Below, in pieces: positions 1 to 45,739 of a DNA stretch of 45,739 bases. The first letter of the stretch is position 1. Every line of letters begins with the position of its first letter. Where the stretch lies: assembly GCA_001918745.1 (NCBI GenBank), contig MNGN01000001.1, positions 1-45,739 of the forward strand. Direction: 5' to 3'. The translations under genes and the position numbers were made by a program. The notes beneath the pieces are model-generated. The model did not search any database. It saw nothing but the letters and a program-made list of their open reading frames with translations, and was not told where the DNA came from. The stretch comes from Crenarchaeota archaeon 13_1_40CM_3_52_17 (GTDB lineage Archaea; Thermoproteota; Bathyarchaeia; 40CM-2-53-6).

Positions 1-682
1 CGGAAGCAATCCTCCGGGGTGTAGTCGAATCGTTCCTTCTTCCGGAAGATGTAGTCTCTGTAATTGTTAAAGCCCGCGTTATCCGCGATTCTTTGGCGTA
101 GGGCTATCAACTGGTCGTAGATCTGGTTCAAGGTGTCTCTATCTTTCTGTCTGCGGGACTCTGCTAGGAACCAAGTTTTCTCTCGAACGCTCCGGTCTGG
201 TTCTTCCAGGAATCGTCCCATTTGTTGCATTGTCCTCTCTTGGCCTTCATAGAGGACTGTCATCGCTCCTGTGGTTTTCTGAAATGACTGCGCGAGCTTT
301 GTTTCTTCTTTTTCGAGTTCTACATTTTCTTCTCGGAAGAGTGCGACGTTGTTCTCTCTCTTCCTGTTGAGTACATAGTACTCGTCGCTATTTTCGCCGC
401 GGGTTCTACGTTCTCAATAAAGAGTAGGTAGTCTTTCTCGCGGGCAGGGTCATCGGTTTGACATGTCATTCTCGCATATCGAATGGATTGTTCTTCTGCC
501 AAGGCGGACGCGAGTTCGGACTCGTCTTTGAGCCATTTCTCAAGATCGGATGCTGAATGAATCGTGCGATTTTGCAGATTTTGAAATAACTCCTTCAATC
601 TGCTCAGATCTGTGAGATCTATGTTGGTGGGAAGAAACTGGCGGGGGTATTCACGAGGGAGGTGAGAGTAATCGAAGGACAA
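1..682 (-). pseudogene. M3-family oligoendopeptidase, N-terminal part, frame-disrupted and cut by window edge
   Basis: ORF 320-682(-) reads as the M3 N-terminus up to FIENVEPAAK. A second minus-strand frame from ~400 down to 1 reads DEYYVLNRKRENNVALFREENVELEKEETKLAQSFQKTTGAMTVLYEGQERTMQQMGRFLEEPDRSVREKTW...RDYIFRKKERFDYTPEDCF, typical of M3 oligoendopeptidases. Confidence 0.75.
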
Positions 683-874
683 TGGCGGTCTGGTCCAGCG
701 ACGTTTGTTCTAGCCTATGTTAACATAGTTTGTCTTATTGATAGTGCCCATCCATCTGATGGTGGGCAGAAATGTCCTTGACCGCAACCATCTTTAAACC
801 ATGAGAAATGGTACAAGAAAACGGGTGGATTCTCGACGATTGTCAAACATCTTTCCGAAATTGTCCCGGAGAGG

Positions 875-1159
875 GTGGGCGACTTCAGACGGTGGTACCT
901 GTCCAAGGCAGAGCAGGGTCATCAGCTCGCGATGAGATATGTGGAGCTCACTGGAATCGTTACTCCTCATACGCATGATGTCGAGGAGACAATCTTCTAC
1001 ATCGAAGGCAAAGGGTCTGCACGTGTAGGCGAGAAAGAAGTCAGAGTCAAGCCGGGAACTATGATTGTGATTCCGCCGGGGACGGTGCACAGCTCCATTC
1101 GGGAGGGATTCGAGCCCTTGCGCTATCTCGCCATTTTTGTGGGAAACCCTGACCTATAG
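875..1159 (+). CDS. Cupin-domain protein
   Basis: HTHDVEETIFYIEGKGSARVGEKEVRVKPGTMIVIPPGTVHS cupin motifs. Start uncertain; the frame is open and protein-like upstream to ~800. Confidence 0.75.
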   Translation: MGDFRRWYLSKAEQGHQLAMRYVELTGIVTPHTHDVEETIFYIEGKGSARVGEKEVRVKPGTMIVIPPGTVHSSIREGFEPLRYLAIFVGNPDL

Positions 1160-1208
1160 TTTACACGAGCCGGTTAGACACTTGAGAGATACAGGAAACC
1201 GGCTTGAG

Positions 1209-1889
1209 ATGGAGCAGTCAAGGATTGTTTCGCCCAAGGGCGGTCATTTCGGAATCGTCTATGCCTCGCTTCCCAACTCGGGTGAACGTAAGACTTGCCT
1301 GATCATTGCGCATGGCGCGGGTGGGCCAATGTACTCGCCTTTCATCACCTATTTCCATAGAGGCCTCGCCGAGAAGGGATACCTTACGGTGAAGTTCAAT
1401 TTTCCGTACATGGAAGCTCGACGAAAGATCCCGGACAAGAGAGAGATCCTAGAGACTAGCTATCGACAAGTTATCGATGAGGTCAGGGCCAGTAAGCATC
1501 ACCCTGAGCGAATCTTCGTAGGAGGCAAGTCGATGGGGGGCCGTATTGCCTCCCAGGTTGTCGCATCGGGAGTAGATGTCGAAGGACTATTCTTTCTGGG
1601 TTATCCATTGCATCGACCTGGTCAGCCGGAGATGCTCAGGGATGAACACCTTTATCGGATTGAGAAGCCGATGCTCTTCCTTTCCGGAACAAAAGACCAA
1701 TTTGCCAAAAGGGAACTCCTTGAGGGAGTTGTGTCGAAACTGGGCGACCGAGCGGAGATTCACTGGATAGAGGGCGGTGACCACAGCTTCAACACGCGGC
1801 AGGGCAAAGACGACCTGGTCAAGACCTATGATGAGGCACTAGAGACTCTTGATACTTGGTTGAGAGCTAAAAGGCGCCTAGGTTCTTGA
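1209..1889 (+). CDS. Alpha/beta hydrolase (dienelactone hydrolase / KANL3-Tex30-like)
   Basis: IIAHGAGGPM, GGKSMGGR nucleophile elbow, GGDHSF C-terminal His. Confidence 0.8.
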   Translation: MEQSRIVSPKGGHFGIVYASLPNSGERKTCLIIAHGAGGPMYSPFITYFHRGLAEKGYLTVKFNFPYMEARRKIPDKREILETSYRQVIDEVRASKHHPERIFVGGKSMGGRIASQVVASGVDVEGLFFLGYPLHRPGQPEMLRDEHLYRIEKPMLFLSGTKDQFAKRELLEGVVSKLGDRAEIHWIEGGDHSFNTRQGKDDLVKTYDEALETLDTWLRAKRRLGS

Positions 1890-2109
1890 ACCGGGTTCAG
1901 TGTAGTGTTTAAATCGGCGAAGAGCTGGGCTTTGTGTAGCCATGTGCGACACCTGTGGCTGTTCTTCCGAGCAGGAAGATAAGAGCGGCGAGGAAGCCTA
2001 GCCCTCAGCCTGCCGGGGCGTAAGTTTCCCAAATATCCATAGAAGGGGCTCCAAAGAAGCCTTTTCCATTTTTCGTCCGTCTCAGACGAGTCTCTGGTCG
2101 GACTCTAGT

Positions 2110-2499
2110 CTAGAAGATCCTTGGGAACCCGAAAAGCGCGCCGATCAATACCGCGCCGAGAACGAAGGTTAGAACTACAATCACGACTATTGCCATTACT
2201 GCGACTCCGATCGCTCCGAACCACCCGGTCTTGAAGTAGTGTTTGACAAGGAATAGGAAGATCAGAAGTCCGATGAGCAGGCCGAATAATCCTTGAACAA
2301 AGGAAATGACCGCTCCCACGAGGAAGGTGCCGGTCCCAGCGACGGCTAGCGCTTCACCGAAGGTAACTTTTCGGCCAACCACAACTTCCCCTGCCAGCCA
2401 TAGTACGAATCCGACGATTAGAAGGTAGATTATGAACAGTACTATGAACCCAACGATTGTAGAGCCGATCCCGATGCTTGGAATGAAGGGGTTTGCCAT
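2110..2499 (-). CDS. Small multi-spanning membrane protein
   Basis: 129 aa, several hydrophobic helices. Confidence 0.6.
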   Translation of the reverse strand: MANPFIPSIGIGSTIVGFIVLFIIYLLIVGFVLWLAGEVVVGRKVTFGEALAVAGTGTFLVGAVISFVQGLFGLLIGLLIFLFLVKHYFKTGWFGAIGVAVMAIVVIVVLTFVLGAVLIGALFGFPRIF

Positions 2500-2632
2500 G
2501 CGGAGTGCTTCACCTGACAGGACTATGATCTTGAATTATGGTTGTTGAAACCATGTCATCTGTCTGGCAGTAATTCTTGATTGTTCTTTCGTTGGGAAGG
2601 TTTAAGCTTGCCAGCTTTTCCGGGATAGCTTT

Positions 2633-2811
2633 GCCCAGGACAATGTATGCCGGGCTCGCGCCCTATTCCTGGAATACGGGAGTGCGTTGAGGTAGTATAG
2701 CCCGGTCCGCGGCTTGCGGGAGCCGGCCGAGAGTATGCACGGCTGTCACCCGTGCGACACTCGAGAATTTTCTCGAGCGCGTTGCGGGTTCGAATCCCGC
2801 CCTGGGCGCCA
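2633..2811 (+). tRNA. tRNA-Asp (GTC), interrupted by about three putative introns, CCA encoded
   Basis: Acceptor GCCCAGG (2633-2639) / CCTGGGC (2801-2807), discriminator G, CCA. GTATAGCCCGGTC..AGTAT D-arm. CACGG-CTGTCAC-CCGTG anticodon arm with GTC at 2745-2747. GCGGG-TTCGAAT-CCCGC T-arm. Extra segments at ~2640-2692, in the D-loop, and between anticodon stem and T-stem. Confidence 0.8.
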
Positions 2812-4718
2812 GATTTTCTGTTCGAGATCATTTTCAGACGCATTTGATGCGGTCGCCAGTTAGGCGGGAAACTTTGCTGTCAAACTCTTGGGTCTTGGCA
2901 AGTCGATAAGAAGATCTCCTGCAAGGCTCAGGTATCCTATGGCGGTCTTGGAATCACAGCGTAAGGTGGAGGAGATTATGAAGAAGAATATCAACACATC
3001 CCAGAACACCTCTTTACACCACTACGTCTGTCTTGTTTGATCACTAGTTCGTGGAGAAACAACGAACATTAGAAACCTGTAAGTAACAATCTGGCTTTCT
3101 TGGCCCGACTACGCAAATGACAAATACTCCTTTAGTGTCGAGCAGGGATTCACGAGGGGTGGTTAGCACTCGCCTCGCCCAATCCGTCGATTATCTTTGA
3201 TACGTCAAATTGCAAGTGGGTCCCAGTCACCCACATCGAGACCTCCTTTGGAGGTAACCATTTGTACTATGATCTGCTCACAGGCCCATATCTAACCAGT
3301 GACGGACATTTCCTGAATTTCATCGCTAACGGTTACGCTGACCCCTGTAACCCAATCTGCAAAGAAGGACCAACCCCCTAACACGGCTGGCGTAGACTCG
3401 ACGGAAAAAGGACTCCTTATTACACGGCTTGAGCCTTTAACAAGTTCTTGATCTGATGCGAGGAACATCACGCAAGGGCATTCTTCTGATACTACTTGCA
3501 CTTTCGAATCTATTCCTGGTGTCAAGCCTCCTCAGTGTCAGGAGCGTTGCAGCTACAGGTTCAGAAAGCCCCCTGACAAGTCATCACGGAATAGCCATTC
3601 ATTCAGACAAAGAGTTCATTCTTGCAAATGGGGTTGTGTCTGGTTCAGGAACCCAGGCCGACCCATACGTGATAGCAAGTTGGGACATTGATGTTTCAGC
3701 AGATCCTGTGCCGGTGATATTGTCGAGCGGGACGCTTAATGCAGGTATCTTCATAGCCAATACGACCGCATATGTGATTGTGAGAAATGTTCAGGTCCAC
3801 AGTTCTATTCCGGGTTGGTGGATGAACGTTGGAATCGTTCTATGGAACACGACCAATGTAGTGGTGGAATCTTCGCGCGTATGGAACGGAAATAATGGAG
3901 TTGTTCTGGTGGCCACGAGCAGATCAACCATTGTCCAAAACGAGTTTTTCAACCAAGTCGAACCGGTGGCAATAGTGGGAGGGTTTCCTTTAGCGTCGTC
4001 GAAAGCTTCGGGGAACATTATTGCTCAAAATACTATTCACGGCGGGAGGGCCGTTGGCATAGAGGTGTTCGACGCCTCCGATAACGTGATCACTGACAAT
4101 TCGATTTGGAACATGTCGGCGTGGGCGGCTTTCTTTCAATGGGGAGCAAATGGTAACATTTTCTCCGGGAATCATATTAGCAGTTCTGCTGTGGGTATCG
4201 AGGCTGTCTTCTCCTCCATCAATAACACGATCGTTGGGAACTCGTTCGATGTTCAGATTCTAGGTGTGGGCGTGGGGTTCGGCTCCAACGGGACAATAGT
4301 CACTGGGAACAACATCCATAGCATACAAGGAGGAATCAATCTGATTGAGGTTACAAACTCGATAGTATCTGGGAATACCGTTCAGGCAAACGGGACTGGG
4401 ATCAAACTGCTCGAAGGAACGACAGCGAATCGCATAACCGGAAACTTGGTCATCGCACACATTGGACTCTTTGTCTGTGGAACAATAATCGGACTGAACA
4501 GATTCGCTCCAAACGACCTCAAGGGGTCAGACCTTCGAATGGAATTTTGCCACTAGTTTTCACTGGCCATGAACACAACATGGACAAGATCGCAATCCTA
4601 CCTCCAAAGTTAGAATCCTCGGTTGTCTGCCGTTCACTCTCGTTTGCAAACGAGACCAAGACAGCAAACCCTTGGATGGAGATTCAATCCAGGAGTCGAA
4701 ATCCCGCCCTGGGCGCCA
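2793..4718. mobile_element. Possible integrated-element remnant bounded by a 19-bp duplication of the tRNA-Asp 3' end
   Basis: aatcccgccctgggcgcca at 2793-2811 (tRNA 3' end) and exactly repeated at 4700-4718; no integrase recognised inside. Confidence 0.45.
3456..4556 (+). CDS. Secreted right-handed beta-helix repeat protein (NosD/PbH1-like)
   Basis: Signal-like N-terminus; repeated N.I..N.I......GI.....N.I.GN pattern. Confidence 0.75.
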   Translation: MRGTSRKGILLILLALSNLFLVSSLLSVRSVAATGSESPLTSHHGIAIHSDKEFILANGVVSGSGTQADPYVIASWDIDVSADPVPVILSSGTLNAGIFIANTTAYVIVRNVQVHSSIPGWWMNVGIVLWNTTNVVVESSRVWNGNNGVVLVATSRSTIVQNEFFNQVEPVAIVGGFPLASSKASGNIIAQNTIHGGRAVGIEVFDASDNVITDNSIWNMSAWAAFFQWGANGNIFSGNHISSSAVGIEAVFSSINNTIVGNSFDVQILGVGVGFGSNGTIVTGNNIHSIQGGINLIEVTNSIVSGNTVQANGTGIKLLEGTTANRITGNLVIAHIGLFVCGTIIGLNRFAPNDLKGSDLRMEFCH

Positions 4719-4744
4719 ACGGCCCAAAGGGCGTCGCACAACAT

Positions 4745-4939
4745 TTTTTCAATTCAGCATCTGAAAGCGGTCCTAAAAATCGGATCTTGAAACCCAGTTT
4801 TGAAACCAATGTCTTAACCCAGTTCTCAAAATTGGACCCTGAAACTGGTTCTTGCAACAGCTTCCTGAATCAGCCTTTGAAAACGGTAGCTGTGAATTTT
4901 CCGGCCCCCCCGGGGCCTACTCAAGTCGCACGCCGCGCC
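4745..4939 (-). repeat. Dispersed repeat, copy B (GC-rich head plus degenerate ~12-nt array)
   Basis: Reverse complement head GGCGCGGCGTGCGACTTGAGTAGGCCCCGGGGGGGCCGGAAAAT nearly matches copy A at ~14328; followed by CCGTTTTCAAAGG, CCAGTTTCAGGGT, TTGGTTTCAAAACT, GGGTTTCAAGAT units. Confidence 0.7.
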
Positions 4940-5019
4940 ATTCACAACGTATCCAAGGCGGCCCAGCCGGCTAACCCTTAACACAGGCGAACCCCCTAGC
5001 CCAACAAGGACAGCTAATC

Positions 5020-5391
5020 TTGGTCTCCATAATCCATTCACCACCCCAAGAAATCGTCGTCACCGGCCTCACCAGCTTCACTAGCCAGGTCAACCTTGCC
5101 TCCATGGTCGCCTTCGTCATGAACGTCTCCGGCCAACCACTAGCCCTCTACTGGGCCGAGGGAGTAGTCTTCCTAGCCGACTTCGTCGAACCAGAAGCCC
5201 TCCCCGAAGAATACGTCAAAGGCAGAATCTACGCCTCCAACATATCCCACGCCCCGATGGCGAAATACAACAACTTCGTACGCGTAGGAAACATCGAAGT
5301 CCCAGTAATCGATGTAACCTCCAATGTTGGACTACGAGACCTTGCCCGCTGGATTAGAGAAAATCACCAGTCTGATCCCGAGAAATCTTAA
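5020..5391 (+). CDS. Hypothetical protein
   Basis: 123 aa, protein-like composition, no recognised family. Confidence 0.55.
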   Translation: MVSIIHSPPQEIVVTGLTSFTSQVNLASMVAFVMNVSGQPLALYWAEGVVFLADFVEPEALPEEYVKGRIYASNISHAPMAKYNNFVRVGNIEVPVIDVTSNVGLRDLARWIRENHQSDPEKS

Positions 5392-5422
5392 CTAGACGCG
5401 AACCTCTCGTCTTTGATTGTGT

Positions 5423-5633
5423 CCCGGGGTAGCTCAGCCTGGAAGAGCTTCCGAGCCGCCCCCTAAAACAGCGGGCGACGAAGACGCTGTAGGTTTGCGC
5501 CCAGTGCGCAGCCACGTCAGCCTTACCAGGCTAACAGTAGACACCGGAGTGTCGCCGGAGAACCGCTAAGAACGGTTCGGCGAATTCAAAATGGAGGCTA
5601 TTCGCCTCCATGAGACTCCGGTCCCCGGGACCA
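5423..5633 (+). tRNA. tRNA-Tyr (GTA), interrupted by about four to five putative introns, CCA encoded
   Basis: Acceptor CCCGGGG (5423-5429) / CCCCGGG (5623-5629), A73, CCA. C1-G72 and AGCCTGG D-loop typical of archaeal tRNA-Tyr. Anticodon arm AGACG-CTGTAG|A-CGTC|T after intron removal, GTA at 5489-5491. T-stem ACCGG (5543-5547) / CCGGT (5618-5622). Intervening segments form hairpins. Confidence 0.7.
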
Positions 5634-5660
5634 CCCTTGTCGATGTACGAGAATTGTCTC

Positions 5661-6044
5661 TTACTTGGACTTGACCGCGGGCGTTCGGCTCTCAAGCTCT
5701 CTCAAAATCAGCTCGTTCTGCTTCATTATGATCTTGTTCTGGTCAGTAAGAATTCTCAACGCACTGGCGATTAGGGAGAGAGATGGGTTATCCCACTTGA
5801 ACTCGTTTTCCTTGGCAGCCAAGGCTTGTTTGCCTTTGATAATGGATCCGCGAAGGTTCTCGTCACTCTCGTCATCAGCAAAAGCAGCACGGTTCTTCCG
5901 GTCCATTTTGTCGGACATGCTAGCAGCTGCGTGTTCGCGTTTGACGTCCGGGTAGCAGTCTTCGCAGAACCTCAGCCCCTTGAGTTCTAAGAGGGGGTCG
6001 ATGAGGCTTAAGGTCTTACCGCATCTGGAGCAGAAATCTGCCAT
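5661..6044 (-). CDS. Zinc-ribbon/LIM-like N-terminal hypothetical protein
   Basis: CSRCGKTL...GLRFCEDCYPD. Confidence 0.6.
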   Translation of the reverse strand: MADFCSRCGKTLSLIDPLLELKGLRFCEDCYPDVKREHAAASMSDKMDRKNRAAFADDESDENLRGSIIKGKQALAAKENEFKWDNPSLSLIASALRILTDQNKIIMKQNELILRELESRTPAVKSK

Positions 6045-6167
6045 GTTACTGGTTCAGCTCTAATCGGCACATGCCGTTCCAGCGCTATTAAAGAGTCATG
6101 TAACCCGTTCTCTCACAAGCCTCCATTGGACACCTGACGAGAGATCGAACATTCTGGTTAGCGTTAA

Positions 6168-6419
6168 TCAGGGTCTAAGCCGGTTAACGGGAGCCTGCAA
6201 CATTTGGTCACGCTGACTGGGGTAGATTGACTGATGTATCAAGTGAGGCGCGACTTCCCTGGGTGCAATCGAAGGAGGACTAGGTTCGATATTCTCTCTA
6301 ACCCACTCTGGGACAATGACTGCCCTAAGGAGCTGCTGAACGGTAACATCTCTTCTCTTCGCCTCTGAAGCTAGGATCTTGAAGGTTCCGTCTCCAACCG
6401 ATAGGATGAACTTGGCCAT
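6168..6419 (-). CDS. Hypothetical small protein
   Basis: 83 aa ORF abutting the next minus-strand ORF. Confidence 0.4.
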   Translation of the reverse strand: MAKFILSVGDGTFKILASEAKRRDVTVQQLLRAVIVPEWVRENIEPSPPSIAPREVAPHLIHQSIYPSQRDQMLQAPVNRLRP

Positions 6420-6421
6420 TG

Positions 6422-6670
6422 CTATGCGTCAGACCTCCCTCGGGTTATCTTGGGTTCCGTCGTATTGTATTGGGGGTGAAATCGTCGAGGAGCTTTTCCC
6501 TCGACTAGAACGATGATATTGTAGTCAACATCTGCACCTCTAAGCGACTGGACGAACCCGTCAAACTCGTTCAGGATCTCTTCCCCTCCGCGAGCCTCGG
6601 TTTGGCCCCTCAGTTTCATGAGGGCGGTCCACTTGTAATTCTCCATGATCCTGTCCCCTGCCTTGTTCAT
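6422..6670 (-). CDS. Hypothetical small protein
   Basis: 82 aa, adjacent to 6168-6419 with a 2-nt gap; overlaps a probably spurious ORF 6561-6752. Confidence 0.45.
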   Translation of the reverse strand: MNKAGDRIMENYKWTALMKLRGQTEARGGEEILNEFDGFVQSLRGADVDYNIIVLVEGKAPRRFHPQYNTTEPKITRGRSDA

Positions 6671-6821
6671 TATTATCCCGCCATCGTATCCGTTGGGTCG
6701 ATATCCCTAGAGCAGCTGCAGCAGCTTTCGAAGCAGAGCGTGCAACTATCACATGTTAGACTAGTGTTTTCTAGACATGAAGGGCAACAGTTAGGAGTCG
6801 AGTTTTGATCGAGCATCTTCA

Positions 6822-7076
6822 TCAAAGGCTATTCCTCTTGTCAACCCTTCCTTCGACTTTGAAGTAAACGTCTCGATCGTTGATCCATTCCCCACGAACC
6901 TGTTCGTCATCGACGTCAGTGTATACTCCGTCAAGCCAGACTCTTGCGTCCAATGCTTTCGAAGACGCTATGAGGTCGATCAGCAGGTTTCTCAGACGCC
7001 CATCAGTCTTGGCGTCTCGAACATATGACCCCGAAAGTCCATCCCTCTTTTCGTTGTCGGCGAGAGTGGCATCCAT
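6822..7076 (-). CDS. Hypothetical small protein
   Basis: 84 aa; TATA-like TTATATGG and an inverted repeat just upstream. Confidence 0.45.
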   Translation of the reverse strand: MDATLADNEKRDGLSGSYVRDAKTDGRLRNLLIDLIASSKALDARVWLDGVYTDVDDEQVRGEWINDRDVYFKVEGRVDKRNSL

Positions 7077-7115
7077 TTGTCATCTGTCGGTACATTTCGC
7101 TACCTTTCCATATAA

Positions 7116-7137
7116 TCACCACGTTTACAAGTGGTGA
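7116..7137. promoter_or_regulatory. Inverted repeat TCACCAC-N8-GTGGTGA next to a TATA-like element
   Basis: tcaccacgtttacaagtggtga; perfect 7-bp arms upstream of the minus-strand ORF starting at 7076. Confidence 0.45.
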
Positions 7138-7161
7138 AAGTGTAGCGCAAGGTAATCTCTC

Positions 7162-7494
7162 CTAACACACTGTAGGCACCCCGCTATTATTCTCGGAGTT
7201 CGAATTGAAATCACTGAGATGTGCGAAAGAGAATTTCGTCCCATCAAACTCGTAGCGCATAGAGCGATTGACTGATCCGGGAAATCGCTGGATGGCTCTT
7301 ACGGGTTCAGGCCCTGTACATTGCGTAAATTTATGGTAACCCTGGACGACGGAGTATTTAATGAGCTTCTTTATGTGGCGAGGAGGCGAAACATATCCAT
7401 GCAAGAGCTCTTTCGAGTAGTCGTTATTCCAGATCGGATCGAACTCAACGTCATCGAAGACCCTCCGCTCTCTGAATAACTCAACTAGCTCCAC
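7162..7494 (-). CDS. Hypothetical protein
   Basis: 110 aa ORF, modest coding character. Confidence 0.35.
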   Translation of the reverse strand: MELVELFRERRVFDDVEFDPIWNNDYSKELLHGYVSPPRHIKKLIKYSVVQGYHKFTQCTGPEPVRAIQRFPGSVNRSMRYEFDGTKFSFAHLSDFNSNSENNSGVPTVC

Positions 7495-7792
7495 TCAATA
7501 GTGCTTGGGTAGAACTACGTTACTCAATTTGAGACTTAGCTGATTGTACCGAATTGTGTGAATTCTAAACAGTGTCGTGAGTAGTTACCGTTGCCTCTTG
7601 AGGACCTTGGGCCCCATCTACGAATTTTCTACTTCCTTGAGAATTCTGCGGTCGCGAGGCTTGTTCTTCGACTGTTCTTGCTTGTCTGCCTCTGCGTTGT
7701 CTAGTTCGGGCATCGTTTTATTATCAGTGTGCATTCGGATCCATCCCTGTGTCCTTTGCTTGCCTCGCTTGGGCGCCCTTGTGCGTGTTCGT

Positions 7793-8473
7793 CTATCGTT
7801 TGTAGCCTCTGCCATTCTTGGCCCCCGCAAAGCTTGGGATCAGCGGGGCTTCTCGGTGTTCGCTGGCGAGACCTGTCAGGGGGCGAGTGATTGTTGCGAC
7901 TATTTGTCCGTCTGTTTCATGCGTCTCAACTTTTGCACCCATAGGCTTGAAGAGGGATTGAACCAACTCGCCGTAGAATGCCGAGACCCTAGGGCCTCGG
8001 TCATGTTTCAAGACCACGGTGTCGGTTTCTCCATCGATGGTGTATTGGAGCCTGAACGCGTTTCCGTAGCTGCCGATCATCTCCAGCGCTTTTAGCACGG
8101 TCTCAGGGTTGAATTTCTTGAACCAGAAGAGGACCATCTCAGGAATAGTGTTCGCCCCGGCCTCTTTTCCCAGTTCTCGCGCCTCCTCATCCGTGAGGAT
8201 GCTGAAGACTTTCTCCACTAAGGATGTGGGAACTTGGATGAAGCCGAACTTGGTAGCCTTGTCCTCCCACTCCACAAGTTTCCTCAGAGATCTGTTCGCC
8301 AAAAGGTTGAATGAGAACTGTTCCCTTTCAGCCATCTCAACGATTCCCGCTTCGACATCCTCATCCAGTCTAAGGGTCCTGGTCACGCTTCTCGAGCTCG
8401 AAACCGGCGTAGATTTGAGCTCGAACATGGTTCGAGTAGGTGCTAAGGTCATTTTTGCTTCCTTGGAACCCAT
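7793..8473 (-). CDS. Ribbon-helix-helix-like N-terminal protein, paralog 1
   Basis: TRTLRLDEDVEAGIVEMAEREQFSFNLLANRSLRKLVEWE resembles RHH; shares FWFKKF..VLKALE, KHD.G..(V/A)S.FY with the ORF at 8715-9407. Confidence 0.75.
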   Translation of the reverse strand: MGSKEAKMTLAPTRTMFELKSTPVSSSRSVTRTLRLDEDVEAGIVEMAEREQFSFNLLANRSLRKLVEWEDKATKFGFIQVPTSLVEKVFSILTDEEARELGKEAGANTIPEMVLFWFKKFNPETVLKALEMIGSYGNAFRLQYTIDGETDTVVLKHDRGPRVSAFYGELVQSLFKPMGAKVETHETDGQIVATITRPLTGLASEHREAPLIPSFAGAKNGRGYKR

Positions 8474-8480
8474 TTAGTCG

Positions 8481-8596
8481 TTGCAAGCACTTAAGCGGTA
8501 CGTCTCTCTCCGCTTGCAATCGGCAATCAAATTGCCTGAGTGCACGGCATAGTTTTGCGCAAAGTGTGCAGACAGACCGTTTGCAAGATATTGCAA
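8481..8596. promoter_or_regulatory. Cluster of TTGCAA-type palindromes between divergent RHH paralogs
   Basis: TTGCAA at 8481, 8514, 8581 and 8591; GGCAATcaaATTGCC at 8522-8536; TTTGCGCAAA at 8554-8563. Confidence 0.55.
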
Positions 8597-8714
8597 GTGG
8601 ACTAATGCTCTCCCCCTCATTTAGCGGGGGATACCCGTGTTGTAAGAGAAAAGCGCCAAGTTTATCTTTATGTTTGCATGTGAGTGCACATGCTATGGAA
8701 TGTGACAGATTGTA

Positions 8715-9407
8715 ATGACACAGATTGAAAATGCTCTAAAGACCGAGACTCGCAGGTCCCCTGACACAGTTACCCGGACATTCCGCATAGATCGCGACGT
8801 TGACAGGAAGATGGAAGGGCTTTCCTCTGAAGGAAGAGTCAGCATGAATCAGATGGCCAATAAAGCACTCAGAAGGTACGTTGAATGGGAGGTCAACGCT
8901 GAGAAGTTCGGAACTGTCACGACCTCAGCCAGCACTATCAGGAAGTTCTTCGACTACCTGACCATTGAGCAGGCGAAGGAGATGGGGAGCTGGTGGGGAG
9001 AAAACCAGGCTCCAGGAATCATAACCTTCTGGTTCAAGAAATTCGACTTCGACAGCGTCCTGAAAGCACTGGAATTCCTCGGCGCCCAGTACGGCCGAGC
9101 CTTCACCTCTGACTACGCATTCGACGGCAGAAGCCACACACTCATTGTCAAACACGACATGGGCCTCAAAGCGAGCGTATTCTACGCCGAGGCCGTGAAA
9201 GCAGCATTCTCCCATCTTGGGTTAGGGACCGACATATTCGTCACTGACGACCAGGTTATCGCCATAAGCCCCCCGGATCCAGCCCACCCGTTGAACAGGT
9301 CCTATGAGGGAGCCGCCGACCTGAAATATCCAACGAGTGCAACGAGCAGGCCCATTCCAAAGCTTCGCAGAGGACAACGGGCAGACACGGAAAACCGCGA
9401 AGATTGA
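8715..9407 (+). CDS. Ribbon-helix-helix-like N-terminal protein, paralog 2
   Basis: TRTFRIDRDVDRKMEGLSSEGRVSMNQMANKALRRYVEWE; collinear similarity to the 7793-8473 product. Confidence 0.75.
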   Translation: MTQIENALKTETRRSPDTVTRTFRIDRDVDRKMEGLSSEGRVSMNQMANKALRRYVEWEVNAEKFGTVTTSASTIRKFFDYLTIEQAKEMGSWWGENQAPGIITFWFKKFDFDSVLKALEFLGAQYGRAFTSDYAFDGRSHTLIVKHDMGLKASVFYAEAVKAAFSHLGLGTDIFVTDDQVIAISPPDPAHPLNRSYEGAADLKYPTSATSRPIPKLRRGQRADTENRED

Positions 9408-9528
9408 AGGATTAAGACCCGGTCTCCCTTCCAAAAACGAAACCATCAACGGCGACTAGCGTAACGAGCCTCTCGGCTTAGTAGTTCGACTTTTAGGCGG
9501 AGTACGATCAGGATGGCGAAGATTGCAC

Positions 9529-9948
9529 TTACTTTCCGCCGAGTCCCCACCCAGCTTTGAAGGTCGGGTTGATCCTTACGAAGGGCGCTTCGCCTTCTTT
9601 CCATGGGTCGCGTTTTACCCAGTCTAGTTTGGAATGGAATATCTTGTAGAGGTTTCGGTACTCTTCTCCCTTTTCGATAATTGAGACAGAGCCGCTGATC
9701 AGGAGCAGTTTCTGGGTCCCAGCTGTGTCAACTAATATTGCGGCGTGGGGATTTTCTCTCAGGTTTTTGAGCTTCCTGGTTCCGTAGTCAGTTACAATGT
9801 AGGGTGAACCCTCATGCCAGACGTAAGAGACCGGTACGACGTGCGGCTCGCCTTTCTTGGATGCTGTCGCGAATCTGCACAGTTCGTTCTGTTCTAGAAA
9901 CCTAATCTCTTTTTCTGTTAGCTTAACTGGGTCTTCGGTTCTTTTCAA
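9529..9948 (-). CDS. Pyridoxamine 5'-phosphate oxidase-family (PPOX, FMN/F420-binding split barrel) protein
   Basis: LCRFATASKKGEPHVVPVSYVW...TRKLKNLRENPHAAILVD. Confidence 0.8.
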   Translation of the reverse strand: MKRTEDPVKLTEKEIRFLEQNELCRFATASKKGEPHVVPVSYVWHEGSPYIVTDYGTRKLKNLRENPHAAILVDTAGTQKLLLISGSVSIIEKGEEYRNLYKIFHSKLDWVKRDPWKEGEAPFVRINPTFKAGWGLGGK

Positions 9949-10041
9949 TTTCAGAATATCCCGGGATGGGTTAACTGGGATTTCAAGCTATGCGTTCGGG
10001 AACGGGAAGAACTTTCGATCCGCTAGAAGTCTCATTGATTG

Positions 10042-10152
10042 TGGCGGGCCCGCGGGGATTCGAACCCCGGACCTACAGCTCAACCCGCTCCGAGGCATAG
10101 GGGGTTCGGCCAGAAGTGGACTGCCGCTCTATCCAGGCTGAGCTACGGGCCC
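10042..10152 (-). tRNA. tRNA of uncertain isotype (Arg-like body), intron-containing, CCA encoded
   Basis: GGGCCCG/CGGGCCC acceptor, GCTCAGCCTGGATAGAGC D-arm, CGGGG-TTCGAAT-CCCCG T-arm, GCCA end; 56 nt between D-stem and T-stem, about 33 nt more than needed. Confidence 0.7.
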
Positions 10153-10274
10153 GAAAGTGTTGGCTATGGTGAATCCTAGTTAATTGTTCCTAAGAATACA
10201 GGGTTGGAGTGTGGGCCGATAAGGATCCAAAGCTACTGAAACGACGCTTGACTCAATATCACGGCCTTTGCGAC

Positions 10275-10499
10275 TTAGTCTTGTTTGGCGAAAAACTCCT
10301 TCGGATCTACCACATGAACACGTTTTCCCTTCTTCACAAGTTCCTCAGCCACCTTCGCATTACTCGTGAAGAAACAACCGTCCCCGGTGAAGAACCTCAA
10401 TGTTCCATGGGACGATTCGTTGCAGATCATGAAATTCGCCATTGACTTGTCATCATCAAGGTCTCCTCCGCAGATCGGACACTTGAACTCAACCCACAT
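10275..10499 (-). CDS. Small zinc-ribbon-like protein
   Basis: FKCPICGGDL N-terminus, 74 aa. Confidence 0.5.
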   Translation of the reverse strand: MWVEFKCPICGGDLDDDKSMANFMICNESSHGTLRFFTGDGCFFTSNAKVAEELVKKGKRVHVVDPKEFFAKQD

Positions 10500-10513
10500 G
10501 GCTATTTCCTACG

Positions 10514-11017
10514 TTGCGTGTGGCCGACGCTAGGCCTATAAAGGAAAATCCTGACAGGAAACCCGTTGAGTTCATAATGCCCGACGATAAGATAGTGATC
10601 AAGACAAAGCACGGAGAACTCAGCCTTGAACAGCTAGCAGAGGCTCAACACGGTATGGCGCATCTGATGAAGGAGGTTGGAGAAAGGTATCACGTTCTTT
10701 ACTACGCCGCGAAAGCGCTCAACTGGAAGCTGGCACAGTACCAGCTCAACCAGGTCATAGCCCTCTTCAGAATAGGCGCCACTCTCAGGCCAAAGTTCAC
10801 CGAGGACTTGAACGGTTTCGTCAAAACACATTTTCATCCCATGACTGAAGCCATTCGCCTACAAGACTGGAGGAGGTTTGAAGAGGCCTTCAAGAAAGGA
10901 ATCCACGGCAGCGATCAATTCCACGAAAAATACGGATACGGCTACATCCATTTCGTCTTACCGGCGAATCCGCCGGAGATGTACGACTTGAACCCCGACA
11001 CGTCGCCGACCGGTTAG
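10514..11017 (+). CDS. Hypothetical protein
   Basis: 167 aa, helical, good coding character; divergent from 10499(-). Confidence 0.65.
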   Translation: MRVADARPIKENPDRKPVEFIMPDDKIVIKTKHGELSLEQLAEAQHGMAHLMKEVGERYHVLYYAAKALNWKLAQYQLNQVIALFRIGATLRPKFTEDLNGFVKTHFHPMTEAIRLQDWRRFEEAFKKGIHGSDQFHEKYGYGYIHFVLPANPPEMYDLNPDTSPTG

Positions 11018-11305
11018 GGATTCCGCTTTTCTTATCTAGATTATCCTGGCTCAGTCGCCGCAGGGAGCGCTATCCTGCTGCCGCGGTCACATGAATGAGC
11101 CTAGCCCTGGTTTCTCTTCTGACGCGTCTCCGTCTCAGATTCCTACCCCTCGAACGAAAGCCCATCATTGTACGGTTCCCTCACATCATCAAAGACCCTA
11201 ATATACCAAGCTGAGGCGCGGACGTTCCCATTCTAATTTCTCCAATGTGCGAGGGAAGAAACGAATGAGATTTGTTCTTGTCGCGAAAATCGGACCAATC
11301 CGGGT

Positions 11306-12622
11306 TCATTGGAGGGCCTTTTGGATCTCGTCAACTACGGATGATAGCTTGATATTTTTTTCTTGGCCTGTTTTCATATCCTTCAAGCGTACGCTTCCTT
11401 CCTTGATCTCTCGGGGGCCGAGGACTAGAGCTATTCTGACCTTCAAAGAGTCAGCGTATTCCATCTGTTTGCTGAGGGGGCGCTGTTTGAGGTCGTAGTC
11501 GGCCCTGATGCCTTGGCCTCGAAGTTGTTGGACGATTTTCACGGCCTCATTCCATACGGTTTCGTTGACCGTGACAACGAAGATCTGTGGGCTTTGTTGG
11601 GTGTCGGGGAAAAGGTCTTTCCGCTCTAAGGACAGCATGAGGCGTTCGAAGCCGCCAGCTACTCCTGTTGCTGGCATGTCTCGTTTTCCATAGATCTTGC
11701 ATAGCTTGTCGAAGCGGCCGCCTCCGAAAATCGCGCCCACGTCTTCTCCGTCTCTGTCGTAGCCCTCGAAAACCGTTCCGTCGTAGTAGCTTATTCCGCG
11801 GACGATTCCAAGGTCGATCTTGATCCTGTGTTTCTTTCCAAGGGATTCTACTCTGTCGATTGTTCCTGAGAGTTCCTTGAATCCCTGGTGGATCATCTCG
11901 CCTTTGGGCAGCTTGTTCTCCAGTTCCCCGAGGACTGTGCCTGGTTCTCCACCAATATCGGTAAAGCCGAGGATTCGCTTGACCTTGTCTTTTGACAAGC
12001 CTGCTCGGGTGAATTCTCGTTCTGCCTGTTCCGCACCGATCTTACCCATCTTGTCGATTATCCGGATGAGCTGATCGAGATCGTTCTGCGACTGGATTCC
12101 TAGACCTCGCAGGAAGCCTTCTACAAGCTTTCGGTTACTGATCTTGACGATGTGGTCTTTGAGGCCGACTGATTCTAGAATGTCGGAGCCTAGTGCGATG
12201 ATCTCCGCATCGGCTGTCGGTTCTGCGGCTCCGTAGATCTCCGCATCCCATTGGGTGTGGTATCGGTACCTTGCGAACTGCGGTTCATCGTATCGCCATA
12301 CTCCTCCGATGCACGAGATCTTGATCGGTTCGGGGAGGTCGAACCTGTTTGCGACCATCCGGGTCATGCCGACTGTGAGGTCGAATCGTAGTCCGAGGTT
12401 TCGCTCTGCTTTGTCTTTGAACCAATAGATTTCATCTCTGACGCCTGGGCCTGATTTTGCCTCCAGGGTTTCCAAGTTTTCTACAGGGCTGGGCTCTAGC
12501 ATCTGGAATCCATAGTTCCAGAGTACCTGTCGGATCTTGTCAGTGAGCCAGATCCTGCGTGCCATCTCTTCCGGCTCAATGTCTTTCATGCCTCGTGGAA
12601 GGGTGAATTCTGTTGTCGACAA
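11306..12622 (-). CDS. hisS: Histidyl-tRNA synthetase
   Basis: FTLPRGMKDIEPEE, RYDEPQFARYRYHTQWDAEIYG, GGGRFDKL, class II aaRS motifs. Confidence 0.95.
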   Translation of the reverse strand: MSTTEFTLPRGMKDIEPEEMARRIWLTDKIRQVLWNYGFQMLEPSPVENLETLEAKSGPGVRDEIYWFKDKAERNLGLRFDLTVGMTRMVANRFDLPEPIKISCIGGVWRYDEPQFARYRYHTQWDAEIYGAAEPTADAEIIALGSDILESVGLKDHIVKISNRKLVEGFLRGLGIQSQNDLDQLIRIIDKMGKIGAEQAEREFTRAGLSKDKVKRILGFTDIGGEPGTVLGELENKLPKGEMIHQGFKELSGTIDRVESLGKKHRIKIDLGIVRGISYYDGTVFEGYDRDGEDVGAIFGGGRFDKLCKIYGKRDMPATGVAGGFERLMLSLERKDLFPDTQQSPQIFVVTVNETVWNEAVKIVQQLRGQGIRADYDLKQRPLSKQMEYADSLKVRIALVLGPREIKEGSVRLKDMKTGQEKNIKLSSVVDEIQKALQ

Positions 12623-12648
12623 CGTGCTGTGTTTCTCCTTCCGGGAGA

Positions 12649-13167
12649 TTATTTTCCTTCGAAGTGTTCAGTGTTCAATGTATAATAGACGATGTCTGTT
12701 CGTCTGTCGATTACGGCTAGGACTAGGTCTTTGCCTTCTTTGTTCGCTTTTGCCGAGAGTCTCGCGAGCTTTTCGAGTGTGGATTCTCCTCCTTCGAAGA
12801 CGATCGAGACCTGTCGGCGTGTGGCTCCTTTTCCAAAGGTTTCGAAGTCGAAGCCTTCTTCAGACTCTCGGACCAGATAGCCTCGGTCTCGAAGATCCCT
12901 GTATACCAAGTATTTCGTCCATATTGTTGACTTGCCAGTTGATACCTTTGTGACGAGATTCTGAAGCGTCTTCTCCTTTCCCGTCTTCTCGTCTGTTACA
13001 TGGGCGCGTCGTTTCTCGACAAGATAGAATGTTTCGTAAGGGCTTAGGAAGAGTTTGTCATTTACCAGGGTTCCGAACGCTTTCTCCCGGAGTTCCATGA
13101 GTTTCTCCGGTTCTTTCAGGTAGATCTTGTTCTTGGAGAGGAAAGCTTCGAGAACTTCTAGTGTCAT
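12649..13167 (-). CDS. tRNA intron endonuclease-like protein (EndA family, probably non-catalytic subunit)
   Basis: SPYETFYLVEK, KYLVYRDLRDRGYLV, LVLAVIDRRTDIVYYTL match EndA; expected Tyr is Phe (DFETFGKG) and expected His not seen (ATRRQVSIVF). Confidence 0.8.
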   Translation of the reverse strand: MTLEVLEAFLSKNKIYLKEPEKLMELREKAFGTLVNDKLFLSPYETFYLVEKRRAHVTDEKTGKEKTLQNLVTKVSTGKSTIWTKYLVYRDLRDRGYLVRESEEGFDFETFGKGATRRQVSIVFEGGESTLEKLARLSAKANKEGKDLVLAVIDRRTDIVYYTLNTEHFEGK

Positions 13168-13229
13168 CAAGCAATCGCACCTAGATGTGGTTTGAAACCG
13201 GTCAAAGCCGGGCAGGCGTCTATAAAGGC

Positions 13230-14315
13230 ATGCGAACAACTAGGATCGACAAACGGAGGTTTGAGAAAATGGCTGGGAGAGAACGAGTCTCGCTTGAGCC
13301 CGTGCGTTGGAAGAATGGGGTGCTGGAGGCGATTGACACGACAAAGCTGCCCGGTAGATTGGTGTATGTTCGTATGCGAACAGTTGATCAGGTTTGTTCG
13401 GCGATCCGCTCTATGAAAGTCAGGGGGGCGCCGTTGATCGGCGTCGTTGGCGCTTATGGTTTGGTCTTAGCGGCGATGAATCTCAGGAGCGGTGATTTGA
13501 AGCAGGCTCGATCACAGCTTCGCAAGTCGGCTGACGCTCTGATCTTAACGAGGCCGACTGGGGTGAATCTTCGCTGGGCTGTTGAGCGAGTCTTCAAAGC
13601 GTCTTCTCGTGTCAACTCAGTTGGCTTATTCGGCGATGAGTTGAGGCGGGAGGCTGATGCGATTCTTCGCGAGGAGCTTGAGTCCGCTCACAAGATCGGA
13701 CGCTTTGGCGCGGCTTTGATTGAAGATGAGGATACTGTTCTGACGCATTGCAATGCTGGGGCTCTGGCGACCGCGGGATATGGAACAGCGTTGGCGGTGG
13801 TCCGGTCCGCGGTTGAACAAGGGAAGAGAGTGTCTGTAATCGCGACAGAGACGAGACCATTGTTGCAAGGGTCGAGGCTCACAGCGTTTGAGCTGGCGCG
13901 GGACGGGATTCCAGTCCGCGTGATTGTTGATAGTGCGGCCGCACAGCTAATGGCTCAGGGAGTGGTGGACAAGATCGTTGTCGGTGCGGATAGGATCTTG
14001 GGAACAGGGCATGTTACGAACAAGATCGGGACGTTGCCAATCGCGCTTGCCGCCAAATTCTATGGCGTTCCGTTCTACGTCGCAGCTCCAGCATCAACGC
14101 TGGACTTGGTGACGGATGTGTCTCAGGTGGTTATTGAGGAACGGGATCAACAAGAGGTATTGTTGATCGGAGGGAGGCGTTTTGCGCCGAGCAACGTGGA
14201 GGCTCTGAACCCGGCCTTCGACATCACTCCGCCAGAACTGGTAACTGGGATTGTGACGGATCGCGGTGTGGTATGTCAGCCGTTCGCTGAGAATATTCGG
14301 GTTCTGTTTGGCTGA
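13230..14315 (+). CDS. mtnA: S-methyl-5-thioribose-1-phosphate isomerase family (MtnA-like)
   Basis: MKVRGAPLIGVVGAYGL, RPTGVNLRWAVER, HCNAGALATAGYGTAL, ETRPLLQGSRLTAFEL, VVGADRI. Start at 13230 or 13269. Confidence 0.88.
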   Translation: MRTTRIDKRRFEKMAGRERVSLEPVRWKNGVLEAIDTTKLPGRLVYVRMRTVDQVCSAIRSMKVRGAPLIGVVGAYGLVLAAMNLRSGDLKQARSQLRKSADALILTRPTGVNLRWAVERVFKASSRVNSVGLFGDELRREADAILREELESAHKIGRFGAALIEDEDTVLTHCNAGALATAGYGTALAVVRSAVEQGKRVSVIATETRPLLQGSRLTAFELARDGIPVRVIVDSAAAQLMAQGVVDKIVVGADRILGTGHVTNKIGTLPIALAAKFYGVPFYVAAPASTLDLVTDVSQVVIEERDQQEVLLIGGRRFAPSNVEALNPAFDITPPELVTGIVTDRGVVCQPFAENIRVLFG

Positions 14316-14327
14316 TCGCTTGGAGGG

Positions 14328-14551
14328 GGCGCGGTGCGCGACTTGAGTAGGCCCCCGGGGCCCTGGAAATCACCCGTATCCGATCTCGATACCGTTTCAG
14401 TAATAGTTTTCGACGCCGATTCCAAAACCCGTTTCAAAACTAATTTCAGTGTTCGTTTCAATTACCGTTTCAAGAACCGTTTCAGGATCGCGATTTCAAT
14501 ACCTGTTTCGAATACCGGGATTTCAGCATCGTTTCCAAGAATTGAATTCAG
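14328..14551 (+). repeat. Dispersed repeat, copy A (GC-rich head plus degenerate ~12-nt array)
   Basis: GGCGCGGTGCGCGACTTGAGTAGGCCCCCGGGGCCCTGGAAAT, then ACCGTTTCAGTA, CCCGTTTCAAAA, CTAATTTCAGTG, TTCGTTTCAATT, ACCGTTTCAAGA, ACCGTTTCAGGAT units. Confidence 0.75.
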
Positions 14552-14709
14552 ATCGAGAAAAATGCTGGTGAGCGGTCGGTTGGAAAGAGGTGGGTAGGAA
14601 TGGGCAGATTCTTTGCCGGTTCATTGATTCATCGGATAGAACTCTTTCTTCCTGGGCTCATCCCAGGATATTCTAACTCTATACCTTTTCTACTGAGAAA
14701 TAGTAGGGT

Positions 14710-15528
14710 TCAGGCGGATATTTCCCGAACTTCTCTCGTTTCTCGCGACTCTTTCTCCTTCTCCTTAGGCTCCTTCTTGATAACCGGGGTCACCACCTCC
14801 ACAGGCACGTTTCCAGCCGACTCTATCCGAGCCTTCCAGTCAGTCCCAATCGAGACGAGAGCATAGATTCCTATGACCTCCGCCTTTGCCTTCTGAATGA
14901 TCTTCATCATCGCCCGCTGCGTCTCCCCACTATCGATTATGTCATCGACGATGAGTACGCAGTCCGTTTTCTTGATCGCATCCCGCGGAACGAACAAGCT
15001 CAACACAACAGCAGTCTTTGGAGGCACGAAAATTTCCTCGATAAACTCCCGCACTCCAACCTCTCTCTGCTTCTTGGCGACAAGCAATCCCACGCCGAGC
15101 CGGTGAGCGAGGAGAGTTGCGAGCGGTATTCCGTCAACCGCCGCAGTCATGATCTTTGTAACTCTCTTTCCAGCAAACTTGCCCACTGCATGTTGGACGG
15201 CTCGTTCCATCAGCATCGTGTCTCCTATGATGGCGGTGTTGTCGAAATATCCTCCGTCGTCAAAGTGAATTCTTTCTAGGAGTTCCTTGTCTAAACTCAT
15301 GTACCTCTGTAGAGTCTTGTTGATCTCTTCTGCTCTCTCAGCTGTCGGCAAGACATGTCCTTTTACATACCGGCTGAGAACTGTTTCAGGTAGGTGAACC
15401 ATTGCCGAGAGTTCTCGATACGTGAACCGTTGCTTGGCGAGGTTGAGCAGTTCGATCGTCATGAGTTTGTATTTGAGATCTAGAATGCGTGAAGTGTCCT
15501 TCATTTCTTGTATCGGCCCCTTAGCCAC
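14710..15528 (-). CDS. HTH-domain phosphoribosyltransferase (PyrE-like / GfcR-type)
   Basis: N-terminal HTH (FTYRELSAMVHLPETVLSRYVKGHVLP); PRPP motif VLIVDDIIDSGET. Confidence 0.85.
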   Translation of the reverse strand: MAKGPIQEMKDTSRILDLKYKLMTIELLNLAKQRFTYRELSAMVHLPETVLSRYVKGHVLPTAERAEEINKTLQRYMSLDKELLERIHFDDGGYFDNTAIIGDTMLMERAVQHAVGKFAGKRVTKIMTAAVDGIPLATLLAHRLGVGLLVAKKQREVGVREFIEEIFVPPKTAVVLSLFVPRDAIKKTDCVLIVDDIIDSGETQRAMMKIIQKAKAEVIGIYALVSIGTDWKARIESAGNVPVEVVTPVIKKEPKEKEKESRETREVREISA

Positions 15529-15552
15529 TCGTACCCTGTATAACGCTTTCCA

Positions 15553-16026
15553 TTATTTTGGCGTGCGTGATTTTTTTCTGCGACGACTCGCAACTACTCC
15601 AGTACTATTCTGGTAGCGGCCGGCGTACTTGTTGATCGCGGGCTTTCCAAGTCTTAGCAGGGAGAGCTGGATGAACCTCTCACCTTTTGCGAGATTGACA
15701 GCGCTGTCTCCGGAATTATAGAGACTGACAGTAAGCTGTCCGCGAAAGCCCGGGTCCACTAGAGCAAGACTTGCGAACAATCCTTCACGTGCCAGCGACG
15801 AGCGAAGATGTAAAAATCCGACAATACGATCAGACAGCTCGACCCTTTCCATGCTGGCCACAAGCGAATGCTGTTTCGGTCTTAGACGAACGTCCCGATC
15901 GATCCGCAGATCCACTCCTGCAGGGTTTATCCTGAATCCACGGGGAAAGATGGCCAGCTCACCCGTCTCCATCGCGGAAGTGATCTCCTTGTCCGAAAGC
16001 GCCATTGACAGATATCGCTCAACCAT
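15553..16026 (-). CDS. dcd: dCTP deaminase / dUTPase-family protein
   Basis: INPAGVDLRIDRDVRL, LRSSLAREGL, ALVDPGFRGQLTVSLYN. Confidence 0.85.
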   Translation of the reverse strand: MVERYLSMALSDKEITSAMETGELAIFPRGFRINPAGVDLRIDRDVRLRPKQHSLVASMERVELSDRIVGFLHLRSSLAREGLFASLALVDPGFRGQLTVSLYNSGDSAVNLAKGERFIQLSLLRLGKPAINKYAGRYQNSTGVVASRRRKKSRTPK

Positions 16027-16059
16027 CGCTCATTATTCAAAGCTTGGAATTGGGCTCGA

Positions 16060-16719
16060 TTGACTCAAAAATTGGCAGAACCAAACCTGGCTGAGAAACG
16101 GGTCTGGACCCGGGGAATGAGACACCTCAAGAAAAACGACCCTGCACTTGCAAGAATAATCAACCGCCTAGGACCCTATGAGTTTCAATTGGACGAGGAT
16201 CACTACGAGGCCCTCGTAGGCTCGATAATTTTCCAACAACTCGCCGGAGCCGCAGCGCGAGCAATACTCAACAGATTCAAACGAATCTTCGATGGCAGGA
16301 TTCCAAGGCCTCGCCAGTACCTTGACACAGAGGAGAGGCACTTGCGCGCAAGCGGATTATCCCCTCAGAAGATCAGATACATCCGAGACCTATCCGAGAG
16401 AATCGAGAACGGTGTCCTAGACCTCAAACGATTGTCCGAGCTTCGTAGCGAGGAAGTTGTGAAAGAACTCGATGAGGTAAAAGGGATCGGAAGATGGACC
16501 GCAGAGATGTTTCTCATCTTCGTCCTAGGACGAACAGACGTCCTTCCAGTCGACGATCTTGGGCTGAGGAAAGCTACCCAGAAAGTCTACAGATTAAGAA
16601 AACTACCGTCAAAAGAAAAATTCGAACAGTTGTCGAAAAATTGGCACCCCTACTGTTCCATTGCAACACTCTATCTCTGGAGGAGCCAGGAAAAACCGCA
16701 AGACCCGGTAAAATGGTGA
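16060..16719 (+). CDS. DNA-3-methyladenine glycosylase II (AlkA-type, HhH-GPD)
   Basis: ALVGSIIFQQLAGAAARAILNRF; LDEVKGIGRWTAEMFLIFVLGRTDVLPVDDLGLRKA. Confidence 0.92.
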   Translation: MTQKLAEPNLAEKRVWTRGMRHLKKNDPALARIINRLGPYEFQLDEDHYEALVGSIIFQQLAGAAARAILNRFKRIFDGRIPRPRQYLDTEERHLRASGLSPQKIRYIRDLSERIENGVLDLKRLSELRSEEVVKELDEVKGIGRWTAEMFLIFVLGRTDVLPVDDLGLRKATQKVYRLRKLPSKEKFEQLSKNWHPYCSIATLYLWRSQEKPQDPVKW

Positions 16720-16808
16720 CATGAGAAACAGGTGGAACAAAATCGTGTGCTATAGAAATCTTCAGGGATTCCCATGCGTAAATCGGGGTTGAAAACTCGC
16801 TAAGATCT

Positions 16809-17384
16809 CTAGCATAGTTCTCTGGACATTATCAGGCCGTCGAAGTACTTTCCACTTCTGAAGATTTTGTGAGGGATTATTCCTGCTTGATTGAATCCTG
16901 CTTTCTCATAGGCTCGTCTGGCCGTTTCGTTCGCGGCGAGAAACTCTACTTCGAGGGTCCTCAGTCCTGCACCGCGGCTTTCTCGGACGAGAGTCTCTAT
17001 GATCCTGCGTCCTATGCCCTGTCCTCTGTATTCACTGATCGTAGTTAGCCCCATGTGTCCATGGCGACGTGTGTCTTTGTATTTGCCCCGTGTAACCTCG
17101 CCATTTGCGATTACTTTTCCACTGAGTTCAGCAATTGCGTTGATGACCTCTCCTCTCTCTATCTCCACTAGGGTCTGTGATAGCCATTCGGCTTCTTCCT
17201 CGCGGGTGACCTTCTCATCAAATCCTGCATATAGGCCAGAGCTCGAGTCTCTCCGTTTCTCTTCCACAATGACATTAATGAACGACACAAGACGATCGAG
17301 ATCGTCCCACTTCATCACACGCAAAGTTACATGTTTTCTCTTAGGAGTAGTGAACCGTTCGTAGATATGACCAGGTTTTAACAA
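16809..17384 (-). CDS. GNAT-family N-acetyltransferase
   Basis: YRGQGIGRRIIETLVRESRGAGLRTLEVEFLAANETARRAYEKAGF. Confidence 0.9.
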   Translation of the reverse strand: MLKPGHIYERFTTPKRKHVTLRVMKWDDLDRLVSFINVIVEEKRRDSSSGLYAGFDEKVTREEEAEWLSQTLVEIERGEVINAIAELSGKVIANGEVTRGKYKDTRRHGHMGLTTISEYRGQGIGRRIIETLVRESRGAGLRTLEVEFLAANETARRAYEKAGFNQAGIIPHKIFRSGKYFDGLIMSRELC

Positions 17385-17402
17385 GGACCTCAGGCGCGTA
17401 AC

Positions 17403-17954
17403 TCACCAGACTATGCTGCATCCAAAGGGCGTTGTCTCGGATACTCGAACAGACTTGTCTGCGAGAAGATCGTCGATCGCGTTTCTCAGGTCGCTGACCG
17501 TTACTCGTTCGGGGTTTCTAGAGTCGTCTATTCGACCCCTGTAGCGAAACCTTCTTTCCTCATCTAGCAGAAACACATGGGGCGTGCAAATAGCCCCGTA
17601 GGCCCCCGCAACCGACCTGTCCTCATCCTTTACGTATGGAAAGTTGAAACCTTTCTCCTGAAATCTCAGGACCATTTCTGCATAGGTATCGGCCGGTGAG
17701 AGGTACGAGTTGTTTGAGTTCAGAGCCAGCAACTGGACTTTTTTCCCTGAGTAATCTCTTTGGATCTTGATCATGCGGTCTTGGCAAGCTTTCACTGTTG
17801 GGCAACCGTTTGAGATGAACAACAAAACGAGCAGTCTCTTATCCTGGAATGATGAAAGAGAGTAGCGCTCCCCGTCCACGCCGAGTAGGTTCCCGAAATC
17901 CGGAGCGCCCGCTCCTATTGTGGGGGTTTCTGTTCTGGCCTGGGGAAGCTCCAC
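17403..17954 (-). CDS. Thioredoxin-fold / AhpC-TSA-like protein
   Basis: FGNLLGVDGERYSLSSFQDKRLLVLLFISNGCPTVKACQDR...ICTPHVFLLDEERRFRYRGRIDDSR. Confidence 0.85.
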   Translation of the reverse strand: MELPQARTETPTIGAGAPDFGNLLGVDGERYSLSSFQDKRLLVLLFISNGCPTVKACQDRMIKIQRDYSGKKVQLLALNSNNSYLSPADTYAEMVLRFQEKGFNFPYVKDEDRSVAGAYGAICTPHVFLLDEERRFRYRGRIDDSRNPERVTVSDLRNAIDDLLADKSVRVSETTPFGCSIVW

Positions 17955-18017
17955 TTTCAGTACCTATGATACTCATCGGCCGTCGGTAACGGTTGATGAG
18001 CGCTAATTCTCGTCCGG

Positions 18018-18557
18018 TTAGAACTTGTCGGGGAAGTGTTTCATGATGCCCTGCGAGATTGTGTCCGCGACAGTATTGATCTCAGTGAAGACGTCGTCGA
18101 AGGCTGCAACGTCATCGTCCCATCTCTTGTCAAGGCGCGCTTCAACCTGTCTCTTAGTCAGGGTAAGATGCTGGTGGAGCAGATCAAACATGTCGTCCTT
18201 GGTCCAGTGAGGATTCGTCTGGCTAAGGAATCCTGCTATCTCGTCGGCATTCACTGTCCATTTGCTATCTTGGCTCTCGAAATTCTTCTGGTCTCCTGCT
18301 TTTGCGAACTCGATGAGGTCAACGCCCAGAAGGACGTGTTTCCTCAAGAGTTCCGCGAGTTTTCTGCCCGTTCCCTCGCCATAGTATGGGACGAAGGAGT
18401 TGCCGATGTTATCAGGAGTCTTCAAGAGTCTCTCCTTAGCCGCCACCATATCTGCCGCATTGTCGAGCGCTGAGACAGCATATTGGCGGGTCCAGATAGC
18501 GTGGTCTGCCCAGAGTTTCCGCATGTTTGTCTTTAGTGAGAGTGTAGTCTCATTCAT
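18018..18557 (-). CDS. Hypothetical helical protein
   Basis: 179 aa, LWADHAIWTRQYAVSALDN...LLRKHVLLGVDLI; no confident family. Confidence 0.65.
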   Translation of the reverse strand: MNETTLSLKTNMRKLWADHAIWTRQYAVSALDNAADMVAAKERLLKTPDNIGNSFVPYYGEGTGRKLAELLRKHVLLGVDLIEFAKAGDQKNFESQDSKWTVNADEIAGFLSQTNPHWTKDDMFDLLHQHLTLTKRQVEARLDKRWDDDVAAFDDVFTEINTVADTISQGIMKHFPDKF

Positions 18558-18749
18558 GGTTGTAGCCGAATAGCAATCTATGGCTTTTTTAATCTATCGC
18601 CTGGCTCAAACGACCCCAACGCTCCACCCCGTTCTTAGAGCGAAACTTGTCTCTCCCCAGCACCTACTTCGTTACCCTCAGCCGACGTTCGAGGTACGCG
18701 TCATTGGAAATAGGCGCAACGTTCACCGCCCACGTTAGTAGAGAAAAAA

Positions 18750-19256
18750 ATGCCGAAACCAGAACAGACCAGCTGGGTCTTCGCCAATGTTAAGGGAGGA
18801 ATAACACGGACCATCAGCCAACTCCAAAAAATCAACAGCGTTGTTACTGTCATACCAGTCACAGGCAGATTCGATCTTGTAATCAAGCTAAGAACCAATG
18901 AGCCTCGCAAAGCCTTCAACATTGTCGAGAAGATCAGAAAGATCAAGGGGATCACGTCTACTCAGACAGGAATCTCCCTTCAGAGGATCTCGAACGCGAA
19001 GAAGGACGAATCAGAAGATCCCATCGCCTTCGCACTCGTAAAGGTGAAAGGAGCTTTCAAAAACGTTCTACAAAAAATCAAGACCTTTCCGAACTTCGTT
19101 GAAGCCCACGTGATACCTGGAGAATACGTATTCGCTACATTCCACGGCTACAGTCCAGAAGAGCTCCTCGAAACCTCCGTTGAGAAACTAGGAAACATCA
19201 ACGGAATAACGGCCATGGAGACACTGGTCGCCTGGACACCAACATCACCTTACTAG
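18750..19256 (+). CDS. Lrp/AsnC ligand-binding (RAM) protein, tandem domains, no obvious HTH
   Basis: VANVKGGITRTISQLQKI...VTGRFDLVIKL..., second repeat ALVKVKGAFKNVLQKI...VIPGEYVFATF. Confidence 0.75.
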   Translation: MPKPEQTSWVFANVKGGITRTISQLQKINSVVTVIPVTGRFDLVIKLRTNEPRKAFNIVEKIRKIKGITSTQTGISLQRISNAKKDESEDPIAFALVKVKGAFKNVLQKIKTFPNFVEAHVIPGEYVFATFHGYSPEELLETSVEKLGNINGITAMETLVAWTPTSPY

Positions 19257-19536
19257 CAGAATAACCCGACCCGACTCTCCGATTTCCTTTTTTTTCGTGA
19301 ATCATATTCTAGTTTACCAGCGATCCCGAGACCATGGCGGCGAACAGAATATTTGGTCCTGGGCAACAAACTCTCTTCAAGTACTTCCCTTACTCAGAGG
19401 CATACGACTCGCCGTTCGGTCTCATCCTATTACTACGAGGCGGGATTCATTGAGAACGAGCAATAGGTCTATGAAGTAGGCAGTGAGTTTTTCAAGGCCG
19501 AAGGTGCTCTCTCACTAGGAGAGGACAGATTCCGTC

Positions 19537-20029
19537 GTGGGGGCCTTCCTCCGAAAGGCAAAGGCGTTCTTAAGACTCTGGGTCACCCCCATCAAACCTC
19601 TCGAACCTGGTGTACGATATCCGATCAAGAATTCCTATTCCATAATCGCCACGATCGGCTTTCTTCTTGTGATCTGGTGGTATTCTTACAGGCAAGTTTC
19701 GTATGAGTCTATCCCTTCAAAACCCATCTTTTGGTCATCCTTCTTCGGTTGGGCCCTGCCTTTCATCATCTTGGGATGGGGGGTATAGAAACAAATCCTC
19801 CAAGCGCGAGCTCAACGCCTTCGCAAACATCATGATTACTATTGGAATAATTGGGCTCAGTCTTGTCTTTTGGGGGAAGCTATACGACAACTTCGTGAGC
19901 CCGATACTTTACGCCACCCTTCCCGGGGTCATGTCAGGCTGTCTGATAGGGGCAGATTCAGTTTGGATATGGGGACTCTACAAGCGAAGGAGAAGCAAGA
20001 ACAAGAATAGCCCAGTTCCAGATTCATAA
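19537..20029 (+). pseudogene. Small membrane protein split between two frames at a G6 run
   Basis: Frame 1 ends ...PFIILGWGV* at 19788; the next frame continues ...RNKSSKRELNAFANIMITIGIIGLSLVFWGKLYDN...; junction at ggatggggggtatag. Confidence 0.55.
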
Positions 20030-20181
20030 TCTCAACCTGAACCGCTCCCGTCGACGACAACTGAGGATGCTAGCTTAGACCGCTATCACCAAACCGGACA
20101 AGCTAATGGCGCAGAGCCTTTTGCAGGGCCATTTTCGTCTATAGCATCTCTTTGCAAGTCCCGACGTGGGATTAGGGTAAG

Positions 20182-20281
20182 CGGGCCCGGTGGGATTCGA
20201 ACCCACGATTTTGGGCTCTCTTCACTCTGGAATCGATGGCTCCGAAGGCCCACGTCTTGGTCCTGGCTCGACTACGGGCCC
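20182..20281 (-). tRNA. tRNA-Arg (TCG) with a ~24-nt intron in the 3' anticodon stem; CCA not encoded
   Basis: GGGCCCG/CGGGCCC acceptor; TGGGC-CTTCGGA-GCC[intron]CA anticodon arm; AAATC variable loop; GTGGG-TTCGAAT-CCCAC T-arm. Confidence 0.8.
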
Positions 20282-20413
20282 TGAGAACAAAACGAAATGA
20301 AGCAACTAGTTAACCATTCGGAAGGGAAAACTGCAATCTTGTTGATTGGGTTCTGATGTTCGAGTTTCCAAAAGTGCTTTAGCCACTCACAGGCGATCGA
20401 TCAAGGGTAGTTC

Positions 20414-21562
20414 TTGCAGACAACTTTTCTATTAGATGTTGGAATTGCCGTAGCTGCAGCCCTCCTAGTCAGTCTCCTCTTCTACCGACTCGGACTTCCA
20501 ATGATCGTCGGCCAGCTGGTCGCTGGAATGCTCGTTGGGCCCTTTGGTCTTGGACTGATCCGTGACACAACAGCCATCGACTTTCTAGCGACCCTCGGAA
20601 TAATATTGCTCTTGTTCGTCGTTGGGCTTGAACTCGATCCGCGCAAGTTTGGGAAGGTTGGGTCTAGAGTCCTCATTCTGAGCACGGTAGAATTTCTCAT
20701 TGCGTTCACGATCAGCACATTCTCGGCTGTGTCGGCAGGCTTGGCTCTAGGGACTGCCCTCTTTCTCGGGTCTGTCCTTGGTCTCAGCAGCACGGCTATT
20801 GTTGCGAAACTGATTCTCGATCGTTTTCCCGAACACGATGAAAATTTCACAGCATTGATGATGGTGATGGTTGTGGAGGATGTGATTGCAGTTTTCTTGC
20901 TCTTCCTAATTCCAGAGCTTGCCGGGGGAAGCCAGCTTCAAACAATAGGGCTGCTATTCATCGCGTCGAAGGGGTTTTTCTTGTTCATCACTAGCTTCGT
21001 GTTCGGGAGGTATATTGGCCCGCGGCTAATCAACAAAGTGAGCCAGTACGAGCTGGAGATCGGGGAGGTCGCATTTCTCCTAGCTTTGTCTTTCGGTTTC
21101 CTATTTGGGGTCCTATCGGACTATCTCGGTTTCTCGCCCGCCATTGGAGCTCTGCTCGTCGGATTCTTTCTTCCAGTTAAACAATCAAGGTATGTCAGAG
21201 AGAAAATTCTACCCCTCAAGGACGCATTCATCGTGTTCTTCTTTCTGTCAATGGGGACCCTGATCGACACGTCGACAGCGTTATCCCTCGGCCTCCCACT
21301 CGTGATTATCTTGGTCGGTGCTATTCTCGGTAAGTTTGCTGGGGGATTCTTCGGAGCACGACTTGCTCGGATCGGGCGCCCTCTTCTAGTTGGTTCCATT
21401 CTCGTCCCGCGCGGAGAGTTCTCGCTAGTACTCGCTAAGACCGGAGTTGATGCCGGACTAGTTGGTCCGCAGCTCTACCCTGTGGCGGGTCTGGCAGTTC
21501 TTGTAACCGCTCTCGCGTCTCCTCTGATCGACAGACTGACGCGCCCTGCAAACAGACCCTGA
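20414..21562 (+). CDS. CPA2-family cation/proton antiporter (KefB/NapA-like)
   Basis: 12-TM-type protein; GLPMIVGQLVAGMLVGPFGLGLI, LGLSSTAIVAKLI, LVPRGEFSLVLA. Confidence 0.92.
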   Translation: MQTTFLLDVGIAVAAALLVSLLFYRLGLPMIVGQLVAGMLVGPFGLGLIRDTTAIDFLATLGIILLLFVVGLELDPRKFGKVGSRVLILSTVEFLIAFTISTFSAVSAGLALGTALFLGSVLGLSSTAIVAKLILDRFPEHDENFTALMMVMVVEDVIAVFLLFLIPELAGGSQLQTIGLLFIASKGFFLFITSFVFGRYIGPRLINKVSQYELEIGEVAFLLALSFGFLFGVLSDYLGFSPAIGALLVGFFLPVKQSRYVREKILPLKDAFIVFFFLSMGTLIDTSTALSLGLPLVIILVGAILGKFAGGFFGARLARIGRPLLVGSILVPRGEFSLVLAKTGVDAGLVGPQLYPVAGLAVLVTALASPLIDRLTRPANRP

Positions 21563-21676
21563 AAGCGATTAGTTGCCAGACGACAATCTGGCCCATACTA
21601 TCTTCGAAAGCTTCCGCGTCCACATCGTACTTTCAGGCCGGTCTGGCATTCATGAATTCTCCAATTATCTAGAGCT

Positions 21677-22600
21677 TCATGCTCTCGCCTTGAAGGGCGA
21701 CTTTAGCCTTCTTAGGAACCGTCGCATTGGGCGTCCTAGTCCCTGAGCTTCTGGAGTTGCCTGATTGTAAATGGACACAAAGTCTGAGTGGTACTTTTGG
21801 GCTAAACTGCCATCAGAGAGAAAGGTCGCGTTCTCGAAATTCGTGTCTTCTGCTCGGCCGGTATAGTTGTAGCTTCCCCACTCGACGTTCTTGCCGTCAA
21901 TGACGATGAACTTGTCGTGCATTATCCCTCCAGGCGGGGATGTCAACCGGATCGCGGTTCCCGCATTCTCCAGCTGGTCATGTAGTGAGGCCTGGGGACC
22001 CTTTGTCTGAGACTTGTCCATAACCAAGGAAACTTTGACGCCCCGCTTGATGGCGTCGATCAAGGCCTGCGCGATGATCTCGTTTGTGAATGCGTAGGCC
22101 GCCATCTCGATAGTTGCGACCGCTCCACCTACGCTTGTGAGAATCTGTTGTTCAATTCCTCCTTTAGGAGAGAAGAAAGCGGTGATAGGTGAGCCTGAAG
22201 AATTCGCAATTTGTTGTCCTTGTTTCGTAGTGAGGTTCTCGGCCACATTCCCCAGTGACGCTTCAAATGTGTCTGGGGAAGAAATGTTTTCGACCCGAGG
22301 CAGAGAGGGTCCGTTTGATGCATCCTCAAGGTGTGGCTTGAGGGTGATCTTTGCTCCAGTCTTGCCCTCGGTCGAAAGAAAAAGCTCAGTGTTCTTTCCA
22401 GACGTCTTTGCCCCCTCAATCCAGAGCTCAATCGAGTCTACTCTGAGGGCCTTGAACCAGTCTAGCAGCTCGTCAAGCCTTACTCTATGTCCCTTGAAAG
22501 GTGTATCCACTGCAACTTGGGCGGCAGGATTCTCGGGCGGTCTAAAAACCAGCACGAGCTCATCTTCTCCACTCGGCCTCTCTTCCCCGATCCCGCTCAT
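21677..22600 (-). CDS. Phospholipase D-like (HKD) protein, single C-terminal HKD domain
   Basis: GIMHDKFIVIDGKNVEWGSYNYTGRAEDTNFENA. Confidence 0.88.
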   Translation of the reverse strand: MSGIGEERPSGEDELVLVFRPPENPAAQVAVDTPFKGHRVRLDELLDWFKALRVDSIELWIEGAKTSGKNTELFLSTEGKTGAKITLKPHLEDASNGPSLPRVENISSPDTFEASLGNVAENLTTKQGQQIANSSGSPITAFFSPKGGIEQQILTSVGGAVATIEMAAYAFTNEIIAQALIDAIKRGVKVSLVMDKSQTKGPQASLHDQLENAGTAIRLTSPPGGIMHDKFIVIDGKNVEWGSYNYTGRAEDTNFENATFLSDGSLAQKYHSDFVSIYNQATPEAQGLGRPMRRFLRRLKSPFKARA

Positions 22601-22699
22601 AATCCGCTATCTTGTGAAGCTTGCTTGAATAACGGTTTGAAACCATGAACACTTGATCGAAGTAATCTGAGAGGCGTCGACTAATGACTCCGCTTGCAA

Positions 22700-24166
22700 T
22701 CAGTCGGCGAACTTGTAATGTCGATAGCCTTGAGAGGTCACGTCTATCAGGACGAACTCGTTTTCAGGCTCTGCGACAAACTTTCTTCCATCAGGAAACG
22801 ATTTCTCCTCGTGTAAGATTTCATACTCGGCGAGAGACAATGGCTTGCGATGGCTTAGTTTCTCAGCATGGCCAAATCTCTTCGCAACCGCCGCCCATTC
22901 TTCCTGAACGGTCCAGCTCGATGCCTTGGCCTTGCAGCCGCTACCATAGTTTCCGGACCCTCCTCTTCTCCCTGCGAGATCTATCCCTCTCATCGCCTTC
23001 GTCTCTAACAACATTGAGAGGCAGCTTTTCTCGGAGGCGGAGTAGCTATTGCCGCTCTCTCTTGCGTGCACTAGCCCTTCAGCCACCTTGTCTTGGTAGT
23101 CGGTTTGGAATAGTTTAGTCTCCATGAAGTGTTTCATGTAGTCAGCCTCTGCTTTCTCAAACTCTTCTCGTTTCTTGTAGCTCTCTGCTTGAGGCTCGTC
23201 GCCGATCATGTTCAGGACTTCTTTCCAGCGGGGAAGGCCTCGCCAGAAATGTCTCAGCAGGTACGCGAAGGCTTTCTCCGCCATTTTCGGATACGGGACG
23301 TGAAAAGACATGGGCCCTATGTGATCTACTAGAGACTCGCCGGGTCCGGCCCTGATAATGCCGGAACCAATGGCCTGTTCAGCCCAGTTGTCCACCGCAC
23401 CTTCCATGGCTCTCAGATAACATCTCTCAGAATGCTTTCCATGGACGACTGCCGTCGTCGAGAACAATGGTCTCCAGAAATCATCTTCGTCCTCCATGTG
23501 AACACCGATGACGGGGTCAATCGATAGCAAACGAGGGTCCTCCTTGACTAGGAGGGCCACTGCTCCTGCTCCCTGGGTGGGTTCTCCGGGGCTGGTAAGT
23601 GGATATCTGGCTATGTCGGTTGCGCAGATGATACTGGATCTTCCATTGCTTCTACCTGCCCATGCCCAGTCGAGTGAGCTTTCCAGAGCGTCAGCAGTGC
23701 TTACGCATGCGAACTTGTACTCGACGCCTGAGGTTCTATTGAGTGATCCTTTGCCATATTTTTGTTCCAGCATTCCGTGAACATAGGCTGCGACCGGCTT
23801 GGACTCGTCCACCCCTGTCTCGGTCGCTATGTCAATTCTGGCCAGACTTGCCGGTTGAACATTGTTTCTCTCCATCAACTCGAAGATTGCATTCGCGGCT
23901 AAGACCGAGCTGTCTTGGTAGGTATCTGGAATGGACATCTTGGCGATTCCAATACCATGAAGATATTTTGAAGGGTCCGACTTCCTCGCTGTAGAGAACT
24001 CGGTTGGTTTCTCAGGCCGATTCTCGTCAGCTAGCTCCAAGTAAAGTCGAGGAATGTAGACGGCTATGTCGTCTATTCCGACTTTGGTTCTCACAGTAGA
24101 TTCTCCTGCGCCGTCTTGTAGGTCGGATTGTCCGTTTCGGTTCACGTTGAGCAGATAGGTGGTCAC
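22700..24166 (-). CDS. Hydroxymethylglutaryl-CoA synthase
   Basis: VGIDDIAVYIPRLYL, ETGVDESK, GVEYKFACVSTADALESSLDW, GEPTQGAGAVALLV, FHVPYPKMAEKAF. Confidence 0.9.
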   Translation of the reverse strand: MTTYLLNVNRNGQSDLQDGAGESTVRTKVGIDDIAVYIPRLYLELADENRPEKPTEFSTARKSDPSKYLHGIGIAKMSIPDTYQDSSVLAANAIFELMERNNVQPASLARIDIATETGVDESKPVAAYVHGMLEQKYGKGSLNRTSGVEYKFACVSTADALESSLDWAWAGRSNGRSSIICATDIARYPLTSPGEPTQGAGAVALLVKEDPRLLSIDPVIGVHMEDEDDFWRPLFSTTAVVHGKHSERCYLRAMEGAVDNWAEQAIGSGIIRAGPGESLVDHIGPMSFHVPYPKMAEKAFAYLLRHFWRGLPRWKEVLNMIGDEPQAESYKKREEFEKAEADYMKHFMETKLFQTDYQDKVAEGLVHARESGNSYSASEKSCLSMLLETKAMRGIDLAGRRGGSGNYGSGCKAKASSWTVQEEWAAVAKRFGHAEKLSHRKPLSLAEYEILHEEKSFPDGRKFVAEPENEFVLIDVTSQGYRHYKFAD

Positions 24167-24234
24167 GAGAAGATAGGCGAGGTGTTCTTTTCTCAGTGGC
24201 GTTTCCAGTTACGATTCAGCGCGTTTGCTCTCAT

Positions 24235-24306
24235 GGTCAAGCCCGCTTGACTTGATACGCTTGCGACAACCTACTTGGTAGTAGATAACTACCTACTTTA
24301 TAATTA
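24235..24306 (+). promoter_or_regulatory. Shared promoter/operator module, copy 1 (upstream of doxX)
   Basis: 55/72 gapless identity to 37782-37853; GGTAGTagataACTACC inverted repeat; TTTATAAT ends 24 nt before the ATG. Confidence 0.8.
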
Positions 24307-24328
24307 AGATCACGCTCATGGTTGAAAC

Positions 24329-24730
24329 ATGATTCAAACGCTCTTTACGAACATCGACCTTTCCTCGCTGATTCTCAGGCTCGCGGTCGGGACTCTGTTC
24401 ATCATACACGGATACCCAAAGCTGACTGCAGCTCAAAGAAATCAAGGCGGCGCCTGGATGAAGAGTGTGGGAATGCCTGCCGCGATGGTTCCGCTCGGTG
24501 GCGTTGTGGAGTTCTTCGGCGGACTAGCGTTGATTCTTGGACTACTCACGCCCATCGTCGCAGTCCTTTCGGCATTATGGATGGTGTCAACCACATGGTT
24601 CTCAATTAGCAAGGTGAAGAAGAAATACGCTGGTGGCTATGAGATCGACGTCACATTGTTCCTGGCCGCACTTGCGTTGGCTCTCCTCGGCAGCGGAATC
24701 TATTCCATCGACCACCTGCTCGGACTATAA
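24329..24730 (+). CDS. DoxX-family membrane protein
   Basis: LILRLAVGTLFIIHGYPKL...GGVVEFFGGLALILGLLTPIVA. Confidence 0.9.
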   Translation: MIQTLFTNIDLSSLILRLAVGTLFIIHGYPKLTAAQRNQGGAWMKSVGMPAAMVPLGGVVEFFGGLALILGLLTPIVAVLSALWMVSTTWFSISKVKKKYAGGYEIDVTLFLAALALALLGSGIYSIDHLLGL

Positions 24731-24743
24731 GGGAGAACACAAG

Positions 24744-25547
24744 ATGTCGGTTAGAAGAAACACGACTGTAGCCAATGCAGCTGCTTCGACGAGTGATAGC
24801 GCGAAAAGCGAACTTGTGAAGAAAGCCTACTTGAACGCGTCTCGCATGATGAAGGAGTCCGGTTTTGGCATCAAGAGCAACGTCGAAGTGGCCGTCGACC
24901 CCCAACTCCCATTCATGGGATACACCATGCCGCTGGGCAGAGGCTACCGAATAGTTGTCTCTGGTGGCTCCGTCGGATCAGGAATGCTCGAAGGCTTGCT
25001 GGTTCACGAGATGTCACACATCTACAGAATGGAAAATAACCACCCATCTCACGACGCTGAAGTAATCGAGGAGGCGATTGACAAGATTGGAAAACAATAC
25101 CTGTCCCATGACTATCAGCAGAAGATCGTCCATGACCTTCTGAACGATATTCAAGATTTGTACGCTGATGATATCTCAATGAAGGTTCTCAAGAAAAATC
25201 CGATACTCGAATCAGGCCAGATGAGCAGTTTCCTCCAAGACTGGGTGAAGGATGAGCCTGTCGAATCCGGAGAAATGGGAAGAGATCGTTGGGTGAATGC
25301 ATCGATCATGGTCCACAACGCACGCGCAATCGGACAGATGACGAGACACAATATAGAAGATACTGGTGGAAAGGCTGCGGATTCGAACAAGAGATTTCTC
25401 TCACAAATGCCACCGACAACCGCAAGCCGGTTCCCATATTTCCGGGACTTAATGGTCAATCTGAAAGAGAGCATGACTAGAGAGCAGTACCGAAAGCTTC
25501 TCGCAGACTACCTGAACCGGTTCTTGGAAGTAGCCGAAAAGAACTAA
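24744..25547 (+). CDS. Predicted zinc metallopeptidase (HExxH)
   Basis: GLLVHEMSHIYRMENNHPSH; start inferred at MSVRRNT within the longer ORF. Confidence 0.7.
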   Translation: MSVRRNTTVANAAASTSDSAKSELVKKAYLNASRMMKESGFGIKSNVEVAVDPQLPFMGYTMPLGRGYRIVVSGGSVGSGMLEGLLVHEMSHIYRMENNHPSHDAEVIEEAIDKIGKQYLSHDYQQKIVHDLLNDIQDLYADDISMKVLKKNPILESGQMSSFLQDWVKDEPVESGEMGRDRWVNASIMVHNARAIGQMTRHNIEDTGGKAADSNKRFLSQMPPTTASRFPYFRDLMVNLKESMTREQYRKLLADYLNRFLEVAEKN

Positions 25548-25571
25548 TGCGTGGTCTAAACTGTGTGAGGG

Positions 25572-25871
25572 GTGACAGGATTGAGTGAAGGATTCGATTT
25601 CAATAGCGCGCTGAAAGAGCTCGACAAGAGCGAAACCCACCTCACCGTAAGAGTAGAGTTACGAAGGTGGGGCAAGCCCGTAACTGTCGTACAGGGACTA
25701 CCCAAGACTGGACGGTCTCTGGCTGAAGTCGCTCACAAACTGAAAGAACGCTTAGCCACCGGCGGGACAGCGAAGGACGGCGTGATAATGCTGCAAGGCG
25801 ATCACCGCGCTCGAATCAAATCAGAGCTAGTCAAGCTCGGATTTCCAGACGACCACATAGAAGTATTCTAG
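25572..25871 (+). CDS. SUI1/eIF1-family translation initiation factor-like protein
   Basis: VRVELRRWGKPVTVVQGLPKTGRSLAEVAHKLKERLATGGTAKDGVIMLQGDHRARIKSELVKLGF. Confidence 0.85.
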   Translation: MTGLSEGFDFNSALKELDKSETHLTVRVELRRWGKPVTVVQGLPKTGRSLAEVAHKLKERLATGGTAKDGVIMLQGDHRARIKSELVKLGFPDDHIEVF

Positions 25872-25927
25872 GCCACCCAAGAGGGCCACTACCACGCTTG
25901 CTGTTGGGTAAGTGGGCGTTTTGATAG

Positions 25928-26389
25928 CTAGGCGGTTTTGACTGTTATCTGGCCAGCGAGCCAATTATGCCATGCACAAGTGTACCTGTAAACCCCAGGT
26001 ACGGTCAGGGTTACCGAGAACGTTTCTCCTGCGAGGATCAATCCGGAGTTGAACTTCAACGCTTCAGAAGGGGCGACAAGAGTGGTGACCGTGTGACCCA
26101 CGGTATCCTGGTTCACCCATTCTATCGTGTTATTGAGTCCGATTGTGACCATGATGTTGATTGGATAAGGATACATCCCTGTCAGGAAGAACTCTTGGAA
26201 GTACGAGACGTTGAACCCATTTGGCACCGCTGAGGAGCCTCTGGGTATGTTGATCATGGTGACTGAGGGCTTGACCGCGGGCTTGATGTTGCTGTTGGCT
26301 TGGAACAATGGACCGAGGTAAACGTAACTGGTCGCAATTGTCGCGACCACTGCAATGACAATAATTGCTAGAGCGAGGACTCTCTGCAT
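25928..26389 (-). CDS. Membrane-anchored cupredoxin (plastocyanin-like) 1
   Basis: N-terminal TM; VGHTVTTLV...VYRYTCAWHNWLAGQITV copper site. Confidence 0.85.
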   Translation of the reverse strand: MQRVLALAIIVIAVVATIATSYVYLGPLFQANSNIKPAVKPSVTMINIPRGSSAVPNGFNVSYFQEFFLTGMYPYPINIMVTIGLNNTIEWVNQDTVGHTVTTLVAPSEALKFNSGLILAGETFSVTLTVPGVYRYTCAWHNWLAGQITVKTA

Positions 26390-26511
26390 AATGCTCTAAT
26401 CAGACGCCATTTTCTCGTAGTTGAAGTTAACTCTTCGGCCGCCGCTGAGTTTCTTCTGGAAGTCTTCTCGGACGCGTCTAGGCTCAGGGTCGGTGGTAGG
26501 GTAACGTGGTT

Positions 26512-26985
26512 TTATCCGGTGACGGTTACGGTTCCGTGCATCCATGGGTGGTAAGTGCACTTGTACTGGTACGTGCCATCAACCGTGAACGTCACCGTGT
26601 AAACGGCGTTCTGATTCATGTTCCCGGAATCAAAGCTACTTGCCCCTGACGGGACAACAGTTGAGGTGACGGTGTGAGGAACCGGATCGTTGTTGGTCCA
26701 GGTTACCTTACCGCCTTTCGCGACGGTTACATTGACGGGGGCATAGTTGAGGCCCTGCGTACTGCCGACACCATTCGGGAGCGAGACACTCACAGCACTA
26801 CTTGCATTAGTGCTACTAGTCGAGCTTGAAGAGTTCGAGCTGGAAGGAAAGAAGATCGGCACACCTGCGGTGAGCTGGTAAACTCCAAGCCCAGCTAAAC
26901 CGCATCCCGCGCCCACAGCAAGCACAATCAAGATCGGGACAATAATATCACCATATTTCATTTTCTTCGCCGGAGTGCTCTCCAA
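26512..26985 (-). CDS. Membrane-anchored cupredoxin 2
   Basis: N-terminal TM; PHTVTSTVV...YQYKCTYHPWMHGTVTV copper site. Confidence 0.88.
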   Translation of the reverse strand: MESTPAKKMKYGDIIVPILIVLAVGAGCGLAGLGVYQLTAGVPIFFPSSSNSSSSTSSTNASSAVSVSLPNGVGSTQGLNYAPVNVTVAKGGKVTWTNNDPVPHTVTSTVVPSGASSFDSGNMNQNAVYTVTFTVDGTYQYKCTYHPWMHGTVTVTG

Positions 26986-27049
26986 CCTACAACACGGAGA
27001 ACAATAGATAATTTACGAGAAAATAAGCTTTCAGAGGCCAGAAAACGAG

Positions 27050-27067
27050 ACCCCTCTTTGGAGGGGT
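27050..27067. promoter_or_regulatory. Perfect inverted repeat ACCCCTC-TTTG-GAGGGGT upstream of a TATA-like element
   Basis: gacccctctttggaggggtgctagctaaaatag, upstream of the ATG at 27110. Confidence 0.45.
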
Positions 27068-27109
27068 GCTAGCTAAAATAGAAGTAGGCTAGGCCCAATC
27101 TGAGTCCGA

Positions 27110-28093
27110 ATGGCCGACCAGACCAGACGTGAATTTCTCAAACTCGGATTAGCAGCTGCCGCAAGCGCGGTCACAGCATCCGCAATCGAGATCCCCCTTT
27201 TCAACAACCAAAACTCTTCTATGCAAACTAAACTGGATAATGCAAACTCCCAACTGAACAACGCGAATTCACAACTAAGCAGCGCTAACACGCAGATTTC
27301 CAATCTGAAAGCTAGGGTCAATACCGTTGTGGGTTTTGTCAGCCTTAGTGTCACAGAGCAGTCTCTTCTGGAGAAGATAGTAGAGACAATCATACCAACT
27401 GATACTGATCCTGGAGCAAAGGAGGCCGGTGCGATCTATTTCATCGACAGGGCGTTGGCGGGTGACTATGGGCAGAGCGCCAACATGTTCATGGACGGTC
27501 CACATGTTCTTCCCAGGATCCCAGCGAGCACGACCAATACACTCAGCGTTAACCCAACTCTAAGTTGGGCGAATCTTCCAGGGAACTCCAGTGCACCTAT
27601 CACATACACTGGAGGCAGCATAGGCACTCCAGGAGTCGGTGCGGGCATCACTTCCAGTCCAAGAGTCGGTTCAGGCATTAACTACCAGTACCCGCTTAAC
27701 TTTAGAGAATTCTGGAGGGTAGGCTTAGTCGCCTTGCAGGCCTACGCTAACAGCGCATATGGGGGAAACTTCGAGACACTCTCTTCGGCGAACCAGTTGC
27801 TCCTACTTCAGGATCTTTGGGGTAACAAGCCTACCAGCTTCAGCAATATTCTTCCATCGGATTTTGCTTACGAGCTGACTTTCATGACGTGGGCCGGATT
27901 CTTGATGGACCCGATATACGGAGGAAACCAGAACATGGTAGGCTGGACTTTTACAGGATTTAACGGGGTTAACTTTGGTAACTTCTACGGCGAAGGCCAA
28001 GACCAGAAAGCACTCATGGTCGCGACCGCTCCTACAAGACTCAAGCCAGCCAGTCTAGCGCAGTATCAACAGCAAGCATCGGGAGGCACGTAG
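27110..28093 (+). CDS. Gluconate 2-dehydrogenase subunit 3-family protein, Tat-exported
   Basis: TRREFLKLGLAAAASA Tat signal; LLEKIVETIIPTDTDPGAKEAGAIYFIDRAL. Confidence 0.85.
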   Translation: MADQTRREFLKLGLAAAASAVTASAIEIPLFNNQNSSMQTKLDNANSQLNNANSQLSSANTQISNLKARVNTVVGFVSLSVTEQSLLEKIVETIIPTDTDPGAKEAGAIYFIDRALAGDYGQSANMFMDGPHVLPRIPASTTNTLSVNPTLSWANLPGNSSAPITYTGGSIGTPGVGAGITSSPRVGSGINYQYPLNFREFWRVGLVALQAYANSAYGGNFETLSSANQLLLLQDLWGNKPTSFSNILPSDFAYELTFMTWAGFLMDPIYGGNQNMVGWTFTGFNGVNFGNFYGEGQDQKALMVATAPTRLKPASLAQYQQQASGGT

Positions 28094-28095
28094 AA

Positions 28096-29988
28096 ATGCC
28101 AACTACAATTACAGAGCCAGCTGCAGATGTAGTAATCCTCGGGGTTGGCTACATGAGCGGCGTAATAGCCGCCGAACTTTCTATTGCGAGTCTAAACGGA
28201 GGTAAGAACTACAAGGTTGTCGCCATAACCAAGGGTCCATACTGGGACTACGTCAACGACTTCTCCACGACAAAGTACGATGAATGGGGAGTTGGGTTGG
28301 GCCGAAAATATGACAGCCCGCTTCCTTTGCAATCGGCCACGATCAGGAACACTCCCTATCAGTTCGCATTGCCTGTCCGAAGATACACTATGCCGATCCA
28401 GTACCACGCGCTGGGGCATGGAGTAGGTGGGGCGGCCCAGCATTATGGTGGGACGATGGGGCGCCAGGGCCCCTGGGGCTATACTCAGTATTCGTCAACC
28501 ATAGCTAGGTACGGAGCCTCTTTTCTGGACACCGTAAATCCACACAGCGACCTTGAGGATTGGCCCCTGACCTACGCCCAGTACGAGCCGTATTACGTTG
28601 AATGGGAGAAGGCTCATGGACTCTGCGGGGACTACAATGGAAGTGCAACCAATCAGCCCTCTGACACTGGCTATCCATGGATGAGTCAGAACTATCCACT
28701 GCCTCCATCACCCCTCACTCCCGTCGGACAGTCATTCCAAACAGCTGCACAAGCGCTCGGGTATCATCCCTTTCCTCACGTGAGTGCTCTCGCTTCACAA
28801 CCTTACATTAACCAGTACGGTGTACCAGTCAATCCATGCGTCTACGACGGGTATTGCGGTGGTCCTTGCGACTACGCTTGCGAGACCGGCGCCAAGGCAA
28901 ACGCTGCATACAGAACTATCCCCGCCGCGATGAAGAGTGGAAACTTTACGCTGGTGGTGAATAGTTTCATCTTCCGTCTTGACACCGATCCTATAAGCGG
29001 ACTTGTAACTGCTGCCCGCTACTATGATCCCCAAGGAAATGTGCACGTTCAGCCCGGCACTGTCTTCTTCAACGGGATGTGGGGATACAACATGATTAGG
29101 GTCATGCTTCTCTCCGGAATCGGAGCGCCTTACGTTTGGAATTCAAGTCCGGCCTCGGTCACTGGCTCTGTAGGAAGAGGTCTCACCAACGGCTATCTCC
29201 CATACAGGGGAACCAATGTGTCTGGAACTCTCCCTAACAATGGCGGCAACGCTTACCCTGCTGGGAACGGCAGCGGAGGCAGTGTGGACATTTATGATCT
29301 TATGGATGACAATTTCGACCACAGCGTAAGTGCGTTGGCTGGGGACCCACCCTTCATAGGGGGAGCCGAGATCGGTGCGGGCGGGTATCCGGGAGGGGGA
29401 CCGGGAAATATTACGTTCGCGGGCGGCGTCTCGTCAGCGAGTATGGGAGGCACGTTCAAAACTACTCAGAAGGACAAGTATCTGCCAACCAAGACAACCT
29501 TGAGCTCGACGCCCTTAGCTCACGACCTTCCGACAACTGACAATTACATTGATCTCGACCCGCACTACACGGACATCTACGGCGATCCGCTGTCCAGACT
29601 GACCTACGACTGGACACCCAACACATACAACGGAGCAACTCACCTCGTGAAGAAGGTCAAGGATATCTTCACCCAAATGGGTGCGCAAAATGTCACGATA
29701 GGTAGCACCGTCGCCCCTGGGGCCGCACACAACGACTGGTGGGGTCACCACCTGAGAGGAGGATGCCGAATCGGAGCGAACCAGAGTACTTCGGTATGGA
29801 ACAAGTGGAACCAATGCTGGTCACCAGTATCGAAACCGGTTTTCAACATTTTCGGCGCAGGCGAGATTACCAATACAAGCGGCGACAATGTTCCCTCGGG
29901 AACACACGTCGCCGGTCCACAGTCCTACCGTGCCGCTGAGGGTATCAAGCAGTATCTCGCGCTCCTCACCCCTGGTCTATTAACGTAG
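28096..29988 (+). CDS. GMC-type FAD-dependent oxidoreductase
   Basis: VVILGVGYMSGVIAAELS; GHGVGGAAQHYGG; C-terminal HHLRGGCRIG...VFGAGEITNTSGDNVPSGTH-type motif; 3 nt after the subunit-3 gene. Confidence 0.85.
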   Translation: MPTTITEPAADVVILGVGYMSGVIAAELSIASLNGGKNYKVVAITKGPYWDYVNDFSTTKYDEWGVGLGRKYDSPLPLQSATIRNTPYQFALPVRRYTMPIQYHALGHGVGGAAQHYGGTMGRQGPWGYTQYSSTIARYGASFLDTVNPHSDLEDWPLTYAQYEPYYVEWEKAHGLCGDYNGSATNQPSDTGYPWMSQNYPLPPSPLTPVGQSFQTAAQALGYHPFPHVSALASQPYINQYGVPVNPCVYDGYCGGPCDYACETGAKANAAYRTIPAAMKSGNFTLVVNSFIFRLDTDPISGLVTAARYYDPQGNVHVQPGTVFFNGMWGYNMIRVMLLSGIGAPYVWNSSPASVTGSVGRGLTNGYLPYRGTNVSGTLPNNGGNAYPAGNGSGGSVDIYDLMDDNFDHSVSALAGDPPFIGGAEIGAGGYPGGGPGNITFAGGVSSASMGGTFKTTQKDKYLPTKTTLSSTPLAHDLPTTDNYIDLDPHYTDIYGDPLSRLTYDWTPNTYNGATHLVKKVKDIFTQMGAQNVTIGSTVAPGAAHNDWWGHHLRGGCRIGANQSTSVWNKWNQCWSPVSKPVFNIFGAGEITNTSGDNVPSGTHVAGPQSYRAAEGIKQYLALLTPGLLT

Positions 29989-30021
29989 CAACGCAATCGC
30001 TAGTCATTCAAGGAATGGGCA

Positions 30022-30630
30022 TTGCCAGCCCTTAGGCTATCTGATAAACCAAAGCCAATCTCCCTGCCTCACTTCGAGAGCAGAATTCCCAAGCCAGAAG
30101 AACTTGTAACCCTCACCAAACCATTGCTTGACGCAACAATCATGATAGGAAAAACGCTCACGAACTGCACGAACAAGTGGGCGATAGGAGGAGATGTCGG
30201 AGAGGTAATTTCTGGAGTCAACGTACAACCAAGTCAGATCGCAATACTCACCACCCGGGAAGGATGCGACGAGATAACGAGAAATCTAGCCAAGTATCAG
30301 ATTGAACCCCCTCGCACCGTCGAGAGAGAGCTGGAGAGAGACGCAAAGATCGACCTGAAACTCCTCAAAATATGGATCAAGAGCTACACCGCCAGATTTG
30401 ACGTCCAGGGCTCCCAGCTTGACGTGCACGGTGACCTACAGATCAAGGTGGGAGACTGGGAATGGGGAGACCCGCTCGATTTTGAACCGGATTACGTATA
30501 CGTAGTGGGTGTTAAGGTGCCGACAGTTCCGCTTAAGGTGAAGAGCGAACTCTACACGGGTCTGGGCTGGATGGATCGCGCATCGAAGATACATGAGGCT
30601 GTGATGAGAAGCCGCCACATGTTCGGTTAG
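30022..30630 (+). CDS. Conserved-looking hypothetical, possible minimal nucleotidyltransferase-like fold
   Basis: KWAIGGDVGEVISGVNVQPSQIAILTTREGCDEI. Confidence 0.55.
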   Translation: MPALRLSDKPKPISLPHFESRIPKPEELVTLTKPLLDATIMIGKTLTNCTNKWAIGGDVGEVISGVNVQPSQIAILTTREGCDEITRNLAKYQIEPPRTVERELERDAKIDLKLLKIWIKSYTARFDVQGSQLDVHGDLQIKVGDWEWGDPLDFEPDYVYVVGVKVPTVPLKVKSELYTGLGWMDRASKIHEAVMRSRHMFG

Positions 30631-30641
30631 GCAAGATAGCT

Positions 30642-32234
30642 GTGGCTCAACAAGTTCTTCCTGCAACTCCGCAGATCCTCCTGAAAAATCGAGGACGACT
30701 AGTTGGGAAGGACGCTTGGAGGCAGAACCTGAATCTCGCGTCATTAGCCGCGTTCAAGATCGGTAGCAGCCTTGGACCTAAGGGCGCATACAAACTTGTG
30801 ACGTACCATAAGGGTCCTGAAACGGTGATGAAGGTCACCAAGGACCCTATCGATGTTGTCGACGAGCTGGGCATCGAGTACCCGGCGATAATGACCCTCG
30901 CGGAAGCGGCGAAGATACAACGCCAGCATACCGGCGACGGAATCTCCACTCTACTCGTTCTAGTCTCAGCACTCCTAACAGAGGCCGATAAACTGATCGA
31001 GGCGGGCTTCCACGCCAACACAATCCTTGATGGCTATCTGAAAGCAACCGAAGAATCGATAGCGATCATCAACGAGATCGCCAAGAACGTTGGGAAAGAC
31101 CTTGACGAGCATCTCTTGGAGGTTATCGATTGCGGAAGAGAACTCCTCAGCGGAAGATTACGAAGAGATCTATCTGAGGCCATTAGCCGCATAACCGAAG
31201 ATGGAACGATCGACATCAGCAGAATACGGATTGTAACAAAGCCCGGAGCTCAGACGAACGATTCCGAACTGGTGCGGGGGGTCGTCATCAAGAAAGGCAA
31301 GGCCCATCCAAGCATGTCAGACTGGATCGACGCGCCCAAAATCGCGTTCCTAACTAAGCTGGAGATCAAACGCCTAGAGCTGAAGTCGAAAGACGAAGGT
31401 CCGTTCTCGGTCAAGTTGAACATCACAAGCCACGGGCAGATTCAGCTGTTCAAATCGGAAGAGAACCGACTGAGGACTCTCCTCGTCGAAAAGGTGAGGA
31501 TGGCTGGGGCCAGTGTCTTGATCTGCCGATCCAAGATGGACGATAGACTCTCCGACCAACTTAGTAGACAAGGAATCTTCGCCCTGCAGATGGTAGACTA
31601 CCAGGATTTCGAAGCCGCCGCAAAAGCAACAGGCGGTGCCATTGTCAGTGACGCTGACCAGCTTGAGAAAGAGGACTTGGGGATCGCGAGGAAGCTCGAA
31701 GTTGACAAGATCAAACCCAACGACATCGTGATTCTTCATTGCGACGGAGGGTCCACGCTCTTGCTTCGTGGCAGTAGTCCCGAGCTTGTTCAGGAGCAGG
31801 AAAAGACCGTGAAGAGAGCGCTTCTCATCTTGAAACATTCGCGTTCGAACCCCAAAGTGGTTCCTGGTGGAGGAGCGATCCTCGTAGAGTTGGCCTCACA
31901 GCTCAGAAGATTTGCATTAACGTTTGAGGGAAGGGACCAATTCGTAATTGGTTCGTTCGCGGACGCGCTAGAAAAAATCCCAGAGTGCCTCTCAGCCAAC
32001 TGCGGGTTCGATCCCATTGATATGATGATCCAGCTCCGCAATCATCACTCAAACGGAATGCAGGCAATGGGTGTGGGAGAGAACGGATGCATTGACATGT
32101 TCGAAGCGAACGTGATCGAGCTTGCCTCAGTAAACAGGGCCAACATTCACCGGGCCTTCGAGCTGGTCTCGTTGTTGTTGAGAATCGATGACTGTTTCTA
32201 CGTGAAGGATATTCCAAAGTTCCATAAACAGTAG
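30642..32234 (+). CDS. Divergent group II chaperonin (thermosome/CCT-like)
   Basis: LGPKGAYKLV, AKIQRQHTGDGIST, LLLRGSSPELV, VVPGGGAILVELASQLRRFA, LLLRIDD. Confidence 0.85.
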   Translation: MAQQVLPATPQILLKNRGRLVGKDAWRQNLNLASLAAFKIGSSLGPKGAYKLVTYHKGPETVMKVTKDPIDVVDELGIEYPAIMTLAEAAKIQRQHTGDGISTLLVLVSALLTEADKLIEAGFHANTILDGYLKATEESIAIINEIAKNVGKDLDEHLLEVIDCGRELLSGRLRRDLSEAISRITEDGTIDISRIRIVTKPGAQTNDSELVRGVVIKKGKAHPSMSDWIDAPKIAFLTKLEIKRLELKSKDEGPFSVKLNITSHGQIQLFKSEENRLRTLLVEKVRMAGASVLICRSKMDDRLSDQLSRQGIFALQMVDYQDFEAAAKATGGAIVSDADQLEKEDLGIARKLEVDKIKPNDIVILHCDGGSTLLLRGSSPELVQEQEKTVKRALLILKHSRSNPKVVPGGGAILVELASQLRRFALTFEGRDQFVIGSFADALEKIPECLSANCGFDPIDMMIQLRNHHSNGMQAMGVGENGCIDMFEANVIELASVNRANIHRAFELVSLLLRIDDCFYVKDIPKFHKQ

Positions 32235-32297
32235 TCCATACGGTCCCGACCAGGTCTCGCTACGTATGCTCAGTTGAAGGGCTCGGGGTGAAGCCTT

Positions 32298-32478
32298 ATG
32301 TCGAACTACAAGTCCTGTTATTTGATTCAGGGAGATTGTTCGGACGGCAGAATACCACCACTATGCCTGCCCAAATTGCGACTACGAAATCGACAGTTGT
32401 CAGTGCGCGTGCCCTTACTGCGCCGAGAATGAAATCTGTGACTGCGCAATTGGATACAGTAAGGCAACGGGAGGCTAA
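32298..32478 (+). pseudogene. Small Cys-rich metal-binding-like ORF, apparently frame-split
   Basis: Frame 1 MSNYKSCYLIQGDCSDGR...; frame 2 EYHHYACPNCDYEIDSCQCACPYCAENEICDCAIGYSKATGG* (8 Cys); stop 5 nt before the next gene. Confidence 0.5.
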
Positions 32479-32483
32479 CAATC

Positions 32484-34454
32484 ATGAGCCGTACTTCCGT
32501 TAAGGTCAACGATCTGTCTTGGATGACAGGCGGTCCGCAGGGCAGTGGAGTAGATTCATCTGCGAACATTTTCGCGGGAGCATGCGTTCTGGGTGGGCTC
32601 TGGACCTTCGGGCTCCGAGAATACTACTCCAGCATAAAAGGGCCTCACAGCTATTTCGAAGTCAGGGTAAACAGCGACAAGATTAGGTCCCACGTAAACA
32701 ACGTGGACGTCCTAGCGACGTTCGATGCCGAAACACTCATCCGCCATGCTGAGGAGGTTGCCCCGGGGGGCGGAATACTCTACGATCCCACATTTACAAA
32801 TATCGAGATCGACAAGATCGATTCGATAGAGACCCCTGTCGTTCTAAGAATCAAGGCTAGACTCGCGAAGCAAGGTCTGCCTGGAAACATTACTGGTATC
32901 CTGGAAGAAGCGAAAAGAAGAGGCGTCAACCTGTTCCCAATTCAATACAATGAGATTATCGCGAAGACCGCGGCCCAGATTGGAGAGCACCAGCTGAGCA
33001 AACTCTCAAGAATCGTCAACGTGCTCTCAGTCGCAGCCTCACTCGCAATCCTAGGTTTCGACGAGACCTATCTCAACCAGTCTATTGAGAGAGCGTTCGC
33101 GAGCAAGAAGAAGGTCGTTGACATGAACGAGATAGGCGCAAAGCTCGCCTACGACTCGGCCAAGACGCAACTGAAACAACCATTTCGATTCCAGCTCCAC
33201 CCTATTCAGAGCCAACCGAGACTATTGCTAATGGGTGTTGAAGCAATTGCACTTGGAAAGCTGGTGGGCGGTTGCAGGGTCCAGACCTATTACCCGATAA
33301 CCCCTGCTGCTGACGAGAGCGAGTTCCTAGAGTCTCACGGAAACTTCGACATCTCGGCGGGAAACAACCCGGGCCAAAAAGGCTCGATTCTAGTTACACA
33401 GACAGAGGATGAGATCGCGGCCATAACAATGGCAACGGGAGCCGCGTTGACAGGAGCGAGAGCCGCAACGTCCACCTCGGGCCCAGGGTTTTCTTTGATG
33501 GTCGAGGGATTGGGATGGGCGGGAATGAACGAGGTTCCGCTCGTTATAACCCACTACCAGAGGGGTGGCCCGGCAACGGGACAACCAACGAGGCACGAGC
33601 AGGGAGATCTGAAGTTCATTCTCAGCGCCGCTCACGGGGAGTTTCCGAGAATCGTGTTATGCTCAGGGGACATGGAAGAGAGCTTCTATGACGCGATCAG
33701 GATTTTCAACTATGCAGAACGATTTCAGATGCCCAGCATCCATCTGATCGACAAGGGATTAGCGAACAACAGCATGACCATCTCTCCACCAAATGGCGAT
33801 CTTGTTCCAATTCAAAGGGGAAAACTGATCCAAGGAGATCATCATGGAAACGGTGACGGGGAGCCGTACCGGCGATTTGCTTTCACTGAGGATGGGGTCT
33901 CGCCGCGGGCGGTTCTTGGAATGCCCGGCTATCGCTTCTGGAACACTGGAGACGAACATGACGAGATGGGACACATTGAGGAAGACCCGGACAACAGGGT
34001 GAAAATGATGACGAAGAGGATGACAAAGCTGGAAACGGCCGCGAAGGAGATTCCTGAAGAGGAAAAAGTGAACTTCTTCCGTTCGACCAAGAAACCAGCC
34101 GACGTTACAATCGTAAGCTGGGGTTCCCCGAAGGGACCAATAATAGACGCGATGAAACTACTGGAGAGGGACGGGATTGGAGTAGAATTTCTACAGATAA
34201 GACTCGTGAGTCCCTTCCCGACTGATGCTGTGAAGCAAAAACTGGCGGGAGCCAAACTAATCGTGGACATTGAACAGAACTATTCAGGCCAGATGGCCGC
34301 TGTTATAGCAGAAAAGACCATGATAGATGTCAAGAACAAGATTGTCAAATTCAACGGAAGACCGATGTCACAGGACGAGATCTATCAATCGGTCAAGCAA
34401 GTCGTGTCAAACCCGGAACAAAACAGGAGAGTGGTGCTGACCCATGGCGCTTAA
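32484..34454 (+). CDS. 2-oxoacid:ferredoxin oxidoreductase, fused gamma/alpha subunit
   Basis: [16 protein letters not shown] gamma-domain start; [51 protein letters not shown]. Confidence 0.92.
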
Positions 34455-36534
34455 GCTCACCGATCTGAAGACCGACGTCCACAACGACTGGTGTCCAGGA
34501 TGCTTAACAGGAGATACGCTGGTGTTTTCGAACCCAGCAGTCAAAGCAATCCGAGATGTCCGACCAGGTGAGCGGGTCCTCACCGCTGCGGGAGAGTATA
34601 GACAGGTTGTTGCAAGAATTCAGCATCGCTACAGTGGTCCGATGTATCGTGTTCGAGCCAAGTGTTTTGGAGAAATCAGAGCGACGCCGGAGCATCCTTT
34701 TGTTGCTGTCAGGAGAACATCAGGCAGGCACTACCACAATAGTGGTTTTGTGGAAGAACGAGTGCAGGCATCAGAGCTCAGAGTGGGAGACTACCTCGTC
34801 TTCCCAGTGATGCAGAAGGTCGAAGACGTCAGAACATTTCCATTCAATTACCAGAAGAAAGCTAAGGACACTCGAGGTAGACTACCGCCTTCAATAGTGT
34901 ACATGGATGCTGATCTCCTGCGATTGGCAGGCTATTACATCGCAGAAGGTTCTGCACACGGGAGGTCATTGATTTTCAGTTTCAGCCAAGCGGAAACATA
35001 CCTCATCGAGGATACGAAGGCGTCGATGGAGAGAATATTCCGACTGAGCGGCACGATCGCGGAATCCAGAAGAAACGGGGTCGATGTTGTCTTCAATTCT
35101 TCATACCTTGCGAAAGCATTTGAGGCGTTATTCGGAGGCAGATCTTGGAAAAAGCACATCCCGCACGAACTCATGTTGCTACCGCCATCAAAGCAAGTAC
35201 AGCTCATCAAGGGCTTGTGGAGAGGTGATGGAGACTTCAGAGATGCAAAGGCTAGATACAGCACAACCTCTGTCGTGCTTGCTGAACAAGTGAAGCTTCT
35301 ACTTCTGCGTCAAGGCATCGTTCCGATCGCCCATGTCGAACCAGCACACGAAAATCACAAGACTGCCTACAGACTGTATGTCAGTTACTGGAGGGATTAC
35401 AACAAGCTGGCTGAAATTGTGGGAGTGCCAGACCGCAAAAACATGAACAGGGACAAGCGTTCCTCCATAATTAGAAACAGCAGATTATATCTTCCGGTCG
35501 CTCAAATCGAAACCTTTCCCTTTGAAGGGAATGTCTACGACCTTACCATCAACGACCCCGCCCACACTTTCGTAACAAGCGTCACAGCCTCGGGGAACTG
35601 TGGAGACTTTGGTATCGAGGCGTCACTGAAGATGGCGCTGACCGAGATGCCGGTTGACATCAACAAGGTTGCATTGTTCTCCGGAATCGGTTGCTCTAGC
35701 AAACTTGTCCACTTCACCAACGCTTTTGGAATTCACACTCTACATGGTAGGGTATTGGGTTACGCGCAAGGCGCCAAGCTCGCGAATCCGGATCTAGAAG
35801 TGATTGCGGTCGGAGGAGACGGTGACGGACTGGGAATAGGAGTAGGCCATTTCGTGCACGCGGGAAGGCGGAACATAGACATGGCTTACATTATCCACGA
35901 CAACGGCGTCTATGGCTTGACCAAAGGGCAAGCTGCGCCTACGCTGCATCTGGGAATGCAGACGAAATCGCTTCCCGAACCGAACATCAATTCTAATATC
36001 AATCCGATAATGCTCGCGCTAGCATCAGGCTTCACCTTCATCGCTCGAAGCTACGCGTACAACACTAGACATCTCAAGGAGATGATCAAGAAAGCCGTCG
36101 CCCACAAAGGCTTCGCCCTAATAGACGCGCTCCAACCATGTCCAACATACAATGACATCAACACGAAGGAATGGTATGGTGGCGAGGATCGAATTGACCC
36201 GGCGACCAAGAGACCGATGCCACGAACATATGATCTGGAAAGCACCGGGTACAATGGAAGAGTAACCGCAGATATGAGCGAAGAGGACGTGGGCAAGAAC
36301 CTTCTCCATGTCATAGAGAAATCGAGAGAATGGGGAGACAAGATTCCAATAGGCGTCTTCTACCAGAATGAGATCGTGCCAATCTACGAGGAACGGATAA
36401 GCGAACGAAGCCCGAGTTACTTGAAAGAGCCACCTGCAAAACAGCAGCTCGCCAAGAACGACGGAAAGTCGGTTGTAAACCTGACCAACTTGTCAAAGGG
36501 ATTACTGTTCGAGAAGTTGGTTCTCGCACAGTAA
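34444..36534 (+). CDS. 2-oxoacid:ferredoxin oxidoreductase beta subunit, intein-containing precursor
   Basis: NDWCPG|intein|[38 protein letters not shown] motif. Confidence 0.95.
34501..35598 (+). other. Intein (366 aa) with LAGLIDADG-type endonuclease domain
   Basis: Starts CLTGDTLV, block [21 protein letters not shown] and [10 protein letters not shown] endonuclease motifs, ends [22 protein letters not shown] followed by Cys. Confidence 0.93.
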
Positions 36535-36584
36535 CTGGTTCACTAGCGCTGCATCGTTTTTCCCAAAAGGTCTCGTTGTCGGGC

Positions 36585-37148
36585 TCAGCGAATCAGTGGG
36601 GACCTTACCCGCTCCCCTAGACGCCTGACGACTGCTGTCCCAAAGAGCGCTCCCAAGGCTCCCACGAGAGTGTCACCGACAAGCGCAGTAACCCAGATGA
36701 GTACGAGGGTTGAAACTCCGAAGCCATGGAAAAATCCAAACGCCTGAAGCATGGCTAGACCGAAGACGGCCATTGCAAGATTGCCCAGAGCGCCGGCCAC
36801 AGCGAAGCGCTTCCTCGATAAGTCGTCGAAGAGATGATCCCCCGCGCGTAAGGTTAGGTCGAAGACTATCCCGTTAGGAATCAGGGCGAGAGTGACTGCC
36901 AATGGGGCTCCTGGTGTTGTAACAAGGATGAGACCGGTAACCGTCCCTAGAATTGTCGCGCTCCAGGGTTTGCGAGTCAGGGAAACCAGTATCGTAAAAA
37001 CCGCGGATATCAGAAAGAAGAGGTCCACCTCTCTGATTGTATGTCCGAGCGTCACACCGGAGACGTAACTGTAACCGAGATACAAGGCGGACATGCCTGC
37101 TACTAGGGCTAGGTCCCGACTAGTGAAAGAGCTGCTCTTCTTGTCCAT
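36585..37148 (-). CDS. Integral membrane protein, possible ECF transporter S component
   Basis: 187 aa, about 5-6 TM, polytopic small-module pattern. Confidence 0.5.
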   Translation of the reverse strand: MDKKSSSFTSRDLALVAGMSALYLGYSYVSGVTLGHTIREVDLFFLISAVFTILVSLTRKPWSATILGTVTGLILVTTPGAPLAVTLALIPNGIVFDLTLRAGDHLFDDLSRKRFAVAGALGNLAMAVFGLAMLQAFGFFHGFGVSTLVLIWVTALVGDTLVGALGALFGTAVVRRLGERVRSPLIR

Positions 37149-37276
37149 TCTCTTGTCGCCTCTTGGGAATCCGGTAGGGGTTTGGGCTTACCGTGAAGTA
37201 TGAAGGGTACTAGTCAATACTGTAGAGGACGAAAACGAGGGTCCAGCTCGCAAGTATTGCTTTTGTCATTAGAAAC

Positions 37277-37732
37277 CTACTTGTGGCCGGTCATCCACTT
37301 CTTCTCTTCTTTATTGGGAGTCAGTTGGCATCCGGACGACCAGAGGAATGTTCTAGCGGTTGAGGGGCCGACATGCTGGAATCTATCCTGCACGTTCGTC
37401 TGCAATCGCTCTTCGTCTTTGCCGTAGGAGTCGATGTACCTTTTGACTGAGCCGAACTCTTTCTGCAGTCTCAGGAATTCGCCTGCGTTATGGATGGTCG
37501 CTTTGATCTTCTTCTCATTACGGACGATTCCGGTGTTACCCATCAACACCTTCACATCCTTCGCATTGAACTTCGCGACTTTTGGAAGGGAGAATTGAGC
37601 GAAAGCCTTCTGGAAATCGGGCCACTTATTCTCGACTACACTCCAGTTAAGTCCCGCAGTGAAAACCGACTTGGTTAATCGCTCAAAGTACTCAGCGTCA
37701 TCTTTCGGTGGTTTCATACTCCTCGGAGACAT
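37277..37732 (-). CDS. DNA-3-methyladenine glycosylase I (Tag)-like
   Basis: YFERLTKSVFTAGLNWSVVENKWPDFQKAF...FSLPKVAKFNAKDVKVLMGNTGIVRNEKKIKATIHNA. Confidence 0.75.
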   Translation of the reverse strand: MSPRSMKPPKDDAEYFERLTKSVFTAGLNWSVVENKWPDFQKAFAQFSLPKVAKFNAKDVKVLMGNTGIVRNEKKIKATIHNAGEFLRLQKEFGSVKRYIDSYGKDEERLQTNVQDRFQHVGPSTARTFLWSSGCQLTPNKEEKKWMTGHK

Positions 37733-37781
37733 GATGCGAACAGCGTGGGATTCGCGGATATTTATGCGCCCCGCTTTTCTA

Positions 37782-37853
37782 GGTCAAGTCGGGCTTACTT
37801 GATACGCTTGGAACAACCTACTTGGTAGCCCTCTACTACCAGGTTTATAATCA
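37782..37853 (+). promoter_or_regulatory. Shared promoter/operator module, copy 2 (upstream of winged-helix gene)
   Basis: 72-bp gapless match to 24235-24306; GGTAGccctctaCTACC; TTTATAAT ends 24 nt before the ATG at 37876. Confidence 0.8.
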
Positions 37854-37875
37854 GGCCAAACGGCTAGGGCCGTAG

Positions 37876-38514
37876 ATGGTCACCACGGAAGAGAACCTTG
37901 GCCGATTCTCAGAGCTTGAGCAGTCTGAAGACATCGACCTCACACCGAGGGACAGCAATATTCTTCACGCAATCCAGGAGGAAGGCTTGACAGTCTTCGC
38001 CTTCGACGGACTGAAGCGTTTACTCGGGGTCCACCAGGAAATGTTATCCCGAGTTCTCGACAGACTAGAAGATGAAGGCCTCTTAGAGAAGGTTTCCGAC
38101 GGGTATCGACTGACGAACAGGGGTAGCCAACAAGTCGCTCGACCTCTAAGTTCAACTCAACCTCGCATCCCAATCGTCCAATCCCTTCTGCCACATGATA
38201 TTGATGTGCAGAGGATAATCGCCGGCCTCAAGGGTCGTTGGTTCGGAAGTCTCCGCTGGCTAGGCTATTCGCAGACCGATGAGGGCATGGTTCTAAAATG
38301 GATCATGGTGGAAGACAGCATCCAGATAGATGCGAAGTTCTCCGAGAACTATCTCAGTATCGACGCCAAGGTTGGAGAGGAAAAGGACGTCAGTCAAGCA
38401 GTGAAAGCGTCCCACCAGTTAATGGGCCACATTTCGCAACTCTACGGCGGACCCAGACGTGGCAGGAACCTCTTGACACCTGTCGCATTCTTTCCGGACA
38501 TGTCGTTTGCCTAG
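37876..38514 (+). CDS. Winged-helix transcriptional regulator-like protein
   Basis: ILHAIQEEGLTVFAFDGLKRLLGVHQEMLSRVLDRLEDEGLLEKVSDGYRLTNRG. Confidence 0.75.
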   Translation: MVTTEENLGRFSELEQSEDIDLTPRDSNILHAIQEEGLTVFAFDGLKRLLGVHQEMLSRVLDRLEDEGLLEKVSDGYRLTNRGSQQVARPLSSTQPRIPIVQSLLPHDIDVQRIIAGLKGRWFGSLRWLGYSQTDEGMVLKWIMVEDSIQIDAKFSENYLSIDAKVGEEKDVSQAVKASHQLMGHISQLYGGPRRGRNLLTPVAFFPDMSFA

Positions 38515-38585
38515 TTTGTGACCCGGCTTCGGGCTCCTCGGTCAACAAATAGCTCCACTTACTCCTGAGTGGGTAAGGTGAAAAA

Positions 38586-39509
38586 ATGAGTAAACAAACA
38601 AATTCGTCAGCGATACTTGAATCAATCTCCGACGCAGTAGTCGAAGTTACAGAGAGAGTCTCTCGATCCGTTGTCCGGGTAGGAGCCGGAAGATGGAGAG
38701 GGGGAACCGGAACCGTCTGGAGCAAAGACGGACACATAGTCACAAGCAACCACGTCATCGGCGACATGCGCGAAGTCGAAGTAGGCTTCAGCGACGGAAC
38801 CAAACACACAGCGAAAGTGGTGGGACGAGATCCATTCTCGGACATTGCACTATTGAAAATCGACTCGAACAACCTCACACCAGTTGAGCCAGGGAACTCG
38901 GACAACCTCAAAGTAGGACAATTCGTCCTCGCAGTCAGCAACCCCTTCGGCAGACAACCAAGCGCAACATCAGGAATCGTAACAAACCCAGCATACAGCG
39001 TACGCGGATGGTGGGGATCAACAATGGACAAAGTCGTCGTTACAGACGCACGCCTCAACCCAGGATACTCCGGCGGACCACTCGTGGACGCTAGGGGCAG
39101 AATGATCGGAATCAACGCTGCCTATGCTAACAACCGCGGAATCTCAGTACCAGTCAACACCGTCAAGGGCGTCGTCGACAAGCTAATGCACGATGGAAAG
39201 ATCAAGCGCGCATACATGGGCATCACTGCAGACAGCATCAACCTCCCAGACAATCTATCTGAGCAAGCCGGTATCGGCCAGGAAGCCGGGCTAATCGTCT
39301 ACGGCGTAGACCAAGATAGTGCTGCGAAGAAAGCAGGCCTAGCAATAGGCGATGTCATCGTGAAGCTCGACGGGAAACCGGTTGAGAGCCTCATCGACCT
39401 TCGCGGACTACTCGACGACAAAGCCATCGGAAGACACGTCAACATATCAGTGCTACGCGGAGAGAAACTCACGCAGCTGACGATAACACCAACAGAAGCA
39501 GAAGAATAA
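38586..39509 (+). CDS. HtrA/DegP-like trypsin-family serine protease with C-terminal PDZ, apparently without signal peptide
   Basis: ITSNHVIGD (His), FSDIALLKID (Asp), LNPGYSGGPLVD (Ser); PDZ GVDQDSAAKKAGLAIGDVIVKLDGKPV. Confidence 0.9.
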   Translation: MSKQTNSSAILESISDAVVEVTERVSRSVVRVGAGRWRGGTGTVWSKDGHIVTSNHVIGDMREVEVGFSDGTKHTAKVVGRDPFSDIALLKIDSNNLTPVEPGNSDNLKVGQFVLAVSNPFGRQPSATSGIVTNPAYSVRGWWGSTMDKVVVTDARLNPGYSGGPLVDARGRMIGINAAYANNRGISVPVNTVKGVVDKLMHDGKIKRAYMGITADSINLPDNLSEQAGIGQEAGLIVYGVDQDSAAKKAGLAIGDVIVKLDGKPVESLIDLRGLLDDKAIGRHVNISVLRGEKLTQLTITPTEAEE

Positions 39510-39822
39510 ACAAACCCCAAAGAACAGAGACTCTGGCCCAACAGCCAGGGTCAGCCCTTTTTTCTTATCCAACTTTGTGCTGAGGGTGCTGGCTGTAGGA
39601 GCTAGATCCCGCTCTTGCGGGCAAGATGTTCTGTGCAATACCCCCTTCCCTGGTTTTTGGAGAAAATTTCCTATCTGGGATAGATAATCGGCGAGTCTCG
39701 CGATTCAGGGCACAGTCCGGGCTTGGATGAAAAGGCAAAAAGACGGGAAGTCTAGGCCAGTTCCCGAACGATTCTAGGGCCCGTTGTGGAGCGTGTCCCA
39801 CAATCGAAATCAGGGCTTGAAA

Positions 39823-41073
39823 TCAGCTAATTCTCTTGGCAGTGTTCTGTTTTCTCCGGTTTCGAAACAGAAACAACAAGCCGATTATCCCTGCTGAAAA
39901 AACGCCGATCGCGATGTACGTAGGGTACAGCGACTGAGGAGATGTGAATTGAAGCTCGACCAAGTGAGTCCCATAAGGTACAGCTAGGAACACGTAGTAG
40001 TTGCTAGCATCTTGTTGTAATTTGGCGGTTCCAGATGGGACCCCGTCAACCAGCACAGTGACGGAGGACTGGGGAGGAGCCACTGATCTGGGGATCGTTA
40101 CATTGAGAACCCCTCTGGGTCCGATCTCTGTAACATTGAAACTCAGCAAAGGGTGGTCCGCACCAGTAAGCCGGATTGTTTGGGCCGCTACTGTAGCATT
40201 CCCGTCAATCCCGATCGAGTAGGATGTTCCAGGTGTGGGGTGAATTGTCGTAGAGGATGTTGTCCAAGGCACCCGGAATAGAATCATCTCTGTTGCTCCA
40301 ACGCCGTTGACGGTGACAGTTCCTGACGAAGGAGTCGCGAAGTAGCCAGATGGCGGAACCAGATAGAACGCGTACGTACCGTTTGGTTTGGAGAAGATGA
40401 TGTCGGGTTGCCGGGAAGACATGGTTGTCCCGTCAAGTGTTACTGACCAAGTCGTTGCGTTGCTCAGGCCGTTTTCGTTGAAGACTACGGGGTATTCCTG
40501 AGGTGGGTGAGGTGGAGAGTTCAGTTCGATTCGAGTGGCGTTTCCATCGTTGTAAACGCCTTGATAATTGCCAGCATTACCGAGAGTGAAATTTGAGATC
40601 GAGGTAGTGGATAGTCCGTGGGAAAATGTGAACCTGACATCCGCCTCTGCTCTCTCCCAGCTGTCGACAACATGGTGGCAGGGAAAACAGACAGTGTGCT
40701 CGTGGTGGGCCGATCCTATGCTCCATCTTCCATAGACTGAGCTATAGCCCATGTCCCATATTCGAACATGGTCACGTGGGCCAAAGCAGGACGGCGCGCC
40801 CGGGTCCAGGTGTTCTAAAGTGTAGTTGTACGCTTCTCCGTTAACAGTCTTGGGACTAGAGCAGTATGCAGTGTCGCTCCAGCCATTGAGATTTGCCGCA
40901 ACCCACCAAGCGGGCGCGTAGCCGGTCCAAATTAGAGTGATAGGATCAATGCCATCATCTGTCTGCAAAGGGATGGATGGAAATGCCGAGACTTGGGCCA
41001 ATCCCCGGGCGGGATATCCTGCATAGCTCAATCCTAACGCGAGCAGAATGAGGAGGAAGAGCCGTAATCTCAA
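39823..41073 (-). CDS. Secreted, C-terminally membrane-anchored surface protein with beta-sandwich repeats
   Basis: Signal peptide; YPVVFNENGLSNATTWSVTLDG...GTYAFYLVPPSGYFATPSSGTVTV; C-terminal TM plus basic tail; HHEHTVCFPCHH motif. Confidence 0.7.
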   Translation of the reverse strand: MRLRLFLLILLALGLSYAGYPARGLAQVSAFPSIPLQTDDGIDPITLIWTGYAPAWWVAANLNGWSDTAYCSSPKTVNGEAYNYTLEHLDPGAPSCFGPRDHVRIWDMGYSSVYGRWSIGSAHHEHTVCFPCHHVVDSWERAEADVRFTFSHGLSTTSISNFTLGNAGNYQGVYNDGNATRIELNSPPHPPQEYPVVFNENGLSNATTWSVTLDGTTMSSRQPDIIFSKPNGTYAFYLVPPSGYFATPSSGTVTVNGVGATEMILFRVPWTTSSTTIHPTPGTSYSIGIDGNATVAAQTIRLTGADHPLLSFNVTEIGPRGVLNVTIPRSVAPPQSSVTVLVDGVPSGTAKLQQDASNYYVFLAVPYGTHLVELQFTSPQSLYPTYIAIGVFSAGIIGLLFLFRNRRKQNTAKRIS

Positions 41074-41259
41074 GGATCTGCGTCACATAAACAATGGCGT
41101 GGTTCCTCTTGAACTATTACGATTGAATGGTCAAGGTCGAGGGGACGATAATGCTGAGACTCGTTATAGAAGTTCTAAGAGTACGAGGGTCCAGTCCGTA
41201 TGAGCGGCCCCTTGACCCCAATTCTCTTAATAGTTTGGAAACTATTGGTTGGGCAGATG

Positions 41260-41985
41260 GAATTGAGTCAACCTCAACCCTCCGGTATCTATCCACCACC
41301 ACAGGACAAGCCGAGAAGATTTTCGAGGAACGCGCTGATAGGAATCATCATTATCATTGCGACACTCCTAGCTGCCGGAGGATACGGCGGAAATCGCATC
41401 TATCAAGACTCTCTGCAACCAAATGTACAAGCCACGGCTGTCAACATAGGAACGCCCAGTACGAGCCCAAGTTCTTCCAACGCAGTGAATGACGGTCGAG
41501 TGACAAGTCCAGGATCGTTCGACTACACTACGAGTCTTCCCGGAACTTACACCCTCGTTTGGGACAACATCTTTTCGGTTATCACTTCAAAATCGGTTTC
41601 TGTAACATACACTGTTTCGGGATCCACACATAGCCATTCCTTCACGGTTCAACCCGGCCATAATTACGAACTCTCTTTCAATCTTGGCAATGGTGACAGG
41701 GTATATGGTAACTTTGCTGTCTCGGGAGGGTCGAACGACGTGAATTTCTACATCACAGCCCAAACTTGCACAGAAACTGTAAGCTTCTCCTTCACGCTCG
41801 TCAACCCAGGGAGCGCCAACGGGTTTGCGACTGCTCGGCTCCTAGAAGACGGTAAAGACACTACATGGTCAAACAGATACTACGTTCCCCAAAGTGGGCA
41901 AGTTCAGGGTAGCGGTACAATCACCCTTTCGGATTGCGCGTCGCATATCCTAAGCGTGAGCATTTCGACTCAAGGAAAAGCGTAG
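41260..41985 (+). CDS. Membrane-anchored extracellular protein
   Basis: Pro-rich cytoplasmic N-terminus, one TM (NALIGIIIIIATLLAAGGYGG), Ser/Thr-rich ectodomain. Start inferred at MELSQPQ. Confidence 0.65.
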   Translation, partial: ELSQPQPSGIYPPPQDKPRRFSRNALIGIIIIIATLLAAGGYGGNRIYQDSLQPNVQATAVNIGTPSTSPSSSNAVNDGRVTSPGSFDYTTSLPGTYTLVWDNIFSVITSKSVSVTYTVSGSTHSHSFTVQPGHNYELSFNLGNGDRVYGNFAVSGGSNDVNFYITAQTCTETVSFSFTLVNPGSANGFATARLLEDGKDTTWSNRYYVPQSGQVQGSGTITLSDCASHILSVSISTQGKA

Positions 41986-42104
41986 AGGCTACTCGAAGAA
42001 CCCGAGCTATGCCAGGCAAGTGCGCCCTGGCCTTGCTATTCTATGCGAGATATTGCTCTCCTGTAAATGTTGATAGGAAAGCTGCGTGCATCATTTGTTG
42101 ACAA

Positions 42105-42656
42105 ATGTCCTCTGAAACCGGTTCAGGTCAGAAGCAGCCTCAATCAGCAATAGATCTTACGAGCATGACCCCAATGGAGTTCACGGTGATTTCTGAACCA
42201 TGGACAAAGTACAAGCTAGAGGATCAGACTAAGCTCTTCGTGAAGCTCGTTGTTGTCAAAGTGGTGAGGGGACTGAATGAGCAGGGGCAGCCTGCTTACA
42301 ATATGAACGCGCAGAACATTATTGCGACTCACGGAGCATCGAATCTTAGAGGTCCGCCCTCCACTACTCAGCTTAACCTGGCGGACCCGTCAAGCTACAA
42401 AGTCGTCGCTAGCTTGGATTTCGATCGGATCGGCGACGAGAAGTGGAACGAATATCATCTTACCGACGGAACCGTGTTGAAAGCGAGACTCGAACTGTCC
42501 AACGTGTCTAGAATAGACAAGTATCAAGGCGACGGCGACCCAGTGTATCTCGTGAATACAAGTCAACCACTCGTCAGATTCAAGGTTTCTGACCAGGTCC
42601 TGAGATCAGTCCGAGCTCCAGTTCGGCAGCCTGACGTCAAGGCACCCTACGGTTAG
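42105..42656 (+). CDS. Hypothetical protein
   Basis: 183 aa, good coding character. Confidence 0.65.
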   Translation: MSSETGSGQKQPQSAIDLTSMTPMEFTVISEPWTKYKLEDQTKLFVKLVVVKVVRGLNEQGQPAYNMNAQNIIATHGASNLRGPPSTTQLNLADPSSYKVVASLDFDRIGDEKWNEYHLTDGTVLKARLELSNVSRIDKYQGDGDPVYLVNTSQPLVRFKVSDQVLRSVRAPVRQPDVKAPYG

Positions 42657-42736
42657 AGATCCTCGTTTCCTGGGATAATCCACCAGTTTACGCAATTCGG
42701 CTACTGAAGGAATTTGGTCTAGACCATTTTGTTGGT

Positions 42737-43153
42737 CTAGCGTCCCATCGCGGCTTTGATCTTTCTGCCTATCTGCTCTAGATCGGTTTCGCTTGCAGTT
42801 TTTCTTTCAGGGAAACCGCCCGGTAGCTCGTGAATGTAGCGCGGAATGACATGCACGTGCATGTGGAAGACCTCTTGGGACGCAGCTCGACCGTTAGACT
42901 GGCCGATATTGATCCCGTCAGCCTTGGAGGCTTTCATGACCCCTCGCATGACCTTGGCCACGGAAACGAAAACCCTCCCCACCTCTTCAGGCGGCATCTC
43001 AGCCATGCTTGGATAGTGTTTCTTCGGGACCACTAGGGTGTGTCCGGGATTCAGCGGGTGGATATCGAGGAATGCGAGCGAATGCTGATCCTCGAATACA
43101 GTTATCGCTCCTGCTTCTTTCGAGACTATTTTGCAGAAGATGCACTCCTCACT
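42737..43153 (-). CDS. HIT-family hydrolase
   Basis: CIFCKIV; HMHVHVIPR histidine triad. Start at MSEECIFC. Confidence 0.93.
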   Translation of the reverse strand, partial: SEECIFCKIVSKEAGAITVFEDQHSLAFLDIHPLNPGHTLVVPKKHYPSMAEMPPEEVGRVFVSVAKVMRGVMKASKADGINIGQSNGRAASQEVFHMHVHVIPRYIHELPGGFPERKTASETDLEQIGRKIKAAMGR

Positions 43154-43667
43154 CATGGGTCCATTCCTCTTCCTTGACCTTGTCTCGCTGGTTTGCCAAC
43201 CTAGCAAGATCGAAAAGGAGACTTGACAACCGGTTCACGTACGGGATCGCCTCAGGATTAATCGCCTCTATCTTGGCGAGTGCTGCAATCCGTCTCTCGG
43301 CTCTCCGACAGACTGCTCTCGCGACGTGAAGCTGGGCCCCGGTAACGCTTCCCGTTGGAAGGATAAATCTCCGCAGAGGCTTCAGCCCAGTGTGAATCGA
43401 ATCAATTGTTTTCTCTAGATTGTCAACGTGGGTTTTGCCGATGCGGGGTACGTTTGCGCTGACAAGTTCCGACGCAAGATCTCCTCCCAACGTGAAGAGA
43501 TCTTCTTGAACACTTTTCAGAATCTTCTTAGTCTTTGCATCCTTTACGATCGCTCTAGCCAATCCTATCTGCGAGTTGAGCTCATCAACCGCCCCGTACG
43601 CTTCGACTCTCGGGTTCTCTTTTCCAACCCGGGCCCCGCCATAGAGACCATCAAGCCTGGAATCCAC
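43149..43667 (-). CDS. Cob(I)alamin adenosyltransferase, PduO type; 5' end probably truncated
   Basis: LYGGARVGKENPRVEAYGAVDELNSQIGLARA; RFILPTGS; LHVARAVCRRAERR; NRLSSLLFDLAR. Confidence 0.85.
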   Translation of the reverse strand: MDSRLDGLYGGARVGKENPRVEAYGAVDELNSQIGLARAIVKDAKTKKILKSVQEDLFTLGGDLASELVSANVPRIGKTHVDNLEKTIDSIHTGLKPLRRFILPTGSVTGAQLHVARAVCRRAERRIAALAKIEAINPEAIPYVNRLSSLLFDLARLANQRDKVKEEEWTHE

Positions 43668-43733
43668 GTACGGATCCAGAACAGACCGTTGCTTATAGTA
43701 GCTTAGGGTTCGGCTAGCTCTTCGTTGGTTGAG

Positions 43734-44915
43734 TTAGCTTCGGGGCTCGACTCCGGGGATTACCGTAGGCGTCGGGTTCCCCCTCATTGCTTCACCTGCT
43801 CCGCCTTGCGCCTCAGTTATGGGAGGCCGGGAACGTGCGAACCTCACCCGTCCCCGCCGAGACAAGTTGACAGCCGCAACCATGTCCCGGTCCATTACTG
43901 TTCGACAGTTACTGCACCAGAGTTTGCGTTTCAGTCGCTTGTCCGATTGGAGTCTCTCCCCGCATCTCGGACAAGTCGTACTGGAACCTCTGGTCTCACG
44001 CCTAGACAGACGAATAACCTGTAGGCCTGTCCATCGAGCCTTGTACTCTATCTGTCGCTGAGCCTCACCGAAACTCCACCCGTTCATCCTACCACGATAC
44101 TTTCTACCCTGACCATTACCTCTACGATAGAGGGATCGGAGGCCCTCAATATTCTCGAGAACTATCGCTTCTCTCCGCTGGACTGCCACTGCAACAATCG
44201 TCTTTGTGGCGTTATGGAGTAGGTGATCAGTTCTAGAGATTCTTCGTCGCCCGTACTTTGATGCTATTCTCGTCTTTATCCTAACATCGTCTCGTCTGAA
44301 AGACGCTACTACACGCACCGTAGTGTTGGCTATTCTCACACTCTTCGAAAGGTCATAGTGTTGGGTCTGATTATCGTTTCCAACTGTGAGGTTTCGAAGG
44401 TTACGGTCCACTCCTATCGTGGAGGCGCATTCTATCCTGGGAGGGTCTCGGGTGATGCAGAGACAGAGTCTGGTCCGGGTGAGGGTGAAGGAGCGAACCG
44501 TGACACCTGGTTGAGCGATCGCATGGAGGGTATGCGTGGTCAGCGGGATTGCGAAGCGTTGTCCCCTGGCAACCGGAATCTCCAGTAGACCGTTCCTTAT
44601 CTTGAACCCGTAGCAGGAGACAAGCAATGGTCTGACGGCATACGGGTTCCTAGTAGCATAGCCTCTTCGGACAGATTTCTTCCTAGCGACTAGTATTCCT
44701 GCGGCTCGGGATATTGCGCAGAGCTTGTAGTAGCTGGGAGAATCATACTGGGCAAGCTGGTTGTAGGAAAGTAGTGAAAGCCTTCTCAGAGACAACGCAT
44801 TATTAGCTATACCTATCCGCAGAGACTCGTTAACCATCCTCCTGAACAACTCGAGCAAACGGAGAACCTCACGTGCTGGAGCATAGTGTTGCCAGACAGA
44901 CTTGACAGCCAACAA
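43734..44915 (-). mobile_element. tnpB: TnpB (IS200/IS605-family accessory RuvC-like nuclease), no TnpA seen alongside
   Basis: IGVDRNLRNLTVG (D), IVLENIEGL (E), CPRCG...CSNC zinc finger, DRDMVAAVNLSRRG (D). Confidence 0.9.
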
Positions 44916-45110
44916 CGTCGAAAGAGAGAAGCTGAAACCTGCTTAATACGTCAGAGAGACACCCGATGAGAGTCAACAGAGTCCAGAAGGCTAAAAATGA
45001 GAAGTTAGGATTGAACACTCTTAGTCTGAACTCCCAGCACGACGTGAGAGCGAAGTTAGTATTCTACTTGTTCGGGTTGCTATCCTTGGCTATGTTTAGC
45101 TGTCTTTGTC

Positions 45111-45470
45111 ATGGTTTACCTACAGGTCTCTTTCATCATAATGCTACTCATCATCAGTTCAATTGTTCCCGTCTTGGTTGAAGCGGTTCGCAGGAGGCGG
45201 CGAATTGTCGTCTGGTACAAGGTCGAGGTCGATAGGCGCAGAATGGAGTATTTTGAAAAAAGGAATCAGTCGCGGGGACCGTACTTACTGCGTTTGCTCT
45301 TGGATTCTTCTTGGCCTTAGATATGCGAGCAACAAGGGGCCCTCAAGACCTGGTCTTGTATCTTCTCATCGTGTCAGTCCTAGCCAAGTCAATCCTAGTC
45401 GTGGTCTACGTTCGCCGTCAACCAAAGAAAGAGAATGATTCCAAGGAAGGCAAGATTCACGTCCAATAAG
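45111..45470 (+). pseudogene. Two-TM small membrane protein split between two frames at an A6 run
   Basis: Frame 1 MVYLQVSFIIMLLIISSIVPVLVEAVRRRRRIVVWYKVEVDRRRMEYFEK; another frame continues ESVAGTVLTAFALGFFLALDMRATRGPQDLVLYLLIVSVLAKSILVVVYVRRQPKKENDSKEGKIHVQ*. Confidence 0.55.
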
Positions 45471-45684
45471 AAAGCTGTTTCTGCATCCTGGAGTAGCTTA
45501 GCAATCGGCTCGCATTCGCCCATTTCCGATATGGAATTATCAGTCTCTTCCGAGCTTCCGAGAGAGTATCTTCAAGAGTGGTGAACCCGGATGGGTTTCC
45601 GGCAAGCGCTCTCCGGGCGAGTTCTCTGAATCTCCAGACTCCGAGGGGAACCCATTCTTTCGTCACCTCGAGGAAGACTATCAC
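45457..45684 (-). CDS. Hypothetical protein, near window end
   Basis: 75 aa ORF, modest coding character. Confidence 0.35.
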   Translation of the reverse strand: MIVFLEVTKEWVPLGVWRFRELARRALAGNPSGFTTLEDTLSEARKRLIIPYRKWANASRLLSYSRMQKQLSYWT

Positions 45685-45739
45685 TCCAGCCTGTCGTCGA
45701 ATCTTGCTTAGATATTCCAGGACGGGAAGCCGTGAGGCG

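Follow-up and report, generated by a model that had tools for sequence, protein, structure and literature searches.

Three introns is the maximum stated for a single archaeal tRNA gene, both in reviews and for tRNAscan-SE 2.0 (PMC8450103, PMC4390854), and genes with up to three are found in the Thermoproteales, such as those for tRNA-Glu and tRNA-Pro of Pyrobaculum (PMC4390854, PMC8450103). In Atabeyarchaeia and Freyarchaeia, according to the accessible part of one account, most tRNA genes are interrupted and over half carry multiple introns, and that part gives neither a per-gene maximum nor a tRNA-Tyr intron element (PMC11291895). Sulfolobus and Aeropyrum use a stand-alone H/ACA sRNA, in place of aPus7, to form pseudouridine 35 in pre-tRNA-Tyr (Muller et al. 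2009, as far as it is cited in PMC6313347 and PMC7991803). In Euryarchaeota the intron of tRNA-Trp contains a box C/D guide that acts on the same tRNA (D'Orval 2001, according to PMC11408192), and in eukaryotes the formation of pseudouridine 35 in tRNA-Tyr is intron-dependent (reviewed in PMC11408192).

The tRNA-Tyr(GTA) gene described here, from a soil Bathyarchaeia genome, is predicted to contain four introns and its counterparts in related Bathyarchaeia up to five, in contrast to the three of the Thermoproteales; the preliminary description of this DNA had called four or more exceptional, in agreement with the maximum cited above. Its intron at position 37/38 carries a putative guide element, which would share with the Sulfolobus and Aeropyrum guide the target base and the action on an unspliced precursor, although theirs is a separate RNA, whereas this element lies inside the intron of its target, takes the D-loop as a stem strand and has no visible K-turn. 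The tRNA-Trp intron differs in that it belongs to another tRNA and directs C/D methylation, the pocket here being H/ACA-like, and in eukaryotes it is the Pus7 protein that acts, with no ACA or guide element. No report of a four- or five-intron tRNA gene was found in the literature searched, which was covered in part, nor one of a tRNA intron with an H/ACA-like element, for which the partial search was possibly insensitive.

The interrupted tRNA-Tyr gene and its relatives

The gene occupies positions 5423-5633 (+) of the window (the whole stretch of DNA analysed, 45,739 nt), which belongs to a 1.78-Mb draft genome that is 80% complete; matches to the gene pattern among named genomes are mostly Candidatus Bathyarchaeota. 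In its unspliced form no tRNA is detected in this interval by ARAGORN, nor by Rfam at the gathering threshold. Removal of 5454-5485, 5493-5542, 5559-5584 and 5591-5616 joins the exons into a 77-nt product, CCCGGGGTAGCTCAGCCTGGAAGAGCTTCCGGCTGTAGACCGGAGTGTCGCCGGTTCAAATCCGGTCCCCGGGACCA, a full tRNA carrying the expected anticodon, which ARAGORN identifies as tRNA-Tyr(gta), and when the 37/38 intron alone is kept in the construct, the program reports an intron of 50 nt at that very place. The precursor folds with z = -5.6 relative to shuffles. When 118 distinct genes of relatives were spliced by one rule set, ARAGORN called all of them (118/118) tRNA-Tyr(gta). By this comparison the locus is an interrupted tRNA-Tyr(GTA) gene far beyond chance, since the relatives splice to the same tRNA and the exons are continuous in those that lack one or other intron. 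The preliminary description had thus placed an interrupted tRNA-Tyr(GTA) at exactly the right interval, and the comparison with orthologous genes that it proposed bears it out.

Exon 1 (5423-5453, CCCGGGGTAGCTCAGCCTGGAAGAGCTTCCG) comprises the 5' strand of the acceptor, T8 and A9, the D-arm and positions 26-30, and is delimited by the spliced product and by copies from the same genus (in G009, and one copy in G016) that lack the 30/31 intron and in which it runs directly into GCTGTAG, with TTCCGGCTGTAG unbroken. Intron 1, at position 30/31 (5454-5485, 32 nt), is supported by relatives, by the spliced product and by covarying hairpin arms. Exon 2 (5486-5492, GCTGTAG) contributes G31 and the anticodon loop 32-37, with the anticodon GTA at 5489-5491, and is followed by intron 2 at the canonical position 37/38 (5493-5542, 50 nt), which is placed by ARAGORN and by relatives alike. 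Exon 3 (5543-5558), which follows from the spliced product together with relatives whose T-arms are uninterrupted, holds A38, the 3' strand of the anticodon stem, the variable loop GTGTC and the T-stem 5' strand GCCGG (5554-5558). Intron 3, at 53/54 (5559-5584, 26 nt), is delimited by the spliced product and by comparison with relatives, some of which have no intron there; exon 4 (5585-5590) is the T-loop segment TTCAAA (54-59) of that product; and intron 4, at 59/60 (5591-5616, 26 nt), is placed by product and relatives. Exon 5 (5617-5633), again from the spliced product, supplies T60, the T-stem 3' strand CCGGT, the acceptor 3' strand CCCCGGG, A73 and an encoded CCA.

Several limits given in the preliminary description had to be moved to these positions. 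Its anticodon stem AGACG/CGTCT is replaced by TCCGG/CCGGA (27-31 being 5450-5453 plus 5486, and 39-43 being 5544-5548), as shown by relatives with uninterrupted arms, and its T-stem strand ACCGG (5543-5547) gives way to GCCGG, relatives having G-[CC/CA/CT]-GG. It had counted four to five introns, and the number that stands is four. A fifth in the 3' strand of the anticodon stem, at 5519-5537, was suggested by the local self-complementarity of AGCCTTACCAGGCT, but the 3' half of this segment covaries with the D-loop and not with its own 5' half, and the tRNA is complete when the segment stays inside a single 37/38 intron, of which it forms the interior. A separate intron here is refuted by the spliced product and the relatives, and we give it practically no credence.

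Among the 118 genes two introns were counted in 51, three in 20, four in 41 and five in 6, and these counts are not unbiased frequencies, the pattern used to fetch the genes having required the 30/31 intron. In many Bathyarchaeia the T-arm is continuous (GCAGGTTCAAATCCTGC), other members of the family of the window genome have an intron at 44/45 and none at 53/54, and in one family of the same order a fifth intron is located at 9/10. The spliced gene models show in this way a ladder of two to five predicted introns across the clade. The arms of the 30/31 hairpin are 88% paired in relatives, compared with 57% when shuffled, and those of the 53/54 and 59/60 hairpins are also complementary above shuffled arms, the 53/54 value, from just 14 distinct pairs, barely exceeding the shuffle maximum. 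In the five-intron genes with the extra 9/10 intron (L048, L051, L052, L055, L057 and L058), inspection by eye shows the acceptor strand repeated, exactly or nearly so (TCCCGCGG), immediately before the gene. Two tRNA-Phe genes (L201 in G051 and L202 in G039) have an apparent 30/31 intron, indicating that introns at this site are not confined to tRNA-Tyr. The draft genome G016 contains two different tRNA-Tyr genes (L045 and L185), and the 3-kb contig on which one of them lies is probably a contaminant.

The 80%-complete draft that contains the window was searched for a further tRNA-Tyr, an intact copy having been named in the preliminary description as a possible refutation, and none was found. 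One locus (L001) is labelled Tyr by ARAGORN, a label that we reject; it is better read as tRNA-Thr(TGT), since it has G1-C72 and U73, which we take to be the archaeal tRNA-Thr pattern. A decaying pseudogene, with the intact tRNA-Tyr encoded elsewhere, would fit a draft in which a second copy could be missing, but the exons, the encoded CCA and the four splice motifs are intact, their conservation extends across the genus and to many families, no other tRNA-Tyr appears in the part of the genome that is assembled, and the inserts covary instead of drifting, so that decay is very improbable. The gene is predicted to be functional and apparently is the only tRNA-Tyr(GUA) gene of this species.

Most recognisable tRNA genes of the genome carry introns (loci L001-L030; in the window, 20182-20281 (-) and 10045-10152 (-)) and only 14 reach the Rfam tRNA cut-off, which makes it probable that heavy interruption extends to many further tRNAs. 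The window also contains, at 34444-36534 (+), a gene for the beta subunit of a ferredoxin oxidoreductase (a TPP enzyme) into which an intein bearing a LAGLIDADG domain is inserted.

Splice junctions and endonuclease

All four junctions, as read from the sequence, can form a bulge-helix-bulge (BHB) motif, with a 4-bp helix flanked by 3-nt bulges and the cut after the second bulge base, which is what the preliminary description had asked of them. At intron 1 the central helix pairs CTTC (5448-5451) with GAAG (5480-5483), between bulges CG/A (5452-5454) and AC/G (5484-5486), the slash marking the cut; at intron 2 CTGT (5487-5490) pairs with GTAG (5537-5540), between AG/G (5491-5493) and AC/A (5541-5543); at intron 3 CGCC (5553-5556) with GGCG (5579-5582), between GG/A and AA/T; and at intron 4 TTCA (5585-5588) with TGAG (5611-5614), between AA/A and AC/T. 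All these elements are on the forward strand. In the primary transcript neither the 30/31 nor the 53/54 motif has a strong outer helix, and both count as relaxed. The outer helix of the 37/38 motif is the anticodon stem, complete only once the 30/31 intron has been removed, and that of the 59/60 motif is the T-stem, complete only once the 53/54 intron has left. From this dependence we infer that the introns would be removed in order, and such a dependence has been described for two- and three-intron tRNA genes (PMC8450103).

Two EndA proteins are encoded in the genome: a catalytic-type subunit on another contig (C38), which keeps the catalytic His and Lys, and a structural, beta-type subunit of 196 aa in the window (12649-13239, -), which has lost the catalytic His according to its alignment with EndA of M. 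jannaschii. Relaxed BHB sites and tRNAs with several introns have been linked to endonucleases of the two-subunit kind (PMC4090602). The transcript with its four BHB introns would be cut by such a two-subunit enzyme and the exons then ligated.

The helix between the D-loop and the 37/38 intron

The preliminary description did not include a pairing between the 37/38 intron and the D-loop. In the window gene the D-loop and the first base of the 3' strand of the D-stem (5436-5445, +) pair with 5522-5532 (+) of the intron, forming 10 bp with A5525 bulged, and a helix of 9-10 bp covaries across about 120 genes. For example, G041 combines the D-arm GCTCAATGG with the intron CCATTGAGC. In the alignment 98.7% of the cells are paired and 45 two-sided changes are found, compared with 13.7 on average among 500 shuffles, all of which stayed below 45; when the register is shifted by one to three columns, the paired share is only 15-49%. 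Covariation thus shows that the D-loop pairs with the 37/38 intron in the precursor, as predicted from the aligned genes, and we are highly confident of the four-intron gene and this helix taken together. A local AGCCT/AGGCT hairpin within the intron was considered and rejected because one of its pairs fails in 30 of 68 distinct genes.

Over 127 genes the intron has one layout: a CAGC, the stretch that mirrors the D-loop, two free bases and an ACA. This motif was matched in 128 of 301 genomes sampled across the phylum, a figure that includes chance matches, about ten genomes being matched by a reversed-pattern control. It recurs in other families of the phylum and is present almost throughout one (f25) with many near-complete genomes. 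Class names among the matches beyond the class of the window genome include Nitrososphaeria, and we suspect that the motif-bearing families with complete genomes are ammonia-oxidising archaea. In a family without TruD (f28), one tRNA-Tyr gene (L251, in G087) has an intron in the D-loop, inside or next to the partner strand of the 37/38 intron.

A putative guide for position 35

In an unconstrained fold of the window precursor, the CAGC (5518-5521, +) pairs with G31-G34 (5486-5489) and leaves U35 and A36 free, while the D-loop is paired with the intron. The D-loop helix and the U35-A36 pocket occur together in 58.9% of 107 unconstrained precursor folds, versus 0.3% when the intron alone is dinucleotide-shuffled. 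The CAGC is present in 114 of the 127 genes, and the ACA (5534-5536, +; identified by comparison with relatives) lies 16 nt after the start of the CAGC in the window and 14-16 nt in 116/127. In H/ACA guides the ACA lies 14-16 nt from the pocket, counted from the closing pair (PMC4652768), and here usually 2-5 further nt separate the upper stem from the CAGC, so that the span from closing pair to ACA is mostly longer. The lower stem expected of such a guide is present: in 112/127 genes a 9-bp helix, with its 5' strand supplied by the D-loop, stops 2 nt short of the ACA. The pocket has a 3'-guide side only, with no 5'-guide strand, and the upper stem starts at G37. A K-turn or K-loop, a mark of archaeal H/ACA RNAs, was found in the upper hairpin of 3 of 114 introns and none is visible in that of the window gene. 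Exon bases 31-36 are invariant among the genes compared, and the CAGC pairing is for that reason beyond a covariation test.

TruD/Pus7 is the usual stand-alone enzyme for position 35 in archaea. It is absent from all genomes (21/21) of the family of the window genome, several of them 92-95% complete, and a Cbf5 gene is present in the genome. Across most of the phylum TruD is encoded, also in many of the genomes that have the element, and a rule by which the element would occur only where TruD is absent is unsupported, the two co-occurring in many families. In the five-intron family (f3), TruD lacks about 65 positions of the model in mid-protein (190-256). In another family (f16), the CAGC is replaced by TAAC (L089 and L114, also L190 and L192) with the D-loop helix and ACA kept, and one of the two genomes with TAAC has a full-length TruD, which offers a natural experiment on the guide proposal.

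In the mechanism that we propose, the D-loop/intron pairing would hold G31-G34 against the CAGC with U35-A36 unpaired and the ACA 14-16 nt away, and Cbf5 would make pseudouridine 35 on the precursor before splicing. That the 37/38 intron positions U35 in this manner is a function that we consider probable, our confidence being limited to moderate by the missing K-turn, the longer distance from the closing pair, the co-occurrence with TruD and the invariance of the bases facing the CAGC. We lean, too, towards the wider proposal, namely that in Bathyarchaeia and related archaea this intron may be a cis H/ACA-like guide that takes the D-loop as its lower-stem strand, presents U35 to Cbf5 before splicing and, in the family of the window genome, replaces a lost TruD/Pus7. 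Alternatively, the pairing could be a folding scaffold or timer, which keeps the D-loop and the anticodon arm out of the mature fold, so that introns would be removed in order and the unspliced RNA would stay uncharged. This is rather unlikely, although it is favoured by the D-loop helix being solid while the guide steps escape covariation, by TruD standing alongside the element in many families, by the lack of a K-turn and by the need of exon bases 32-35 to change partner to form the 37/38 BHB. It leaves unexplained why the ACA keeps its 14-16 nt from the CAGC even with extra bases before the splice site, and why the CAGC is retained in so many genes with U35-A36 unpaired.

The predicted structure of this gene would raise the record for one tRNA gene from the stated three introns to four, with five in near relatives, and in this clade the gain and loss of introns can be traced at seven positions of a single tRNA. 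It also offers a reason for the persistence of the intron in the anticodon loop of tRNA-Tyr: this intron pairs with the D-loop in a helix that is conserved, and it probably directs the modification of an anticodon base. If the guide function is true, the link between intron and pseudouridine 35 in eukaryotic tRNA-Tyr would have an RNA-guided counterpart in archaea.
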